Both the position numbers and the translations under genes were made by a program. A stretch of 64,000 bases of DNA from Patiriisocius marinistellae (GTDB taxonomy: Bacteria; Bacteroidota; Bacteroidia; Flavobacteriales; Flavobacteriaceae), in NCBI RefSeq assembly GCF_009014635.1, contig NZ_BKCF01000007.1:1-64000 (forward strand), given 5' to 3'. The stretch's first letter is position 1. Each line of letters opens with the position of its first letter. Shown here one piece after another: positions 1 to 64,000 of this stretch. Under the pieces are notes generated by a model. That model was not told where the DNA came from, made no database searches, and was given only the letters and a program-made list of their open reading frames with translations.

Positions 1-31
1 AAAAGGCTTTAAGCAATATCTATAAAACGAC

Positions 32-70
32 AACCCCCGTTACAATATACTGTAGCGGGGGTTTTGTTTT
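32..70 (+). terminator. Intrinsic terminator of a gene upstream of the window
   Basis: Thirteen-base-pair stem (AACCCCCGTTACA at 32-44 with TGTAGCGGGGGTT at 51-63, one G-U pair), six-base loop, then TTTTGTTTT. The T tract follows on the plus strand, so it probably ends a plus-strand gene lying left of the window. Confidence 0.8.
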
Positions 71-239
71 AAGAGAAGAGCAATGAATACACTTCAATTT
101 TTATGTAGCTCAAATTTCCGAAGAAAAATATAGGTAATTTATGTTGTTTGTTATTTTAAATAGCTTATTCGAAATTAATTTGCAATGATTAAGTAGCGAC
201 TTAAAAAGTTTTGGATGTTAAATTTAAGGGTGATTTAGT

Positions 240-283
240 TCAAAAAATAAGGTTTGAATTTTCGATTGAAAATCCAAACCTTT
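240..283 (-). terminator. Terminator of the FadL-like porin gene
   Basis: Fourteen-base-pair stem (249-262 with 269-282, one mismatch) and loop CGATTG. Read on the minus strand it is followed by TTATTTTTTG. It lies about 70 bases past the stop codon of the minus-strand porin gene. The rest of 71-355 holds one copy of the 9-mer TTTCCGAAG (115-123) and no gene that I can see. Confidence 0.7.
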
Positions 284-355
284 AATTGATTCAGTCTTTA
301 ATTTTAATAAATAGTTATTGCTTTAAAGTGGTATATTTCGGAATAAAAAAACAAT

Positions 356-1870
356 TTAAAATTTAAAGCCAAATGTTAATGCAGCATTACTGTAAATTGT
401 ATTGACTTTTATGGGAGTTGTTAATCCAGAAACACTTTCTAATTTGTCTTGTTCAGCTCTTGCGTAGGAAGCGTCAATGTTGTAACGACCCCAATTATAA
501 CCAAGTCCTAGTGAAAAACCGCTTAAACTACTCATAATGTCTTCATTAGCGTATGGGCTTTCTTCATATCTAAATCCACCTCGAAGACTAAAGTTTTTGA
601 CTCTATATTCACCACCTATTTTAATGGTTGAAGCTCCTTGAAGGTTGTTGTTTATTTGGGTATTTTGATTATTAAAAACGTTATCGTTAAATTCAGTGTC
701 AAATTCTATATTTCCGTAGTCTTTGTAGGAGTAATCGATGCTAATAAGTCCTTTGTTTGAGAAAACATATCCAGCACTTGCTGATAAATTACCGGGGGTT
801 CTTAGGTAATAGTCTTCAAAAATATTAATTATATTTGGATCGACTATAGTTAAAATATTTTCATTGTCTTCGAGTCTCGTTGAGCTAAGCCGTTGACTTG
901 TTTCTTCGGAAATTTGATACCATGTAGGAGTATCGAATGTAAGACCAACTCTTAGGTTGTTAAATTTTCCAATAGCTCCAATTTGAGCTGAAAATCCTGA
1001 TCCTAATACAGATAAATTATTTTCAAAACCTATGCGACTAATTGTGCTCCCTGTGTTAGAATTGCGTTCTCTAATTAGTGTGCTCTGATCATAGTCGATA
1101 ACATGTGAATTAAGGTTAATACCAAAATAAAAATTATCTGTAAACTGAGTAGATAGATTGATTGTTAGTTTGCTGTTAACACCTTCAGAAAGAAATAAAT
1201 ATTCTTGTTGAACTGGTCCATTAGCAACATTTGATGAGTATGCTGTATTGTTTGAGTTTGTTGGATTAACAGGATCAAAAATAAAACCTTGATATCCAAG
1301 AAAAGCATTTTGTGCAGTGGTTCCTTCTGTGTTTCCTAAAAATGAATAAAGGCTTGAGATTGTTTCGTTGTTTTGTAATTCTAATAAATCTAACGAAACT
1401 CCATTTGCTTGATTTACAAAAAAGTTAGCAAGTGAGTTATTTCCTGTGCCATTTACAAAAATTTCATTATCATAATTCTTAGCTGCATTATAATTTAATC
1501 CAATAGTAAATTTTTTCCAATCAGATTCTTCGTTTCTATTTTTTATAACAAAGACTGCACCTGCTTGACCAAGATTGCCATCAGTCTCTACTGATTTTTG
1601 ATTATTATTTAAAAAAGTGGTTGAATTTTCTTTATCATTCAATGCTAAAGTTGCCGCACCTTCAGATTTTAAAAACACAGAACTTCCAGCAGGGTTAGTG
1701 CTAATTGCACTAATGTCACCACCTAAAGCGCCAAATGCACCACTCATAGCTTGATACCTTGCTGTTCCAAAAATGCCATCTTGCGAATACCTAAGTGCAT
1801 CATTTATATCTTGAGCGTTCATGAGGGTCATAGCAAATACCATCATGAATGAGAATAAAATTCTTTTCAT
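356..1870 (-). CDS. OmpP1/FadL-family outer-membrane transport protein
   Basis: A 504-aa predicted beta-barrel outer-membrane protein of the OmpP1/FadL/TodX family, which lets hydrophobic compounds cross the outer membrane. The product starts with a signal peptide ending near MNAQ. Next come the family's N-terminal features: SGAFGALGGDIS and the NPAG motif near residue 60. Alternating short beta-strand segments follow, and the chain ends in aromatic FGFKF, typical of BamA-inserted barrels. Relatives in this family are often labelled hemin receptors, but nothing here points to heme. Its neighbour on the same strand is a Gly/Tyr-rich lipoprotein 34 bases upstream, so the two may be cotranscribed. 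One exact CTTCGGAAA copy lies inside it (904-912). Substrate unknown. Confidence 0.8.
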   Translation of the reverse strand: MKRILFSFMMVFAMTLMNAQDINDALRYSQDGIFGTARYQAMSGAFGALGGDISAISTNPAGSSVFLKSEGAATLALNDKENSTTFLNNNQKSVETDGNLGQAGAVFVIKNRNEESDWKKFTIGLNYNAAKNYDNEIFVNGTGNNSLANFFVNQANGVSLDLLELQNNETISSLYSFLGNTEGTTAQNAFLGYQGFIFDPVNPTNSNNTAYSSNVANGPVQQEYLFLSEGVNSKLTINLSTQFTDNFYFGINLNSHVIDYDQSTLIRERNSNTGSTISRIGFENNLSVLGSGFSAQIGAIGKFNNLRVGLTFDTPTWYQISEETSQRLSSTRLEDNENILTIVDPNIINIFEDYYLRTPGNLSASAGYVFSNKGLISIDYSYKDYGNIEFDTEFNDNVFNNQNTQINNNLQGASTIKIGGEYRVKNFSLRGGFRYEESPYANEDIMSSLSGFSLGLGYNWGRYNIDASYARAEQDKLESVSGLTTPIKVNTIYSNAALTFGFKF

Positions 1871-1904
1871 AATTTATTTTTTAAAATAACTAATTAAATA
1901 AAGT

Positions 1905-2963
1905 TTAATTTCCTCTTCCGCCACCTCTACGACTACCGCCACTTCTTGACGTGCCGCTTGAGCGACTACTTCCACTTCTTGAACTTCTAGTTGATGAAGA
2001 TCTTGTTGGTGATGAAGAACGTGAAGTATTTACTCTTGATCTTGAGGAACTACTTCTTCTAGACTGAACTGTAGGTCTCGTGCTTCTAGTAGTAGTATTT
2101 GGTCTATACGTACGTGTATTTCTTGATCTAGTTGATGATGCATTAGGACGAGTTCTAGAACTTTGGCTATTAGGTCGATATGTTGAAGTTCTTGAGCTTC
2201 TAGAAACATTGTTGTTTCTACTCTCTCTAGAAAATCTTGCGTTAGTTGTGTTTCTTCTTCCCCTTTCTGCCATATCTCTATTACTTCTTATCCCGTTATA
2301 ATTTCGGGTGCTGTTTACTGTACGTCCGTTGTAATAATCTGAACTTCTTCTTCCTCTGGTGTAAGCATAACCATTGTATGCATTCCCGTAGTAAGGATTG
2401 TAATAATTGTTGTAATAACCTCCATTATAAATTGGGTATCCATAGCCGTAATATCCATAATAAGGGTATCCCCAGCCAAATCCAATACCATAGTAGGGAC
2501 CACGCCAGTAACTTGAGTACCCCCATCCTGAACCATACCACCAGTAAGGCCTATTCCAGTAACCTCCATAATAACCGCTATTGTTATAAACATTAACAAC
2601 AACTTCTCCCGAGTTTTCTCCCCAAGAAGCATAATCTTCATTATCAACTTCTTCAATAATAATTTCTCCCTCTTTATTTATTGATTCGGTAGTGTGATAA
2701 GCATCTATATCTGTGAATATTGCACCTTCGTCAGGCAAATCTTCATAAGAATCTGTTTTTGAGTTAAAATATTGTTTATAGTAAGAATCTTTTGATGTAT
2801 TATCATCAGATTTGCTAGAAAATTGATTGTCGCTATTATAAATACCATCGTTAGCATTATAATCGCTATCTTGATGTGTTCCGCAGGATACAAAAAGTAG
2901 AGCGGATAACCCTATCGCAAATGAGGGGGTTGTTTTCTTTAGAATGGATAAAATGAGTTGCAT
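1905..2963 (-). CDS. Gly/Tyr-rich and Ser/Arg-rich lipoprotein
   Basis: A 352-aa predicted lipoprotein. The N-terminus has a hydrophobic segment ending in the lipobox LLFVSC, so the mature protein would start at Cys27. An acidic Asp/Asn/Ser-rich stretch follows. The middle (about residues 125-200) is an aromatic low-complexity region of Gly, Tyr, Trp and Pro. The last 130 residues are almost entirely Ser, Arg, Thr and Asn, giving a strongly basic tail. Comparable proteins in flavobacteria sit beside proS and have been labelled vitellogenin-II-like only because of composition. The function is unknown; a surface or periplasmic structural role is a guess. It is divergent from proS. Confidence 0.75.
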   Translation of the reverse strand: MQLILSILKKTTPSFAIGLSALLFVSCGTHQDSDYNANDGIYNSDNQFSSKSDDNTSKDSYYKQYFNSKTDSYEDLPDEGAIFTDIDAYHTTESINKEGEIIIEEVDNEDYASWGENSGEVVVNVYNNSGYYGGYWNRPYWWYGSGWGYSSYWRGPYYGIGFGWGYPYYGYYGYGYPIYNGGYYNNYYNPYYGNAYNGYAYTRGRRSSDYYNGRTVNSTRNYNGIRSNRDMAERGRRNTTNARFSRESRNNNVSRSSRTSTYRPNSQSSRTRPNASSTRSRNTRTYRPNTTTRSTRPTVQSRRSSSSRSRVNTSRSSSPTRSSSTRSSRSGSSRSSGTSRSGGSRRGGGRGN

Positions 2964-3065
2964 AACGGTGCTGTTTTAATTGTTGAAACGTATAAAAATA
3001 ATTAGTTTTGTCGAAACATACTAACATATAAATAGGTCGCAACATTTGTGCCAAACTTACAGCTT

Positions 3066-4538
3066 ATGGCGAAGAACTTAACAAGTAGAGAAGATGATTA
3101 TTCTAAATGGTACAATGAACTTGTCATAAAAGCTGACCTTGCAGAAAACAGTGGGGTTAGAGGGTGTATGGTGATAAAACCATATGGGTATGCAATATGG
3201 GAAATGATGCAAGCTGAATTGGACCGAAAATTTAAGGAGACTGGTCACCAAAATGCATATTTTCCACTTTTTATTCCAAAATCTTATTTTAGTAAAGAAG
3301 CTAGTCACGTTGATGGATTTGCAAAAGAATGTGCTGTTGTAACACATTACAGATTAAAAACGGCAGATGATGGGAGTGTAATAGTGGATGAAGATGCTAA
3401 GCTTGAAGAAGAGCTAATTGTTCGTCCAACTTCTGAAACTATTATTTGGGATACTTATAGAAAATGGATTCAGTCTTATAGGGATTTACCTTTGTTAATT
3501 AATCAATGGGCAAATGTAGTACGTTGGGAAATGCGTACGCGCTTATTTTTAAGAACAGCGGAGTTTCTTTGGCAAGAAGGACATACAGCTCATGCTACTG
3601 AAAAGGAGGCAATAGCTGAAGCAGAACAGATGATGAATGTTTATGCTGAATTTGTAGAAACTCATATGGCAGTGCCTGTTGTAAAAGGATTAAAAACCGA
3701 AAGCGAGCGTTTTGCGGGTGCTTTGGAAACATATTGTATTGAAGCGTTAATGCAAGACGGAAAAGCATTACAGGCAGGTACATCGCATTTTTTAGGACAG
3801 AATTTTGCTAAAGCTTTTGATGTAAAATTTGCTTCAAAAGAAGGAAAACAAGAACATGTGTGGGCGACATCTTGGGGTGTGTCTACACGATTAATGGGGG
3901 CGCTTATTATGACTCATAGTGATGATAACGGTCTTGTATTACCGCCTAAGCTTGCTCCACATCAAGTTGTAATTGTACCTATTTACAGAGGCGAAGAGCA
4001 ATTAGAGCAAATTAGTGAAGTTGCAAATGGTTTAATGAAAGACCTGCGTGCAAAAGGACTAAGAGTAAAATATGATAACAGAGATACTCAAAAGCCGGGC
4101 TGGAAATTTAATCAATACGAGCTACAGGGTGTACCTGTAAGAATAGCTATTGGGCCTAGAGATATAGAAAATGGAACTTTTGAAGTAGCTAGGAGGGATA
4201 CATTGAGTAAAGAAGTTATGCCTAAAGAGGCAATTGTGGAGAATATCACAGCTCTAATGGATGAAATTCAAAATAATTTATTTGATAAGGCTATTAACCA
4301 TAGAAAAGAAAATACTACAACTGTAGAGACCTACGATGAGTTTAAAAAGGTAATTAAAGGAAAAGGGGGCTTTGTGCTTGCTCATTGGGATGGTACCACT
4401 GAGACAGAGGACAGAATTAAAAATGAGACTAAAGCAACGATAAGATGTATTCCTTTAGATGGGGACAATGAGTCAGGAACCTGTATTTTTACAGGAAAAC
4501 CATCTGCAAGAAAAGTGCTTTTTGCAAAAGCTTATTAA
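3066..4538 (+). CDS. proS: Prolyl-tRNA synthetase (class II, short type)
   Basis: Charges tRNA-Pro with proline in the cytoplasm. The 490-aa product is the short archaeal/eukaryotic-type ProRS, without the editing insertion of the long bacterial form. Class II motifs are visible: the motif 2 region [20 protein letters not shown], and the anticodon-binding domain beginning near [14 protein letters not shown]. The reading frame extends to an ATG at 3048, but homologues start MAKNLTSRE, so I place the start at 3066. It faces away from the lipoprotein gene, with about 100 bases between them, and is followed by tRNA-Glu and rpsT. Confidence 0.96.
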
Positions 4539-4565
4539 TTTTTTTTAAAAAAAAGTTATTTTGAG

Positions 4566-4596
4566 TTTGGAGCATTCAAAAAAGACTGTATCTTTG
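4566..4596 (+). promoter_or_regulatory. Bacteroidota-type promoter for tRNA-Glu/rpsT
   Basis: TTTG at 4566-4569 and TATCTTTG at 4589-4596, 19 bases apart, match the known Bacteroidota -33 (TTTG) and -7 (TAnnTTTG) elements. The tRNA begins 22 bases downstream of the -7 element. This is the best-formed promoter in the window. Confidence 0.75.
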
Positions 4597-4617
4597 CAAC
4601 CGCAAATAGCAAAAACT

Positions 4618-4689
4618 GGTCCGTTCGTCTAGGGGTTAGGACGCATGGTTTTCATCCATGTAACAGGGGTTCGATTCCCCTACGGACTA
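4618..4689 (+). tRNA. tRNA-Glu (anticodon TTC)
   Basis: A complete cloverleaf of 72 bases. The acceptor GGTCCGT pairs with ACGGACT (G1-U72 wobble). The anticodon stem is CATGG/CCATG with loop TTTTCAT, giving anticodon TTC. The T arm is AGGGG-TTCGATT-CCCCT. CCA is not encoded. It lies 26 bases before rpsT and probably shares its transcript. Confidence 0.95.
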
Positions 4690-4715
4690 CAAATTAAAGT
4701 AAACAAAATAAAATT

Positions 4716-4967
4716 ATGGCGAATCATAAGTCAGCATTAAAGAGAATTAGAAGTAACGAAACAAAACGTTTACGTAATCGTTACCAGCACAAGACTGCTC
4801 GTAATGCAATGAAGCGTTTTCAAGAATTAGAAGACAAGAAAGAAGCAGAAAAAATGTTAGGTTCTGTAGAGTCTATGATTGACAGACTTGCTAAGAAAAA
4901 CATTATTCATAGCAATAAAGCTGCTAACTTAAAGTCAAATATGGCTAAACATGTAGCTGCGCTATAA
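4716..4967 (+). CDS. rpsT: 30S ribosomal protein S20
   Basis: An 83-aa, very basic, helix-forming protein with the S20 N-terminus MANHKSALKRIR. S20 binds 16S rRNA early in 30S assembly. The family length is 80-90 aa. It follows tRNA-Glu by 26 bases and is closed by a strong terminator, so tRNA and rpsT look like one transcription unit driven by the promoter at 4566-4596. Confidence 0.97.
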   Translation: MANHKSALKRIRSNETKRLRNRYQHKTARNAMKRFQELEDKKEAEKMLGSVESMIDRLAKKNIIHSNKAANLKSNMAKHVAAL

Positions 4968-4980
4968 GTTATTGTTGTTT

Positions 4981-5020
4981 AAAAAAAAAACGCTTCTAGG
5001 AAACTAGAAGCGTTTTTTTT
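4981..5020 (+). terminator. Terminator of rpsT
   Basis: A stem of CGCTTCTAG with CTAGAAGCG closed by a GAAA tetraloop, flanked by an A run and eight T. It lies directly after the rpsT stop codon. Confidence 0.9.
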
Positions 5021-5121
5021 ATATAATAATATGTAATTAGTGTTGAAGTAGCTTTAGTAAATTAGGTGATATTAAATAGGGAGAGAAAATTAATAAATAG
5101 TTCTCTAGATTTTAATTTTAA

Positions 5122-5562
5122 TTACTGAGGCACAAGTGCACTGTAATCTCCTTGGTTTCTCGCAATATCTCTTACAATTGATGAAGATATATAAGAGTAT
5201 TCTGGACTAGCGATTAAAAACAAACTATCCACGCCATTCACTTTTTCATTTGCTTGAGCAATAGTTTGCTCATAGGTAAAATCTGTTGGATTTCTTAATC
5301 CTCTTAAAATAAACTGTGCATTTTGCTCCTTACAGAAATTTGCTGTTAAACCCTCATAAGTTGCAACTCTGATTTTTGATTGCCCTTTAAAAGCATTTGT
5401 AATAAATTTCATTCGTTCCTCAAGTGAAAACATATGTTTTTTTGAAGCATTTGTTCCAATTGCAACAATAATTTCATCAAATAGGGGCAATGCTCTTTTA
5501 ATAATATCAACGTGTCCTAAGGTAATAGGATCAAATGAACCCGGGAATACAGCTTTTTTCAT
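5122..5562 (-). CDS. coaD: Phosphopantetheine adenylyltransferase
   Basis: Transfers AMP from ATP to 4'-phosphopantetheine, making dephospho-CoA (fourth step of CoA synthesis). The 146-aa length is close to the family norm (about 155-160). The nucleotidyltransferase signature is clear: PGSFDPITLGH at the N-terminus and YISSSIVRD near the C-terminus, where the family ISSTxVR motif lies. It follows ddl on the minus strand with a 13-base gap, so the two are likely cotranscribed, a pairing seen in other flavobacteria. Confidence 0.96.
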   Translation of the reverse strand: MKKAVFPGSFDPITLGHVDIIKRALPLFDEIIVAIGTNASKKHMFSLEERMKFITNAFKGQSKIRVATYEGLTANFCKEQNAQFILRGLRNPTDFTYEQTIAQANEKVNGVDSLFLIASPEYSYISSSIVRDIARNQGDYSALVPQ

Positions 5563-5575
5563 AGTCTAAATGTAA

Positions 5576-6559
5576 TTATTTTTTTGCCAAGGCATTTTCA
5601 ATTAGCATACCAAAGAAGTCTTGTAGTGAAATACCTGCATCAGCGGTTTGTTTGGGGATAATACTTTCTTTTGAAAGTCCAGGGGTTGTATTGGTTTCAA
5701 TAAAATATGGAATTCCGTTTTGAATAATAAATTCGCTTCTTGTAACTCCTTTCATATTTAAAATTTTATAAATCTTTAAGGCTTCATTCTTTACATTTTT
5801 TGTTTCGGAAGCCGAAATTCTTGCGGGAGTAATTTCTTGCGATTTGCCTAGATATTTTGCTTCGTAATCAAAAAACTCATTTTCAGAAACTATTTCTGTG
5901 GGGTTTAAAACATTTAAGCCTTCTGGGCTTTCATAAACTCCTATAGAAACCTCTGTGCCTACTAGAGCACTTTCTATAATAATCTCTGTGTCTTCTTTAA
6001 ATGCATTTTCTATTGCCGGTAATAAGGCTTCAGTTGTGTTAATTTTTGAAATACCAAAACTAGAACCAGCTCTGTTGGGTTTAACAAAACAAGGTAATCC
6101 TACTTTTGCTATGATAATTTCTGGGTCTATCGCGTCACCTTTATTAATATAAAAAGAAGTTGCGCAATGAACCCCAAAATTCTTTAAAACAGATAGGCAG
6201 TCTCGTTTGTTAAAGCTTAAGGCAGCTTGATAAAATCCTGTACTCGTTTGTGGAATGTTCAATATTTCAAGATATGCCGCAAGGTATCCATCTTCGCCAG
6301 GTGTACCGTGAATGGTATTAAATACAACATGTGGAATGATGGTCTCATTTCCGAAGGTAAAGCCAAATGTACTTTTATCTATTAAAACATGTTCGCCGTT
6401 AGGCAATACACATTTCCAGTTATTTTTTAAAATATGGTAGTGATATATGTTGTATTTATTCTTGTCAAGTGACTCTGCTACGACGTTACCACTTTTTAGC
6501 GAAATTTCAAACTCGCTAGAATAGCCGCCCATGGCAATCGCTATATTTTTTTTACTCAT
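5576..6559 (-). CDS. ddl: D-alanine--D-alanine ligase
   Basis: ATP-dependent ligation of two D-alanines for peptidoglycan precursors; ATP-grasp family. Visible features are the N-terminal AMGGYSSEFEIS, the central GTPGEDG, the ATP-binding KPNRAGSSFGISK and the C-terminal IETNTTPGL. The reading frame extends to an ATG at 6589, but homologues begin at MSKKNIAIAMGG, so the start is set at 6559 (327 aa). It is divergent from the PASTA gene, with a shared upstream region carrying a CTTCGGAAA copy (6597-6605). A second copy lies inside the gene (6348-6356). Confidence 0.95.
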   Translation of the reverse strand: MSKKNIAIAMGGYSSEFEISLKSGNVVAESLDKNKYNIYHYHILKNNWKCVLPNGEHVLIDKSTFGFTFGNETIIPHVVFNTIHGTPGEDGYLAAYLEILNIPQTSTGFYQAALSFNKRDCLSVLKNFGVHCATSFYINKGDAIDPEIIIAKVGLPCFVKPNRAGSSFGISKINTTEALLPAIENAFKEDTEIIIESALVGTEVSIGVYESPEGLNVLNPTEIVSENEFFDYEAKYLGKSQEITPARISASETKNVKNEALKIYKILNMKGVTRSEFIIQNGIPYFIETNTTPGLSKESIIPKQTADAGISLQDFFGMLIENALAKK

Positions 6560-6660
6560 AACAATTTGCGTATTATTTCGTTTTAACACTGTCTTTCTTC
6601 GGAAATTTTAAACTACAAAAATATTCTATAAAGGTAGAAAGATACTAACTTTAGGTTTCA

Positions 6661-6668
6661 TATTTTTG
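6661..6668 (+). promoter_or_regulatory. Putative -7 element (TATTTTTG) of the PASTA/rluD unit
   Basis: Matches TAnnTTTG and lies 18 bases before the ATG of the PASTA gene, which would give a very short leader. I see no clear -33 TTTG at the expected distance. Confidence 0.4.
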
Positions 6669-6685
6669 CATCTTAATCCTTTACT

Positions 6686-7270
6686 ATGTCTTTTTTTAAA
6701 TTTTTGTTTACCAAAGCATTTTTGAAGCAGTTACTCTACGCATTAGTTGTTTTAATTGCCTTGACATTTTTGCTTTTATGGTGGTTAAAATTCACTACAA
6801 ATCATGGGCAGTCTATTGAAGTTCCTAACTTGTCAAAAATGACGCTGGATAAAGTTGAAGAGGTGCTAGATGATTCTGATTTACGTTATGAAATCATGGA
6901 CTCTGCTAATTATAATCCAGATTTTCCACGCTACTCGGTAATTGAGCAGGTGCCAAAGGCTGGTCATCTAGTTAAAGAAAATAGAAAGATTTATTTAGCT
7001 TTAAATCCATCGGGTTATGCTAAAATAGGTATCCCACAGGTTAAGGGGAAGACGTTGCGCCAAGCAGAGCCTACATTGTTGGCAATGGGGTTTAAAATTG
7101 GTAAAATTTCAAAACGTCCACACATTAGCGACCAGGTTTTAGAGTTGCGTCACAATGGTTCAAAAATTGAAGTTGGAGATGCGATTGAGAAAACATCAGA
7201 AATAGATATCATCGTAGGTGATGGTTCATTGAATAGAGTGCAGGAAGATGAAAATATTGATGAAAATTAA
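6686..7270 (+). CDS. Membrane-anchored PASTA-domain protein
   Basis: 194 aa: a short cytoplasmic start, one transmembrane helix (about residues 14-35), then two PASTA domains (about 44-110 and 113-178) containing the characteristic VPN and PQVKGKTL starts. PASTA domains bind cell-wall muropeptides in Gram-positive kinases and penicillin-binding proteins. Here the domains stand alone without a kinase. It precedes rluD by three bases and faces ddl, so a link to envelope growth is plausible by context but not shown. Confidence 0.85.
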   Translation: MSFFKFLFTKAFLKQLLYALVVLIALTFLLLWWLKFTTNHGQSIEVPNLSKMTLDKVEEVLDDSDLRYEIMDSANYNPDFPRYSVIEQVPKAGHLVKENRKIYLALNPSGYAKIGIPQVKGKTLRQAEPTLLAMGFKIGKISKRPHISDQVLELRHNGSKIEVGDAIEKTSEIDIIVGDGSLNRVQEDENIDEN

Positions 7271-7273
7271 AAA

Positions 7274-8323
7274 ATGATAGAAGAAACTCAAGGGCCAGAA
7301 AACCAAGATACGGGGAATGATGATTTGTATGAGCATTTTAAGTTTGTAGCAGATAAGGGGCAGCAGCCGCTACGCATTGATAAATATTTAATGAATAAAG
7401 TAGAGAATGCTACCCGTAATCGCATTCAAAAAGCTGCAAAAGATGGTAATATTCATGTTAATGATGTTGCTGTAAAATCTAGTTATAAAGTAAAAGCTAA
7501 TGATGTAATTAAAGTGCTTTTTGAACATCCACCTTATGAGTTGTTGTTAACACCTCAAGACATACCAATTGATATTGTATATGAAGATGATGATGTACTT
7601 GTTGTAAATAAGGAGCCGGGAATGGTTGTGCATCCAGGACATGGAAATTATAGCGGAACTCTTATCAACGCATTAGTATACCATTTTGACAATTTACCTA
7701 ACAATAGCAGCAATCGCCCAGGATTAGTTCATCGTATAGATAAAGATACAAGTGGTTTACTTGTGGTAGCTAAGACAGAAGCAGCAATGACTCACTTATC
7801 AAAACAGTTTTTTAATAAAACTACAGAGCGAGAATATGTTGCATTGGTTTGGGGTGCGGTAGCAGAAGAGGAAGGTACGATAGAAGGTAATATAGGGCGT
7901 CATCCTAAAAATAGATTACAAAATACAGTGTATCTTGATGATGAAGATCTAGAACGTAGCAAACCTGCTATAACACATTATAAAGTATTAGAACAACTAG
8001 GTTATGTTACGTTAGTTTCTTGTAGATTAGAAACAGGCCGAACACATCAAATACGTGTTCACATGAAGCACATAGGTCACACACTTTTTAATGATGAACG
8101 TTATGGGGGTGAACGTATATTAAAAGGAACTACGTTTTCAAAGTACAAACAGTTTGTAGATAATTGTTTTAAAGTATTACCGCGACAAGCACTACATGCA
8201 CGTACCTTAGGATTTGTGCATCCCACTACAGGAAAGACACTGCGTTTTGAAAGTAAAATTCCAGATGATATAGAACAATGCCTCGAAAAATGGCGAAATT
8301 ATTCCAAGAATAGTGTAGAATAA
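7274..8323 (+). CDS. rluD: RluA/RluD-family ribosomal pseudouridine synthase
   Basis: Converts specific uridines of 23S rRNA to pseudouridine. The 349-aa product has an acidic start, an S4 RNA-binding domain (about residues 34-85) and the catalytic RluA domain. The catalytic motif HRIDKDTSGLLV places the nucleophilic aspartate at residue 156. The later GRTHQIRVH motif is also present. It starts three bases after the PASTA gene, indicating one operon, and ends in a bidirectional terminator. The RluD subtype is inferred from S4 plus context. Confidence 0.92.
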   Translation: MIEETQGPENQDTGNDDLYEHFKFVADKGQQPLRIDKYLMNKVENATRNRIQKAAKDGNIHVNDVAVKSSYKVKANDVIKVLFEHPPYELLLTPQDIPIDIVYEDDDVLVVNKEPGMVVHPGHGNYSGTLINALVYHFDNLPNNSSNRPGLVHRIDKDTSGLLVVAKTEAAMTHLSKQFFNKTTEREYVALVWGAVAEEEGTIEGNIGRHPKNRLQNTVYLDDEDLERSKPAITHYKVLEQLGYVTLVSCRLETGRTHQIRVHMKHIGHTLFNDERYGGERILKGTTFSKYKQFVDNCFKVLPRQALHARTLGFVHPTTGKTLRFESKIPDDIEQCLEKWRNYSKNSVE

Positions 8324-8357
8324 AAAATCCCGAAGTGATGAGCTTCGGGATTTTTTT
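8322..8357. terminator. Bidirectional terminator between rluD and the FG-GAP gene
   Basis: A stem AAAAAATCCCGAAG (8322-8335) with CTTCGGGATTTTTT (8343-8356), seven-base loop, A-rich on one side and T-rich on the other. It lies between convergent stop codons at 8323 and 8376. Confidence 0.88.
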
Positions 8358-8375
8358 GTGGTGTTTAATAGTTGT

Positions 8376-10127
8376 CTATTTTTTAATCCATTTTGCGGTA
8401 TATGAAGATGAGCCATTCTCTACGGTAATAAAATAAATTCCGTTTGTGAATGCATTAAATTCATATTCTAATGGATTGTTTTTTTGAATGTTTGCAGTTT
8501 CAGTAAATAATAATTTACCACTAATGCTATGTACTTTTATTGCTGCATTATTGATGTCAAAAGGTACTGAAAGTTGAACAACACCTGTTGAAGGGTTAGG
8601 GGCAATAGTAAGGTTAGAGTTAATATCATTCTCAGAAATCCCTAAAAGTGCTTCGTGTAATAAACCGTCACGCAAATTACTTCCTTTGTAACCATTGCTT
8701 AAAATCTTACTCTCATCATAAGGAATGTTTAAGTTAAATGTATTAACAAATGTTGAGTCTACTGTTACACCAAAATTAAGTTTGTAAGAATTAGCCGTTA
8801 AATCCATCATTCCATCATTATCAACGTCCCCAAGAACTGCTCCATTAAGAAATGTAAACCCAGGAGTGCGTAGAGGGAATCCGTCAATTTCACCACTTCC
8901 ATCAACTGAGTATGCATGAAGAAACCCCATGCCATCAGCATCTGTTATTACGCTTGAAAATATAACTTCAGGCACATCGTCTTCATTGATGTCTGCTATA
9001 GTAATTACACCTTCATTTCCACCATAATTCTCAACTGGAAAATTGGCTAAGTTTGAAGCATCTGGTGCTTGTCCATAGATAGTGGGTAATGGAGTTCCAT
9101 CATTACTAGTGTTCCTATTTCCGAAGAATAACTCAAACGTTCCATCATCTTCTAAGTCAACTACAGTAGGAGTAGAGTAAGTCCATTCGTCAATAACAAT
9201 TGGCCATCCGGGAGCATATGTTGCATCAGAATTTAATACATAAAAGCCAGGAGAGTCTCCATGATTAGCACCAATGATTTCAAGTGTTTCATTTCCGTCA
9301 AGGTCAACTAGCATAGGTGATTGGTATGAATATCTTTTTGTTGCATCAACTAATGGAAAACCAGGTAAGATAGCTCCGCTACTGTCAAAAGCATACATGC
9401 CCGCTGAGGATGCTGCAATAACGACATCCATATCTCCATCATTGTCAATGTCTCCTATTGATGGTGTAAATGCAGGTGTTGCAGGAAGCGAAACAGGCCA
9501 ACCTGCATTAATCTCGTTTCCATCAATATTTAATGCGTGTACAAATCCTTGTGTTGAACCAAAACGTTCTCCGGTTACAATGTCTAACGTTCCATCTCCA
9601 TCAACATCTGCGATAGCTGGCGCGTTAATCATCCATTTATCATTAAAATTTACAGGCCATCCAGGAAGTGGCTCCCCAGTATTATCCATTACATATACAC
9701 GACCTACGGTTGTGGGATATCCAGTGTTAAAAATAATTTCTGGAGTTCCATCATCGTCTAAATCTGCAATACTTGGTGGTAATAAAATGGGCCCTTCAAC
9801 TGGTTTTTCAAAAAAGATTGTACCATCTCCATTTAAAGCAAATAGCGTAGTATCAATACCGTATAAAATTTCGTCCACTCCGTCGCCGTTTAAATCTGCA
9901 AGCGTAACACCTCTAGAGTTTTTAATTCCTTGGTTTGCTGGTTTACCAAAAGAGAATAATAAGTCTGCAGCAACTCTATTTTTTTCTTGTGCTGGCAAAA
10001 CAATATCAGTTGTAGTAATAGTGCCATCTTCAAGTAAAGTAGCTCTTTTACCCATTCTCTCTTGAGCGACTAACGGAAATATTGAAAGAATTGCACCAAA
10101 AGAAATTAGTAGTTTTTTAATTTTCAT
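8376..10127 (-). CDS. Secreted FG-GAP/VCBS-repeat protein with T9SS sorting domain
   Basis: 583 aa. A signal peptide (to about LVAQ) is followed by repeated beta-propeller blades of the FG-GAP type, seen as recurrent DxDGDGxxD-like calcium-binding loops (for example LNGDGVDEI, VDGDGTLDI, IDNDGDMDV). The last ~75 residues form a type A T9SS sorting domain (APNPSTGVVQL through YTAKWIKK). The protein should therefore cross the outer membrane by the type IX system. No enzymatic domain is visible. A TTTCCGAAG copy lies inside (9118-9126). An adhesin or binding role is the usual guess for such proteins. Confidence 0.88.
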   Translation of the reverse strand: MKIKKLLISFGAILSIFPLVAQERMGKRATLLEDGTITTTDIVLPAQEKNRVAADLLFSFGKPANQGIKNSRGVTLADLNGDGVDEILYGIDTTLFALNGDGTIFFEKPVEGPILLPPSIADLDDDGTPEIIFNTGYPTTVGRVYVMDNTGEPLPGWPVNFNDKWMINAPAIADVDGDGTLDIVTGERFGSTQGFVHALNIDGNEINAGWPVSLPATPAFTPSIGDIDNDGDMDVVIAASSAGMYAFDSSGAILPGFPLVDATKRYSYQSPMLVDLDGNETLEIIGANHGDSPGFYVLNSDATYAPGWPIVIDEWTYSTPTVVDLEDDGTFELFFGNRNTSNDGTPLPTIYGQAPDASNLANFPVENYGGNEGVITIADINEDDVPEVIFSSVITDADGMGFLHAYSVDGSGEIDGFPLRTPGFTFLNGAVLGDVDNDGMMDLTANSYKLNFGVTVDSTFVNTFNLNIPYDESKILSNGYKGSNLRDGLLHEALLGISENDINSNLTIAPNPSTGVVQLSVPFDINNAAIKVHSISGKLLFTETANIQKNNPLEYEFNAFTNGIYFITVENGSSSYTAKWIKK

Positions 10128-10460
10128 AATAGGAAGTTTAAATGTTTTTGCTAAAATTCTTAAATTTATCTTAACAGAAGTGTTAGATATCTGTTAAATT
10201 ATGAGTTTTGTTTTATTGATGATGGTAGTAATTTTTGTTGTCGTAGATTCAGTTTTCTTTATAATTAGATAAATTACCTCGATATAAATTTTTGGTTACT
10301 TTCAAATTGTGACAGTATCTTTACTTACATAAATTGATGGTTTTTTTCTTCGGAAATTTTAATAAATCAATAGCTTTTATTCAATAAAAGAGTGTGAAAA
10401 GGTGTTATATTTCCGAAGCATTTGAAATATATTTAATAAGGAACATTCCAAAACAGAAAA
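10128..10460. other. Intergenic region with two inverted copies of the 9-mer
   Basis: 333 bases between two divergent genes. It holds CTTCGGAAA at 10348-10356 and TTTCCGAAG at 10410-10418 in inverted orientation, with a short hairpin (CTTTTATTCAATAAAAG) between them. I see no coding frame. Confidence 0.6.
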
Positions 10461-11222
10461 ATGAAAATAGTAGTATCACCAGCTAAGTCATTAGATTACG
10501 AAAGTAAATTGCCTACAACAAGAGGCACTCAGCCTAAATTTTTAGAACAAGCTGAAAAGCTTAATGCAAAGCTTGAAAGAAAATCAAAAAAAGCTGTGGG
10601 TGAGTTGATGCATATTAGTGATAAACTTGCTGAGTTAAATTATCAACGCTATAAGGATTTCAATGTGCCTTTTACTAAAAGTAATGCTAGGCCAGCTGCA
10701 TTTGCATTTGCAGGTGATGTTTACACGGGACTCGATGCATATACTATTAAGGAAGAAAAAATTGACACCTTGCAAAATACGCTCCGTATTCTTAGCGGAA
10801 TGTATGGAGTGCTTAGACCATTAGATTTAATGCAACCCTACCGTCTTGAAATGGGCACAAACTTGAGTATTAATAGAAAGAAAAATCTTTATGAGTTTTG
10901 GGGTGATAAAGTCACTGAGAGCTTAAATGAAGAATTAGAAGAAGACGAACTTTTTGTAAACCTAGCAAGTCAAGAATATTTTAAAGTGATAAACCCTAAA
11001 CTTCTTAAAAATCAAGTTATTTCACCTGTCTTTAAAGATTTTAAAAATGGGAAACTTAAAATTATTTCATTTTTTGCTAAAAAAGCAAGAGGGAGTATGG
11101 CTCGTTATATCATAGATACAAATGCAAAAACACTAGAGGATATTAAAGGCTTTGATTATGATGAGTATCGTTACAGTGAGGAATACACAGAGAGTCCAAA
11201 TGCGCCTGTTTTTATAAGATAA
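10461..11222 (+). CDS. yaaA: Peroxide stress protein YaaA
   Basis: 253 aa of the UPF0246/DUF328 family. In Escherichia coli YaaA lowers intracellular free iron during peroxide stress and its fold binds DNA. Conserved features are the start [12 protein letters not shown], the central YTGLDA and [15 protein letters not shown], and the C-terminal [15 protein letters not shown]. Full length for the family. The next gene overlaps or abuts its stop codon, so the two form an operon. Confidence 0.93.
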
Positions 11223-11890
11223 TTATCTTTCATCATAAACATCCATATCCGCCATTTATTAATGAGGCTGCTACAAAATTAATTGTAGGTACGTTGCCTC
11301 CTCCACGATTTACGACAGGGGATTTAAAAGAACGTGATGTCAATTTTTGCTACGGAAGTCGAGACGGTCAATTATGGCCTATACTTGATGCTATTTTTAA
11401 TTTGGATTTAAAATTTGAAACTACGCAATATGCCATTGACCAGCGTAAGGATTTTTTACTCAGAGAAAATATTGGTATTTGTGACATTGTAGCGTCTGCA
11501 ATGCGAGAAAAAATTGACGCCAGTGATGTAGGAATGCAGGATGTTGAATTTAGGGATGTAGTTTCTGTTCTTCGGAAATTTCCAAAGATTGACACTTTGT
11601 TATTTACTGGGGGCAATAGTAAAAATGGACCAGAATATTTTTTTAGAAGACATTTAAAATTATATAATCTAAAACTAGAGCTTGTTGATAATAAGGTGCC
11701 ACGAATTCATCAATTTAAACTTCCAGATTCAAATAGAGTTATTAAAACGGTTTCATTAACGGCACCTTCGGGAGCTGCAAATAGAGCTGTGGGTAGTTTG
11801 CTTGCTTATAAAGAAATGAAACAAAAATTTCCGAAGAAAAACACAATAGATTTCCGAATTGAACAATATCGACCTTTCTTTTTGGTCTGA
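11222..11890 (+). CDS. Uracil-DNA glycosylase superfamily protein, non-canonical start
   Basis: A flavobacterial protein of the uracil-DNA glycosylase superfamily, presumed to excise damaged bases. Conserved stretches include GTLPPPRF, FCYGS, LLFTGGNSKNGPE and SLTAPSGAANR. The first ATG/GTG/TTG in frame is a TTG at 11294, but the upstream codons still read like the family N-terminus (FHHKHPYPPFI then TKLIVG). That extended frame has only ATA/ATT/ATC at 11219-11227 as possible starts, overlapping the yaaA stop. I therefore place the start near 11222 (ATT). Two 9-mer copies lie inside (11570, 11828). The precise substrate is unknown. Confidence 0.7.
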   Translation: MIFHHKHPYPPFINEAATKLIVGTLPPPRFTTGDLKERDVNFCYGSRDGQLWPILDAIFNLDLKFETTQYAIDQRKDFLLRENIGICDIVASAMREKIDASDVGMQDVEFRDVVSVLRKFPKIDTLLFTGGNSKNGPEYFFRRHLKLYNLKLELVDNKVPRIHQFKLPDSNRVIKTVSLTAPSGAANRAVGSLLAYKEMKQKFPKKNTIDFRIEQYRPFFLV

Positions 11891-11957
11891 TTGTTATGTT
11901 ATTGTAAACTTTCATCGATAATATTCAATGAGTTTATTAGAAAGGTTTAAATATTCT

Positions 11958-11965
11958 TAGTTTTG
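11958..11965 (+). promoter_or_regulatory. Putative -7 element (TAGTTTTG) of the first HYR protein gene
   Basis: Matches TAnnTTTG, 24 bases before the ATG at 11990. TTTA at 11933-11936 lies near the expected -33 position. Confidence 0.45.
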
Positions 11966-11989
11966 TTTTTATAATTTAAAAATATAATT

Positions 11990-14107
11990 ATGAGACAAAT
12001 TTTTACACTACTATTATTATGTGCATTTACGGTTTCCTTTGGGCAAGTCCTCAATGAAACATTTGATGATGCAACTGGATTTACAACATCTTCAGGTTTT
12101 TTTTCTGACGGAAATGGTGATTACCTTGGTATTGCTGGAGGAGTTGATGATTATGGTACAGGGACTGTTCCTAGTGCTTTAAAAGCATATACAGGATTTA
12201 CAGGAGGTTTTTTAACAGGAATGGACCTTGATGGTGAAGGTGCTACTTTGCCTATTACTGTTCAGTGGACGGGACTTGATATAGCAGGATTAACAGATTT
12301 AAATTTTTCAGGTGCATTTGCTGAGTTTTTTGATTCCCCTGGAGATATTGACGAGGCAGATTTTATTTTATTTGAATATCAAATTGATGGTGGCGGTTAT
12401 CAAAATCTTATATCATTTGTAGGAGCAGACTTTTCAAGTGGAACAAATAATGGTTTTTTTAGAGAAGATACTAATTTTGATGGTACAGGTGATGGTGGAT
12501 TAATGGGTGATGCTGCAGCTACATTTTTAAAAACGATGACAGGAACTGGCTCATTGCTTGATGTAAGAGTGAGTATTAATTTAAATTCTGGTGATGAGGA
12601 TTTTGCTATGGATGATATTGTTATTACAGGAACATCATCAATAGATACAACACCTCCAGTTATAACCTGTCCTACTAATATAATGATGGATAATGATGCA
12701 GGTCTCTGTGATGCAATTGTATCATTTATGGATGCAACAGCAACAGATGATACTGATCCTAATCCAACAGTAACTCAAACTGCAGGACCTGCTAGTGGAA
12801 GTACTTTTTCATTAGGTGATACAGATATTACGTTCACGGCAACAGATGCGGCAGGAAACATGAGTATGTGTACATTTACTGTAACTGTACTAGATGCTGA
12901 GGCACCAGTTGTTGTATGTGCAGCAAATATAAATGTTGATAATGAAGCAGGACTTTGTGGAGCTGTGGTTACTTATGATCCAATTATTTTTTCTGACAAT
13001 TGTCCAGAGCCTACCATAACTGAAACAACAATAACAACGGGCTTTTTAGGTGGAAATGGATTTCATGGAAATATGTTTGATATAAATGCATTAAATAATA
13101 TTACAATAAAATCTTTTGATGTAAACTTAACTTCAGCAAGTGGAGATTTTGAGGTATATTTTAAAACAGGATCTTATGCAGGGTCTGAACAAAATCCAGG
13201 AGACTGGACGTTAGTGGGTTCTGTTGCTGGTGTTACTTCTAATGGTCCAGATGTCGCAACGCCTCTTGATCTAGATTTAATGGTATCTCTTGAAGCTGGA
13301 ATGACGTATGCATTTTATGTAACAAGTACCGGTGCAGACGTAAGCTATACAAATGGTGTGACGGAAGGTGCGGTATTAGTTTCTAATACAGATTTAGAAG
13401 TGTTAGAAGGTAGAGGTAATGAATATCCTTTTTTAGATAATTTCTCACCACGAAATTTTAATGGAAATATAATTTATACTACAGGAGGTTTTGGAGTTGC
13501 TCTAACATCTGGTTTGCCAAGTGGTTCTGAGTTTCCTGTAGGAACAACAACAGTTACTTATGAAGTTACTGATGCTGTAGGAAATGTAGGTTCATGCTCA
13601 TTTGACGTTACAGTAAATGATGTAGAAGATCCTGTTGTTACATGTCCTGTAGAGCAAATGGTAGATGGAGATGCTAATGATATGTATGAAATTCCTAACT
13701 ATGATGATAACGGTTTAGTGGTTGTTACTGATAATTGCCAAGGCTCAACAATATCACAAACTCCTGCTGCAGGAACTATGGTAGGTCTAGGAACAACGCA
13801 AGTTATAATTACTGCGACAGATGCAGCTGGGAATGTTGTTACGTGTAATTTTGATGTTATAGTTAACGAGCTTTTAGGAATAGGAACAAATAGCTTATCC
13901 AATGTGTCAATGTATCCTAATCCATCTTCGGGTATTGTTAATGTATCAACAAATGTGACTAAGTTAAAAGTTTTAAATTTACTTGGTCAAATAGTGCTAA
14001 CAACTACAGAAAATAAATTTGATGTTAGTAGTTTAAAAACAGGGAATTATTTAGTTGAAATAACTACCAATGAAGGGACCGCAACTAAAAAATTGATAGT
14101 GCAATAA
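11990..14107 (+). CDS. Secreted HYR-domain protein with T9SS sorting domain
   Basis: 705 aa. Signal peptide (to FGQ), then an N-terminal domain of about 200 residues resembling carbohydrate-binding jelly rolls. HYR (hyalin repeat) domains follow at about 221-302, 303-545 and 546-630. The middle HYR is interrupted by a module of about 130 residues (from GGNGFHGN to FSPRNFNG). The chain ends in a type A T9SS sorting domain (MYPNPSSGIVNVS to KKLIVQ). HYR domains are immunoglobulin-like folds associated with adhesion. The next gene encodes a protein with the same interrupting module, so they are related cargo proteins. Function otherwise unknown. Confidence 0.88.
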   Translation: MRQIFTLLLLCAFTVSFGQVLNETFDDATGFTTSSGFFSDGNGDYLGIAGGVDDYGTGTVPSALKAYTGFTGGFLTGMDLDGEGATLPITVQWTGLDIAGLTDLNFSGAFAEFFDSPGDIDEADFILFEYQIDGGGYQNLISFVGADFSSGTNNGFFREDTNFDGTGDGGLMGDAAATFLKTMTGTGSLLDVRVSINLNSGDEDFAMDDIVITGTSSIDTTPPVITCPTNIMMDNDAGLCDAIVSFMDATATDDTDPNPTVTQTAGPASGSTFSLGDTDITFTATDAAGNMSMCTFTVTVLDAEAPVVVCAANINVDNEAGLCGAVVTYDPIIFSDNCPEPTITETTITTGFLGGNGFHGNMFDINALNNITIKSFDVNLTSASGDFEVYFKTGSYAGSEQNPGDWTLVGSVAGVTSNGPDVATPLDLDLMVSLEAGMTYAFYVTSTGADVSYTNGVTEGAVLVSNTDLEVLEGRGNEYPFLDNFSPRNFNGNIIYTTGGFGVALTSGLPSGSEFPVGTTTVTYEVTDAVGNVGSCSFDVTVNDVEDPVVTCPVEQMVDGDANDMYEIPNYDDNGLVVVTDNCQGSTISQTPAAGTMVGLGTTQVIITATDAAGNVVTCNFDVIVNELLGIGTNSLSNVSMYPNPSSGIVNVSTNVTKLKVLNLLGQIVLTTTENKFDVSSLKTGNYLVEITTNEGTATKKLIVQ

Positions 14108-14127
14108 TTAGTACTCACTCAGTAAGA

Positions 14128-14165
14128 AAAAGCCATCTTTATTAAAATAAGGTGGCTTTTTTTAT
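14128..14165 (+). terminator. Terminator of the first HYR protein gene
   Basis: Stem AAAAGCCATCTT (14128-14139) with AAGGTGGCTTTT (14149-14160), one G-U pair, followed by more T. Confidence 0.88.
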
Positions 14166-14362
14166 TGCTGAAATTTCAGTCAAATTACTAAATCTTTACT
14201 GTAAAACTATATATTGCCTTAATTGCATTCTTTTAAACAGAAAATTTACGTTGTTTGTCTAAAAAATCATCAAATTGAAGATAAAACATTGCTATACTAT
14301 TTATTTTGTTTAAATTAACACATTATTAACTTTTATACTTTATTAACTTAATTAATTGATTT

Positions 14363-17300
14363 ATGAAAAAAATTACATTTATTTTAATTGCGCTCATGGT
14401 AACCACATTTTGTTGGACTATAAGTGCTCAAACGTATTCTGGAGCAGGAACACCTGTTGCTTTAGGCCCTAATTCAGGAGATGTTGGTTCTTCAGCAGCA
14501 ACTGTGCCACTTACTGGTGTAGTGGGGCCAGGATCTGGAGAATTTACTCTAGATAATATAACATTAAGCCTTACTCATTCATTTGCAGGAGATATGGAAA
14601 TTGTTTTAGTTTCTCCAGCAGGGACTAGAGTTGCTTTATGTACTGATAATGGTAGTTTTAACGGTACTGATACTAATCCTACATCACTTGTTTTTAATGA
14701 TGCTTCTGCTAATGATGTCACAGGTTGGGATGGTGGCGCTCCAATGGTAGATTATCGTGCAGAAGGTGGAGCTAACATTTTTAATGTAGGCTTTGGTGAC
14801 GGTCCAGGAGTAGATATGAATACCGAGTTTGCTGGAGAGACAGTAACTGGTGACTGGGTTCTAGAAATAAATGATGATGCTGGCGGAGATGGCGGTTCAT
14901 TATTTAGTTATGAAATAACATTTGCAGCTCCTCCTGTAGGTTCACCCCCAGTAATCAACTGCCCAATGGGTGGAATGGCTAATACAGATGCGGGTGTTTG
15001 TGGTGCAGTAGTAAACTTTACAGCTGCTGTAGCAATTGACCCAGAGGATGGTGCAATCGCAACAACGCAAACAATGGGACCTGCAAGTGGAACAGTTTTT
15101 CCAGTTGGAGATACAACTATTGAGTTTTCTGCAACAGATTCTGATGGAAACACAGTTACATGTGAGACTACATATACTGTAATGGATATGGAAGCTCCTA
15201 TGGCAATGTGTCAAGATGTAACTCTAGAATTAGATTTAATGGGTGTGGCTACAATTACTGCTGCAGATATTGATGCAGGTTCTTCTGATAACTGTGCTGT
15301 TGCTAGTGTTGTAGCTAGTCAAACAACTTTTGGTTGTGGTGACTTAGGTGCTAATATGGTAACATTAACTGTAACAGATGATAGTGGAAACGAATCTACT
15401 TGTATGGCTACAGTAACAATTACAGATACTACTGCACCAGTTATTACATGTATTGGTCAGCCAGGATTGGTTTCTGTATTAGAAGACTTTGAAGGAGCTA
15501 CAATCCCAACGGGATGGACAACAGTAATTGAATCTGGTGGACCAGCTGATTGGATATTTGGTACAGGGGATATGCCTATAGGAGCAGATTTTCCAACTAA
15601 TGCAGCAATATTTGATGATGATGGTGCTGGTTCAGCTCAAGTAGGAGAGGCAACTTTGTTTTCGCCAATATATGATTTAACTGGAGTAGCATCTGCTAGT
15701 ATTTCTTTTGATTATGCTTTGCAAGACTTCGCTGGTGGAGGTGAAATTTTTGCTGAAGTTTGGGACGGATCTGCGTGGCAAGTTATTTTAACTGAAACTG
15801 AAGATCAAGACCCAATCAATTCTGGTGTTATCGATGTTCTAGCTTTCGCAAATGATGCATTTCAATTTAGATTTCGTTATGATGATAATGATACATTTGC
15901 ATGGGGAGCTGGTCTTGATAACTTTATGTTGACCTATGATTCACCTGCTGCACCACTTGTACTTGATCTTGATGCTATGGGAATGGCAACTATAGATCCA
16001 AGTGACTTACTTTTATCTGTTGAAGATGCTTGTAGTGTAACAATTGAAGCAGGTGGAAACACAGGTGGTGGAATTCCAGCTGAACTTAATGTTGGACTTG
16101 CTGGAGGTAATGGACTTAACCCTGGTGGTAACTTTTTTGATATTAACGTTTTAAACGATGTTTCTTTTCAGTCATTTGACATGAATTTAGATGCCGGTTC
16201 AGGTAATGTTGAAGTATACTTTAAGACAGGAACGTGGGTAGGGTTTGAAAGTGATCCAGCAGCTTGGACACTAGTTGCTACTACAGCAGTAACATCTGCA
16301 GGTGAGAACTTACCATCACCACTCAATTTAGATTTAGATATTGATGTTGCCGCTGGTGAAACTGTTGCTTTTTATGTTGCTACACTTGACCTAGGAATAA
16401 ATTATACTAATGGACCTGCTGGGAGCATGGTTGGGGATATATTAGTAAGTGATACTAATATTGAGCATCTTCAAGGTGGTGGAAAAACGTCACTAGCTGC
16501 AGGAACTCTATTCTCACCAAGAAACTTTAATGGAATCGTTCGTTATGAAACTCCAGATCCAACTTCTGGATTAGTATTTACATGTGATGATTTAGGTTCA
16601 AATTCAGTTGATGTGACAGTGACTGATGCAAGTGGAAACGTTTCAATGTGTACTGCAACTGTTATTGTTCGTGATGTTACAGCTCCAGAATTAGTTTGTA
16701 TGGATGCTACAATTGAATTAGGTGCAGATGGTACGGTAACTTTAGACCCAATGACACTTATTGATATGGGAGCAACTGTTGAAGCATGTGGTATAATGTC
16801 TGCAGCAGCAGATATCACTGAATTCGACTGTGATGACATAGGCACTCCAGTTATGGTTACTCTTTTTGTGAATGATGCAGGTGGTAACTTAGCTTCTTGT
16901 AGTGCAATGGTAACTGTTGTTGATATGCTTGGACCAGTAATTACTTGTCCTGCTGATATTACGGTTGATCCAGGTGCTGGAAATGTGAACTATGAAGTTC
17001 CAGATTATTTCGCAACTGGTGAAGCTACAGCTGTAGATAACTGTACAGATCCTGTAACAATTACTTCACAAGACCCTGCAGCAGGTTCTTTCTTACCTGA
17101 TGGAACTTATCCAATTACATTAACTGGTACTGACGAGTATGGTAATGAAGGTACATGTACTTTTATGTTGACTGTAGAAAGTGTTCTTGGAGCTAATGAC
17201 AACATCCTTGCTGATGGAATATCATTATACCCTAATCCTGCTAATAATGTTGTAACAATTCAAAATTCTTCAACACAAGTTTTAGAAAATGCAATTGTTC

Positions 17301-17452
17301 ATGATATTAATGGAAGAGTGGTTATGAATGTTAACTTAAAAGGTGCACAAGGAGATCAAACAATCGATGTTTCTGCGTTATCTGCTGGAGTTTATACAGT
17401 TCAATTAACTAGTAATGTTGCTAGCGTTGTAAAAAGACTTATTAAAAAATAA
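14363..17452 (+). CDS. Secreted P-domain and HYR-domain protein with T9SS sorting domain
   Basis: 1029 aa. After the signal peptide (to ISAQ) comes a proprotein-convertase P domain (about residues 25-190: SHSFAGDMEIVLVSPAGT-like start and GDWVLEINDDAGGD). Several HYR or HYR-like beta-sandwich repeats follow. A domain at about 375-530 (FEGATIPTGWT, then DNFMLTYD) looks like a MAM/jelly-roll fold. The same ~130-residue module as in the preceding gene occurs at about 575-730 (GGNGLNPGG to FSPRNFNG). A type A T9SS sorting domain ends the chain (YPNPANNVVTIQN to VKRLIKK). P domains normally accompany proteases, but no protease domain is present. Likely a surface or released adhesive protein. Confidence 0.88.
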   Translation: MKKITFILIALMVTTFCWTISAQTYSGAGTPVALGPNSGDVGSSAATVPLTGVVGPGSGEFTLDNITLSLTHSFAGDMEIVLVSPAGTRVALCTDNGSFNGTDTNPTSLVFNDASANDVTGWDGGAPMVDYRAEGGANIFNVGFGDGPGVDMNTEFAGETVTGDWVLEINDDAGGDGGSLFSYEITFAAPPVGSPPVINCPMGGMANTDAGVCGAVVNFTAAVAIDPEDGAIATTQTMGPASGTVFPVGDTTIEFSATDSDGNTVTCETTYTVMDMEAPMAMCQDVTLELDLMGVATITAADIDAGSSDNCAVASVVASQTTFGCGDLGANMVTLTVTDDSGNESTCMATVTITDTTAPVITCIGQPGLVSVLEDFEGATIPTGWTTVIESGGPADWIFGTGDMPIGADFPTNAAIFDDDGAGSAQVGEATLFSPIYDLTGVASASISFDYALQDFAGGGEIFAEVWDGSAWQVILTETEDQDPINSGVIDVLAFANDAFQFRFRYDDNDTFAWGAGLDNFMLTYDSPAAPLVLDLDAMGMATIDPSDLLLSVEDACSVTIEAGGNTGGGIPAELNVGLAGGNGLNPGGNFFDINVLNDVSFQSFDMNLDAGSGNVEVYFKTGTWVGFESDPAAWTLVATTAVTSAGENLPSPLNLDLDIDVAAGETVAFYVATLDLGINYTNGPAGSMVGDILVSDTNIEHLQGGGKTSLAAGTLFSPRNFNGIVRYETPDPTSGLVFTCDDLGSNSVDVTVTDASGNVSMCTATVIVRDVTAPELVCMDATIELGADGTVTLDPMTLIDMGATVEACGIMSAAADITEFDCDDIGTPVMVTLFVNDAGGNLASCSAMVTVVDMLGPVITCPADITVDPGAGNVNYEVPDYFATGEATAVDNCTDPVTITSQDPAAGSFLPDGTYPITLTGTDEYGNEGTCTFMLTVESVLGANDNILADGISLYPNPANNVVTIQNSSTQVLENAIVHDINGRVVMNVNLKGAQGDQTIDVSALSAGVYTVQLTSNVASVVKRLIKK

Positions 17453-17480
17453 GCTTTATAGCAATTAGCAATAATAAAAG

Positions 17481-17517
17481 AACCCCTTCACTTTTAAAGT
17501 GAAGGGGTTTTTATTTA
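17481..17517 (+). terminator. Terminator after the P-domain/HYR gene
   Basis: Perfect inverted repeat AACCCCTTCACTTT / AAAGTGAAGGGGTT with a tiny loop, followed by TTTATTT. Its T tract reaches the stop codon of the convergent THX gene at 17515. Confidence 0.9.
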
Positions 17518-17643
17518 GTCAGGTTTTAAAGCTCCTTTAATGTTTCGAGGTTTTGTTTTAAACTTTCCTCGCTTGGGTCTTAATTTTCCATAAGAGCTAA
17601 TATTGATCTTTCCTTTTTTGGTCTTCTTGTCACCCTTTCCCAT
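17515..17643 (-). CDS. 30S ribosomal protein THX-type small basic protein
   Basis: A 42-aa, strongly basic protein: MGKGDKKTKKGKINISSYGK at the start, then Arg/Lys/Pro-rich. The MGKGDxKTxxGK opening followed by SxGK matches the THX (Thx/bS31) family, which binds the head of the 30S subunit. Its ATG overlaps the stop codon of the upstream 42-aa gene (TAATG), so translation is probably coupled. It lies downstream of trpA and may be read from the trp transcript or its own promoter. Confidence 0.8.
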   Translation of the reverse strand: MGKGDKKTKKGKINISSYGKLRPKRGKFKTKPRNIKGALKPD

Positions 17644-17771
17644 TACTTTTTATTTTGTTGTTCCTTGATAGTTTTTTTATCAATGTCAAACTTATTTGTA
17701 GGTTGATTTGTATTCCCTGTAGGGTTTGTTGGGTTTGTTTGTTCGGTTTTTCTTCTGAATTTCTTATCCAT
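17643..17771 (-). CDS. Small hydrophilic protein upstream of THX
   Basis: 42 aa, starting MDKKFRRKTEQTNPTNPTGN and ending in a Lys-rich tail (KTIKEQQNKK). Asn, Thr, Pro and Lys dominate, no hydrophobic core is visible, and it is probably disordered. Support for it being real is the TAATG overlap with the THX gene and a start codon in an AT-rich leader. I do not recognise a family. Confidence 0.5.
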   Translation of the reverse strand: MDKKFRRKTEQTNPTNPTGNTNQPTNKFDIDKKTIKEQQNKK

Positions 17772-17821
17772 AATATTAATTTTTAATTCATTTTTCAGTT
17801 CATCACTAAAGTATAAAAAAT

Positions 17822-17845
17822 GAATCTTAATTTTTATTAAGAAAT
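17822..17845 (-). terminator. Weak AT-rich hairpin after trpA
   Basis: TCTTAAT/ATTAAGA arms, followed on the minus strand by TTCATTTTTTAT. It would end the trp transcript but is weak, so read-through into the two small genes is possible. Confidence 0.35.
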
Positions 17846-17864
17846 TACTAAACCTTAGTTAAAC

Positions 17865-18626
17865 CTAACGAATTGATTTAATGAATTTTTTAATGCCCTT
17901 AAAACCTTCGTTAGATAACATTTTTATAAATGCACTACCTATAATTGCTCCTTTTGCATATTTTGTTGCAGAGTTAAAAGTGTCTGCATTACTGATTCCA
18001 AAGCCTAAAATCTGGGGGTTATTAAGCTTCATTTCAGAAATACGTTTAAAATAATCTTTAGTGCTTTTTCCAAAACCATGAGTTCCACCAGTCACACTGG
18101 CACTGCTCACCATGTAAATGAATCCATTTGAAACTGAATCTATTTCTTTTATACGATCATTACTTGTTTGTGGTGTGATTAAAAATACATTGATTAGGCC
18201 ATAGTTTTCAAAAATTTCTTGATAATGTTCTTTATATTCAGCGACGGGTAAGTCTGGTAAGATCAAACCATCAATTCCTATTTCTTGACATTTTTTGCAA
18301 AAGTCTTCAACGCCATATTGTAATACAGGATTAAAATAGCCCATTAAGACTAATGGAATATCTATTTTTTTTCGAATATCCTTTAATTGATTAAAAAGTA
18401 GTTGAGTAGTCATTCCATTTTTTAATGCTTGCGTTGAGCTAGCTTGAATTGTAGGTCCATCTGCAAGTGGGTCGCTAAAAGGCAGCCCAATTTCAACCAT
18501 ATCAACACCACTTTCTTGTAATGCTTCTAGCACGGAAACTGTGTCATCAATTGAAGGATAGCCAGCTGTGAAATAAATGGATAGTATTTTTTTATTTTCT
18601 TTTAATTTTTCTGAAATTCTATTCAT
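17865..18626 (-). CDS. trpA: Tryptophan synthase alpha chain
   Basis: Cleaves indole-3-glycerol phosphate to indole, which passes to TrpB. 253 aa from MNRISEKLKE; an upstream in-frame ATG at 18644 would add six residues not typical of the family. TIM-barrel markers are visible: YFTAGYPS, VEIGLPFSDPLADGPTIQ with the catalytic Glu and Asp, GLILPDLP, and the phosphate-binding GFGISN. It is the last gene of the trp operon, 94 bases after trpB. Confidence 0.97.
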   Translation of the reverse strand: MNRISEKLKENKKILSIYFTAGYPSIDDTVSVLEALQESGVDMVEIGLPFSDPLADGPTIQASSTQALKNGMTTQLLFNQLKDIRKKIDIPLVLMGYFNPVLQYGVEDFCKKCQEIGIDGLILPDLPVAEYKEHYQEIFENYGLINVFLITPQTSNDRIKEIDSVSNGFIYMVSSASVTGGTHGFGKSTKDYFKRISEMKLNNPQILGFGISNADTFNSATKYAKGAIIGSAFIKMLSNEGFKGIKKFIKSIR

Positions 18627-18720
18627 TGTATAGATTTTAAACACGTGATTTCCTATTGCTATATTTTAAAAAAAGATTCCGATAGTAGTCAAACGTACCT
18701 TTGTTTTAAATTTTAAAATA

Positions 18721-19902
18721 TTATAAATTAAAATAATCAATGTAGGTATTTAAGTCTTTATCGCCACGACCACTTAAATTAACGACAACAATATCACTAG
18801 GTTTAAATTTTCTAGTTTCAAAAATGGCAAGGGCGTGACTTGTTTCAATTGCTGGTATAATGCCTTCGAGTTTGCTTAATTGTATTCCAGCATTCATTGC
18901 ATCATCATCAGTGACCGAAATAAACTCCCCACGACCACTAGCAAATAAATGGGCATGCATTGGGCCAACTCCTGGATAGTCTAATCCAGCCGAAATTGAA
19001 TAAGGCTCAGTAATTTGCCCATCCGGGGTTTGCATCAATAATGTTTTGCTTCCGTGAATAATCCCTATTTTACCTAGCGCTGAGGTTGCAGCGCTTTCTC
19101 CAGAGTTAACTCCTTTACCAGCTGCTTCGACTGCTATTATTCCTACTTCTGGAGTATCTAAATAATGATAATAAGCACCTGCGGCATTACTTCCACCACC
19201 TACACATGCAATAATAAAGTCCGGATTTTCATGCCCTTCTTTTTCTAGTAATTGACTCTTAATTTCAGAAGAAATAACACTTTGAAACCTCGCAACCATA
19301 TCTGGATAGGGATGAGGTCCTACGACGCTACCTATAATATAATGTGTGTCTGCTGGGTTATTTATCCAGTCTCTAATAGCTTCGTTCGTTGCGTCTTTTA
19401 AAGTTTTGCTACCGCTAATGGCTGGAACTACTTTTGCGCCCAGCATTTTCATTCTTGCTACATTAGGCGCTTGTCGCTCGATATCAATCGCGCCCATATA
19501 TACAATACATTCTAACCCCATTAAAGCACAGACAGTTGCAGTTGCAACACCGTGTTGTCCTGCTCCAGTTTCGGCAATAATTCGTTTTTTGCCTAAACGT
19601 TGCGCCATTAAAATTTGTCCTATAGTATTATTTACTTTATGCGCTCCAGTGTGACATAAATCTTCTCGCTTTAAGTAGATTTTTGTATTATGTTTTTCTG
19701 AAAGCCTCTTGGCAAAATAAAGGGGTGTAGGGCGCCCCACATATTCTTTTAATAAAGCATTAAACTCTTTTTGAAAAGAAGGTTCTTGCATAATTGAGAT
19801 GTACTGCTGGCGTAACTCCTCCACATTAGGGTATAGCATTTCGGGGATGTAAGCACCACCAAATTCGCCATAATAGCCTTTATCGTTTACATTGTATTTC
19901 AT
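18721..19902 (-). CDS. trpB: Tryptophan synthase beta chain
   Basis: PLP-dependent condensation of indole with serine. 393 aa, full length. The PLP lysine lies in HTGAHKVNN (Lys89). Also visible are [10 protein letters not shown], the glycine-rich phosphate loop GGGSNAAG and the C-terminal NLSGRGDKD. It sits between trpF (70 bases upstream) and trpA. Confidence 0.98.
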
Positions 19903-19972
19903 AGCTTTTTATTATACTTCAATAAATTTAAGTTGACAAAGTATCCTAATCATTATAAATTTTACCGAAGAA

Positions 19973-20611
19973 TTATTTAAGTTCTTCTATTAATTTTTTT
20001 AAGGCCAAAATGTCTTTTAACCCAGGTTTTAATTCAAATTTACTATTCACATCAATCCCATAAATGGGTAATGAGGATTTCTGAATTTTTTTTACTTCCG
20101 AAATTTCTGCTAACCCTATTCCACCACTTAAAATAAAAGGTGTTGTTGACGGATAATTTTCTAAAACAGACCAGTCAAAAGTAACTCCATTTCCACCTTT
20201 TTCTTTTCCTTTAGTATCAAACAAAAATTTTGAAACTAGATTTTCAAAACTTTCTAAAACCGAAAAGTCAAAAGTGTTTTTTATTGAAAACACCTTCCAT
20301 ATTTCTACCTCTTCTTTTTCAATTTTTTTCAAATTTAAATTAAGCAACGCCACAAATTTATTAGTTTGATTTCCGTGTAGTTGAATAATATCAAAATTAA
20401 ATTTGTGCGCAAGTTCAATGATTTCCGTGACAGATTGATCAACAAAAACTCCCACTTTTTTTATTCCTTTTGATAGTTTTATTACTTCAGACTCATTGTA
20501 ATTTCTAGGACTATTTCCGTAGAAAATGAATCCTAAATAATCAGGATGTAATGCTGCTATTTCAGCAACATTGTGTTTCATACCACATATTTTAATTTTT
20601 AAATCAATCAT
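19973..20611 (-). CDS. trpF: Phosphoribosylanthranilate isomerase
   Basis: Third step of tryptophan synthesis (Amadori rearrangement). 212 aa, TIM barrel: KICGMKH at the N-terminus holds the catalytic Cys, GFIFYGNSPRN follows, then QLHGNQ and the late FILSGGIG. It overlaps the trpC stop by four bases, so translation is coupled. The gene is separate from trpC, unlike the fusion in enterics. Confidence 0.95.
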   Translation of the reverse strand: MIDLKIKICGMKHNVAEIAALHPDYLGFIFYGNSPRNYNESEVIKLSKGIKKVGVFVDQSVTEIIELAHKFNFDIIQLHGNQTNKFVALLNLNLKKIEKEEVEIWKVFSIKNTFDFSVLESFENLVSKFLFDTKGKEKGGNGVTFDWSVLENYPSTTPFILSGGIGLAEISEVKKIQKSSLPIYGIDVNSKFELKPGLKDILALKKLIEELK

Positions 20612-21387
20612 AATTGTTTGATGAATTTCAATGCGCTTTGACCAGGATTTTCAGTTTTCATAAAATTTTCTCCTATCAAAAAACCTTGAAAGCCATATTG
20701 TTTTAATTCATTAATAGTATCAACACTAGAAATTCCACTTTCAGAAACCTTGACAAAATCGGTAGGGATTTTTGAAGAAAGTTCTTTACTAATATCTATT
20801 GAAACTTTAAAAGTTTTTAAATTTCTATTATTAACTCCAAGCATATCTACAGTTGGAATGATTGATTTATTTAATTCTTCTTCATTATGGACTTCTAATA
20901 AAACATCTAGTGAAAGTGACTTTGCAATTGCTGAGTATTCTTTTAATTGACTTTCTGTTAAGGCGGCTGCAATTAAAAGTATTGCATCAGCACCATATGC
21001 TTTTGCTTCATAGATTTGATATGCGTCCACGATAAATTCTTTTCTCAATAATGGAAACTCAACTACATTACGGGCAACTAAAAGATCATCTAATGAGCCG
21101 CCAAAAAAATTAGTATCGGTTAAAATAGACATTCCACTTACTCCAGCATTTTGATATCCTTGAGCAACATCTGTAATTAATACTTTATCATTTATTACAG
21201 ATTTGCTGGGCGAGCGTCTTTTATGTTCAGCAATTATTCCAGAACTAGAAGTTTTTAATGCCTCTGCTAGTGATTTAGTTTCTCTCAAAAAAAGAGCTGA
21301 TTGTTTTAATACTGAAATAGGGAATGTAGCTTTCTTTGCTTTTACTTCTTTATGCTTGTAAGCAATAATTTTATCTAATATTGTCAT
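20608..21387 (-). CDS. trpC: Indole-3-glycerol phosphate synthase
   Basis: Ring closure of the carboxyphenylamino ribulose phosphate. 259 aa, TIM barrel: IIAEHKRRSPSKS carries the phosphate and catalytic lysine region, followed by LRKEFIVDAYQI, LGVNNRNLKTF and VSESGIS. Overlaps trpF by four bases and starts six bases after trpD. Confidence 0.97.
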   Translation of the reverse strand: MTILDKIIAYKHKEVKAKKATFPISVLKQSALFLRETKSLAEALKTSSSGIIAEHKRRSPSKSVINDKVLITDVAQGYQNAGVSGMSILTDTNFFGGSLDDLLVARNVVEFPLLRKEFIVDAYQIYEAKAYGADAILLIAAALTESQLKEYSAIAKSLSLDVLLEVHNEEELNKSIIPTVDMLGVNNRNLKTFKVSIDISKELSSKIPTDFVKVSESGISSVDTINELKQYGFQGFLIGENFMKTENPGQSALKFIKQL

Positions 21388-21393
21388 TTGTTA

Positions 21394-22383
21394 TTAACTT
21401 AACGCGATTAATGTATTAAGTGATTTTAAAGCACTACCAGAATGTAAAGATTTTTTCGCTTTTTCAATCCCATCACTTAGGTCGCACTTTTCGACTATTG
21501 ATATGGCTGTGCCTGCATTAGCAAAAACTACATTGTTTTGTTCTTTTGTGCCGTTTCCTTTTAAAATATTCATAAAAATTTTAGCAGATTCAGCGACGGT
21601 TTCACCTCCATAAATGTCAGACTGTTTTTGTTTTTCAACTCCAAAATTTTCAGGGTGCAGTACCATTTCAGAAGAATTTGAAAGTATTTTTACATCACCT
21701 GTTAATGAAATTTCATCATAGCCATCCATAGCGTGCACTATGCCGTAATTTTTATCACTTTTTTGATAGAGATAGCCATACATACGCGCCAACTCTAAGT
21801 CGAAAACACCAACTAATTGATTTTTAGGAAATGCTGGGTTTACCATTGGCCCAAGCATGTTAAAAAATGTTTTCACTCCCAACTCACGACGAATAGGAGC
21901 CACGTTTTTCATGGCAGGATGGAAAAGAGGTGCGTGCAAAACACAGATGCCAGCTTTGTCTAAACTCCTTTTTAGAAAGTCCGAATCATTGCTAAATTTA
22001 ATGCCTAAGTGTTCCATTACGTTACTGCTACCGCTAATGGAAGAAACTCCATAATTTCCATGCTTTGTAACTTTAATACCAGCGCCAGCGGTAACAAATG
22101 ATGATACGGTAGATATGTTAAAAGTGTTTTTTCCATCACCGCCTGTACCACATAAGTCAATAGTGTTATATTGGTCAAGATCAACTTTGAGACATAAATC
22201 TAGCAATGCATCTCTAAATCCTTCAAGTTCCTCTAGCGTAACACTTCGCATCATATATACAGTTAAAAATGCGGCTATTTGTGAATTGTTATACTTTCCT
22301 TCGCTAATTGAAACAAGTATTTCTCTTGCTTCCTTTTTGTCAAGATGTTCGTGATTTATGAGTCTGTTTAATATTTGTTTCAT
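21394..22383 (-). CDS. trpD: Anthranilate phosphoribosyltransferase
   Basis: Attaches phosphoribose to anthranilate. 329 aa. The PRPP loop DLCGTGGDGKNTFNIST is clear, then KHGNYGVSS and RRELGVKTFFNMLGPM(V)NP. It is not fused to TrpG. The gap to trpG upstream is 121 bases, with no obvious promoter; trpC follows closely. Confidence 0.97.
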   Translation of the reverse strand: MKQILNRLINHEHLDKKEAREILVSISEGKYNNSQIAAFLTVYMMRSVTLEELEGFRDALLDLCLKVDLDQYNTIDLCGTGGDGKNTFNISTVSSFVTAGAGIKVTKHGNYGVSSISGSSNVMEHLGIKFSNDSDFLKRSLDKAGICVLHAPLFHPAMKNVAPIRRELGVKTFFNMLGPMVNPAFPKNQLVGVFDLELARMYGYLYQKSDKNYGIVHAMDGYDEISLTGDVKILSNSSEMVLHPENFGVEKQKQSDIYGGETVAESAKIFMNILKGNGTKEQNNVVFANAGTAISIVEKCDLSDGIEKAKKSLHSGSALKSLNTLIALS

Positions 22384-22504
22384 TATTTAATGCTGTTTGT
22401 AATACTGTTTTATTTTTAGTCTACACAACGCAGGTTTCTTTAACCGCATAGGCTATTCTCAAATTAATTGCTTAGTTTTCCACTAATGCTCAACTTGAAA
22501 AATT

Positions 22505-23071
22505 TTATAACTTAACCCAATTTTTAATCATCAATTTTCCTTGCGGTGTTAAAACGCTTTCTGGATGAAATTGTACACCTCGTATATCAAACTCACGATG
22601 GCGTATTGACATTATTTGTCCGTTTTCGTCAATTGATGTTATTTCTAAAGCTGGTGGAAAACCCTCTTGACTGATAACCCATGAATGATAACGGCCTATT
22701 TCAAACGTTGTATCGATATCATTAAAAAGCGCTTCGTCTATTACAAGCTGAGTTGCTTGTGTAGAAACACCATGAAATACCTCGCTGAGATTTGAGAGTG
22801 TGCCACCAAAAACTTCGCCAATAGCTTGTTGTCCTAAACAGACACCTAAAATAGGTTTTTTGCCAGCATACATTTTTATTACTTCTTTTAAAAGTCCAGC
22901 TTCATCAGGAATACCTGGACCAGGAGACAGTACAATTTTATCGTATTGTTCTGGTAGCTCAATGTCAAATTTGTCATTACGAATTACATGCACTTCGCAA
23001 TCAAATTCTTCTAAATAATGAACAAGGTTGTACACAAAACTATCGTAGTTATCTATTACTAATATTTTCAT
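22505..23071 (-). CDS. trpG: Anthranilate synthase, glutamine amidotransferase subunit
   Basis: Supplies ammonia from glutamine to TrpE. 188 aa class I glutamine amidotransferase: nucleophile loop GVCLGQQAIGE and the C-terminal catalytic His and Glu in VQFHPESVL. The N-terminus MKILVIDNYDSFVYN is typical. Separate gene, 75 bases after trpE. In some bacteria such a subunit also serves folate synthesis; I see no pab gene here. Confidence 0.96.
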   Translation of the reverse strand: MKILVIDNYDSFVYNLVHYLEEFDCEVHVIRNDKFDIELPEQYDKIVLSPGPGIPDEAGLLKEVIKMYAGKKPILGVCLGQQAIGEVFGGTLSNLSEVFHGVSTQATQLVIDEALFNDIDTTFEIGRYHSWVISQEGFPPALEITSIDENGQIMSIRHREFDIRGVQFHPESVLTPQGKLMIKNWVKL

Positions 23072-23146
23072 CTTTAATGCCCGTATTGAAGGGTGATTTT
23101 AATTTTGCGCGAAGGCGAATATTTTTACTTGCTAGGTGTATAATGT

Positions 23147-24556
23147 TTAAATTGTTTCTGCTAATTCTAATGCCTTTGTTAATGCTCCTAGCTTATTGTA
23201 CACTTCTTGAAGTTCGTTTTCTGGTTTACTATCATTTACAACTCCAGCACCAGCTTGCCAATGTAACGTGTGATTTTTACTTACAAATGAGCGAATAATA
23301 ATAGCGTGGTTATAATTGCCTTTAAAGTCCATAAACCCAATGGCTCCACCATAAAACTCCCTATTTATATTTTCATATTTTTCTAACAATTGTAGTGCTT
23401 TATGTTTAGGTGCTCCACTTAACGTTCCTGCAGGAAAAGTATCTGCAACAACTTGCATTGTGGGCGTATTTTTATTTTTTGTTGCTGTGACTTTGCTCAC
23501 TAAGTGTATTACATGTGAAAAAAACTGAACTTCTCTGTAAGTGTCTACAGTTACATTAGTTCCATGACGGCTAAGGTCATTTCTGGCAAGATCTACTAGC
23601 ATTACATGTTCACTGTTTTCTTTCTCGTCAACTGAAAGCTGCTTGGCTAGTTCAGCGTCTTGTAAATCGTTTCCTGTTCTTTTAAATGTGCCTGCAATAG
23701 GGTGGATTTCTGCAGTATCTCCTTTTACAACTAATTGTGCTTCTGGTGAACTTCCAAAGATTTTGAAATTTCCGTAATCAAAATAGAATAAATATGGGGA
23801 AGGATTTACGCTGCGTAATGCTCTATACACATTAAATTCATCACCCATAAATGGTTGAGAAAACCTTTTGCTCGGTACAATCTGGAATACATCACCACGA
23901 GCACAATGTGCTTTGCATTTTACAACTAAGTCTTTAAATTCTTCGTCTTTTAAATTTGTTGTTGGTTCTCCGTTTCTGGAAAAAGGGTATTCTGCAAAGT
24001 TTTTTGAATTTATAAGTTGTTCTATTTGCTCAATATTACTTTCTGTATTGTAATTATGAGAAAAAATATAAGCTTCATTGTTAAAATGATTGATAGCAAT
24101 TATGTTTTGATATACCGCATAGTACATATCTGGTATTCCTAATATAGATTTGCTTTTGTCTATTTCAACACTTTCAAAATAGCGTACTGCATCATAACTT
24201 GTATAGCCAAAAAGTCCATTATTTATAAACTTTAAATTAGTCTCTTGTGCTGTAAATGACTCAGAAAATTTTTGGATGATGGCGGGCACATTAGGTGCTG
24301 GTTGTTGAGACGACGACAATTGTATTGTAGTTACGTTTCCGCAGGGAAAATGTTGTGTGATTTCCTCATTTGCTACTTTTATTGACGCGATAGGATTACA
24401 ACAGATATAGCTAAAGCTGTTATCGTTAGCATGATAATCACTACTTTCAAGGAGTAAACTATTAGGGAATTTATCTCGCAAACGTAAGTAAACTGAGACA
24501 GGGGTGAGGGTGTCTGCAAGTAATTTTTTTGAATGCGTTTTTAGTTTGTAATTCAT
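23147..24556 (-). CDS. trpE: Anthranilate synthase component I
   Basis: Makes anthranilate from chorismate. 469 aa with the chorismate-binding domain in the C-terminal half: FQIVPSKRFSQPF, GSSPEAQL, HPIAGTFKRTG, ENSEHVMLVDLARND, FPAGTLSGAPK and the terminal QAGAGVVNDS. The N-terminal half has an LLESSDYH stretch near the position of the Trp feedback site. It is the first structural gene of the trp operon and lies 45 bases after an attenuator hairpin and leader peptide, so transcription attenuation by tryptophan supply is strongly suggested. Confidence 0.97.
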   Translation of the reverse strand: MNYKLKTHSKKLLADTLTPVSVYLRLRDKFPNSLLLESSDYHANDNSFSYICCNPIASIKVANEEITQHFPCGNVTTIQLSSSQQPAPNVPAIIQKFSESFTAQETNLKFINNGLFGYTSYDAVRYFESVEIDKSKSILGIPDMYYAVYQNIIAINHFNNEAYIFSHNYNTESNIEQIEQLINSKNFAEYPFSRNGEPTTNLKDEEFKDLVVKCKAHCARGDVFQIVPSKRFSQPFMGDEFNVYRALRSVNPSPYLFYFDYGNFKIFGSSPEAQLVVKGDTAEIHPIAGTFKRTGNDLQDAELAKQLSVDEKENSEHVMLVDLARNDLSRHGTNVTVDTYREVQFFSHVIHLVSKVTATKNKNTPTMQVVADTFPAGTLSGAPKHKALQLLEKYENINREFYGGAIGFMDFKGNYNHAIIIRSFVSKNHTLHWQAGAGVVNDSKPENELQEVYNKLGALTKALELAETI

Positions 24557-24600
24557 TGTTTGTTTTTTCTCTTGTTACTTTAATCCTGCATTTGCGGAAA

Positions 24601-24632
24601 TAAAAAAAGCCTGTCTCGTGAAAGACAGGCTT
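24601..24632 (-). terminator. trp attenuator hairpin
   Basis: Read on the minus strand: AAGCCTGTCT, loop TTCACG, AGACAGGCTT, then a T run. This is a perfect ten-base-pair stem between the trpL stop and trpE. The loop TTCACG (minus strand; 24617-24622) is complementary to CGTGAA at the 3' end of the leader peptide frame (24659-24664). It could thus pair in an alternative anti-terminator. Terminator certain, alternative pairing inferred. Confidence 0.88.
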
Positions 24633-24654
24633 ATATGTTATATATAATGATGAC

Positions 24655-24714
24655 CTAGTTCACGGACGTTGTCTGTAAATTATTCCACCACCAATTGTTT
24701 TGTGTTGTTCTCAT
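24655..24714 (-). CDS. trpL: trp operon leader peptide
   Basis: A 19-codon frame whose peptide is MRTTQNNWWWNNLQTTSVN. Three adjacent Trp codons lie at 24685-24693. It precedes a Rho-independent hairpin and trpE, the classical layout of ribosome-mediated attenuation: stalling at TGG codons when charged tRNA-Trp is scarce would favour anti-termination. The promoter element just upstream leaves almost no leader before the ATG. Recognised by layout and codon content, not by similarity to enteric TrpL. Confidence 0.85.
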   Translation of the reverse strand: MRTTQNNWWWNNLQTTSVN

Positions 24715-24722
24715 TATTGCTT

Positions 24723-24730
24723 CAAAGATA
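24723..24730 (-). promoter_or_regulatory. Putative -7 element (TATCTTTG) of the trp operon
   Basis: Matches TAnnTTTG on the minus strand, eight bases before the trpL ATG. The mRNA would start within a few bases of the start codon, making trpL nearly leaderless. Confidence 0.55.
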
Positions 24731-24731
24731 G

Positions 24732-24763
24732 AAAAGTTATCCAATATTGAAAACATAACTTTT
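24732..24763 (-). promoter_or_regulatory. Inverted repeat upstream of the trp promoter
   Basis: AAAAGTTAT (24732-24740) and ATAACTTTT (24755-24763) form a perfect nine-base inverted repeat, 14 bases apart. It follows the YceI gene stop (24771) on the minus strand and overlaps the -33 region of the trp promoter. It may be the YceI/MarR terminator, an operator for the trp operon, or both. Confidence 0.4.
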
Positions 24764-24770
24764 TTTTAAT

Positions 24771-25340
24771 TTAAAACTTTAACGTTACATTAAGGTCAAA
24801 ATTATCACTAATAGTATTGTCTCCTAAGTTATCGAAAAAACTACCAGAACCGTAACGAACTCCGTATTTTGTACGGTCAATTTTTAGTGATGTTGTTGCT
24901 TGATTATCTTCCATCTTTAAATCAAAAGTTATAGGCTCAGTAGTTTCTTTAATAGTCATATTTCCAGTTACTTTATAACCTCCATTCATCGCTTTAACAC
25001 TAGTAAATACTAAAGTTGCAGTTGGGTGATTATCTGTGCCAAAAAAGTCTTCACTCTTTAAATGGCCTTCTAATTTTTCTTTTCCTTCTCCAGCTTTTAA
25101 ATCTGTTACATTAATGCTGGTCATATCTACGACAAACATTCCTCCAGTTAATGTTGATCCTTCCATTTCTAAGGAGCCTTCCTTTAAATTTATAGTTCCT
25201 GTGTGAGATCCTAATACTTTTTTACCGGTCCACTCGATTGTGCTTTCTGAAACACTTATTTTTTTCATAGTATTGTTTGTAAATGCAGTTGCTCCCACGG
25301 CTACTGCTAAGATTAAAATTGATTTTACTGCTGTTTTCAT
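24771..25340 (-). CDS. YceI-family periplasmic lipocalin-like protein
   Basis: 189 aa with a signal peptide (cleavage near TAFT) and the YceI beta-barrel fold. Typical stretches are IEWTGKKVLGSHTGTI, the middle LKSEDFFGTDNHPTATLVF and the C-terminal ISDNFDLNVTLKF. YceI proteins bind polyisoprenoid or other hydrophobic ligands and are often induced by stress. It follows a MarR gene by four bases, so both are in one operon under the palindromic operator at 25811-25837. Confidence 0.92.
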   Translation of the reverse strand: MKTAVKSILILAVAVGATAFTNNTMKKISVSESTIEWTGKKVLGSHTGTINLKEGSLEMEGSTLTGGMFVVDMTSINVTDLKAGEGKEKLEGHLKSEDFFGTDNHPTATLVFTSVKAMNGGYKVTGNMTIKETTEPITFDLKMEDNQATTSLKIDRTKYGVRYGSGSFFDNLGDNTISDNFDLNVTLKF

Positions 25341-25344
25341 AGTT

Positions 25345-25806
25345 TTAATTTTTAAAAGTCCTTAGTTTATCTAATAGGTTATTAAGTTGCTCGAGTTCAT
25401 TAGCGTCAAGCGCGCTGGTAATTTTTTCGTTATTATTTTGAGTAATAGGATCTAGGGTTGTTAAAAGAGAAAGACCTTCTTTAGTAATAAAAAGCTCAAT
25501 TTTTCTTCTATTAGATGCGCAAACCCTCCTTGTGACAAGATCTTTTTTAATTAGTTTGTCAATCAAGCGAGTAGTATTACTATTCCTATCAACCATGCGT
25601 TCTTGAATGGTTGATAGGTTTGCGGGGTTTCCTTTTTGTCCTCTTAAAATTCGTAGAACATTAAATTGTTGTGGAGTTATATCATGTGGTTTTAATATTT
25701 CTAAAAAAGATTCTTCCATAATACGACTTGTATACGCCACATTTATTGCCGTTTTTGTGGCAATGTTCATTTTGTGATTTGTCTGTATTGCTTGTTCTAT
25801 ATTCAT
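25345..25806 (-). CDS. MarR-family transcriptional regulator
   Basis: 153 aa, winged helix: helix-turn-helix region ITPQQFNVLRILRG, then NLSTIQERMVDRNSNTTRLIDKL with the recognition helix, and the wing around VCASNRRKIELFITKEG. Such proteins repress their own operon and are released by small ligands or oxidation; one Cys (in RRVCASN) lies in the wing region. Two copies of a perfect dyad directly upstream of its ATG are the likely autoregulatory operators. YceI is the cotranscribed target. Confidence 0.92.
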   Translation of the reverse strand: MNIEQAIQTNHKMNIATKTAINVAYTSRIMEESFLEILKPHDITPQQFNVLRILRGQKGNPANLSTIQERMVDRNSNTTRLIDKLIKKDLVTRRVCASNRRKIELFITKEGLSLLTTLDPITQNNNEKITSALDANELEQLNNLLDKLRTFKN

Positions 25807-25810
25807 AATA

Positions 25811-25837
25811 TTGTATGTACAATAGTTGTATGTACAA
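25811..25837 (-). promoter_or_regulatory. Duplicated MarR operator
   Basis: Two identical 12-mers TTGTATGTACAA at 25811-25822 and 25826-25837, three bases apart. Each is a TTGTA-N2-TACAA dyad. They start four bases upstream of the marR ATG and the distal copy overlaps the -7 element TACATTTG (minus strand, 25835-25842). Repressor binding here would block transcription. Confidence 0.75.
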
Positions 25838-25842
25838 ATGTA
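25835..25842 (-). promoter_or_regulatory. Putative -7 element (TACATTTG) of marR-yceI
   Basis: Matches TAnnTTTG on the minus strand about 30 bases before the marR ATG and overlaps the operator. Confidence 0.55.
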
Positions 25843-26070
25843 TGTTTATTTTATTTGTTTGAAATTTATTTTAACAAATATTTAATGGATGTCAGTTCGT
25901 TATTTACGTTATTAGTTATAACATTGTTTATCATTATAGGTTTATTTAGACATTTAAATTACAGCTTGTTAGTTTTTTAGCTAAAGCCGAAATATGCAGT
26001 TAATCACTTATAATACTGTATTTTACAGTTAAGGGGTAGGGTAGGATAACAACTAAATTTTATAGAACTA

Positions 26071-26622
26071 ATGAAATTATATAGTATTATTATTTTTTGT
26101 TTTTTATTAAGTTTTAGCTCATGTACAAATACTAAAAAGAAACAAAGTAGTGTAAATGAGTTGGAAGATGTTTCAGATATTGAAATTTCCGAAGTAAAAA
26201 AAAGTCGTGTGCCTTCTTATAATTTTGAAGAACTTTCAAGGTTTTTAACTAAACAGAATGACACTACATATGTTATTAATTTTTGGGCTACGTGGTGTAA
26301 ACCATGTATCGCCGAGCTACCAGCATTTGAGAAATTAAATGCAGAGGCAGCTTCAAGAAAAGTAAAAGTACTATTAGTGAGTCTAGACTTTCCTGAAAAA
26401 GTTGAAAATCAAGTTATTCCATTTCTTGATAGAAATGGGATTAAAAGTGATGTTATTTTACTTGATGATGCAGATGCAAATAGCTGGATACCTAAAGTTG
26501 ACTCAACATGGAGTGGTGCAATTCCTGCCACTCTAATATATAAAAAAAATACGCGTAAATTTTATGAGCAATCATTTAACTACGAAGAATTAAAAACAGA
26601 AGTAGAAACATTTAATAAATAG
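26071..26622 (+). CDS. TlpA-like thioredoxin-fold lipoprotein
   Basis: 183 aa. Signal peptide with lipobox LSFSSC (Cys18), a Lys/Glu-rich linker, then a thioredoxin fold with the active site NFWATWCKPC (Cys76, Cys79). TlpA/ResA proteins reduce disulfides in the envelope, for example in cytochrome c maturation. It begins a redox/sulfur cassette of four genes, with the next gene five bases downstream. An exact TTTCCGAAG copy lies at 26186-26194. Confidence 0.9.
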   Translation: MKLYSIIIFCFLLSFSSCTNTKKKQSSVNELEDVSDIEISEVKKSRVPSYNFEELSRFLTKQNDTTYVINFWATWCKPCIAELPAFEKLNAEAASRKVKVLLVSLDFPEKVENQVIPFLDRNGIKSDVILLDDADANSWIPKVDSTWSGAIPATLIYKKNTRKFYEQSFNYEELKTEVETFNK

Positions 26623-26627
26623 AAATT

Positions 26628-27344
26628 ATGATTAAAAAAACAAATATTTTTTTGAAATTGGCTGTTGTAGCAGTTACAGTTTCAACACTATTAGCCTGTA
26701 ACAATCAAACTAAAGACGTCTCAAAAGAAGTTACTTTAGATAAAGTTGTTTTAAAAGAATCAACTTCAAAAGATTTAAGCATGCAAGTGCGAGACGGTAA
26801 AATCATCAAAGGTTATAAAGTGGGAGATGTTGCTACAGATTTTAAGTTGAAGGATGTTGATGGAGAAATGGTGTCGATGGCAGATTATAAAGATGCCAAA
26901 GGCTATATTGTTATATTTACGTGCAATACATGTCCATTTGCTGTAGCTAGTGAAGATCGAATTAATGCATTAGATAAAAAGTATAAAGTACTAGGTTATC
27001 CTGTAATCGCAGTGAATCCTAATGACCCAAAAGTACAACCAGATGATACTTATGAGTTAATGCAAGCAAAAGCGAAAGATAAAGGATTTACATTCCCGTA
27101 TTTATATGATGCCAACGATAAAGTATATGCAACATATGGAGCTACAAAAACGCCACATGTGTACTTGCTTAAAAAAGAAGATAATGGTAACGTTGTAAAG
27201 TATATAGGAGCAATTGATGATAATGTGCGTAATGCATCCTCTGTAAAAGAAACTTTTTTAGCAAATGCAGTTGATGAGTTGTTAGCTGGTAAAGATGTAA
27301 CTGTAAAAGAAACTAAAGCGATAGGTTGCTCAATTAAAGCTTAA
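26628..27344 (+). CDS. Thioredoxin-like (AhpC/TSA/redoxin) lipoprotein
   Basis: 238 aa. Lipobox LLAC (Cys24), then a redoxin-type thioredoxin fold (about residues 64-200) with VIFTCNTCPFAV (Cys99, Cys102) in the active-site position and ATKTPHVYLL as the cis-Pro segment. The CNTCPFA motif is typical of a subgroup of AhpC/TSA-like proteins thought to be thiol oxidoreductases. It directly follows the TlpA-like gene and ends in a strong terminator, so the two make one transcription unit. Confidence 0.88.
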   Translation: MIKKTNIFLKLAVVAVTVSTLLACNNQTKDVSKEVTLDKVVLKESTSKDLSMQVRDGKIIKGYKVGDVATDFKLKDVDGEMVSMADYKDAKGYIVIFTCNTCPFAVASEDRINALDKKYKVLGYPVIAVNPNDPKVQPDDTYELMQAKAKDKGFTFPYLYDANDKVYATYGATKTPHVYLLKKEDNGNVVKYIGAIDDNVRNASSVKETFLANAVDELLAGKDVTVKETKAIGCSIKA

Positions 27345-27364
27345 AAAAAAATTTAATTATTTTT

Positions 27365-27400
27365 AAACCGAACACTTATAATAAGTGTTCGGTTTTTTTA
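27365..27400 (+). terminator. Terminator after the redoxin gene
   Basis: Perfect inverted repeat AAACCGAACACTTAT / ATAAGTGTTCGGTTT followed by TTTT. Confidence 0.9.
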
Positions 27401-27453
27401 TGAAATTTTAATTCGATTGATTAATTTTACTTAAATTTTAAGAAACACATAAT

Positions 27454-27765
27454 ATGGCAGATTTAACACAACAACAATGGCGTGAGCAATTAGAAAAAGA
27501 TGATAATGCAATTATCCTAGACGTTCGCACGGAAGCCGAAGTAGAAGAAGGGTATATTCCTAATGCAAAACATCTAGATATTATGAATGCGGGTAGTTTT
27601 ATGGATGGTGCTAAAGAACTTGACCCTTCAAAAAATTATTATGTGTATTGTAAAGCAGGAGGGCGAAGTGCCCAAGCATGCATGATATTAAACTCAATAG
27701 GATATAATAATACATTCAATTTAATGGGAGGATTTTCTCAATGGAATGGAGAAACAACAATGTAA
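27454..27765 (+). CDS. Single-domain rhodanese
   Basis: 103 aa rhodanese-like sulfurtransferase domain without a signal peptide, so cytoplasmic. The active-site loop is VYCKAGGRSAQ with Cys66. Preceding ILDVRTEAEVEEGYIPNA is the usual CH2A-type motif. Its stop overlaps the start of a second rhodanese gene (TAATG), so a cytoplasmic and an envelope rhodanese are translated together. Confidence 0.92.
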   Translation: MADLTQQQWREQLEKDDNAIILDVRTEAEVEEGYIPNAKHLDIMNAGSFMDGAKELDPSKNYYVYCKAGGRSAQACMILNSIGYNNTFNLMGGFSQWNGETTM

Positions 27766-28199
27766 TGAAAAGTTTTTTAAAATTAATAATAGCACTTTTC
27801 CTTTGCGTAGGAATAATTTCTTGTAATAATAAAAATGCTTCTAAAAATGCAGATGGCAATACGGTACAGGGAGGTAAAATTGTAAAAGTGCTTGCTCCCC
27901 AGGCAATGCATGACGTTTTAAAAGATAACCCAAATGCTCAGTTAGTTGATGTTCGAACCACAGACGAATTCAAGGTGAGTCATTTAAAAGATGCACAAAA
28001 CATTTGTGTTACAGACAATGATTTTAAAGAAAAAGCTGAAAATTTAGATAGAAATAAACCCGTTTATGTGTATTGTAAAAGAGGTGGGCGTAGTGCTCGC
28101 GCAGCAAAAATTTTACAAGAGATGGGATTTAAGGAAATCTATGATCTAGATGGCGGAATTACTAAGTGGGAGGGAGAGGATTTTGACGTAGAACAATAG
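27765..28199 (+). CDS. Rhodanese-domain lipoprotein
   Basis: 144 aa from the ATG that overlaps the previous stop codon (TAATG); a longer frame from 27741 would cut into the neighbour and displace the signal peptide. Lipobox GIISC (Cys20), Asn/Lys-rich linker, then a rhodanese domain with VDVRTTDEF and active-site loop VYCKRGGRSAR (Cys104). It probably handles persulfide sulfur at the membrane, in parallel with the cytoplasmic rhodanese. Closed by a bidirectional terminator. Confidence 0.9.
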   Translation: MKSFLKLIIALFLCVGIISCNNKNASKNADGNTVQGGKIVKVLAPQAMHDVLKDNPNAQLVDVRTTDEFKVSHLKDAQNICVTDNDFKEKAENLDRNKPVYVYCKRGGRSARAAKILQEMGFKEIYDLDGGITKWEGEDFDVEQ

Positions 28200-28216
28200 T
28201 TTAATTTCCCCCCAAA

Positions 28217-28259
28217 AAAAGACCTTATAATATTAAATAAATATTATAAGGTCTTTTTG
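28217..28259. terminator. Bidirectional terminator between rhodanese and esterase genes
   Basis: A 19-base-pair perfect stem (28217-28235 with 28241-28259) with loop AAATA, A-rich and T-rich on opposite sides, between convergent genes. Confidence 0.92.
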
Positions 28260-28284
28260 TATATAGTATTGTGGGTAATTATAG

Positions 28285-29130
28285 CTAATTATTTGCATTA
28301 ACAAACATTTCTATAGTGTTTAAAGTTTCTTGACCTCCCCAGATAAATTGTAACATCATACCAAAATGCCCTTTTTTCTGTTTTATAAATTGTACATCTG
28401 GTTGAAATTCTTTTAATTTATTTACAAAATCATTATTTGTTTTTGCGATACTTTCAATAGTTTTAGTGCCTTGAAAAATCAAAAATGGAGGGTTTTCTTC
28501 GGAAATGAAATAGATGGGAGATGCGTCTTTCCATATTTCTGGATCATTAGTAAATGTACTTTGATAGTCATAAAAACCCCCTTTTTTAGGTGGGTTAATT
28601 GTATTAAGCCAAAACATATCTAAACCAGCCGCATCATTCAAAATAATTCCTGAAATACTTTTTTGATCAATACCATATTTAGGGTTTATTACAGAAAGTG
28701 CAGATAGATGCCCTCCCGCTGAGTGGCCATTCATAAATATCTTATTAGGATCACCGCCATATTGTACAATATTTTCTTTTGTCCATTGAATACAAGCAGC
28801 AATTTGTTGCGCTTGGTGGTCATAGGTTACATTTGGACTTAAGGTGTATTCTGGAACAACGAGAATGATATTTCTTTTAGCAATATCTTTTCCATAAAAG
28901 GCATAAGTGTCTTTGTCTCCACGATTCCAATTACCACCATGTGCAAAGATGATTACAGGCATTGCAGTCTCGGGTTTTTCTTTTAGAGTGAAGATGTTGA
29001 GTTTGGGGTTGCTGTCTTTAGTAAGTAATTCGGTAGGTAGATAATCTAAATTCTTAATACGTTTGACTGGTGAGCAGCTGGTAGTAAAAAGTATTAGAAT
29101 TAAGAGTAAAATACTGTGTAGTAACCTCAT
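28285..29130 (-). CDS. Alpha/beta-hydrolase (esterase/lipase) lipoprotein
   Basis: About 281 aa from MRLLHSILL; the frame also has an ATG at 29151 that would place extra residues before the signal peptide. Lipobox FTTSC near residue 20. The hydrolase fold shows the oxyanion-hole motif FAHGGNWNRGD and the nucleophile elbow NGHSAGGH with the catalytic serine; a candidate catalytic His lies in QKKGHFGM near the end. This is the HSL/carboxylesterase type. A likely envelope esterase of unknown substrate. One CTTCGGAAA copy lies at 28497-28505. Confidence 0.88.
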   Translation of the reverse strand: MRLLHSILLLILILFTTSCSPVKRIKNLDYLPTELLTKDSNPKLNIFTLKEKPETAMPVIIFAHGGNWNRGDKDTYAFYGKDIAKRNIILVVPEYTLSPNVTYDHQAQQIAACIQWTKENIVQYGGDPNKIFMNGHSAGGHLSALSVINPKYGIDQKSISGIILNDAAGLDMFWLNTINPPKKGGFYDYQSTFTNDPEIWKDASPIYFISEENPPFLIFQGTKTIESIAKTNNDFVNKLKEFQPDVQFIKQKKGHFGMMLQFIWGGQETLNTIEMFVNANN

Positions 29131-29214
29131 ATTCAAATTTGTTAAATACAATTAGTTGATATTTTGGTAATTGGAGATTCGGTGAGATAACTTAAAAATA
29201 TGTAATCTCTATGA

Positions 29215-29517
29215 TTATAAAAACGCCATCACTTTTATCTTAGGTGATATGTTTTGACTTTTATCACTAAGAGTAGATTCGGTCTTAATAATAAATTTTT
29301 TACCTATGTAATTACCGTTTTCAAAATTTTCATCCTGAAGTAATTCATTATGGTGTTCACTAAGTTGAATAGCTTTGCCTGTGTTTGAAGTGAAAAAGTA
29401 GTGTTCGCCTTCATGGCCGTCAAAAGTGATTTCAATATTATTTGGTATAACCTCTTTAGAATTATTGTTAAAAAATAACCCTAGTGACATTGTTGTTAAA
29501 AGCAGGAAGGTTTTCAT
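29215..29517 (-). CDS. Small secreted protein of unknown function
   Basis: 100 aa with a short hydrophobic N-terminus (MKTFLLLTTMSLGLFF) and a mostly beta-type remainder (EGEHYFFTSN, YIGKKFIIKTE). I do not recognise a family. It sits alone, 63 bases from the esterase gene start, and has ordinary base composition. Confidence 0.6.
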   Translation of the reverse strand: MKTFLLLTTMSLGLFFNNNSKEVIPNNIEITFDGHEGEHYFFTSNTGKAIQLSEHHNELLQDENFENGNYIGKKFIIKTESTLSDKSQNISPKIKVMAFL

Positions 29518-29623
29518 AATACTTCATTTAAGATGAAAGATGCAAATGCATCGTATTATAAAAATAAGGACTTTAAGAGTTTAGAAAATTAACTTTAGGA
29601 GGAGTTTGTGATTGATGGTTAAT

Positions 29624-29660
29624 AAAATGCCAAATATTAAATTTAATATTTGGCATTTAT
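29624..29660 (-). terminator. Terminator of the 89-aa gene
   Basis: AAATGCCAAATATTA / TAATATTTGGCATTT inverted repeat, 15 bases after the stop of the minus-strand gene. AT-rich. Confidence 0.65.
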
Positions 29661-29675
29661 TACTTTAAAAATTAT

Positions 29676-29945
29676 TTATGCTGTCAATCTTCCTTTGAGT
29701 CTTTTCTCAATTTTCTTCTTTTTTTCTGTTAGACGCTTCATAGTGTCCATTAATTGAGAATCTTTTGTTTTTTTGTAAATCTCATTGATTGCTAAAATAA
29801 GCCTTTTCGCTTCTCTCGATGCCGTAACACGGTCACTCATAGACATATGGCTCATTTTTTCTTCTTCAAATATTGCAGCTTCTTGTAGGATATCCATTGC
29901 TTCAGAATTTTGTTTGTTAACAATTTTTCCAATATAATTAAACAA
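29676..29945 (-). CDS. Conserved small helical protein
   Basis: 89 aa, all-helical in appearance, with charged repeats (EEEKMSHMSMSDRV, REAKRLILAINEIYKKT, KRLTEKKKKIEKRLKG). No signal peptide. It resembles short flavobacterial proteins of unknown role; no motif lets me assign a function. It has its own terminator and a TTTCCGAAG copy upstream (30013-30021). Confidence 0.65.
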   Translation of the reverse strand: MFNYIGKIVNKQNSEAMDILQEAAIFEEEKMSHMSMSDRVTASREAKRLILAINEIYKKTKDSQLMDTMKRLTEKKKKIEKRLKGRLTA

Positions 29946-30065
29946 ATGGCATTGAGCAAAATATTTAAGAATACTTTAGGGTTTAAGTGGTGCAAATTTT
30001 AATCGCAGCAAATTTCCGAAGTGAGAAAATATATTGATAAACAGGATTTGAAAACTTTGATTCTC

Positions 30066-30632
30066 CTATTCTATTTCTGAAATTTTAGTTTCATCATCAA
30101 TTATAGTTTCTGTAAAATCATCAATTGGTGGAGGAACTAGAGGGTCTAGCATCTCGATAGCTTTTTGTAATACTAATGAATTAGGGAAAGAAATGTACTC
30201 GTTATTATCAGTTCGCATATAAACGAAGAATGCGGTGATATCTTTTACAACACCCACCCATTCATAATCCTTATCCACTATACGTATACGATCACCAATA
30301 CGTACTGGATGATTGAAAAATAGTATAATGCTTGAAGTCAAATTTGACAATATGGACCATTGTGCAAAAAAACCCACGCCTAATACTGCAAGAATTGAGG
30401 AGATGAAAAAGATAAAGTCTTTAAGGCCTATCCCCCAAATAAATATAAGAACAATACAGGTTATTAAGAAAAACAGGATATAACTTAAATTGAGAATAAC
30501 TTTTTTGCGATTGGGGTCAATTGCTTTTTTCTTAACAAAACGTTTGATAACGCGCTTTGCAAGTTGACTTACAAAAAGTAATATTACTATGGCAATTAGG
30601 GTGCCTAAAAGTTGTTTTGGGTAGTTAATCAT
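30066..30632 (-). CDS. Small mechanosensitive ion channel (MscS family)
   Basis: 188 aa. Two or three transmembrane helices: residues about 7-25, 48-70 and a pore-lining segment SSILAVLGVGFFAQWSILSN rich in Gly and Ala. Then comes the MscS beta domain (HPVRIGDRIRI and WVGVVKDITAFFVYMRT). Shorter than E. coli MscS (286 aa) and lacking its C-terminal alpha/beta cage, like other minimal MscS proteins. It should release solutes on hypo-osmotic shock. It lies 50 bases downstream of the kinase gene start side on the same strand. Confidence 0.9.
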   Translation of the reverse strand: MINYPKQLLGTLIAIVILLFVSQLAKRVIKRFVKKKAIDPNRKKVILNLSYILFFLITCIVLIFIWGIGLKDFIFFISSILAVLGVGFFAQWSILSNLTSSIILFFNHPVRIGDRIRIVDKDYEWVGVVKDITAFFVYMRTDNNEYISFPNSLVLQKAIEMLDPLVPPPIDDFTETIIDDETKISEIE

Positions 30633-30682
30633 TTAAATATATGCTTATGACTGTAATAGGCAAATGTCATAAATACTTTTCA

Positions 30683-33025
30683 CTACGCCAAGCTATAAGA
30701 AACAGTTATTTTATCAAATAAATCTTCTTTGTTTACGGGCTTTGAAATGTATTCATTCATTCCTAATTCAAATACCCGTTGTCTTGTTTTCTCAGTAGCA
30801 TCTGCGGTAATCGCAATTATGGGGATGTTCAATTTATCTGCGCCTACTTCGCCATTTCTAATTTTCATTGTGGCTTCATATCCATCCATCAATGGCATTT
30901 GTAAATCCATTAAAACAATATCATAATTTATGAGTTTCAATGTATCAAGTGCTTCTTGGCCATTACTAACTACGTCAAACGAGATGTTTATATTGCTAGA
31001 AAGCATTTTCTTCATAACCATTTGATTTAGCTTATTATCTTCAACCACTAAAATATGAAAATTAAGATTTTTAAGTGCGTCTGTAGCATTTACTTTTTTA
31101 GGCTCTTCTAGTATTTTTAGAGGTATATCTAGACACACTTTAGTTCCATCATTTACTTTACTTTCAATTTTTAATTTCCCATTAAACAATGTTATTAAAT
31201 TTTGAACAATTGATAAACCTAGTCCAATACCGCCAAATTTTCTATCATGCTTTAGTCGCATTTGACTATAGCTATTAAAAACATTGCGTTTACTGTTTTC
31301 ATCCATTCCTATACCGGTGTCTAATAACTCAAACGAAAACATACAAATTTTGTCTGGTTTAATTAAACATTTTAGTTTTAGATTAATAAAACCCTCATGT
31401 GTAAACTTAACAGCATTGCTTAGTATGTTGTTAATTATTTGTCCAAAACGTTCAGCATCACCATATACAAGTTTAGGAGTGTTGTCGTCTATCAAAGCAG
31501 TGTAGTTAAGTCCTTTGTTTTTTGCTTCTAATTCCCAATTACTAGAAATTTGATTTAAAAGAACTAAGGGATTGAACTCAGAAGGTCTTAGGACAAGCTC
31601 ATTTTTTTCAATACGTTCAAAATCAATAATATCGTTAACATTACTTAATAAGCTAAAAGATGCGTTTTTAATGATGTTGAAAGATTCTCTTTGGTCAGAA
31701 TCAAAATTTTCTTTGAAAAGTTGGTCGTCAACAATTCCTAAAATAGCATTAATTGGAGTGCGTAGTTCATGGCTTAGGTTTGACATAAAATAAGATTTAA
31801 GCTCACTAACTTCTTCAGATTTTTGAAGTGCTAATTCTTGCGATTTTTCTTTTTCTAAACGCAATGTTCTAATCAAGTTAGTCATAGAGAGTGATAAAAA
31901 TATTACCTCAAATGCTGAACCAAATTTAGCGCTATTCAAAGTATAAAAATTATTAGGTAATAAGCTAAGGTTATTCATTACAAAACCTAATAGACCTATA
32001 ACAAGAAAGAAAATACCAATGGAGAAATATATGTCTACTTTAAAACGCTTATATCGTAGTGTGAATAACGATGCGAGTATTAATATTAAACTAAATAATC
32101 CATTAAGATTGCTTATAGGATAGGTAAGTGCAAGTGTGTTTTTATTGATAAAAATAGCAAGGAATAATACACCAATGATACCGTAAGCAACATTATAAAA
32201 TTTCTTAAACATTTTTAAATCTTGAGCGATATTTAAAAAGTGCTCACAATATTTTAATAAAAAGTAATTGGAAAATAGAGCAGTGATAAGCACTAATCTG
32301 CTATTAAAATACCCACCACCAGTAAACACATATTTATATAAAAAACCATCGAGTGCAGCTTGCATAAGTGCAATGGATAAAACATAAAAACCATAATAAA
32401 AGAAAGACCTTTCTTTTAGACTGGTATAAAAAAACAAATACATGAGGCCAGCAAAGACAAGGATACCATAAAATAAACCAAAGAAAAGTTGTTGTTTACT
32501 ATTTGACTCATAAAACTCTTCGCTTCTCTTTAAATTAAGAGGTACATTAACAGTTTCTCCATCACTTTTTATTTTGAGATAGAAATCTTGTGTATCGTTT
32601 TTAGGTATAGTTATTTTGAAAACGGTTTGACGTTGACTTTGAGATCTATCCTCAAATAATAATTGATCTCCACTATTAAAAACTTTTATCAAATCTTCAT
32701 CAATCTGGTATAGGTTAACGACATCTGTCACAGGTCTAGCTGTCTCTAAATAATAACTTTGTTTTTCTTTTGAGCTATTTTTAAGACTAAATTTTACCCA
32801 ATAAAAATCTGTTGTAAAACCTAGACTATGATTTTCATTTAAAATAGAATCGTATTTTAAATACTTATTTTCAATTACATCGTTTATTGAATAATCATTT
32901 TCTCCAGCATTTGTAAATTGAGCATATTCAAACAATTGACCTTTGTCAACTTCTGGATCAAATGGAAGATTTTGTGAAAAAAAATTCCAAGTACTTAAAA
33001 ATAAAAAGAAGTGTAAAACTTTCAA
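30683..33025 (-). CDS. 7TM-DISM hybrid sensor histidine kinase
   Basis: 780 aa. Signal peptide, an extracellular 7TMR-DISMED2 sensor domain (about 25-170), then seven transmembrane helices (about 180-385). HisKA follows with the phospho-acceptor His near residue 418 (SNLSHELRTPIN), then HATPase (GGIGLGLSIVQN). The C-terminal receiver domain (ILVVEDNKLNQ) carries the phospho-Asp near residue 706 (VLMDLQMPLMDG). No output regulator is adjacent, so phosphotransfer partners lie elsewhere. The extracellular domain suggests sensing of a carbohydrate or other small molecule, by family precedent only. Confidence 0.92.
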   Translation of the reverse strand: MKVLHFFLFLSTWNFFSQNLPFDPEVDKGQLFEYAQFTNAGENDYSINDVIENKYLKYDSILNENHSLGFTTDFYWVKFSLKNSSKEKQSYYLETARPVTDVVNLYQIDEDLIKVFNSGDQLLFEDRSQSQRQTVFKITIPKNDTQDFYLKIKSDGETVNVPLNLKRSEEFYESNSKQQLFFGLFYGILVFAGLMYLFFYTSLKERSFFYYGFYVLSIALMQAALDGFLYKYVFTGGGYFNSRLVLITALFSNYFLLKYCEHFLNIAQDLKMFKKFYNVAYGIIGVLFLAIFINKNTLALTYPISNLNGLFSLILILASLFTLRYKRFKVDIYFSIGIFFLVIGLLGFVMNNLSLLPNNFYTLNSAKFGSAFEVIFLSLSMTNLIRTLRLEKEKSQELALQKSEEVSELKSYFMSNLSHELRTPINAILGIVDDQLFKENFDSDQRESFNIIKNASFSLLSNVNDIIDFERIEKNELVLRPSEFNPLVLLNQISSNWELEAKNKGLNYTALIDDNTPKLVYGDAERFGQIINNILSNAVKFTHEGFINLKLKCLIKPDKICMFSFELLDTGIGMDENSKRNVFNSYSQMRLKHDRKFGGIGLGLSIVQNLITLFNGKLKIESKVNDGTKVCLDIPLKILEEPKKVNATDALKNLNFHILVVEDNKLNQMVMKKMLSSNINISFDVVSNGQEALDTLKLINYDIVLMDLQMPLMDGYEATMKIRNGEVGADKLNIPIIAITADATEKTRQRVFELGMNEYISKPVNKEDLFDKITVSYSLA

Positions 33026-33311
33026 TGCATAAATAGGTTGATGGAGCTAATATACAAGAAAAAGATAGTTGAGGTTAGATCATCTTGTTAAAAATGCAAA
33101 AAAACGATATTTTAACTTATTAGAGTAGGTTATATCCTACTTTTAAAGTGCAGCGTATTTACAAATTAATTAAGATTTCCGAAGCCATAAAAATAAAATA
33201 GTAATTTCTCTACTGTAAAATGTAATTAATACTTTTTTTCTAAAAATACGCCCCTTTTTATGCCCCCATTAAAATAAAACCCCGTAAACATTGGGTTTAC
33301 GAGGTTAAAAG

Positions 33312-33708
33312 TGGAGCCGGAGGGATTCGAACCCTCGTCCAAACGTGCACTATTACAGCTTTCTACATGTTTAGTTTTTATTTAAATTTTCGTGAGCTTG
33401 CCGGTCAAAAACTACCAACGCACCCCTTATTCTAAATTAAGTGTCTCAAGGATGTCTAGACACCACCCTCAATAGGTTTACTTTTACGAAGTCACTATAT
33501 CGATTGCCGTAAACCAAGGCTCTCGAGTGACTTCCTGCTTGTCTACCTTGTAGACCGAGGCGTAATCTTACTATGATTCAGATTATGCAGCTAGGGCGTA
33601 GTTATTCTCGCCGTTTAAAAAGTGTGAAAAATGAGATTTAAGAGCTGTTTCCCAGCGCTCTACATGCTTACTATACTAGTTGACTCGCTGTCAAAACCAG
33701 TCGGCCCC
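33312..33708 (-). ncRNA. ssrA: tmRNA
   Basis: Rescues stalled ribosomes. The 5' end GGGGCCG (from 33708 on the minus strand) pairs with CGGCTCC at the 3' end next to the discriminator A (33312). The T arm GAGGGTTCGAATCCCTC is visible. The tag frame, minus strand 33612 to 33583, reads GGC GAG AAT AAC TAC GCC CTA GCT GCA TAA, peptide GENNYALAA, the tag known from flavobacteria. CCA is not encoded. About 397 bases. Confidence 0.95.
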
Positions 33709-33728
33709 TTTTTTTAGTATTCAGTTTT

Positions 33729-33736
33729 CAAAAGTA
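33729..33736 (-). promoter_or_regulatory. Putative -7 element (TACTTTTG) of ssrA
   Basis: TAnnTTTG on the minus strand, 21 bases before the mature tmRNA 5' end, leaving a short precursor for RNase P to remove. Confidence 0.5.
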
Positions 33737-33812
33737 ATACTCAGTGTAAACTGGTAAATAGCTTTATCAATACTGAGATTATTTGAGCGTGTCTTTTTTT
33801 CGCCTATAGCTC

Positions 33813-33942
33813 AAAAAAGTCGGGCTATTCGCTTTATCTTTTATACCCTAAAGAGGTATAAAAGGATGCCGCTGCTATCCCTCACGCAGCCTTTGCGCGC
33901 ATACCTTCAAGTTGAAAAACCTTGTAGGATTCCCGCAATGGG
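33813..33942 (-). ncRNA. Candidate structured small RNA (6S-like?)
   Basis: About 130 bases without a coding frame, GC-richer than its surroundings. Minus-strand landmarks: GGGATAGCAGCGGCATCC, a perfect hairpin TTTTATACC/GGTATAAAA (33839-33847 with 33855-33863), then GCGAATAGCCCGAC and six T (33813-33818). The GGTAT arm of that hairpin can pair instead with ATACC at 33901-33905, giving two exclusive folds. A TATCTTTG -7 element lies directly upstream (33947-33954). From memory, similar blocks recur in flavobacterial genomes; the 6S assignment is a guess. Confidence 0.4.
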
Positions 33943-33946
33943 TTCG

Positions 33947-33954
33947 CAAAGATA
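33947..33954 (-). promoter_or_regulatory. Putative -7 element (TATCTTTG) of the small RNA
   Basis: TAnnTTTG on the minus strand immediately before the structured RNA candidate. It is divergent from the plus-strand element at 33967-33974. Confidence 0.4.
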
Positions 33955-33966
33955 CAAGTTTATAAG

Positions 33967-33974
33967 TATCTTTG
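33967..33974 (+). promoter_or_regulatory. Putative -7 element (TATCTTTG) of the dehydrogenase gene
   Basis: TAnnTTTG, 32 bases before the ATG at 34006; TTCG at 33943-33946 stands near the -33 position. Confidence 0.5.
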
Positions 33975-34005
33975 ATTCATAATAAAAACACAAAATCTAT
34001 ACCAA

Positions 34006-35211
34006 ATGCCAATCACTTTTGCTATCATTAAAGAGCGTAAAAATCCGCCAGACCGTCGTGTCGTATTCTCACCATTAAAACTGAAAGAAGCTGCAGCCCA
34101 ATTTCCTGAGGCCAAGTTTATTGTAGAGTCAAGCGATGTGCGTATTTTTAATGATGAACAATATAGAGACGCAGGATTTGAAGTAAAAGAGGATGTAAGT
34201 GAAGCAGATGTAATGCTTGGAGTCAAAGAAGTTCCTGTAGAAGCATTAATCCCTAATAAAAAATATTTTTATTTCAGTCATACCATTAAAAAGCAACCCT
34301 ATAATAGAAAATTATTGGTGGCAATGCTTGAGAAAAACATTGAGATGTACGACCACGAAACAATTGTTAAACAAAGTGGAGCACGTTTAATAGGTTTTGG
34401 AAGGTATGCAGGATTAGTTGGCGCTTACAATGGATTTAGAGCATTAGGAATAAGAGATGGACTTTTCAATCTCCCAAAAGTTGAAAACTTACCAGACCTT
34501 GATGCTGTTAAAGCCCAACTTGATAAGATTAAACTTCCAGCAATAAAAATTTTATTGACAGGAACAGGCAAAGTAGCAAAAGGAGCAAAAGAAATACTAG
34601 ACCATCTAAAAATTAAACAAATTAGTGACGCGCTGTATCTCACCGCAACATTTACAGAGCCTGTTTATTGCATAGCAGATGTTATGGAATACAATAAACG
34701 TAAAGATGGTAAAGTAGGTGATAAATTTGCATTTTATAAAGATCCCACTCCCTATGAAAGTAACTTTATGCCATATGCAGCACAAACAGATTATTTTATT
34801 GCTGGACATTTTTATGGTAATAATGCACCTTATTTATTTACTAGGGATAATGCAAAACAAGAAGATTTTAAAATTAACTTGATTGCAGATATTTCTTGTG
34901 ACATTGACGGGCCAGTGGCTGCAACCATAAAACCATCAACTATTGCAGATCCTTTTTACGGCTACGACCCACAAACAGAAAAAGAAGTGGCAATGGATGC
35001 TAAAGGGGCAATCACCATGATGGCAGTAGATAATTTACCTTGCGAATTGCCTAAAGATGCAAGCGAAGGTTTTGGAGAGATGTTTTTAGAAAATGTTATC
35101 CCTGCTTTTTTTAATAATGATGAACGTGGCATTTTAAAAAGAGCAAAAATGACTACAAAAGAAGGGACGCTAACTGAACGTTTTAATTATTTAAAAGACT
35201 ATATAGCGTAA
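34006..35211 (+). CDS. Saccharopine/alanine-dehydrogenase-type NAD(P)-dependent oxidoreductase
   Basis: 401 aa of the alanine dehydrogenase / saccharopine dehydrogenase (lysine-forming) superfamily. The N-terminal half has KERKNPPDRRVVFSP and the substrate-side FSHTIKKQ; the Rossmann half has ILLTGTGKVAKGAKEIL as the nucleotide-binding turn; later ADISCDIDGPVAATIK is typical of the saccharopine dehydrogenase branch. It would catalyse a reversible NAD-linked amino-acid dehydrogenation or deamination. I cannot tell alanine from saccharopine use by eye. Monocistronic, with divergent small RNA upstream. Confidence 0.75.
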   Translation: MPITFAIIKERKNPPDRRVVFSPLKLKEAAAQFPEAKFIVESSDVRIFNDEQYRDAGFEVKEDVSEADVMLGVKEVPVEALIPNKKYFYFSHTIKKQPYNRKLLVAMLEKNIEMYDHETIVKQSGARLIGFGRYAGLVGAYNGFRALGIRDGLFNLPKVENLPDLDAVKAQLDKIKLPAIKILLTGTGKVAKGAKEILDHLKIKQISDALYLTATFTEPVYCIADVMEYNKRKDGKVGDKFAFYKDPTPYESNFMPYAAQTDYFIAGHFYGNNAPYLFTRDNAKQEDFKINLIADISCDIDGPVAATIKPSTIADPFYGYDPQTEKEVAMDAKGAITMMAVDNLPCELPKDASEGFGEMFLENVIPAFFNNDERGILKRAKMTTKEGTLTERFNYLKDYIA

Positions 35212-35364
35212 TGATAATTAAGTCATAATGTATTTTATCGATGTTAATTGCGTAAAGACAGTCATTTTTGCCCTTCGTCGAATTTATTTGTTTTAAGGTA
35301 AGATTTTTTCTTACATTGCATAGTCATATCGATAAATCCCCACATTTATCTGTAAATACTACTT

Positions 35365-35976
35365 ATGAAAGTTAAACTACTTCTTTTAATAATTATGTTC
35401 CCTCTTGGGCTTTTGTCACAAGTGGGGATTAATACAGATAATCCACAAGCAGATTTAGATGTTAATGGATCTATGCGTATTGGCAAGCGAGTTATGGAAA
35501 ACATACAGGCTAAAAAATTATTAGGTGTTGATGAAAATGGGATGATCATTGAATTAGAATTAGATGATAATATTTACATTGATGGAAACAAAGTTAGATC
35601 TGACTCTCGAAGGTCAGGTATTTATAGATTGCCACTAATTAATTTATCATCGTTGCATGACACTGGAGGTATAGTTTGGCCAGGTGGTACAGGAGAAGAT
35701 AGAACTGTAATTCGTATTGAAAATCTTTCTGGAGACTTATTAATGACTGGTATTGATATGTCAGTATTCTCAACATTAATGGATGCTCATGGTTATACAA
35801 TGTCTTTATATAATGTGAGTGGTGAACTTACTTTGAAAAGTGAGGATTCAAACTCATTAAATCAAAATCAATTTATTTTAGGGGATGGAAATGATGTAAG
35901 TTTGAAACAATATGAAATGGTTAAAATTATGTATGATGCATTCTTAGAACGTTGGGTAGTGATGAGTAAGCATTAA
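35365..35976 (+). CDS. Secreted protein with VGINT-type N-terminus
   Basis: 203 aa with a signal peptide (to LLSQ). The mature start VGINTDNPQADLDVNGSMRI is a common opening in Bacteroidota surface proteins that elsewhere end in trimeric autoproteolytic S74 domains. Here only about 120 further residues of beta-rich sequence follow, with no S74 or sorting domain. Function unknown. It is followed by a very long terminator hairpin. Confidence 0.7.
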   Translation: MKVKLLLLIIMFPLGLLSQVGINTDNPQADLDVNGSMRIGKRVMENIQAKKLLGVDENGMIIELELDDNIYIDGNKVRSDSRRSGIYRLPLINLSSLHDTGGIVWPGGTGEDRTVIRIENLSGDLLMTGIDMSVFSTLMDAHGYTMSLYNVSGELTLKSEDSNSLNQNQFILGDGNDVSLKQYEMVKIMYDAFLERWVVMSKH

Positions 35977-35991
35977 TGCTTATGTGTATTT

Positions 35992-36035
35992 AGAACAAAA
36001 AAAGTACGATTATTTAATCGTACTTTTTTTGTTCT
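35992..36035 (+). terminator. Terminator of the VGINT-type gene
   Basis: A perfect 21-base-pair inverted repeat (35992-36012 with 36015-36035) including an A run and a matching T run. Confidence 0.9.
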
Positions 36036-36693
36036 AACAAGTTTTACTAAATCTAGGTTTACTAGTTACAAAAAAATTATAATCTTAAAAGTAAGTTCAC
36101 GTATCCATATGGATAGGTTGAAAGATTTCTTAGTTGCAATATTATTTATTTTTTTTAATAAATAGTTGTCGATTTTAACCCCAAAAGTAAACACATTTAA
36201 TAATCTACATATTTCTATAATGAACACATTTATGTTATTAATTTATAAATAATAGTTCACAGAGGAATTCTATTAATAATTTTAGGTATTCTATTTATAG
36301 CATATTAAGGGTAGCAAGTATTTAAGATTAATTCAGCCAGAAAGAAGTTTGCACAATCTTAGAGTAAAAGACCAATTTGAGATGGAGCTTTTTTAAAAAG
36401 TAAGCACTGTTATTACTTAAATATAATTAGTGATGAAAAATTAAGCGAGTATATAAAAAATAAAATAAAGTAATGTGATATTTCACTTAATACTAACTAG
36501 TTATATTTATTTTTAGAGAAGCTTCTCAAACCTTGCGTATATTATAGTTACTAATAATTGACATGAAATTTCAAAATTACCGAGCATTATAAATTATACC
36601 AAAAAGAAATTAGATATTTTTTGTTATAAACAAGTTGATATTTGAAATACGCAACTCATTTTAAGAAAAGCATTTACTTCTTATTTTAAAAGT
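36036..36693. other. Long AT-rich intergenic region
   Basis: 658 bases between a terminator and the convergent-side kinase stop. Contains a 14-base palindrome TATCCATATGGATA (36102-36115), and a coding-like fragment described separately. I see no intact gene, RNA or terminator for the kinase gene. Confidence 0.5.
36301..36471 (+). pseudogene. Possible gene remnant with frameshift
   Basis: A frame without start codon reads YLRLIQPERSLHNLRVKDQF (36319-36378) and then EMELF, and stops at 36394-36396. Adding one T to the preceding T run would join it to a second frame, HCYYLNIISDEKLSEYIKNK, ending in a TAA at 36469-36471. Both halves look like protein sequence. I do not recognise the family; this could be chance in AT-rich DNA. 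Confidence 0.25.
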
Positions 36694-38901
36694 TTAATTA
36701 AGGTGTTTAATTAGTGTTGAAAGAAATAAATCAATAGAATATGGTTTAATTATAACACCATTCATCAAATTAAAAGAATGATCTCCTACTACTTTTTCTT
36801 TTTCAACTGCTGTTAAAGCTAATATAGGAACTGTTTTATTAAATTTTCGTATAGCTTCTGTTGCCTCAAAACCATTCATTTCTGGCATATTAATATCCAT
36901 TAAAACTAAATCAATATTATTATCGGTTTCTTCTAAACTTATTATTGATTCCTTTCCGCTTCCTACTGTTAAAACATCAGCTCCGTATTTTTCAATAAAC
37001 TTTTTAGTTACGATTTGATTTATTTTATTATCATCAACAACAAGTATTCGGTATCTTTTTAATAATAAAGAATTTGGTTTAATTTGATTTGTTTTATTTT
37101 TTATAGGAAGTAAATTTTCCAATTTGAATTCAAGATTGAAACTGATAGTTGTTCCTTGGCCAGATTCACTATTGATATTTATATTGGAGTTTTTTTCATC
37201 AAGTAATTTTTTCACAATAGGTAATCCAAGTCCTGTACCCATAAAATCTTGACTTTGTGATGATGGTTTTAAGCGGTCAAATAAATGCATTTTTTCTTTT
37301 GGACTAATACCTGGACCATTATCTTTAATATGAAAAGAAATCTCTATTGTATTGTCTTTTTGTTTAATTTTTTCTAGAGTTATATTAATTAAACCATCAT
37401 TCGTGAATTTGCTAGCATTATTAATGAGGTTTATTAAAATTTGAGCTAAAGTAGCTCTATCACCAATTAACACATCTGGTATATCTTCATCAATTAAAAT
37501 TGAATATTCATTAGGGTTTAGCTCGCTTAACGGTTTGGAGGATTCAACAATATTCTCAATTAAATTGCGTACTTTAATTTTCTCATTTTTTGTTATATTG
37601 ATTTCGTTATTCTCAATTTGATTAAATTGAAGAATATTATTTACAAGTGTCAATAAATATTCGGCTGAAAATCGCAATGATTTTATATTGTCATTTTTAT
37701 CTTTAAATTGATTTTCCTCTAATAAAATATCTGAAATTCCTATAATGCCATACATAGGAGTTCTTAATTCATGAGTAATATTTGAAAATAATAAACTTTT
37801 TGCTTTTGAAAGTTCATCACTTCGATCCTTTTCTTCAAGGTATTGTTTGTTTTTAATAATAAGATTAGCTAATAGTTTTCTCCTTTTAAGATAGGAATAG
37901 AGTAGAATTAATGAAAAAACAAGCAAAATACTAGATGCAATCTTTATCCATAAAACAGAAGTTTCTTGTTTTGCATTCTCAGCTTTAATTTCACTTAAAT
38001 ATATTTCTTTTGCAAGCTGATCTTTAATTTCATTTACTTTAAATTTAGTTGTAACATTTTGAATTGCCTCTAATTTATCCTTCTCATACTTTTCTAATTC
38101 TAGAGTGTCTAATTTTGTTTGATAAGTATAAGCCTCCTCATAAAATTTAAATTTTACAGCATTTTCAATTATATTTTCGTAGACAGCAATTATACCATCG
38201 GTAAAATTAATATCTTCTAGAATTAAAAGACTTTCTTTAAAATTATCTTTTGCTTTTTCATAGTTTCCTGTTAAACTATAATATCTTCCTTTACTAAGTT
38301 TAAAACCTCCTATAAAACCAACAAAAGTATTATCAGTGATATTATTTTCAAAATTGTCTAAATATACCTTGGCGTTTTCGGGCTCATTGAGGTCTAAATA
38401 AAAATTGGAAATATTTGCGTTTAACGTCTGTAACTTATTGGTGTTTTTAATTTTTTTGGCTAAAGGAATTAAATTTTTATAAAGTTTAATTGCTTCTCTT
38501 TTAGAATCGTCACTTTCTTTTGATGCTATATAAGTAGCAAAATCTAATTGAGTAGCAATGATTCCTACAGTATCTTTGTTTTTTTTTGAAATTTGTATTC
38601 CTTCATAGAATATATCTTTAGCCATAACAGTATCCTCTATGGCCAAATAAGAGTTTCCTAAATAGGTTGAGATTTGATGATATTTATTATAATAATCATT
38701 CTCTTTAGAAAGTTTTCTAGCAAGTTCCCCATATTCTATAGAATTAGCGTAGTTTCTAGAAAAGTATTGTTTTGAAACATATTTTACTAATGTATCAATT
38801 CGTGAAGTTTGTATTGTGTCATTAGCTTTCTCAATACTCGATTGAGAGTATAAAGCAATAGGGAAAAATAAGAAAATACACGTTTTTGTGAAATTCATCA
38901 A
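36694..38901 (-). CDS. TPR hybrid sensor histidine kinase
   Basis: 735 aa. Signal peptide (to LYSQ), periplasmic TPR-like helical repeats (about 30-300), a coiled linker, one transmembrane helix (about 318-338), then HisKA with the phospho-acceptor His near residue 377 (SNITHELRTPMYG). HATPase has DNGPGIS and GTGLGLPIV. A receiver domain (ILVVDDNKINQ) carries the phospho-Asp near 669 (LVLMDINMPEMNG). TPR sensor kinases of this plan are common in Bacteroidota. No neighbouring regulator; the giant HYR protein gene is divergent (247 bases), so a regulatory link is possible but unproven. Confidence 0.92.
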   Translation of the reverse strand: MMNFTKTCIFLFFPIALYSQSSIEKANDTIQTSRIDTLVKYVSKQYFSRNYANSIEYGELARKLSKENDYYNKYHQISTYLGNSYLAIEDTVMAKDIFYEGIQISKKNKDTVGIIATQLDFATYIASKESDDSKREAIKLYKNLIPLAKKIKNTNKLQTLNANISNFYLDLNEPENAKVYLDNFENNITDNTFVGFIGGFKLSKGRYYSLTGNYEKAKDNFKESLLILEDINFTDGIIAVYENIIENAVKFKFYEEAYTYQTKLDTLELEKYEKDKLEAIQNVTTKFKVNEIKDQLAKEIYLSEIKAENAKQETSVLWIKIASSILLVFSLILLYSYLKRRKLLANLIIKNKQYLEEKDRSDELSKAKSLLFSNITHELRTPMYGIIGISDILLEENQFKDKNDNIKSLRFSAEYLLTLVNNILQFNQIENNEINITKNEKIKVRNLIENIVESSKPLSELNPNEYSILIDEDIPDVLIGDRATLAQILINLINNASKFTNDGLINITLEKIKQKDNTIEISFHIKDNGPGISPKEKMHLFDRLKPSSQSQDFMGTGLGLPIVKKLLDEKNSNININSESGQGTTISFNLEFKLENLLPIKNKTNQIKPNSLLLKRYRILVVDDNKINQIVTKKFIEKYGADVLTVGSGKESIISLEETDNNIDLVLMDINMPEMNGFEATEAIRKFNKTVPILALTAVEKEKVVGDHSFNLMNGVIIKPYSIDLFLSTLIKHLN

Positions 38902-39148
38902 ACAAATGTATCTATAACAATTGATATAAATAAGTTAAAATTTAACATTAATCGGTTTAAATGCATCTTTTAATATAAACCATAAATTTTAAAAAATTCT
39001 AAAGCGTCTTATTAATGGTCTTTGAATTTTAATTTTTTTTAGATTTAATCTCAATTTTTGCGACAAAAACGCTTTTAATCGGATTTATGTGTATTTCATA
39101 GAAATTTTTAGTTTATTTGTTTCAATATTAATGAATTAAAATTTCAGA

Positions 39149-42100
39149 ATGAAAAACGACTACTCGGTTAATGTTCTTTTTGTATTATTATTCTCTTTAT
39201 CAAGTCTTATCTTAAATGCTACTACTAATAATGTAGCATTTAGTGAAACTTTTAGTGATATAGAAGATTGCAATATTAGCATAACCTGCCCCCCGAATCA
39301 AACTGAATCTGCAACGCCTAGTTGTACATTTCAAATACCAGATTATACTGGTTTAGCCACAGTAAATGATGCATGCGCATCACCTACATTTACACAGAAT
39401 CCACCTGCCGGTACTATGGTATCATTGGGTGCTTATACAATAACAATATCTGCAGATGACGGTACGAATTCTGTAAATTGTGATTTTGATATTTTGGTTA
39501 TTGATACTACATCTCCAACATTAACATGTCCCATTGACCAAGTTGAAATTTTTGATGAAAATTGCCAATTTGTATTGCTTGATTATACTTCCTTGGGGAG
39601 CGCTACAGATTCTTGTAGCCCAGGTAGTATACCTATTACACAAACACCACTCCCTGGAACTGTAGTATCTGGAACTACTACAATTTTTTTGTTTGCAACA
39701 GATCAGGCTGGAAATACCGGTGCTTGTACGTTTGATATTATAGCGAGTGACATAACACCACCAACAATTATTTGTCCAGCAGACAGAGATGAAAGCGCAA
39801 ATTTAAATTGTGAATTTGTAATACCAGATTATTCTGGACTTGCTACTGCAAATGATAATTGTGGAACACCTACTTTTTCGCAAATTCCTATACCAGGAAC
39901 TATTGTGGGACTAGGCGTTACATTAATAACAATGTCTGCGACGGATGGAGTTAATAGTTCACCTTGTACTTTTAATATTACAGTCAATGATAATAGTCCA
40001 CCAATAGTTGTTTGTCCAGAAAATCAACTTGAAGATTTTGATATTAATTGCGAATTTATTCTTCCAGACTATACTAATATGGCTGTAGTTACAGATGCGT
40101 GTCACCCTGGTCCATATATTTTAAGTCAAACTCCACCAGAAGGAACGGTTATTTATGGAAATACAGTTGTAACAATATTTGCAGAAGATAATGTAGGTAA
40201 CATAGGGTCTTGTGCTTTTCAAGTGATCCAAAACGATGTTACGCCACCAGTAATTGCATGTCCATCAAATCAAACCGAAGAGGTAAATGCAGATAATTGC
40301 ATGTTTGTAGTGCCAGATTATTCTGGACTTGCAGTGGCTTCAGATAACTGTAATGATGTATTAATAATCACACAAAGTCCGGCTGCGGGTTCAATGGTAG
40401 GTCTAGGAACAACTACTATTACCTTAACTGCAAATGACTTGAATAATCAAACTTCATGTACGTTTGATATTTTAGTTGAAGATACAACGGCACCAAATGC
40501 AGTTTGCGCATCGCCCTTTAATGTTTCATTAGATGCAGCCGGAATTGCTACAATAACAGCAGCAGATGTCGATGGAGGCTCAACAGATTTTTGTGATATT
40601 TCATTAATGACTATAGACATAACTAGTTTTACTTGTGATGATCTAGGTCCTAATGCTGTAACGTTAACAGTAGAGGATAACTACGGAAATATTAGCCATT
40701 GTACAACTACGGTTAATGTTCAAGACCCCTTATTTGTTTGTAATCAGCCTCCAGTAGCACTCTGTCAACCAGTAATTGTGTCTGCTAATGAAAATTGTGA
40801 AGGTGAAGCAACCGCAGCAGATTTTGATGCGGGTTCATTTGATCCAGATGGAATGGCAACAATAATCACCGTAAGCCCTGAAGGACCTTATCCATTAGGG
40901 ATTACAAATATTACACTTACAATTGATGATGGTGCTTTTGTAGCTACATGTAACACAACGATAACAGTTGAAGATACAACACCACCTATAATGACTTGTT
41001 TAGATAATCAAGTTGAAAGCACAACAATAAATTGTGAATTTGTAATACCAGATTATCGTTTGCAGGCTATGGCTAGTGATAACTGTAATACACTTACGGT
41101 AACTCAAATTCCTGCGCCAGGAACAGTTGTTTCACTTGGTACTACAGAAATTGAGATCACTGCAAATGATGGTAGTAATGAGATTACATGTTCGTTTGAC
41201 TTAAGTGTAGTTGATAACACTGCGCCTACAGCAATATGTCAAAACATTACAATACAATTAGACGCAAACGGAATTGCAGTTATTGATGCTAATGATATAA
41301 ATGGAGGCAGCACAGATAATTGTGGTACTGTTTCCGTAGCTATTAGTAATAGTACATTTACATGTAATGATATAGGAGAAAACACAGTAGTCTTTACAAT
41401 AACCGATAATGCAGGGTTGACTAGCGAGTGTAATGCAATAGTAACAGTAGAAGACAATATTGCACCTCAAGTAGTGTGTCAAAATGTAACAGTAGTTCTA
41501 GATGCAAACAATGAAGCTCAAATAACAGTTGCAGATATTGATGCTGGAAGCACAGATAATTGTGCAATAGTTGAATATACTCTGGATATCATAGATTTTG
41601 ATTGTTCTATGGTTGGAGACAACGAGGTAACACTTACTGTAACAGATGTTAGTGGAAATACTTCAAGTTGTTTAGCAATAGTAACAGTTGAAGATGCAAC
41701 ACCGCCAACAATGACTTGTTTAGATAATCAAGTTGAAAGCACAACAATGAATTGTGAATTTGTAATTCCAGATTATCGTTTACAGGCTATGGCTAGTGAT
41801 AACTGTAATACTCTTACGGTAACTCAAATTCCTGCGCCAGGAACAGTTGTTTCACTTGGTACTACAGAAATTGAGATCACTGCAAATGATGGTAGTAATG
41901 AGATTACATGTTCGTTTGACTTAAGTGTAGTTGATAACACTACGCCTACAGCAATATGTCAAAACATTACAATACAATTAGACGCAAACGGAATTGCCGT
42001 TATTGATGCTAATGATATTAATGGAGGCAGCATAGATAATTGTGGTACTGTTTCCGTAGCTATTAGTAATACTACATTTACATGTAATGATATAGGGGAA

Positions 42101-43660
42101 AACACAATAGTTTTTACAGTAACCGATAATGCAGGGTTGACTAGCGAGTGTAATGCAATAGTAACAGTAGAAGACAATATTGCACCTCAAGTAGTGTGTC
42201 AAAATGTAACAGTAGTTCTAGATGCAAACAATGAAGCTCAAATAACAGTTGCAGATATTGATGCTGGAAGCACAGATAATTGTGCAATAGTTGAATATAC
42301 TCTGGATATCACAGATTTTGATTGTTCTATGGTTGGAGACAACGAGGTAACACTTACTGTAACAGATTTTAGTGGTAATGTTTCAAATTGTACTGCTATT
42401 GTAACTGTTCAAGATACACAATTGCCAGTTGCAATATGTCAAAATATTACCGTTCAATTAGATGAGTATGGAATAGCAACAATCTCTCCTTCAGAAATAG
42501 ACAATGGAAGTACAGATAATTGCGCAAACTATACACTCTCAGTAGATGTAGATACATTTGACTGTAGCAATCTAGGAGCCAATGAAGTGTTTTTTACAAT
42601 CACAGACGTTCAAGGTAATACTGCTACATGTTTATCAATAGTAACTGTAGAAGACGTATTACCACCCGTGCTTAATTGTCAAAATATAACGCGTAGTTTA
42701 AATTCAGACTATGAAGTATTTATTGATATTTATGATATATCTATTGATATATTAGACAACTGTTCAATAGTAAGTACAGAAATTAGTGTAGATACTTTTA
42801 ACTGTTCAAATTTAGGAGAAAACGAAGTGACTATTGTAGCAATTGATCAAAGCGGAAATGAATCAACATGCACAGTAACGGTAATGATAGAAGAAGGTGT
42901 TTTTGCTCCAAATGCAGTTTGCGAAAGTGTAACAGTACCATTACAACAAGATGGAACAGCAACAGTAATGGCAATTAATTTTGATGCAGGTTCAACAGGT
43001 ACACGTTGTTTTAACCCCTTTAGTATTGATAGGGATTTCTTTACCTGTGATGATATAGGAGCGCCTATCCAAATTGAATTTACAGTATATAATGCCGCTG
43101 GTGAAACAGATACATGTATTGCATTTGTTAATGTAATTGATGGTCTTGCACCTCAAGTATTTTGCCCAGAAAATCAATCTGTAGTTTCTAATGGACCATA
43201 TTCATTACCAGATTATTTTGCCACGGGTGAAGCTATTGCAACAGATAATTGCTCGTCTAACGTAATTACATCTCAAGATCCAGACCCTGGAACTTTATTA
43301 GAACAAGGGGTGCATACTATTACATTAACAGCAGAGGATATGAACGGGTTTGAGGAAGAATGCGAATTTACGGTATACATTGATGATATTTTAGGTGCAG
43401 ACAATCCACAAGTTTCTTTAGAAACATTAATTATGTACCCTAATCCAGCAAATCAAATAATTAATATTAGTAATCCTCAATTTATAGATATTAAGGAGGT
43501 TACAATTTACGATATTAGTGGAAGAGCTATAATTAACAAGCGCATTTCTGAAATGAACGAACTTCTCACAATAGATGTTTCAAACCTACAGAGTGCTACT
43601 TACATGGTAATTATAACAACAAATAAAGGACAAGTTGTTAAACAACTCGCTAAGGAATAA
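39149..43660 (+). CDS. Giant HYR-repeat secreted protein with T9SS sorting domain
   Basis: 1503 aa. Signal peptide (to about LILNA), then some sixteen immunoglobulin-like modules of about 75-90 residues. The first ones are HYR type (ITCPPNQTE start, PAGTMVSLG middle, CDFDILV end). Later ones are a shorter type with VxLDANGxAxI and DNC motifs. Modules are Cys-rich in a regular spacing, suggesting one disulfide per module. Residues about 611-1090 consist of two almost identical 240-aa blocks. A type A sorting domain ends the chain (MYPNPANQIINIS to VKQLAKE). Likely a long surface adhesin or scaffold secreted by T9SS. Confidence 0.92.
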   Translation: MKNDYSVNVLFVLLFSLSSLILNATTNNVAFSETFSDIEDCNISITCPPNQTESATPSCTFQIPDYTGLATVNDACASPTFTQNPPAGTMVSLGAYTITISADDGTNSVNCDFDILVIDTTSPTLTCPIDQVEIFDENCQFVLLDYTSLGSATDSCSPGSIPITQTPLPGTVVSGTTTIFLFATDQAGNTGACTFDIIASDITPPTIICPADRDESANLNCEFVIPDYSGLATANDNCGTPTFSQIPIPGTIVGLGVTLITMSATDGVNSSPCTFNITVNDNSPPIVVCPENQLEDFDINCEFILPDYTNMAVVTDACHPGPYILSQTPPEGTVIYGNTVVTIFAEDNVGNIGSCAFQVIQNDVTPPVIACPSNQTEEVNADNCMFVVPDYSGLAVASDNCNDVLIITQSPAAGSMVGLGTTTITLTANDLNNQTSCTFDILVEDTTAPNAVCASPFNVSLDAAGIATITAADVDGGSTDFCDISLMTIDITSFTCDDLGPNAVTLTVEDNYGNISHCTTTVNVQDPLFVCNQPPVALCQPVIVSANENCEGEATAADFDAGSFDPDGMATIITVSPEGPYPLGITNITLTIDDGAFVATCNTTITVEDTTPPIMTCLDNQVESTTINCEFVIPDYRLQAMASDNCNTLTVTQIPAPGTVVSLGTTEIEITANDGSNEITCSFDLSVVDNTAPTAICQNITIQLDANGIAVIDANDINGGSTDNCGTVSVAISNSTFTCNDIGENTVVFTITDNAGLTSECNAIVTVEDNIAPQVVCQNVTVVLDANNEAQITVADIDAGSTDNCAIVEYTLDIIDFDCSMVGDNEVTLTVTDVSGNTSSCLAIVTVEDATPPTMTCLDNQVESTTMNCEFVIPDYRLQAMASDNCNTLTVTQIPAPGTVVSLGTTEIEITANDGSNEITCSFDLSVVDNTTPTAICQNITIQLDANGIAVIDANDINGGSIDNCGTVSVAISNTTFTCNDIGENTIVFTVTDNAGLTSECNAIVTVEDNIAPQVVCQNVTVVLDANNEAQITVADIDAGSTDNCAIVEYTLDITDFDCSMVGDNEVTLTVTDFSGNVSNCTAIVTVQDTQLPVAICQNITVQLDEYGIATISPSEIDNGSTDNCANYTLSVDVDTFDCSNLGANEVFFTITDVQGNTATCLSIVTVEDVLPPVLNCQNITRSLNSDYEVFIDIYDISIDILDNCSIVSTEISVDTFNCSNLGENEVTIVAIDQSGNESTCTVTVMIEEGVFAPNAVCESVTVPLQQDGTATVMAINFDAGSTGTRCFNPFSIDRDFFTCDDIGAPIQIEFTVYNAAGETDTCIAFVNVIDGLAPQVFCPENQSVVSNGPYSLPDYFATGEAIATDNCSSNVITSQDPDPGTLLEQGVHTITLTAEDMNGFEEECEFTVYIDDILGADNPQVSLETLIMYPNPANQIINISNPQFIDIKEVTIYDISGRAIINKRISEMNELLTIDVSNLQSATYMVIITTNKGQVVKQLAKE
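40981..42420 (+). repeat. 720-bp tandem duplication inside the HYR gene
   Basis: Two consecutive blocks (40981-41700 and 41701-42420), offset exactly 720 bases (240 codons), are nearly identical over most of their length. Long stretches such as 41108-41240 and 41828-41960 are base-for-base equal apart from a few substitutions; the last 60 bases diverge. The copies keep frame and module phase. Confidence 0.92.
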
Positions 43661-43677
43661 CCATTATTAATTTAGAT

Positions 43678-43716
43678 AAAAATGCTCAGTCCTTCTTTAG
43701 GATTGAGCATTTTTAT
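43678..43716. terminator. Bidirectional terminator overlapping the DUF1361 stop
   Basis: Stem AAAAATGCTCAGTCCT (43678-43693) with AGGATTGAGCATTTTT (43699-43714), one G-U pair. The right arm also encodes the last codons of the minus-strand gene. Confidence 0.85.
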
Positions 43717-44338
43717 ATCCTTTAAACATCACCCACAATAGAACTCCACTACCTATTGTTGTTATTAATGCAATAGGGTTTGTAATGCTAATAATTATGC
43801 TTTTAAATAAATTGATTGGGTTTTGTAGTAAATCCCAAGAATTAAAACGTAGAAATCTTCCTAAATAAATACCAAATCCACATAAAAAATGTGTGCAAAA
43901 AATAATAACTGAGGTTCTTTTTTCTGAAATGTGCCGTTGTAAAAACATTTGTATTTGCATTACAGAACATATATACCCATAGAGACCACTAATTGCAAAA
44001 CTCCCAATAACCATACTATCCAGCCAAAGAATTACATCCTCACTTCTTTGTAAATGAACAAGGTCTGTCACAATATAAGGGGCATTGGGTAAAAACAATA
44101 ACCATGCTCCAAAACCCAAAATTTTCACACTTTTAGATAGACCTTTTCGATAGAGTAGTGCTGATGAAATGCCATAGGGTATCCATGCTAAAAATAAATT
44201 CCATACGAGGAATAATAGAAAAAACGAATGTGTGATTTTCATTCTTAACATTAATAGAAACAAACTTGTCCCTAATAACAACACTGCGTAAAATAGTATT
44301 GTAAAATTTTCAATTACTACTGATTTAATTTTTTCCAT
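43697..44338 (-). CDS. DUF1361 membrane protein
   Basis: About 213 aa from MEKIKSVVIE; the longer frame from 44422 would run far into the upstream gene, so I use the start that overlaps it by 14 bases. Five to seven hydrophobic helices, with the family stretch LFLPNAPYIVTDLVHL and the later GRFLRFNSWD. DUF1361 proteins are integral membrane proteins of unknown function. Last gene of an operon of membrane proteins. Its final codons lie within a terminator stem. Confidence 0.85.
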   Translation of the reverse strand: MEKIKSVVIENFTILFYAVLLLGTSLFLLMLRMKITHSFFLLFLVWNLFLAWIPYGISSALLYRKGLSKSVKILGFGAWLLFLPNAPYIVTDLVHLQRSEDVILWLDSMVIGSFAISGLYGYICSVMQIQMFLQRHISEKRTSVIIFCTHFLCGFGIYLGRFLRFNSWDLLQNPINLFKSIIISITNPIALITTIGSGVLLWVMFKGYKNAQS

Positions 44339-44687
44339 TGGGTGTAAATTTTTCAATGAGTAGTATAGGTAAAATGCCAAGTGTGTATGCCAACAAATCC
44401 CAAGGGTCAAAATGAGACCCAATTATAATTTTTATAAACCTATTTTGGATGTTTAACATTTCAGCAAGAGAAAAATATTGTGCTATCTCAACGGTAAACG
44501 CAAAAATTAAAACCCAAGCTGTTACAGTTATAATATTGTGACGTTTAAAAAATTGCACAAAACAATAGAGTAGTGGAATGACGAGCACATCTCCAAGAAA
44601 TCCTCGTATAAATGAGTGGAAATAGAATGTTGCTATTGCAATTTCGGTGATTAATAGCAGGATGAATATTGTTAAGTATCTCTTCAT
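44325..44687 (-). CDS. DUF2809 (YjgA-like) membrane protein
   Basis: 120 aa with about four transmembrane helices and the typical DUF2809 stretches AFTVEIAQYFSLAE and GSHFDPWDLLAYTLG. Unknown function; some relatives sit beside VanZ-like proteins. Four-base overlap with the sanA-like gene upstream and 14-base overlap with the DUF1361 gene downstream indicate translational coupling. Confidence 0.85.
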   Translation of the reverse strand: MKRYLTIFILLLITEIAIATFYFHSFIRGFLGDVLVIPLLYCFVQFFKRHNIITVTAWVLIFAFTVEIAQYFSLAEMLNIQNRFIKIIIGSHFDPWDLLAYTLGILPILLIEKFTPNGKN

Positions 44688-45316
44688 TTTATAATAACTT
44701 TAGGTCCCTTAAATTTTGGTTGTACATTAAAAATAATATCAAATACAGCTTTTGTTCTTGCTAGATATTCTCTAAATTCTGTTTTTAACCCGTATGAATT
44801 TGAAACATTTTGAGCATTAAAACCTATAAAATTCAAGTCATATTGGGAAGCTAGATAAATAGCTCTTTGATTATGGAATTTTTGCGAAATGATAATTGCC
44901 TTATTAACATTAAAAACCTCTTTTGCTCTTATTATAGAGTCTAGAGTCCTAAAACCAGCAAAATCTAAATAGATGTGATGTTCTGGGATTCCCAGTGCTA
45001 TTAAATCATTTTTAAAATCTGAAGGCTCATCGTAGCCCCTTCGACTGTTGTCACCACTAACTAAAATGCGATTTATTTTTCCTAATTTGTATAGGTTGAC
45101 AGCTGCATTAAGTCTATGAGTGTAATAGCTGTTTACTTTTCCGTTGGCGGTAAATTTTCCTGTGCCTAGTAATATTCCCACTTCATGTTTTGTAATATTG
45201 TTAATATCTGTAAATGTCTTGCCTTTAGCCGAAAAAGACACAAAATGATAAGATGTTAAGACACAAAAAATAATTGAAATGAAAAAGAATATGGCTTTTG
45301 TTCTCATGCTTTTCAT
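44684..45316 (-). CDS. SanA/YdcF-like DUF218 membrane protein
   Basis: 210 aa. One N-terminal transmembrane helix, then a DUF218 domain: GILLGTGKF, YTHRLNAAVNLYKLGKI, ILVSGDNSRRGYDEP, TLDSIIRAKEVF and IIISQKFHNQRAIYLA. This arrangement fits SanA of enterics, an inner-membrane protein needed for envelope barrier function and vancomycin resistance at high temperature. An internal ATG (45307) is an alternative start. Overlaps neighbours by four bases on both sides. Confidence 0.85.
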   Translation of the reverse strand: MKSMRTKAIFFFISIIFCVLTSYHFVSFSAKGKTFTDINNITKHEVGILLGTGKFTANGKVNSYYTHRLNAAVNLYKLGKINRILVSGDNSRRGYDEPSDFKNDLIALGIPEHHIYLDFAGFRTLDSIIRAKEVFNVNKAIIISQKFHNQRAIYLASQYDLNFIGFNAQNVSNSYGLKTEFREYLARTKAVFDIIFNVQPKFKGPKVIIK

Positions 45317-45603
45317 ATTAAAAATGCAAAAACAAGCGAAGCATAAACGTATGCAATGGGGAGGTTAATCAATAAAATACCTATAGCTTTAAAGGTTTCT
45401 TTTGGGTCTTCTTTGAGTAGTAAACCTATTAACAGCACTGCCACAAAAAATACATTACATATTACTGCAATACAGAGGTAATAAAACCCTACCATAGTGA
45501 CTCCATTGAGATCCCTAAATATTGTTTGTAATATTAATAGTAAGGTGCCAATACTAAAAAAGAATAATGCTAGACTGCTTGCGCCTTTAACTTTGTTTTT
45601 CAT
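45313..45603 (-). CDS. Small membrane protein
   Basis: 96 aa with three predicted transmembrane helices (about 10-28, 38-62, 72-94). No recognised motif. Linked by a four-base overlap to the SanA-like gene and by a 17-base overlap to the Coq4-like gene, so it is part of the same operon. Confidence 0.75.
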   Translation of the reverse strand: MKNKVKGASSLALFFFSIGTLLLILQTIFRDLNGVTMVGFYYLCIAVICNVFFVAVLLIGLLLKEDPKETFKAIGILLINLPIAYVYASLVFAFLI

Positions 45604-46099
45604 AATTGAGGGTATTTAAATATGGTTTTATAAGTGTTCTTTCTGAAATAATAATGCTTCGGAAATTTTTAAAATTTAAAGAAAGTACTGCTTTGTAATC
45701 ATAATGATGAAATGAGTTGATCTGCTTTCCAAAGCGATACGAACTCAAATAATATCTTAGATAATCTGGAAGTATTAATGTGCCAAGCAATAGTACACCG
45801 TAGAGATATGGGGTACGTTTACCATTGCCAAAACAACAATACTGTAGAGCAATTTCATCTTCTACGTTTGTTCCATAACCTGTTAATACGTGATAGGCAT
45901 CGTGACGTTCTACTTTAGGTATTAGGTGAAAATTTCGTTCTTTTAAGAAGCTGCCTAGGTGATATCCAAATGTATCAGAACTCATATTTAATAACATTTC
46001 AGTAGAGATGCCCCACGCTTTTTTCTTTTTGAATTTGCAGTACAAACTCATGGTAATTTCAAATAACTTATTGATTAATTTTTTTCTTAATTGTAACAT
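45587..46099 (-). CDS. Coq4-like protein
   Basis: 170 aa, helical. Contains RHDAYHVLTGYGTNVEDE, an exact HDxxH-x11-E motif, the metal-binding signature of Coq4, which is needed for ubiquinone synthesis in mitochondria and some proteobacteria. The flanking text (TFGYHLGSFL upstream, YLYGVLLLG downstream) also fits the family's fold. Bacteroidota use menaquinone, so the role here must differ or be unknown. First gene of the operon, starting right next to an operator-like sequence. A CTTCGGAAA copy lies at 45657-45665. Confidence 0.7.
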   Translation of the reverse strand: MLQLRKKLINKLFEITMSLYCKFKKKKAWGISTEMLLNMSSDTFGYHLGSFLKERNFHLIPKVERHDAYHVLTGYGTNVEDEIALQYCCFGNGKRTPYLYGVLLLGTLILPDYLRYYLSSYRFGKQINSFHHYDYKAVLSLNFKNFRSIIISERTLIKPYLNTLNYEKQS

Positions 46100-46125
46100 A
46101 AAGTACTTTGTTTTTCAAAGTGAAT
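46100..46125 (-). promoter_or_regulatory. Operator-like repeat before the Coq4-like operon
   Basis: AAAGTACTTTG, five bases, CAAAGT, one base, AAT, directly adjoining the ATG at 46099. The same arrangement recurs at 47079-47104. On the minus strand it holds ACTTTG-N5-CAAAGT, a perfect six-base dyad, plus a third ACTTT. Confidence 0.5.
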
Positions 46126-46176
46126 ATTTTAAAAAAATACTCAATGTAAGTTGAGCACAATTTTAGTTGTTGTTTT

Positions 46177-46467
46177 CTATTTCCGAAGTAATTTTTCTAA
46201 TGCTTCAATATGCTTTTTAAATTCTGCTTTTCCTAATGGGGTAGTACTATATCTTGTATTTGGTTTTCTGCCTATAAACTGTTTTTCTACATGTATGTAT
46301 TTTTCCTTTTCAAGCGATTTTAAATGACTCGCTAGATTACCATCAGTCACGTCAAGCAATTCTTTGAGTCGGTTAAAATCTGCATCTTCATTTACCATCA
46401 AAATGGACATAATGCCAAGACGAATGCGGTGATCAAAAACCTTATTTATATTTTCAATAATTCCCAC
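46177..46467 (-). CDS. Winged-helix transcriptional regulator
   Basis: 96 aa from a GTG start that overlaps the upstream stop codon (TAGTG). The longer frame up to 46572 only reads antisense-like residues and lies inside the neighbour. Winged helix: DHRIRLGIMSILMVNED, then FNRLKELLDVTDGNLASHLKSL as the helix-turn-helix, and the wing FIGRKPNTRYSTTPLG. It belongs to the small ArsR/MarR-like group seen next to membrane proteins. Likely regulates its own operon and the Coq4-like operon through the shared repeat. The 9-mer TTTCCGAAG covers its last codons (46180-46188). Confidence 0.88.
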   Translation of the reverse strand: MGIIENINKVFDHRIRLGIMSILMVNEDADFNRLKELLDVTDGNLASHLKSLEKEKYIHVEKQFIGRKPNTRYSTTPLGKAEFKKHIEALEKLLRK

Positions 46468-47075
46468 TACTTCTTTTTTTCTGCTATGAGCATGATAGCA
46501 CCATAGATGATGTGCATTGCTCCAAAACCGAGCATCCATAACCAAAATCCATACCCTGGAATAATGGCACAAATAAGTCCTAAGATAATTTCTATAAACC
46601 CTAAATATCTAATGTGGCCTATGCTATATTTAGCAGCACTAACTAATGCCAGTCCATAAAAGATTAGCATTAACGCACCTGTTTGTCCATATTTTTGTTG
46701 TCCTAAGATGATAATTATATAAATTCCACCAGTTATTAATGGAATTAAAAAATTGATTAAAAGGCGTTTTGTAGTGTCGTCCCATATTTCGACTCCGTCT
46801 TTTTTAGCTCGTCGTGTTGTGATAAAGACAGCAGTCAAAATGCTTAAAAATGCAATTAAAAATAAGTCTAGCATGATGAGCTTAAAAATATATCCATCAA
46901 GTATTAAATATTCTCGCGCACTATTTGTAACAATATAATAAGCCACTATACCACCAATAACAGCATACACTCCAGCCATAATTCCTGCCCAGCCACTTAA
47001 AGATATAAAACGTGAAGACTTAGTCATCAAGTTTTTGATTTCGCTGAGGTCTTTTAAATAATCTTGCTCACTCAT
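46467..47075 (-). CDS. Membrane protein paired with a winged-helix regulator
   Basis: 202 aa: a soluble N-terminal stretch (SEQDYLKDLSEIKNLM), then about six transmembrane helices. No enzymatic motif. Its stop is fused to the start of the regulator (TAGTG), a coupling often seen when a membrane sensor or partner accompanies a small repressor. Function unknown. Confidence 0.8.
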   Translation of the reverse strand: MSEQDYLKDLSEIKNLMTKSSRFISLSGWAGIMAGVYAVIGGIVAYYIVTNSAREYLILDGYIFKLIMLDLFLIAFLSILTAVFITTRRAKKDGVEIWDDTTKRLLINFLIPLITGGIYIIIILGQQKYGQTGALMLIFYGLALVSAAKYSIGHIRYLGFIEIILGLICAIIPGYGFWLWMLGFGAMHIIYGAIMLIAEKKK

Positions 47076-47078
47076 TTT

Positions 47079-47104
47079 AAAGTACTTTGAAATACAAAGT
47101 AAAT
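47079..47104 (-). promoter_or_regulatory. Operator-like repeat before the membrane protein/regulator pair
   Basis: AAAGTACTTTG-AAATA-CAAAGT-A-AAT, three bases upstream of the ATG at 47075. It agrees with the copy at 46100-46125 in most positions; the five-base spacer differs. Confidence 0.5.
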
Positions 47105-47132
47105 GTATATTTTAGAATTTTGCTATACTTTT

Positions 47133-47329
47133 CTTCGGAAATTTTAAAAAAAGGGGAAAAACCCCTATTGATTCAGGTATTTATCCTCTTGTCCATATTT
47201 GAGAAGTGCTGCATCTTTGTTTTATATTAATTTAATGCTATATAAATTGGGGAGTTTATAAGCGATATTGATACGAAAAGGTTGCTAGAAATAGCAGCCT
47301 TTTTTATTTTTAGTAATTAATACACAAAT
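47133..47329 (+). other. Intergenic region with mini-ORF and hairpin
   Basis: Begins with a CTTCGGAAA copy (47133-47141). An eight-codon frame (MLYKLGSL) runs from the ATG at 47236. Then a terminator-like hairpin (AAGGTTGCTA, GAAA, TAGCAGCCTT, T run) lies at 47279-47311, 18 bases before the DUF1801 start. It may be a small RNA end or an attenuator. Confidence 0.4.
47279..47311 (+). terminator. Terminator-like hairpin upstream of DUF1801
   Basis: Stem AAGGTTGCTA with TAGCAGCCTT (one G-U pair), GAAA loop, then TTTTTATTTTT. Confidence 0.75.
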
Positions 47330-47692
47330 ATGAATCCAGCCGAAAACTATATCCTCAATAAACCCGAACCATTTAAAAGCATGTTGCTTCAGCTTCAAGT
47401 GGTGATTGAGCATACGGTGAAAGACCTGGATTTAGTGTATAAATGGAGCTTACCTTGTTATTGGTATAAAGAGCATAGCGGCTTTTGTTATCTCAATCAA
47501 ACTAAAAATTATGTAGATGTTGTTTTTTGGCGTTCTGCATATTTAGATATCTATCCTGAGCATTTAAAACCGTATGGGAGAAAGGCATTAAAATCATTAC
47601 GCTACTACAAACAAGAAGATATAGACGAACGTGTACTCATCGATATATTACTCGAGGCACATTCTCATAGAGAGAAGTCATTTTATAAATAG
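47330..47692 (+). CDS. DUF1801-domain protein
   Basis: 120 aa, no signal peptide. DUF1801 (YdhG-like) stretches: KWSLPCYWYKEHSGFCYLNQ and VDVVFWRSAYLDIYPEHLK. The fold is shared with frataxin-like small proteins; its role is unknown. The stop codon is two bases from the convergent kdsA stop, with no room for a normal terminator between them. Confidence 0.85.
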   Translation: MNPAENYILNKPEPFKSMLLQLQVVIEHTVKDLDLVYKWSLPCYWYKEHSGFCYLNQTKNYVDVVFWRSAYLDIYPEHLKPYGRKALKSLRYYKQEDIDERVLIDILLEAHSHREKSFYK

Positions 47693-47694
47693 TA

Positions 47695-48513
47695 TTATAG
47701 ACTCTTAATCACTTTTCTAATCGCTGTCAAATCTGTCAGCAATTTTTCAAGCCTGCTCAGGTCGAGCATATTTGCGCCGTCACTTTTTGCATTTGTTGGG
47801 TCAAAATGAGTTTCGATGAAAAGTCCGTCGGCGCCGGTGGCAATTCCAGCACGGGCTATGGTGCTTATCATTTCGGGTCTCCCGCCTGTAACACCTTCAC
47901 TTTGATTGGGTTGTTGTAAACTATGAGTAACATCAAGAACAACGGGAGCATATTCTTTCATTGTAGGAATTCCACGAAAATCCACAATCATGTCTTGATA
48001 ACCAAACATAGTACCTCTGTCTGTAATCCAAGTTTTATCACTTCCAGAATCTTTTACTTTTTGAACAGCGTGCTGCATAGCTTCTGGGCTCATAAACTGT
48101 CCTTTTTTAAGGTTTACAACTTTACCCGTTTGAGCAGCCGCAACAACTAAATCGGTTTGGCGTACTAAAAAAGCTGGAATTTGTAGGACATCTACATAAG
48201 CAGCAGCCATCTTAGCATCGCTTACTTCATGAATGTCTGTCACTGTTGGAATGTCAAAAGTTTCTGAAACTTTACGAAGAATTCTTAGTGCCTTTTCATC
48301 CCCTATTCCTGTAAAACTGTCTATACGACTTCGGTTTGCTTTTTTAAAACTTCCTTTAAAAATATAGGGTATGTTTAGCTTATCAGTAATACCCAAAACT
48401 TTTTCGGCAATTCTAAGTGCCATGTCTTCTCCTTCAATGGCGCAGGGGCCTGCGAGTAGAAAAAAATTATCTGAATTAGCGTGTTTTATCTTTGGAATCT
48501 CTGAAAGTTGCAT
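47695..48513 (-). CDS. kdsA: 3-deoxy-8-phosphooctulonate synthase
   Basis: Makes KDO-8-phosphate from arabinose-5-phosphate and phosphoenolpyruvate for lipopolysaccharide core. 272 aa from MQLSEIPKIKH; a longer frame to 48552 adds residues absent from the family. Visible: LLAGPCAIEG, IFKGSFKKANRSR, VTDIHE, LQIPAFLVRQTDLV, DRGTMFGY, FDVTHS-like VVLDVTHSLQQP and IETHFDP. Confidence 0.95.
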   Translation of the reverse strand: MQLSEIPKIKHANSDNFFLLAGPCAIEGEDMALRIAEKVLGITDKLNIPYIFKGSFKKANRSRIDSFTGIGDEKALRILRKVSETFDIPTVTDIHEVSDAKMAAAYVDVLQIPAFLVRQTDLVVAAAQTGKVVNLKKGQFMSPEAMQHAVQKVKDSGSDKTWITDRGTMFGYQDMIVDFRGIPTMKEYAPVVLDVTHSLQQPNQSEGVTGGRPEMISTIARAGIATGADGLFIETHFDPTNAKSDGANMLDLSRLEKLLTDLTAIRKVIKSL

Positions 48514-48667
48514 AGCGTTTTTTTTGATGTGTAAATATAGTAAATACATCAAACTTAGATTGATAATAACGAGGTAAGAGGGTGGTAAAATTTCCGAAGA
48601 AATTATACCTATATCTTTAGCTTCAAAATATCACGCCTCAACATGCAAGTAATTAATTAATTAGCAG

Positions 48668-48675
48668 TACTTTTG
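48668..48675 (+). promoter_or_regulatory. Putative -7 element (TACTTTTG) of typA
   Basis: TAnnTTTG about 90 bases before the typA ATG. The resulting leader contains a small hairpin ACCGC-CTTA-GCGGA near 48745-48759. Confidence 0.5.
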
Positions 48676-48767
48676 CACCGTCAAAAAAGGCGCTTGAAAA
48701 TAGAATATGTTTCAACGTTTTAATTGCCACTTAATTAAATAGTTAACCGCCTTAGCGGATATTGAAG

Positions 48768-50564
48768 ATGAAAGTTATAAATATTGCAATTATTGCTCAC
48801 GTAGATCATGGTAAAACGACCTTGGTTGATAAAATTATGTATCACTGTCAGTTATTTCGCGATAACCAAAATACAGGAGATTTAATCTTAGATAATAATG
48901 ATCTTGAGCGTGAACGTGGAATTACGATAACGTCTAAAAACGTATCTGTAATGTACAAAGACACAAAAATTAACATTATTGATACCCCTGGTCACGCCGA
49001 TTTTGGTGGAGAGGTAGAGCGTGTATTGAATATGGCAGACGGTGTTTGTTTGTTAGTGGATGCATTTGAAGGGCCTATGCCACAAACACGTTTTGTTTTA
49101 CAAAAAGCTTTAGATCTTGGTTTAAAGCCTTGCGTAGTTGTAAACAAAGTTGATAAAGAAAACTGTACGCCAGAGCTAGTGCATGAAAAAGTATTTGACT
49201 TAATGTTTGAGCTTGGTGCAGAAGAATGGCAATTAGATTTCCCTACAGTTTACGGTTCTGCAAAGAACAACTGGATGAGTGATGACTGGAAAGTAGAAAC
49301 AGATAATGTTGAACCATTATTAGATATGGTTTTAGAAAATGTACCTACGCCTAAGTTTGAAGAAGGAACTCCACAGTTATTAATTACATCTTTAGATTTC
49401 TCTTCATTTACTGGACGTATCGCTATTGGGCGTTTAACTCGTGGTACTTTGAAAGAAGGTATGCGTGTTTCATTAGTGAAAGCTGATGGTACGATTACAA
49501 AAACTAAAATTAAAGAATTACATACTTTTGAGGGGTTAGGCCGTTTAAAAGTGGAAGAAGTTCATGCAGGTGATATTTGTGCATTAGTTGGTTTAGAAGG
49601 TTTTGACATTGGAGATACAGTGGCAGATTTTGAAAATCCAGAGGGTTTAAAAACTATTGCGATAGATGAGCCTACAATGAGTATGTTGTTTACAATTAAC
49701 GATTCGCCTTTCTTTGGGAAAGATGGAAAGTTTGTAACATCTCGCCATATTAGAGAACGTCTTGAAAAAGAATTAGAGAAAAACTTAGCAATGCGCCTGG
49801 AAGAAACAGGAAGTGCAGATAAGTTTTTAGTATACGGTCGTGGTATTCTACACTTATCGGTTTTAATCGAGACAATGCGCCGTGAAGGATACGAATTGCA
49901 AATTGGTCAGCCACAAGTAATTATCAAGGAGATTGATGGGGTTAAATGTGAGCCAGTAGAGGAATTAACAATTGATTTGCCAGAAAGTGTAAGTGGAACT
50001 GCAGTAAACCTTGTGACAATCCGTAAGGGTGAAATGGTATCTATGGAAGCGAAAGGTGATCGTATGATTTGCGAATTCATCATCCCATCTAGAGGTATTA
50101 TTGGTTTGCGTAACCAGTTATTGACTGCTACGGCGGGTGAGGCTATTATGACGCACCGTTTTGTTGAGTATCAGCCTATGAGAGGTGGTATTCCTGAGCG
50201 CCAAAATGGATCTTTAGTTTCAATGGAGAACGGAAGTGCCATTCCTTATTCTATTGATAAATTACAGGATAGAGGACGTTTCTTTGTAAATCCTAATGAA
50301 GATATTTACGAAGGACAAGTTATTGGAGAAAACACACGCCAGGATGATATGGAAGTGAACATTACCAAGACTAAAAAACTATCTAACGTACGTTCAAGTG
50401 GAGCAGATGACAAGGCAAAAATTGTCCCAGCTATCAAATTCTCTTTAGAAGAAGCGTTAGAGTTTATTCAAAAAGATGAATATGTTGAGGTAACGCCTAA
50501 TCACCTACGTATACGTAAAGTGTTTTTAAAAGCTACAGATAGAAAGAGGAATAAAATCTCTTAA
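48768..50564 (+). CDS. typA: Translational GTPase TypA/BipA
   Basis: 598 aa. Ribosome-associated GTPase acting in 50S assembly and stress or cold adaptation. G motifs: AHVDHGKTTL (P loop), RGITI, DTPGHADFGGE, NKVDKENC. EF-Tu domain 2, EF-G-like domain III (GRGILHLSVLIETMRREGYE) and the BipA-specific C-terminal domain follow. The frame contains a TTG two codons upstream, but ATG at 48768 fits the family start MKVINIAIIAHVDHG. The gene has its own promoter and terminator. Confidence 0.96.
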   Translation: MKVINIAIIAHVDHGKTTLVDKIMYHCQLFRDNQNTGDLILDNNDLERERGITITSKNVSVMYKDTKINIIDTPGHADFGGEVERVLNMADGVCLLVDAFEGPMPQTRFVLQKALDLGLKPCVVVNKVDKENCTPELVHEKVFDLMFELGAEEWQLDFPTVYGSAKNNWMSDDWKVETDNVEPLLDMVLENVPTPKFEEGTPQLLITSLDFSSFTGRIAIGRLTRGTLKEGMRVSLVKADGTITKTKIKELHTFEGLGRLKVEEVHAGDICALVGLEGFDIGDTVADFENPEGLKTIAIDEPTMSMLFTINDSPFFGKDGKFVTSRHIRERLEKELEKNLAMRLEETGSADKFLVYGRGILHLSVLIETMRREGYELQIGQPQVIIKEIDGVKCEPVEELTIDLPESVSGTAVNLVTIRKGEMVSMEAKGDRMICEFIIPSRGIIGLRNQLLTATAGEAIMTHRFVEYQPMRGGIPERQNGSLVSMENGSAIPYSIDKLQDRGRFFVNPNEDIYEGQVIGENTRQDDMEVNITKTKKLSNVRSSGADDKAKIVPAIKFSLEEALEFIQKDEYVEVTPNHLRIRKVFLKATDRKRNKIS

Positions 50565-50600
50565 TATTTCTTCGGAAATTTTAAGTACAAATTATATTTT

Positions 50601-50650
50601 AATCTGCATTACACATTGCCTAAAGGTATTAGTGTAGTGCAGATTTTTTA
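50601..50650 (+). terminator. Terminator of typA
   Basis: AATCTGCATTACAC (50601-50614) with GTGTAGTGCAGATT (50632-50645), one G-U pair, then a T run. The rest of 50565-50942 has a CTTCGGAAA copy right after the typA stop (50570-50578) and a GCATAA-AAA-TTATGC dyad at 50893-50907. I see no gene. Confidence 0.85.
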
Positions 50651-50942
50651 ATTGCAATTATGGCGTAATTATTTTCAGAATATTTATTTAACTGACATAA
50701 TTACCGATTATTTAAACTGATACAAAAGATGTTTTTTTTTGTATTCTTCATCTCCTATTTTACTATTATCAAAGGACTAAGGAGTGATTATTAGGTTCGT
50801 TAAAGTATCTATCTAAAAGTTATAAAATATACGCTATATCTATGGCTTGGTTTTAGCACCTGCTGGGAGTATTATAAAAACATAAATATTTCCTGCATAA
50901 AAATTATGCAAAAGAGTATTTTTTGAAATTAAAAAGTATAGA

Positions 50943-51371
50943 ATGACACAAGTAAAAGAGAACAACACAGTAAAAGTAAATTACACAGGTAAATTAACTG
51001 ATGGGCAAGTTTTTGACAGTTCTGAAGGAAGAGAACCGATTGAAGTTACTTTAGGACAAGGACAGTTAATTCCTGGTTTTGAAAAAGGGTTGATCGATAT
51101 GAAGTTAAATGAAAAAAAGACTATTTCTATTCCTAAGGAAGAAGCATATGGAGACGTTAGAGATGAGCTAAAGCAGGAAGTGGCAAAGACAGATCTTCCT
51201 CAAGATATGACACCCGAAGTTGGTATGGGCTTAGTATCTAAAACGCCAGATGGTCAAGAAATGAATTTACGTGTTGTAGAAGTGAAAGACACAAGTATTG
51301 TCGTAGATGCAAATCATCCATTAGCTGGTAAAGACCTTGTTTTTGATCTTGAAGTAGTAGAGATTAAATAA
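50943..51371 (+). CDS. FKBP/SlyD-like peptidyl-prolyl isomerase
   Basis: 142 aa cytoplasmic FKBP-type isomerase of the SlyD group. FKBP start VKVNYTGKLTDGQVFDSS, GQGQLIPGFEKGL, then an insert-in-flap domain (EEAYGDVRDEL through GLVSKTPDG) and the closing NHPLAGKDLVFDLEVVEI. It lacks the His/Cys-rich metal-binding tail of E. coli SlyD, so nickel delivery is not indicated. Confidence 0.92.
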   Translation: MTQVKENNTVKVNYTGKLTDGQVFDSSEGREPIEVTLGQGQLIPGFEKGLIDMKLNEKKTISIPKEEAYGDVRDELKQEVAKTDLPQDMTPEVGMGLVSKTPDGQEMNLRVVEVKDTSIVVDANHPLAGKDLVFDLEVVEIK

Positions 51372-51413
51372 GCAAAAGTTGCCTAATATATAGGTGATAT
51401 ATTCAAGTACTTG

Positions 51414-51450
51414 AAATCCCTTCTGAATTTTATTCTGTAAGGGATTTTTT
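51414..51450 (+). terminator. Terminator of the SlyD-like gene
   Basis: AAATCCCTT (51414-51422) with AAGGGATTT, 16-base loop that itself can pair, then a T run. Confidence 0.8.
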
Positions 51451-51489
51451 AGTTATCATGTTCAAGTTATAGGTATATTAATTTTTTCT

Positions 51490-51532
51490 CAAAAAAATAA
51501 TCGCTTATCAATAAAATTGATAAGCGATTATT
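51490..51532 (-). terminator. Terminator of the lipoprotein locus
   Basis: A 17-base-pair perfect stem (51496-51512 with 51516-51532), loop AAA, T-rich on the minus strand, just after the decayed lipoprotein frame. Confidence 0.85.
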
Positions 51533-51562
51533 TGAAGTTGTGCAGAATAAAACACTTTTTAT

Positions 51563-52045
51563 CTAATCACAATAAGGACAACTTGCACCATAACTTTCAA
51601 TTGCATCACAAACATATTCAAGTTCTGTTGTCTGTCCTAGACATTCATAAAGTTGAGCAGTTTGGCAAAATTGAATGATTTGTCCTTCAGTAGGGCCGTT
51701 ATAAACTAAATTTCCACAATCTATATTACCTCTGCCATTATTACTGCCGCCACCATTGTCTGGTGTATATATAGGTGATAAGGTATTACTGTCATTGATG
51801 TCAAATTCTACATCAAGAGTATGATCTTCAGCACTTCTTCCAGAAGTGAGTGATATGGAATAACTACCTTTTATTTTGTGAATTCCAGATTCACTATTTC
51901 TCACAACTTCAATTATATTAAGGCTATAATCAGTAATTATTATACTAGTATCTTCTATTGGGTCAAAGCCAAAATCATCCTCGGTCGCTAGAGTATACCT
52001 TGTAGAAGGGGTTTGTATTTCAAAACGTGGACTTTTTAAAGTTGA
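51563..52045 (-). pseudogene. 3' part of a decayed lipoprotein-type gene
   Basis: An open frame without a good start: it begins after a TAA at 52046-52048 and the first start-like codon is a GTG at 51904. The translation reads STLKSPRFEIQTPSTRYTLA, then a run of beta-type sequence, then a Cys-rich C-terminus (FCQTAQLYECLG, CPYCD). In the same frame, just beyond the TAA, stands NSNMDPEPGN. The upstream lipoprotein frame (52078-52374) is shifted by one. I infer one ancestral gene broken by a frameshift and a stop. No family recognised. Confidence 0.5.
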
Positions 52046-52077
52046 TTAATTGCCTGGTTCTGGGTCCATATTGCTGT

Positions 52078-52374
52078 TTAATAAATACCTACGCTTTGAA
52101 AAACTTTGTTGGTATTATTAGGAACATTAGACGAGGCATCTAAACTTAAACTAAAAAGCGATGAGTCTTCATAAAAATTGAAAACATTACCGCTAATATA
52201 TGTTTCTCTTTCATATCCAAAATCATACCCCACTTTTAATTCATGGGTTTCTTCATTAAATATAATATTGAATAAATTACTTGATGTTGGCAGTCCACAA
52301 TTATCACAGTCATCTTCCTCACATGAAAAGAATGTTAAAACTGTTACTAATGCTAAAATAGTACGAAACTTCAT
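52078..52374 (-). CDS. Short lipoprotein, probably the 5' part of a broken gene
   Basis: 98 aa with lipobox LTFFSC (Cys18), Asp/Cys-rich start (EEDDCDNCG) and a beta-rich body (ETHELKVGYDFGYERETY). Ends at FQSVGIY. It may be translated, but the frame shift relative to the following open sequence suggests it is truncated. Function unknown. Confidence 0.5.
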   Translation of the reverse strand: MKFRTILALVTVLTFFSCEEDDCDNCGLPTSSNLFNIIFNEETHELKVGYDFGYERETYISGNVFNFYEDSSLFSLSLDASSNVPNNTNKVFQSVGIY

Positions 52375-52536
52375 ATTTAGTTATTTAAAATTTACACAAA
52401 TTAATAATTTGCCAATTCCTAAGTAATAATCATTAATGGGTATATTTTTCTTAAAAAAATAACACCGAAAATAAATCTATCCCTCAGCCCAACAAAAACC
52501 TACATTTTTCGTTTATTTGCTAACAGAATTAAAACT

Positions 52537-52740
52537 ATGCATTTATTATATTTTGATCCCGGTCTGGGAATGATGATTGTACAAGCTGTAGCAGCGGGAG
52601 TTGCTGGTGTTTTGCTTTTTTCTAAAGGAGTAATGTACAAAATAAAAGGTTTTTTTGGCATGAATAAGGACGAAGACGATACTTACGATTCTATTGATGT
52701 TGATGAAAATGAGGATGGGAAAGATGACAAAAAACAATAA
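52537..52740 (+). CDS. Small membrane protein at the head of the glycan cluster
   Basis: 67 aa: one transmembrane helix (GMMIVQAVAAGVAGVLLF) after a short N-terminus, then a Lys-rich and finally a strongly acidic tail. Its 3' end overlaps the methyltransferase start by 17 bases. The conserved layout suggests it belongs to the operon; function unknown. Confidence 0.75.
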   Translation: MHLLYFDPGLGMMIVQAVAAGVAGVLLFSKGVMYKIKGFFGMNKDEDDTYDSIDVDENEDGKDDKKQ

Positions 52741-54121
52741 GACACACGAGGCTTCGTTTCGTGATCCATCAGGCCACATGTTTTATGATGACGATACACT
52801 TAGAAGGAGAATAAACCCTATCTATTTTAAGCAATATAATGCGCTAAAGGACAGTGGTTTTTTTGCCACACTTTTTAAAAATGAATTGCTTATTCCTCAT
52901 AAAGAAAATAGCGTTTTTGAAAATGAAATTATTATTACTCCAGAGCCCATTCCTTTTATTACGAATCCTTATGAGTGGAGTTTTGAGCAATTTAAACATG
53001 CAGCGCTACATACTTTAAAGCTTCAAAAATATGCTTTAACTAAAGGGTTTATCTTGAAAGATGCATCTGCTTATAATATTACATTTCATAAAGGAAAGCC
53101 CATTTTTATAGATACACTCTCATTTGATTTTTATGAAGAAGATACTCCGTGGAGGGCCTACAAACAATTTATAACGCATTTTTTTGGACCGTTAGTTTTA
53201 GCTAGCTATCATGGCACCGAAATTTTCAAAATGTTGCAAACACATATTGATGGGATTCCTGTAAAGTTGATTTCATCATTGCTTCCTGGGAAGACAAAAT
53301 TAAGTTCTACGATTTACACAAACATCCATCTAGCTGCAAAGATGGAGAGCAAGCATAGCGAAGACTATAAAGCCGAAACTAAGATTGCAAAGCTTTCTAA
53401 AAAAGCACAAAATAATATTCTAGATAATCTTTTTAATTTTATTAAAAAGATGAGTCTTAAAGAAGAAACCGAGTGGGGTAATTACTATGATAAAACAAAT
53501 TACAACGACGCAGCTTTTCAAGGTAAAAAGGAGCTTATTCAAGACTGGGTAAGTAATTTAAAACCACAGCGATTGATTGACATGGGGGGTAATGACGGGA
53601 CTTTTGCTCGTACAGTGCTTTCTCAAGTGCCAAACGTTATTGTAACAGATATTGACAGCAATGCTGTAGCCTATAATTACAAACAAGTACAAGAACATAA
53701 GGAAACAAATATGTTGCCTTTTGTATGTGACGTTTTACAACCAGCACCAGGAATTGGATTTAATAATACAGAACGTAATTCCTTAATTGATAGATTAGCA
53801 ACTTATGCGCCAGATGTTACAATGGCACTTGCTTTAATCCATCATATTACGTTGAGTGGTAATGTTCCATTTAATAAATCTGCAGAATTCTTTTCAAAAT
53901 TTTCTACACATCTTATTATTGAGTTTCCTACTAGAGAAGACTCTTGGGTGGAGAGCTTATTAGTTAGAAAAAGAGAATTTATAAACCACTTTGATTTTTA
54001 TAATCAAACTGAATTTGAACAGGGTTACGGACAATACTTTGACTTAGAAAAAAAGGTGGAGGTTAAAGGCACAAAGCGCATTTTGTATCTTTACAAAAAC
54101 AAACAAAATGGCATCGCCTAA
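52724..54121 (+). CDS. SAM-dependent methyltransferase (NoeA-like)
   Basis: 465 aa from the ATG at 52724; the frame could extend 30 bases, but homologues begin just before ASFRDPSGHMFYDDD. The N-terminal part (FRDPSGHMF, FKDASAYNITFHKGKPIFID) resembles nodulation protein NoeA. The class I methyltransferase fold lies at about 280-400 with LIDMGGNDGTFAR as the SAM-binding loop and VTDIDSNAVAYN as the acidic ribose-binding strand. It overlaps the upstream small protein by 17 bases and the downstream membrane enzyme by 14. By position it probably methylates a glycan or its carrier. Confidence 0.85.
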   Translation: MTKNNKTHEASFRDPSGHMFYDDDTLRRRINPIYFKQYNALKDSGFFATLFKNELLIPHKENSVFENEIIITPEPIPFITNPYEWSFEQFKHAALHTLKLQKYALTKGFILKDASAYNITFHKGKPIFIDTLSFDFYEEDTPWRAYKQFITHFFGPLVLASYHGTEIFKMLQTHIDGIPVKLISSLLPGKTKLSSTIYTNIHLAAKMESKHSEDYKAETKIAKLSKKAQNNILDNLFNFIKKMSLKEETEWGNYYDKTNYNDAAFQGKKELIQDWVSNLKPQRLIDMGGNDGTFARTVLSQVPNVIVTDIDSNAVAYNYKQVQEHKETNMLPFVCDVLQPAPGIGFNNTERNSLIDRLATYAPDVTMALALIHHITLSGNVPFNKSAEFFSKFSTHLIIEFPTREDSWVESLLVRKREFINHFDFYNQTEFEQGYGQYFDLEKKVEVKGTKRILYLYKNKQNGIA

Positions 54122-55601
54122 GAAAGAGAGTTTTTTTGTAGCGTTTTTAAAACCTAATAACGTTTCTCCATTACTTGCTGCAATTGCTGCCGGGTTGTAT
54201 CCAATTTTCTTTTATTATTCAAATAATTATCCTCTGGTGAATACTTGGGGGCATTTTGGGTATTTTTTATCAATGTTTATTGGAGTTCCATTTGTTGTTT
54301 TTCTTTTTGCAAAATTGATTCAAAAAAAAATAGTACCTGAAAAGTTTAAAAAATACATCTTTCCATTTTTAAACATTTTTATATTTCTTTTTTTGATGAA
54401 AGTTTGTTTATACGCAGGCATTCAAAAAAAAATGATTGTAGTAATTTTTTTCATTGCTATTGTAGCTGCATATTTACTTCATAAACATTTGAAGAAAATT
54501 ATTGCACTACAACTTATACTTGCCATCATAGCAGGATTTTCGCTTACTCAACATATAGTAAAACAATTGACATACGATACTTCTTGGATGCAACAACCAG
54601 ATGAAATCGCCAGTGCTACTTTTAAGAAAAAGCCCAATATATACTATATTCAGCCAGATGGCTATGTCAATTTTTCTACATTAAGAAAAGCCCCATATAA
54701 TTATGACAATACTAAATTTGAAAATTTTGTGGCAGCAAATGGTTTTGTTCACTATCCTAATTTTAGGAGTAATTACGCGGCTACACTTTCATCAAATAGT
54801 TCTACATTTATGATGAAGCACCATTATTATAATGGTGAGAAGAGTTTTAATGAAGCGCTCAATGCACGTGATATAATTATGTCTAAAAACACAGTTCTCG
54901 ATGTATTTAAAGGCAATGGGTATAACACAACTTTTTTAGGAGAAAAGCATTATTTGTTAATGAATAAACCCACCCTGGGTTATGATAATAGTAATATTAT
55001 AGTTTCTGAAATTCCATTTATTGGAACAGGTTTAGGTAAGCAAAGAAACGTAGTGCAGATATTAGATAGTTTAAAAGTTAACAACGCAAAACCTCAGTTT
55101 TTTTTTATTGAAATGTTTAATCCAGGGCATATAGAAGGAAGAGAATCAATAAGTGATGGGAGCAAAATTGAGCGAGAAGAGTGGCTTGAAAGTTTAAAAA
55201 AAGCCAATGAAAACCTAACACAGCTAATTACTGTAGTTAAAAAAAAAGACCCTAATGCACTTATAATAATCATGGCAGACCATGGTGGGTTTGTAGGAAT
55301 GAATTTTACGGAGCAGATTTATAAAAAAACACAAGATGCTGGCATTATAAACTCTATATTTAGTAGTAATTTATTGATTCATTGGCCTAATAATGAAGCA
55401 CCAAGTTATGATGAAAAACTGGTGAGTAGTGTAAACTTATTTAGAATATTGTTTTCTTACCTTTCAGAAAATGAACAATATTTGACTAATCTAGAAGATA
55501 ATAGTAGTTACGTTATATTAAATGAAGGAGCTCCCAATGATGTTTATAAATATATTAATGATGCTGGTGATATTACACTAGAAAAAGTTTTTAAAAATTA
55601 A
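54108..55601 (+). CDS. Membrane sulfatase-fold enzyme, copy 1
   Basis: 497 aa. Five N-terminal transmembrane helices (about residues 18-165), then an alkaline-phosphatase/sulfatase-type domain: KPNIYYIQPDGY begins the first strand, RSNYAATLSSNSSTFM holds candidate nucleophiles, and IIIMADHGGFVG carries the conserved metal-binding Asp-His-Gly. This plan resembles lipoteichoic-acid synthases and phosphoethanolamine transferases. It lies within a surface-glycan cluster, so transfer of a phospho group to a glycan is plausible. The next gene is a paralogue with the same motifs. Confidence 0.75.
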   Translation: MASPKKESFFVAFLKPNNVSPLLAAIAAGLYPIFFYYSNNYPLVNTWGHFGYFLSMFIGVPFVVFLFAKLIQKKIVPEKFKKYIFPFLNIFIFLFLMKVCLYAGIQKKMIVVIFFIAIVAAYLLHKHLKKIIALQLILAIIAGFSLTQHIVKQLTYDTSWMQQPDEIASATFKKKPNIYYIQPDGYVNFSTLRKAPYNYDNTKFENFVAANGFVHYPNFRSNYAATLSSNSSTFMMKHHYYNGEKSFNEALNARDIIMSKNTVLDVFKGNGYNTTFLGEKHYLLMNKPTLGYDNSNIIVSEIPFIGTGLGKQRNVVQILDSLKVNNAKPQFFFIEMFNPGHIEGRESISDGSKIEREEWLESLKKANENLTQLITVVKKKDPNALIIIMADHGGFVGMNFTEQIYKKTQDAGIINSIFSSNLLIHWPNNEAPSYDEKLVSSVNLFRILFSYLSENEQYLTNLEDNSSYVILNEGAPNDVYKYINDAGDITLEKVFKN

Positions 55602-55606
55602 TTAAT

Positions 55607-57073
55607 ATGTTTTTAAACTTTTTAAAAAACGATAAAGTTCCTCAGTTACTTGTTGCCATTGCAGCGGGTTTATATCCGTTTTTTCATTATTATAGTAGCA
55701 ATCTAGATTTGGCAGATTCTTGGTTTCAGCTATTTTTTCTAATTACTGCTTGTTTTGTAGTTCCTATTACTTTGGTCTTAGTTTCAAAATATATTTTTAA
55801 TCTTTCTTTTCTTCAAAAGTTTCAAAAATATAGACTCGCTGCTATAAACTTTGTTTGTTTTTCTGGATTGTTGAGTATGCTTATTTTTCTTTCAAACAAA
55901 AAAGTATTTGTTCTCGTTATTGTTATTGCAGCACTTTTTAGTTTGTTGCTTAATAAATATTTAAAAAAGATTGTACTGCTTCAGATTATTATAGCTGTAA
56001 TGAGCCTCTTTACATTAATACCTAAGTTGTTTTTCGCTTTTAATTATAATAATAGTTGGACACAAATTACACCAAAACTTGAAAATATTACTTTAAATAA
56101 TAAACCTAATATCTATGTAATACAACCTGATGGTTATACGGATTTTGAGGTAATGAAAAAGGCACCTTATAATTATAGTGATACAAAGTTTGAAGATTAT
56201 TTAATTGAAAACGATTTTATAAATTATAAAAATTTCCGAAGCAATTATTATTCAACATTAACATCAAACGCTTCTATGTTTGCAATGAAGCATCACTATT
56301 ATAAAAATACATATTCAGGAAATTTGAAGACGTTTGGCGCTCAAGAGGTAATTGTGGGTAATGATAATAATGTGTTGAAAATATTAAAGAATAACGACTA
56401 CAAAACACATTTAGTAACAGACAATTCTTTCTTTACAGTAAATAGAAAAACAGCATTATTTGATCACAGTAATGTGGAAGGCAAAACAGAAAAGATATAC
56501 GACTCAGGAGGTATTCACAATGTAGATATTGTGACAGATTTTAGAAATTTAGTTAAAAATCAATCTGCGTCATCAAATTTTTATTTTATTGAGAAAACGC
56601 TTCCTAGCCATATTGCATACACGCAAGCATCATCGCAGGGAATAGAAAAGGAAAGAGAAAATTATTTTTCACGGCTTAAAAGCGCAAATTTATGGCTGAA
56701 AGAACTTATTTCAATTATTAATAAAAATGATAATAATGCGTTGATAGTTATTGTGGCAGACCATGGCGGTTACGTAGGATTAAAATCTGTAAAGGAAGTT
56801 GAGACGAGACAGCTTACAGCAATTGAGACAAAATCTACATTTAGTAGTTTGTTAAGTATTAAATGGCCTCAAAATAACGAGCCTAAAGGCTTTAATTGTA
56901 AGACGAATGTCAATCTGTTTCCTTATATTTTCTCATATTTGGCAGATGATAAAAATATTTTAAATGATCTTGAAGTAGATAATAGCTATCTTCCATTATA
57001 TGAAGGAAGTAATGCTGCTTATTTTCAAGTGCTTGACGAAAATTACAAAGCGTATTACGTGCCAATTGAGTAA
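55607..57073 (+). CDS. Membrane sulfatase-fold enzyme, copy 2
   Basis: 488 aa, paralogue of the preceding gene: same five-helix N-terminus (QLLVAIAAGLYPFFHYYS) and sulfatase-type domain with KPNIYVIQPDGYTDF, RSNYYSTLTSNASMFAM, and VIVADHGGYVGL. The domain order and spacing are nearly the same, but overall identity looks moderate, so the duplication is old. Gene order and short gap (5 bases) show cotranscription. Two copies may act on different acceptors. A TTTCCGAAG copy lies at 56233-56241. Confidence 0.75.
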   Translation: MFLNFLKNDKVPQLLVAIAAGLYPFFHYYSSNLDLADSWFQLFFLITACFVVPITLVLVSKYIFNLSFLQKFQKYRLAAINFVCFSGLLSMLIFLSNKKVFVLVIVIAALFSLLLNKYLKKIVLLQIIIAVMSLFTLIPKLFFAFNYNNSWTQITPKLENITLNNKPNIYVIQPDGYTDFEVMKKAPYNYSDTKFEDYLIENDFINYKNFRSNYYSTLTSNASMFAMKHHYYKNTYSGNLKTFGAQEVIVGNDNNVLKILKNNDYKTHLVTDNSFFTVNRKTALFDHSNVEGKTEKIYDSGGIHNVDIVTDFRNLVKNQSASSNFYFIEKTLPSHIAYTQASSQGIEKERENYFSRLKSANLWLKELISIINKNDNNALIVIVADHGGYVGLKSVKEVETRQLTAIETKSTFSSLLSIKWPQNNEPKGFNCKTNVNLFPYIFSYLADDKNILNDLEVDNSYLPLYEGSNAAYFQVLDENYKAYYVPIE

Positions 57074-57090
57074 CAAAAAAAACCTAAAAT

Positions 57091-58062
57091 ATCTTTACAG
57101 TAAGGAAATATAAGAAAGAAGATTTCTCTCAATGGAACGCATTTATTGCAAGCGCAAAAAATGCGACGTTTCTTTTTGATAGAGGCTTTATGGATTATCA
57201 CAGTGACAGATTTAAGGACTATTCATTAATGGTTTTTAAAGATGACAATTTGTACGCTGTACTTCCAGCAAACGTTAAAGATGGAGTAGTTTATTCGCAT
57301 CAAGGATTGACGTATGGGAGTTTTGTGCTTCAAGAAAAAGCAAAATTGTTATATGCTTTTGAGGCTTTTAAAGCTCTTTTAAAATTTCTTTCTTCGGAAG
57401 GAATACAAACGTTAGAAATTAGAAATATCCCTACGTTTTATAATAGTTTACCCGCAGATGAGCTTTCCTATTTTCTTTTTAAAGCTGAAGCCCAACTAGT
57501 AAAAAGAGATGCGCTAATGGTTATAGATACTACGCATAATTTAGGGTTTCAAAAAAATCGAAGAGAAGGTATAAATAAAGCAATTAGAAATGGTTTAAAA
57601 ATAAAAGTAGAAGATAATTTTGATAGTTTTTGGAATGAAATTCTTATTCCCAATCTCACAAAAAAACACGGTGTAAAACCAGTGCATTCACTTGAAGAAA
57701 TTAAACTGCTTGCATCACGTTTTCCAGAAAATATTAAACAAGTTAATGTATATAAAGACGATACCATTGTTGCAGGAACTACTGTTTTTTTAACTAAAAC
57801 AACTATTCATCCACAATACGTTTCAGGTAATAGTGATAAAAATGCTTATGGCAGTTTAGACCTTGCATACGATTTTATTATTAATCATTTTGCTAAGCAA
57901 AAACGCTATTTTGACTTCAATATTTCGAGTGAAGAAAACGGAACAAAACTTAATAGCGGGCTCATTTTTTGGAAAGAAAGTTGTGGTGCGCGTACGTTTG
58001 TTGCAGATAATTACGTTGTGGAAACAGTAAAGTACAAAACCTTAGATTTAAACGTGCTATGA
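57091..58062 (+). CDS. FemAB/GNAT-like acyltransferase
   Basis: Two-domain GNAT fold of the FemAB type, which transfers acyl or aminoacyl groups to sugars or peptides. Markers: DYHSDRFKDYSLMVF, AVLPANV, YGSFVLQEKAK, NRREGINKAIRNGLKI, then IVAGTTVFLTKTTIHPQYV and DLAYDFIINHFAKQKRYFDF. The first ATG lies at 57190, but the open frame upstream (KYKKEDFSQWNAFI) matches the family N-terminus. The only start-like codon there is an ATC at 57091. It overlaps the aminotransferase by four bases. By position it could N-acylate a 3-amino sugar. Confidence 0.75.
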   Translation: MFTVRKYKKEDFSQWNAFIASAKNATFLFDRGFMDYHSDRFKDYSLMVFKDDNLYAVLPANVKDGVVYSHQGLTYGSFVLQEKAKLLYAFEAFKALLKFLSSEGIQTLEIRNIPTFYNSLPADELSYFLFKAEAQLVKRDALMVIDTTHNLGFQKNRREGINKAIRNGLKIKVEDNFDSFWNEILIPNLTKKHGVKPVHSLEEIKLLASRFPENIKQVNVYKDDTIVAGTTVFLTKTTIHPQYVSGNSDKNAYGSLDLAYDFIINHFAKQKRYFDFNISSEENGTKLNSGLIFWKESCGARTFVADNYVVETVKYKTLDLNVL

Positions 58063-59159
58063 TTCCATTTATTGATGTATATGCGATAAACGCCCGTTTT
58101 GAAAACGACTTCAAAATTGGATTTCAGAATTTTTTAGATAGTAGTTATTATATTCTTGGAAATCAGGTCAAAGCTTTTGAACAAGCCTTTGCAGCCTATT
58201 GTGGCGTTACTCATTGCATAGGTATGGGAAATGGATTAGATGCACTACGTTTAATTCTTGAAGGTTATAAGTTACTAGGAAAATTAAAAGATGGTGATGA
58301 AGTTCTTGTCGCTTCAAATACATTTATTGCCACAATTATTGCAATCAAACAGGCTGGATTGAAACCCATTCTTGTAGAGGTTGAAACAGAAAAATTTAAT
58401 TTTGATTTACTAGCTTTAAAACAAGCAATAACGCCTAAGTCTAAAGCGATTATGCCTGTACATTTGTATGGACAACTAGCCCCAATGGAGGAAATTAATG
58501 CTTTAAGTAAAGAGTATGATTTAATAGTTATTGAAGATGCTGCCCAAGCACACGGCGCAAAAGATGGAGGTGGAAAATGTGCCGGAAATTTAGGTAATGC
58601 GGGAGGTTTTAGTTTTTACCCTACTAAAAATTTAGGAGCACTAGGCGATGGTGGAGCTGTGACAACCAATGATGATGCACTTGCAGCAGTACTTCGGAAA
58701 TTACGTAACTACGGGACTTCTTCAAAATATGTCAATGATGTTTTGGGGTTTAACTCAAGGCTAGATGAAATTCAAGCTGCTTTTTTAAATATTAAGTTGC
58801 CAAAATTAAGTGCAGATAATGATTTCCGAAGAGAAATTGCTAAGCGTTATATTTCAGAAATAGATAATTCAAAAATTTTAATGCCCAATTATGATGGAAC
58901 TGAAAATCACATATTCCATTTGTTTGTAGTTAGAGTAGAGAATAGAAATGAATTTCAGCAGTATTTAAATGATAATAAAATTGGCAGTTTAATACACTAT
59001 CCCATTGCGCCACATCAACAAAATGCATTGTTAGAATTAAAAGATTTAAACTTTCCAATTACCGAAATGTTGCACAATCAAGTAATTAGTATTCCCATAA
59101 GTCCAGTGATGAATGAAGCACAAGTGAGTCGTGTTATTGAAGTTTTAAATCGTTATTAA
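58059..59159 (+). CDS. DegT/DnrJ/EryC1/StrS aminotransferase (FdtB/QdtB-like)
   Basis: 366 aa PLP-dependent sugar aminotransferase. PLP lysine near residue 190 in SFYPTKNLGALGDGG. VASNTFIATIIAI, VIEDAAQAHGA and VHLYGQL are conserved. The FdtA/QdtA-type isomerase at the right end of the window makes a dTDP-3-keto-6-deoxyhexose, the substrate for this type. So dTDP-3-amino-3,6-dideoxy-hexose synthesis (Fuc3N or Qui3N) is likely. Two 9-mer copies (58692, 58823) lie inside, 131 bases apart in inverted orientation. Starts on the ATGA overlap with the FemAB-like gene. Confidence 0.9.
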   Translation: MIPFIDVYAINARFENDFKIGFQNFLDSSYYILGNQVKAFEQAFAAYCGVTHCIGMGNGLDALRLILEGYKLLGKLKDGDEVLVASNTFIATIIAIKQAGLKPILVEVETEKFNFDLLALKQAITPKSKAIMPVHLYGQLAPMEEINALSKEYDLIVIEDAAQAHGAKDGGGKCAGNLGNAGGFSFYPTKNLGALGDGGAVTTNDDALAAVLRKLRNYGTSSKYVNDVLGFNSRLDEIQAAFLNIKLPKLSADNDFRREIAKRYISEIDNSKILMPNYDGTENHIFHLFVVRVENRNEFQQYLNDNKIGSLIHYPIAPHQQNALLELKDLNFPITEMLHNQVISIPISPVMNEAQVSRVIEVLNRY

Positions 59160-60467
59160 TTGAAAATTCCAGACTCCATTAAATCAAATTTGTTACTGAA
59201 GATAACTTCGGTAAATGCTCCAATTATTATTGTTAGGCAGGTATTTTCTTTGTTTATAAGAAGAGTAGTTGCAGAAAATTTTGGTGAAGTAGGGATTGAC
59301 ATTATTGGTCAATTGCGTAGTATTCAACAAGGAATTTTATCATTAACATCGTTTGGTTTTTTTAATGGTATTGTAAAATATGTTGCAGAACATAAGGAAG
59401 ACCAAGAAAAATTAAATGGATTATTCTCTACTGCTTTTGTCTTTTGGATGTTTAGTTCCAGTATCGTTGCAATTGCATTAGCTATATTTTCAAAACCGCT
59501 TTCTGAGTATTTTTTTGAAACAACAGATTACGCTTCAGTATTAATTGTTATAGGGTGTGTGGCGCCCATGATAGGACTACAACGGTTGTATAATGGTATA
59601 GTTAATGGACTTACCGAGTATAAACGTTTTGCTAAGGTTGACATTGTAACATATCTTATCTCGGCTATTTTGCTACTATATTTTGCATGGAATAATCATT
59701 TTGAATTTGCATTATATTCTATTGCAATTACCCCAGCGTTACAATTGATTATAATGTTGTATGTATTTTTTAAAACTTTTAAAAACTACATTGATTATAA
59801 GCAAATTTCATTTAGAACTCCATTTAAAAATGTGTTGTTAGCGTTTACATTAATCTCATTTATGTCAACAGTGGTTTTAAGCTTTGTTGAGGTTGAAATT
59901 AGAAATATGATTCGTACAAATATTTCGCAAACCGAATCTGGTCTCTGGTCAGGTATGCTTGATTTGTCTAAAAATTACATGGCATTTTCATCATTGCTTT
60001 TTACGATGTATGTGATACCTAAATTTGCCACTATCAAAACAAAATTTTTGTTTTTTAAAGAAGTGGGCAGTATTTACAAAACACTTTTACCTCTTTTTGG
60101 AGCAGGAATGTTATTAATTTATTTTTTACGTCATTTTATTATAGATTTAATTTTTCCAGGTTTTGACGGCATGGCACCATTGTTTAAATGGCAATTAATG
60201 GGAGACTTTATTAGGTTAGCTTCTATTATTTTAGCAACCCAGTTTCTTGCAAAAAAGATGGTTAGAAATTTTATATTTTCTGAAGTAATCTCCACCATTC
60301 TTTTCTTTGGTCTTTCTTATTACCTCGTTCCCATTTATGGAGTTGAAGGAGTTGTTATAGCACATTTTATTAGGTATATTATTTACTTTATTGTAGTACT
60401 TTTATTGTTACAAAGAGCATTTAACAAAAACTTGATGGGTGATGGAGAAGAGACGAAAAATGACTAG
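59160..60467 (+). CDS. Wzx-type O-antigen/polysaccharide flippase
   Basis: 435 aa, about twelve transmembrane helices, of the MATE-like polysaccharide exporter family. It moves lipid-linked repeat units across the inner membrane. Polar residues are spread within helices as expected for a flippase. It starts with TTG directly after the aminotransferase stop, so the start codon is not ATG; the first helix motif SVNAPIIIVRQ is near it. O-antigen assembly by Wzx/Wzy is implied, though no wzy is in the window. Confidence 0.88.
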   Translation: MKIPDSIKSNLLLKITSVNAPIIIVRQVFSLFIRRVVAENFGEVGIDIIGQLRSIQQGILSLTSFGFFNGIVKYVAEHKEDQEKLNGLFSTAFVFWMFSSSIVAIALAIFSKPLSEYFFETTDYASVLIVIGCVAPMIGLQRLYNGIVNGLTEYKRFAKVDIVTYLISAILLLYFAWNNHFEFALYSIAITPALQLIIMLYVFFKTFKNYIDYKQISFRTPFKNVLLAFTLISFMSTVVLSFVEVEIRNMIRTNISQTESGLWSGMLDLSKNYMAFSSLLFTMYVIPKFATIKTKFLFFKEVGSIYKTLLPLFGAGMLLIYFLRHFIIDLIFPGFDGMAPLFKWQLMGDFIRLASIILATQFLAKKMVRNFIFSEVISTILFFGLSYYLVPIYGVEGVVIAHFIRYIIYFIVVLLLLQRAFNKNLMGDGEETKND

Positions 60468-60492
60468 ATTATAAAATTATAAAATATTTAAA

Positions 60493-61323
60493 ATGGCTGC
60501 TGAAACTTGTAAACTGTCTATTGACAATACCCCATATCAATTTGAAGTAATTGGTGATTTTTTTTGGGGTAAAGAAGAGCTCCTTTATAAACCAGAAAAT
60601 AGCGTTATATCTAAAACTAGTTGGAGTGAAAAGGGGTACGGTGTTGTTGAGGCTTTCTTCGGAAATGAATTTCAAAATTTAAAAGATTCCATTAAAAAAA
60701 ACATTATCAAAGCCTTTAAAATCAACAAAATTGAATATCCGTCAAATTTTGAATTAAGGGATTACCATAATGTAGTTAAAACAGATAAGCAGCATCTTCA
60801 AGTAATTGATATAACCAGAAGTTTGACTAATGAAGATTTTGATTTTGATATAGATGCGCTTACCGAGCGTTTTGGAAAAATTCTAGGCTACAAATTAACC
60901 TCGTGGGTGGAAGAGTTGCAAAAATCGCACATTCAAATACGCATAAACCGTCCTAGCTCATTAGATATAAATCCACCACATAGAGATGGTTATTTGAGTT
61001 ATTGGGAAGATGTAGTAAATGTATGGATACCTATTGAAAGCTGTAATGAGCAAACATCATTGCCGGTATTACCAGGAAGTCATTTATTGCCGGAAAATGA
61101 AATTTATAGGACCAATAGCAAAGGTGCTACTATTAACGGAAATACTTATTTTGTACCGTGTATCTTAAAAACTAAGGATGGTAATATGGATATGATACGC
61201 CCCAACCCTAAAGAGGGAAATGCACTATTGTTTTCACCATTTTTAATTCATGGAGCAGCAGTAAATAGAAGTGACAAAACACGAGTGTCTATTGAGCTAA
61301 GATTTCCGAAGTTAAAAGCTTAA
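60493..61323 (+). CDS. PhyH-type 2-oxoglutarate/Fe(II) dioxygenase
   Basis: 276 aa. Iron-binding facial triad: PPHRDG (His163, Asp165) and LIHGAAVN (His253), followed by the 2-oxoglutarate-binding arginine in KTRVSIELR. VWIPIESCNEQTSL fits phytanoyl-CoA dioxygenase-like folds. Such enzymes hydroxylate or oxidise small molecules; in glycan loci they may modify a sugar or lipid. Its stop overlaps the stop of the convergent glycosyltransferase by three bases. Two 9-mer copies lie inside (60657, 61303). Confidence 0.82.
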   Translation: MAAETCKLSIDNTPYQFEVIGDFFWGKEELLYKPENSVISKTSWSEKGYGVVEAFFGNEFQNLKDSIKKNIIKAFKINKIEYPSNFELRDYHNVVKTDKQHLQVIDITRSLTNEDFDFDIDALTERFGKILGYKLTSWVEELQKSHIQIRINRPSSLDINPPHRDGYLSYWEDVVNVWIPIESCNEQTSLPVLPGSHLLPENEIYRTNSKGATINGNTYFVPCILKTKDGNMDMIRPNPKEGNALLFSPFLIHGAAVNRSDKTRVSIELRFPKLKA

Positions 61324-62462
61324 ATTTTACTGGACCACTTATCAAAATACTTTTGAGAAACATCAATATAATTATGATGCGCTTCAATAAATTTGCGAGC
61401 ATTTTGAGAAATTTCTAGAATTTTTTCTGGATTTAAAATAAGCCACTCTAGTTTTTCTGCAATTTTAATAGGGTCCGGTAGTGCGTTGATTGCAACAGTG
61501 TCTTCCTCAAGTTTATAATAATCTAACCATTCTTTCTCGGCACCAGTAAATACAACCTTTCCTTTTGCCATAGCCTCAAGTGCATTGAATCCTTGATCAT
61601 AAGCAAATACTTGGTCTAATAAAATATGTGCTGAATTAAAAAGGTTTATATAGGTTTTATAGGGAACGTTTTCTACGGTAATAATTTCAATTTTATCTTT
61701 AAATTTTTCTGAAATTATTTTCAAGGCCTTTTCAAAAATATAGTTTCCTTTTTTATGGTAATTAGACCTATTGATTCCATGGAAGATACTTATTTTTCCA
61801 TTTAATACTGGATGGATATATTTAATTTGTTCAGTCTTAATGGGGTTTGCTACCATCCCTAAATATTTTTTATTTCCTAAAAGAGGAATCTCATAATCAA
61901 GGTCTGAAGCTATGACACCTTTAATGCTTTTATAAATAAAATGGTGAAGTTCAATATAAGGGGTACTTGTGTGCTTTATTGCATTTAGATATTCTGGAGC
62001 ACTACCACGCCCTTCTTTAAATGGTGTTAAAATTGAATATTTAAAATTATCATCCATTGCATATTTAACGCTTGGATAATCTGTACCACAAGACAATAAA
62101 AACACATTTTTGTTATGCTCAAATACAAATGCGAGTAGCTCTTTTTCAATTTTGGGAACAGTGCCAAAGGTATTCTCATTAATTAATTGAACAATATCAT
62201 TGCCTTTAAATAGATCCTGATGTTTGTAAAATTGCTTTCTAATATTTAGTGAGTTGATATCAACTTTAAATAGTTTATAAATAACTCTTTTAACAAAACG
62301 AGGAAAACCTTTTATAAACTTATTTTGAAAATTTATATCTACTAAGCGATTTTTAAAGCCATCACCTAAACCTAAAACTGTAACTTCGTGACCTAAAGTG
62401 ACCAATCCTTCTTTTAAAGTATAATGAGAAGAATTATATTCGCCAAGTAGAAGAATTTTCAT
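61320..62462 (-). CDS. Glycosyltransferase (GT-B, GT4-like), opposite strand
   Basis: 380 aa. N-terminal Rossmann start MKILLLGEYNSSHYTLKEG, donor-half signature near residues 280-300 (LLDQVFAYDQGFNALEAMAKG) with the E-x7-type acidic pair region typical of GT4. It lies on the opposite strand to the rest of the cluster, convergent with the PhyH-type gene (stops overlap) and divergent from the next glycosyltransferase (34 bases apart). Acceptor and donor sugar unknown. Confidence 0.82.
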   Translation of the reverse strand: MKILLLGEYNSSHYTLKEGLVTLGHEVTVLGLGDGFKNRLVDINFQNKFIKGFPRFVKRVIYKLFKVDINSLNIRKQFYKHQDLFKGNDIVQLINENTFGTVPKIEKELLAFVFEHNKNVFLLSCGTDYPSVKYAMDDNFKYSILTPFKEGRGSAPEYLNAIKHTSTPYIELHHFIYKSIKGVIASDLDYEIPLLGNKKYLGMVANPIKTEQIKYIHPVLNGKISIFHGINRSNYHKKGNYIFEKALKIISEKFKDKIEIITVENVPYKTYINLFNSAHILLDQVFAYDQGFNALEAMAKGKVVFTGAEKEWLDYYKLEEDTVAINALPDPIKIAEKLEWLILNPEKILEISQNARKFIEAHHNYIDVSQKYFDKWSSKI

Positions 62463-62495
62463 TTAATTACGTTCAATTTTAAATTAAAGAAACGT

Positions 62496-63599
62496 TTGCA
62501 AGATAACCATAAAAAAATTTGCATTGTAGCAATATCTCTCGGTAAAGGAGGTGCTGAACGCTCCTCCGCAATGCTTTCCCAAATGTTATCAAACAAAGGG
62601 CATAATGTGCACATTGTTATTTTAAATGATAATGTTGACTTTAAATTTTCAGGAACGTTGTTTAATTTGGGTGTGTTTAAAAAGCAAAACGACACGTTAT
62701 TAAAACGATTAAAAAGATTTAGAAGGCTTCGGAAATTTTTGATTAATGAAAATTTTGATGTTATCATTGATCACAGATCTAAAAATAGCTACTGGCGTGA
62801 GCAATTTTATAATCGATATATCTATAAGGGATTAAAAAAGATTTATGTGGTACATAGTTCTAATCTTTCGGGATACTTTACCGAAATGCCTTTGAGGTTT
62901 GCAAGTGTTTATAATAAAAATGTATGCACGATAGGAGTTTCAATACATATTTCAGAAGAGATAAAAAAAATGGGGGTTACAAATTGTAACACTATTTATA
63001 ATAGTTATAATCCAGAATGGGGAGCAGGTAAAAATGAATTGCCCAATATTTTAAAAGATAAAAAATATCTACTTACGTACGGAAGGATTGAAGATGCTAT
63101 AAAAGATTTCAGTTTTTTGATTCACTCATTTCAAGCATCAAAAATCTGGCAACAAGATGTTTTTCTAGTGATTATGGGCGATGGAAAAGATAAAGAAAGA
63201 ATTAAAGAGTTAGCAGAAAGTCAAGAATGTAAATCTCATATTGTTTTTATTCCTTTTAATAAAAACCCATTTTCGATTGTTGCAAACGCACAGTTTACAA
63301 CACTTACAAGTAAATATGAGGGATTTCCTATGGTCCTTGTTGAGTCTCTTTCGTTAGGCACTCCAGTAGTATCATTAGATATTGTATCTGGCCCTTCAGA
63401 AATTATAATACATAAATTAAATGGTTTGTTAGTTAAAGAAAGAAGTATACCTTTATTCTCAAAGGCCATTCATGAAATGATTACAAATAAAGAGCTGCTT
63501 GAATACTGTAAAAGGAATGCAAAAGTTACAGTTACAAAATTTTCAATGGAGGAGGTTTCAAAACAATGGGATACATTAATACAAAATGAGCTACATTAA
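62496..63599 (+). CDS. Glycosyltransferase family 4
   Basis: 367 aa from a TTG start. GT4 markers: ISLGKGGAERSSAML at the N-terminus, LLTYGRIEDAIKDF with FLVIMGDGKDKERIKELA, and SKYEGFPMVLVESLSLGTPVV, the donor-binding E-x7-E motif. It overlaps the next gene start by 14 bases. Adds a sugar to the lipid-linked repeat unit, by family. A CTTCGGAAA copy lies at 62727-62735. Confidence 0.88.
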   Translation: MQDNHKKICIVAISLGKGGAERSSAMLSQMLSNKGHNVHIVILNDNVDFKFSGTLFNLGVFKKQNDTLLKRLKRFRRLRKFLINENFDVIIDHRSKNSYWREQFYNRYIYKGLKKIYVVHSSNLSGYFTEMPLRFASVYNKNVCTIGVSIHISEEIKKMGVTNCNTIYNSYNPEWGAGKNELPNILKDKKYLLTYGRIEDAIKDFSFLIHSFQASKIWQQDVFLVIMGDGKDKERIKELAESQECKSHIVFIPFNKNPFSIVANAQFTTLTSKYEGFPMVLVESLSLGTPVVSLDIVSGPSEIIIHKLNGLLVKERSIPLFSKAIHEMITNKELLEYCKRNAKVTVTKFSMEEVSKQWDTLIQNELH

Positions 63600-64000
63600 T
63601 TTAAAGAATATAGAGTTAAGGGATATCCCTAAGATAATTGCACAGGATGGAAGAGGTAATCTATCTGTAATAGAAAAAGATCTCATACCTTACGATATTA
63701 AAAGAGTGTATTATTTGTACGATGTACCTAGCGATTCTATTAGGGGAGGACATGCCCACAAAGAATTACAACAGTTTTTGATTGCTTTGAGTGGTAGTTT
63801 TGATGTTGTTCTTGATAATGGAAAAGAGCGCAAAACGTTTACATTAAATAGACCTAATAAAGGACTCTTAATTCCATGTGGGATTTGGAGAGAACTTGAA
63901 AATTTTTCGGCTGGTGCTGTGTGTCTTTCTCTTGTTAGTGAAGTCTATGATGAGGAAGATTATATTAGGGATTATGATGATTTTAAATTGTATTGTAAAG
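63586..64000 (+). CDS. Sugar 3,4-ketoisomerase (FdtA/QdtA, WxcM-like), cut by window end
   Basis: Partial: the first 138 codons. Cupin fold with the family signature GGHAHKELQQFLIALSGS, and LIPCGIWRELENFS. These enzymes isomerise dTDP-4-keto-6-deoxyglucose to the 3-keto form. Starts on an ATG that overlaps the glycosyltransferase stop by 14 bases. Together with the aminotransferase at 58059 it forms the Fuc3N/Qui3N route. FdtA versus QdtA cannot be told by eye. Confidence 0.88.
   Translation, partial: MSYINLKNIELRDIPKIIAQDGRGNLSVIEKDLIPYDIKRVYYLYDVPSDSIRGGHAHKELQQFLIALSGSFDVVLDNGKERKTFTLNRPNKGLLIPCGIWRELENFSAGAVCLSLVSEVYDEEDYIRDYDDFKLYCK

Follow-up and report, generated by a model that had tools for sequence, protein, structure and literature searches.

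A divergent Bacteroid-trp leader before the trp operon of Patiriisocius marinistellae: a predicted ribosome-mediated attenuator with a candidate loop-capturing antiterminator and a predicted short 5' end

The tryptophan operon of the flavobacterium Patiriisocius marinistellae is preceded by a short reading frame with consecutive Trp codons and by a hairpin, which raises the question of whether transcription of the operon is governed by a ribosome-mediated attenuator and, if so, whether such an attenuator is new. A previous sequence-only reading of this DNA had proposed the former and implied the latter. The window, that is, the whole stretch of DNA analysed (64,000 nucleotides), carries the operon on its minus strand, in the order trpEGDCFBA. 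The first gene of the putatively controlled operon, trpE (23147..24556), has TIGR00564 as its best NCBIfam match, at 418 bits against a curated cut-off of 518. It is followed by the ORFs of trpG, trpD, trpC, trpF, trpB and trpA (17865..23071, minus strand), among which trpG, trpD and trpC pass NCBIfam cut-offs, the best matches of trpF are under the cut-off, and trpB (18721-19902) and trpA (17865-18644) were identified by eye from their translations. Genes of a YceI-like and a MarR-family protein lie directly upstream of the leader on the same strand (24771-25806, minus); YceI-like ORFs upstream of the leader were also seen by eye in four related loci (L146, L148, L153 and L175).

The leader ORF, trpL (MRTTQNNWWWNNLQTTSVN, 24655..24714, minus strand), comprises 19 codons and a TAG, with its ATG at 24714 and its stop codon at 24655, and has homologous leaders in relatives; its three Trp codons and its position before trpE are as the sequence-only reading had described them. 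A longer ORF from an in-frame ATG at 24756 was rejected as the leader, since this start precedes the promoter, whose -7 box (TATCTTTG, 24723..24730, minus strand, consensus TAnnTTTG) leads to a predicted transcription start at about 24718. The TGG TGG TGG run (24685..24693, minus strand) is the predicted stall site; when the untranslated RNA is folded, it also supplies the 5' strand of an outer 1:2 helix, paired with 24653-24645. Segment 1 (UUUAC, 24675..24679, minus strand) is weakly suggested by folding as an anti-antiterminator, its partner being the GUGAA of segment 2. Segment 2 itself (GUCCGUGAA, 24659..24667, minus strand) lies within the end of the leader ORF and, from complementarity and folding, may pair with either segment 1 or segment 3. 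Segment 3 (UUCACGAGAC, 24613..24622, minus strand), the putative antiterminator partner of segment 2, consists of the terminator loop and the start of its 3' arm. Finally, the predicted intrinsic terminator AAGCCTGTC-TTTCACGA-GACAGGCTT, followed by the T run (24601..24632, minus strand), has a GC-rich stem at 24632-24607; folding, covariation and a pattern scan all point to it, in agreement with the stem-loop reported earlier. The complementarity noticed in that reading is also present, between CGTGAA (24664-24659) and TTCACG (24622-24617) in the terminator loop, and one bulged A lets the window pairing extend (GTC-CGTGAA with TTCACG-A-GAC). As a whole, the region 24596-24716 folds at -29.6 kcal/mol, better than 200 of 200 dinucleotide shuffles (z = -4.0).

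An element of this kind is already catalogued. The Bacteroid-trp motif was published in 2010 as a cis-regulatory motif of Bacteroidetes (Weinberg et al., PMC2864571), and it was named ahead of the trp operon of F. psychrophilum in 2019 (PMC6414381). The corresponding Rfam model, RF01692, aligns to the window leader over model positions 1-131 of 131, scoring 35 bits; as the cut-off is 49, the leader is not a member by Rfam's rule, and it is a homologue by position and alignment. The RF01692 search of the own genome reported no match. Among 149 genomes of the window's bacterial family, 108 gave matches, 94 of them with a match above the cut-off, including a genome of the same genus (G076, 64.2 bits), and the genome of the window is one of the 41 with none, so that a missing match does not mean a missing leader. 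Of the 30 best loci in the family, 29 precede a trpE-like frame and one ends at the end of its contig. In a sample of the phylum, the model matched 29 of 296 genomes, 27 of which belong to the window's own family. From the end-to-end alignment below the cut-off and the family-wide matches it follows that, as judged from sequence, the window element is a divergent homologue of the catalogued element, and thus of a known type.

In order to follow the leader across relatives, loci were collected through TrpE, and the best 80 of at least 585 named loci were kept, 81 with the window. In 72 of these 81, a leader that starts with ATG and carries two or more Trp codons in tandem lies no further than 450 nt from trpE. 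Among the other nine, an inserted ORF separates the leader from trpE in five, at a distance of 470-567 nt, a TTG occupies the start position of the leader in two, and two are contig edges. Thus, a Trp-codon leader was found in 78 of the 80 best named loci (of at least 585), and, because the remaining two (L140 and L180) are contig edges with 165-168 bases upstream, no close-relative locus in this set with enough DNA was without one. The distance between the ATG and the first TGG was 24 nt in 63 of the 72 leaders (best-80 set and window), 21 nt in eight and 15 nt in one; the window leader is among the eight, its Trp run lying one codon earlier than in most relatives.

Several side observations were made in this collection. 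Two leaders (L171 and L194) lack an in-frame ATG ahead of the Trp codons, and a TTG is seen by eye near the usual start, which suggests, from the sequence, non-ATG initiation. In five of the best 80 loci (L146, L148, L153, L175 and L177: three Salegentibacter, one uncultured Flavobacteriaceae and one Muricauda), an ORF of 71-98 aa stands between the attenuator terminator and trpE; both of the two tested (L146 and L177) match GIY-YIG (PF01541), and the remaining three are similar by eye. Moreover, among ten further genomes of the genus that were searched, six (G150, G151, G153, G154, G155 and G157) have only distant trpE relatives, of 24-31% identity; these six genomes are of about 1.7-2.1 Mb and 77-90% complete, and a loss of tryptophan synthesis is possible in them.

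The earlier reading had also placed a Bacteroidota promoter so close to trpL that the leader peptide would be almost leaderless, with a possible effect on the loading of the first ribosome. In F. johnsoniae, start sites were reported 4-5 nt after the -7 element (PMC6847099), and in F. psychrophilum the -7 box was placed at -12 to -5 (PMC9723704). With the published spacing of 4-5 nt, the +1 predicted for the window lies about 4 nt before the ATG. Of the promoter claim, the -7 box and this short predicted distance stand, whereas the -33 position of the window, 19 nt before the box, reads TTT and not TTG. Across the best-80 set with the window, 69 of 72 leaders have an exact TAnnTTTG box ahead of their ATG and three have none; among the 69 a TTG precedes the box by 19 nt in 38 and by 20 nt in 17, in support of the promoter. 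For these 69, the predicted length of the 5' leader is 0-3 nt in 37, 4-8 nt in nine and 9-36 nt in 23, being exactly 1 nt in 24, so the near-leaderless placement is borne out, as a prediction, in over half of them.

The length of this 5' leader follows lineage. On a TrpE tree, to which the lengths for L153, L175 and L177 were added manually after reading their sequences, the length classes cluster, with at least eight changes (the fewest) among three classes. Predicted lengths are 0 in Aquimarina, 1-2 nt in the Salegentibacter-Gillisia group, 1 nt in the Allomuricauda-Flagellimonas group, and 1-4 nt in Maribacter and Arenibacter, with Pareuzebyella (26 nt) among them; they are mostly 4-8 nt in the window's group (7 of the 10 with a value) and mostly 9-18 nt in the Olleya-Bizionia group, with exceptions at 5 and 36 nt. 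The short 5' end of trpL is, by the measure of its sequence, real, lineage-dependent and not universal. As for the genome-wide background, the leaderless fraction in F. psychrophilum was given as 5.5% (PMC9723704), while about 13% of 5' leaders are of 10 nt or less in F. johnsoniae (PMC6847099) and about 3.7% are under 10 nt in B. thetaiotaomicron (PMC7366714). Leaderless starts were not prominent in the window's own genome, where TAnnTTTG-N4-AATG occurs 35 times and the reversed pattern 27, and TGGTGGTGG is by itself undistinctive (121 occurrences genome-wide, compared with 107 of its reversed form). Only one of the 56 ATG-started ORFs of at least 100 aa in the window has a box that would give 0-3 nt.

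The alternative that survives best concerns this 5' end, and holds that the true start lies further upstream, for instance through read-through from marR-yceI. It is compatible with attenuation and incompatible with a short 5' end. Since the yceI and marR genes lie upstream, with yceI adjoining on the same strand, and the pattern scan of the window found nothing resembling a terminator between yceI and the trp promoter, some transcripts could have a long 5' end, and the TTT at -33 of the window also speaks for it. Against it stand the exact -7 box with a predicted leader of 0-36 nt in 69 of the 72 leaders of the best-80 set and window, the TTG that precedes this box by 19 or 20 nt in 55 of the 69, and the published distance of 4-5 nt between such boxes and start sites (PMC6847099). 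Altogether, an upstream start is considered unlikely, and the close promoter remains the preferred reading.

The conservation of the RNA helices was examined at two levels. A 40-row alignment was assembled manually from the named set (best 80 of at least 585) for spread over genera, and is therefore not random. A larger collection joined 71 leaders, namely the 72 above less the one with no detected terminator (L156), to 98 picked with RF01692, giving 169 sequences, 166 of them distinct. In the latter pick, L031 and L033 were dropped as duplicates, 12 of the remaining 112 (window included) could not be parsed, and the window and L035 were removed because the named set already contained them. 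These RF01692-picked leaders provide no independent count of leaders, since they were chosen by the model and TGGTGG was required.

In the 40 rows, 99.5% of the terminator cells are paired, with compensatory changes at six of ten pairs, and this covariation was matched by none of 500 shuffles and by no slid control. With the TGG run and the hairpin conserved across relatives and the hairpin covarying, the alignment proposed in the sequence-only reading has come out in its favour, and a lack of conservation, which would have spoken against it, was not observed. As for the proposed antiterminator, UCGUGA at the end of the leader complements UCACGA, which is made up of four loop bases and the first two of the terminator 3' arm. 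The complementarity between CGTGAA and the loop, noted earlier, belongs to a conserved pairing: 99.2% of the cells of 2:3 are paired in the 40 rows, and at each of two pairs a single row shows a compensatory change. No shuffle equals this; a control slid by +3 exceeds it in covariation score but pairs in only 25% of its cells. The core is nearly invariant, each of its six pairs being present in 159-166 of the 166 sequences, and the covariation is thin.

The sequences which deviate are informative about the core. One or both of its sides are off consensus in 21 of the 166 rows, and seven of these 21 retain the six pairs: three by changes on both sides (L149, UCGUAA/UUACGA; L107, UCGCAA/UUGCGA; L186, UCGUGU/ACACGG) and four via G-U pairs (L023, L060, L099 and L104). 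A further ten retain five pairs, including the window, L131 and L133, and the last four (L088, L103, L132 and L135) retain four, a shifted register looking better by eye. At least six contiguous Watson-Crick pairs between leader and segment 3 were found in 155 of the 169 sequences, against 6.8% of dinucleotide shuffles, a comparison uncorrected for relatedness. The 14 with fewer include the window under the loop boundaries used there; the boundaries of the folding runs give it six. Furthermore, TCAC occurs within the hairpin in 157 of the 169, which would be unusual for an unconstrained terminator loop. A seventh antiterminator pair, in the direction of GUC:GAC, found no support (66 of 166, and 26 of 166 for the next pair), and the base after the core is paired in 81 of 148. 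The inner 1:2 helix (CUUACGA/UCGUGAG) is 71% paired over the 40 relatives, three of its pairs having changed on both strands, and it is only weakly supported because slid versions reach similar covariation. RNAalifold recovered the terminator alone from the whole leader, likely because 1:2 and 2:3 compete with each other and with the terminator.

The behaviour of the switch was modelled by folding the released RNA only, with the ribosome taken to protect 13 nt counted from the first base of the A-site codon. When segment 3 has just emerged, the median predicted probability of 2:3 is 0.95 with a stall at the first, second or third Trp codon (68, 68 and 65 loci, respectively) and 0.14 without a ribosome (68 loci); for the window leader, the values are 0.95-0.96 and 0.32. 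By prediction and by conservation, 2:3 appears to be favoured over its alternative when a ribosome stalls at the Trp codons. Once the full terminator is out, with the stall at the third Trp codon, the terminator reaches a median of 0.96 and 2:3 exceeds 0.5 in two of 65 loci. As equilibrium favours the complete terminator despite the stall, antitermination would therefore have to be kinetic. The persistence of 2:3 could be a matter of geometry: no base separates segment 3 from the rest of the terminator 3' arm, so that for 2:3 and the terminator to exist together a pseudoknot whose loop has zero length would be required. In the absence of a ribosome, 2:3 exceeds 0.5 in 21 of 68 loci, and the untranslated window RNA adopts 2:3 after the emergence of five further bases, which departs from the textbook switch. 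Counted from the start of CGTGA, the stop codon begins 2 nt downstream in 48 of 71 loci, which places it inside segment 2, and 7 nt downstream in 15, immediately past the core; a finishing ribosome would thus cover segment 2 in most loci.

From these elements the following mechanism may be proposed. The polymerase would start a few bases before trpL, and the ribosome would load at or very near the 5' end. With plentiful Trp-tRNA, the ribosome would reach the stop codon and cover segment 2, around UCGUGA, so that the terminator would fold and transcription would stop before trpE. When Trp-tRNA is short, a stall on UGG UGG UGG would disrupt the 1:2 helix, and the freed segment 2 would capture segment 3 on its emergence; the terminator would then form late and the operon would be read. 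Of this scheme, the anatomy, the conservation, the terminator covariation and the conserved 2:3 complementarity are shown by sequence, and the start site, the stalling, the kinetic antitermination and the tryptophan response are inferred. On anatomy and conservation, the element is very probably a ribosome-mediated trp transcription attenuator, as had been suggested, and a divergent relative of the Bacteroid-trp leaders.

The scheme shares with E. coli trpL the tandem Trp codons and the alternative 1:2, 2:3 and terminator helices. Under a near-identical folding procedure, E. coli trpL (L254) also turns to 2:3 upon a stall and shows the same reversal once the terminator is complete; in contrast to the loci mentioned above, it forms no 2:3 at all without a ribosome. 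In E. coli, the terminator 5' arm serves as segment 3, whereas in the window leader it is the loop and the start of the 3' arm. Furthermore, the ATG of E. coli trpL lies about 26 nt from its start site, against a predicted 5' leader of about 4 nt in the window.

Two further explanations bear on attenuation itself. The first is a constitutive or partial terminator, the small ORF being translated with no regulatory role and trp being controlled elsewhere. The equilibrium result agrees with it, in that the complete hairpin favours the terminator even with a stall at the third Trp codon, and does so as well with the ribosome at the stop codon. However, a constitutive terminator needs neither conserved Trp codons, nor a kept ATG-TGG distance (24 nt in 63 of the 72 leaders of the best-80 set and window), nor TCAC in 157 of 169 hairpins, and no TrpR or TRAP match that could provide control elsewhere was found in the genome. 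Control by these regulators was set aside, as neither PF01371 nor PF02081 matched the own genome and the control genomes did match; the whole explanation is very improbable next to ribosome-mediated attenuation. The second explanation, that translation of the leader exposes or hides the trpE start, or affects RNA stability, has in its favour that many structured 5' regions in other systems act via translation or RNA stability, but the terminator and T run are kept across the set with a covarying stem and an ORF of 71-98 aa separates hairpin and trpE in five of the best 80 loci (of at least 585), so that it hardly deserves credence.

With ribosome-mediated attenuation as the preferred reading, the question of novelty can be answered. 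The implied novelty of such a system in a flavobacterium is not supported, in view of the Bacteroid-trp motif (PMC2864571) and of the leaderless trpL known in Sinorhizobium (PMC7298713). In S. meliloti, rnTrpL begins at the trpL ATG and sets the precedent for a leaderless trp attenuator (PMC7298713); the rnTrpL/peTrpL system belongs to another phylum, and its 5' end is reported there, whereas that of the window leader is predicted. Closer to the window, transcriptome and structure data of F. psychrophilum gave in 2021 strong clues of leader-peptide attenuation ahead of amino-acid operons, the same type of mechanism in a related bacterium (PMC9723704); the words trp and tryptophan are absent from the main text of that paper. 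In the literature on Bacteroidetes, Bacteroides and trp attenuation and on Bacteroid-trp, as represented outside most subscription papers and supplements, no experimental test was found, and within the same literature neither a leaderless start nor a loop-capturing antiterminator was described for a Bacteroid-trp leader; PMC11955535 and PMC4833913 proved irrelevant to it.

The window leader resembles RF01692 in its position upstream of trpE in Bacteroidota, its Trp-codon leader and a 1:2 helix through the TGG run. It differs in having a longer terminator loop, and in its terminator and 2:3 antiterminator, both of which are left unpaired in the printed model; there, the TGG region is paired with sequence further downstream. 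As the model stops at the 5' arm of the terminator, the 2:3 antiterminator is an addition to it. Two features may accordingly be put forward beyond the catalogued model, a candidate loop-capturing antiterminator and a predicted lineage-specific near-leaderless start. Whether they add up to a distinct Flavobacteriaceae layout, in which a leaderless or near-leaderless trpL in several lineages is combined with an antiterminator that captures loop and 3' arm, suited to a non-Shine-Dalgarno phylum, is a tentative proposal, to which we give somewhat less than even credit; if true, the ribosome could engage the AUG as soon as it exits the polymerase. The catalogued attenuator family gains a testable antiterminator. 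Moreover, the leaders form a natural set with the same sensor and predicted 5' lengths from 0 to about 18 nt in most, in hosts without Shine-Dalgarno sequences, which could reveal whether attenuation needs a landing zone for the ribosome and how the first ribosome synchronises with the polymerase.

Finally, a leader from the same class and another family (L250) carries only two Trp codons, and its terminator and segment 2 differ in sequence. There, GUUGCAG pairs with CUGCGAC, in the terminator loop and 3' arm, that is, in the same place with another sequence, as seen by eye and post hoc.
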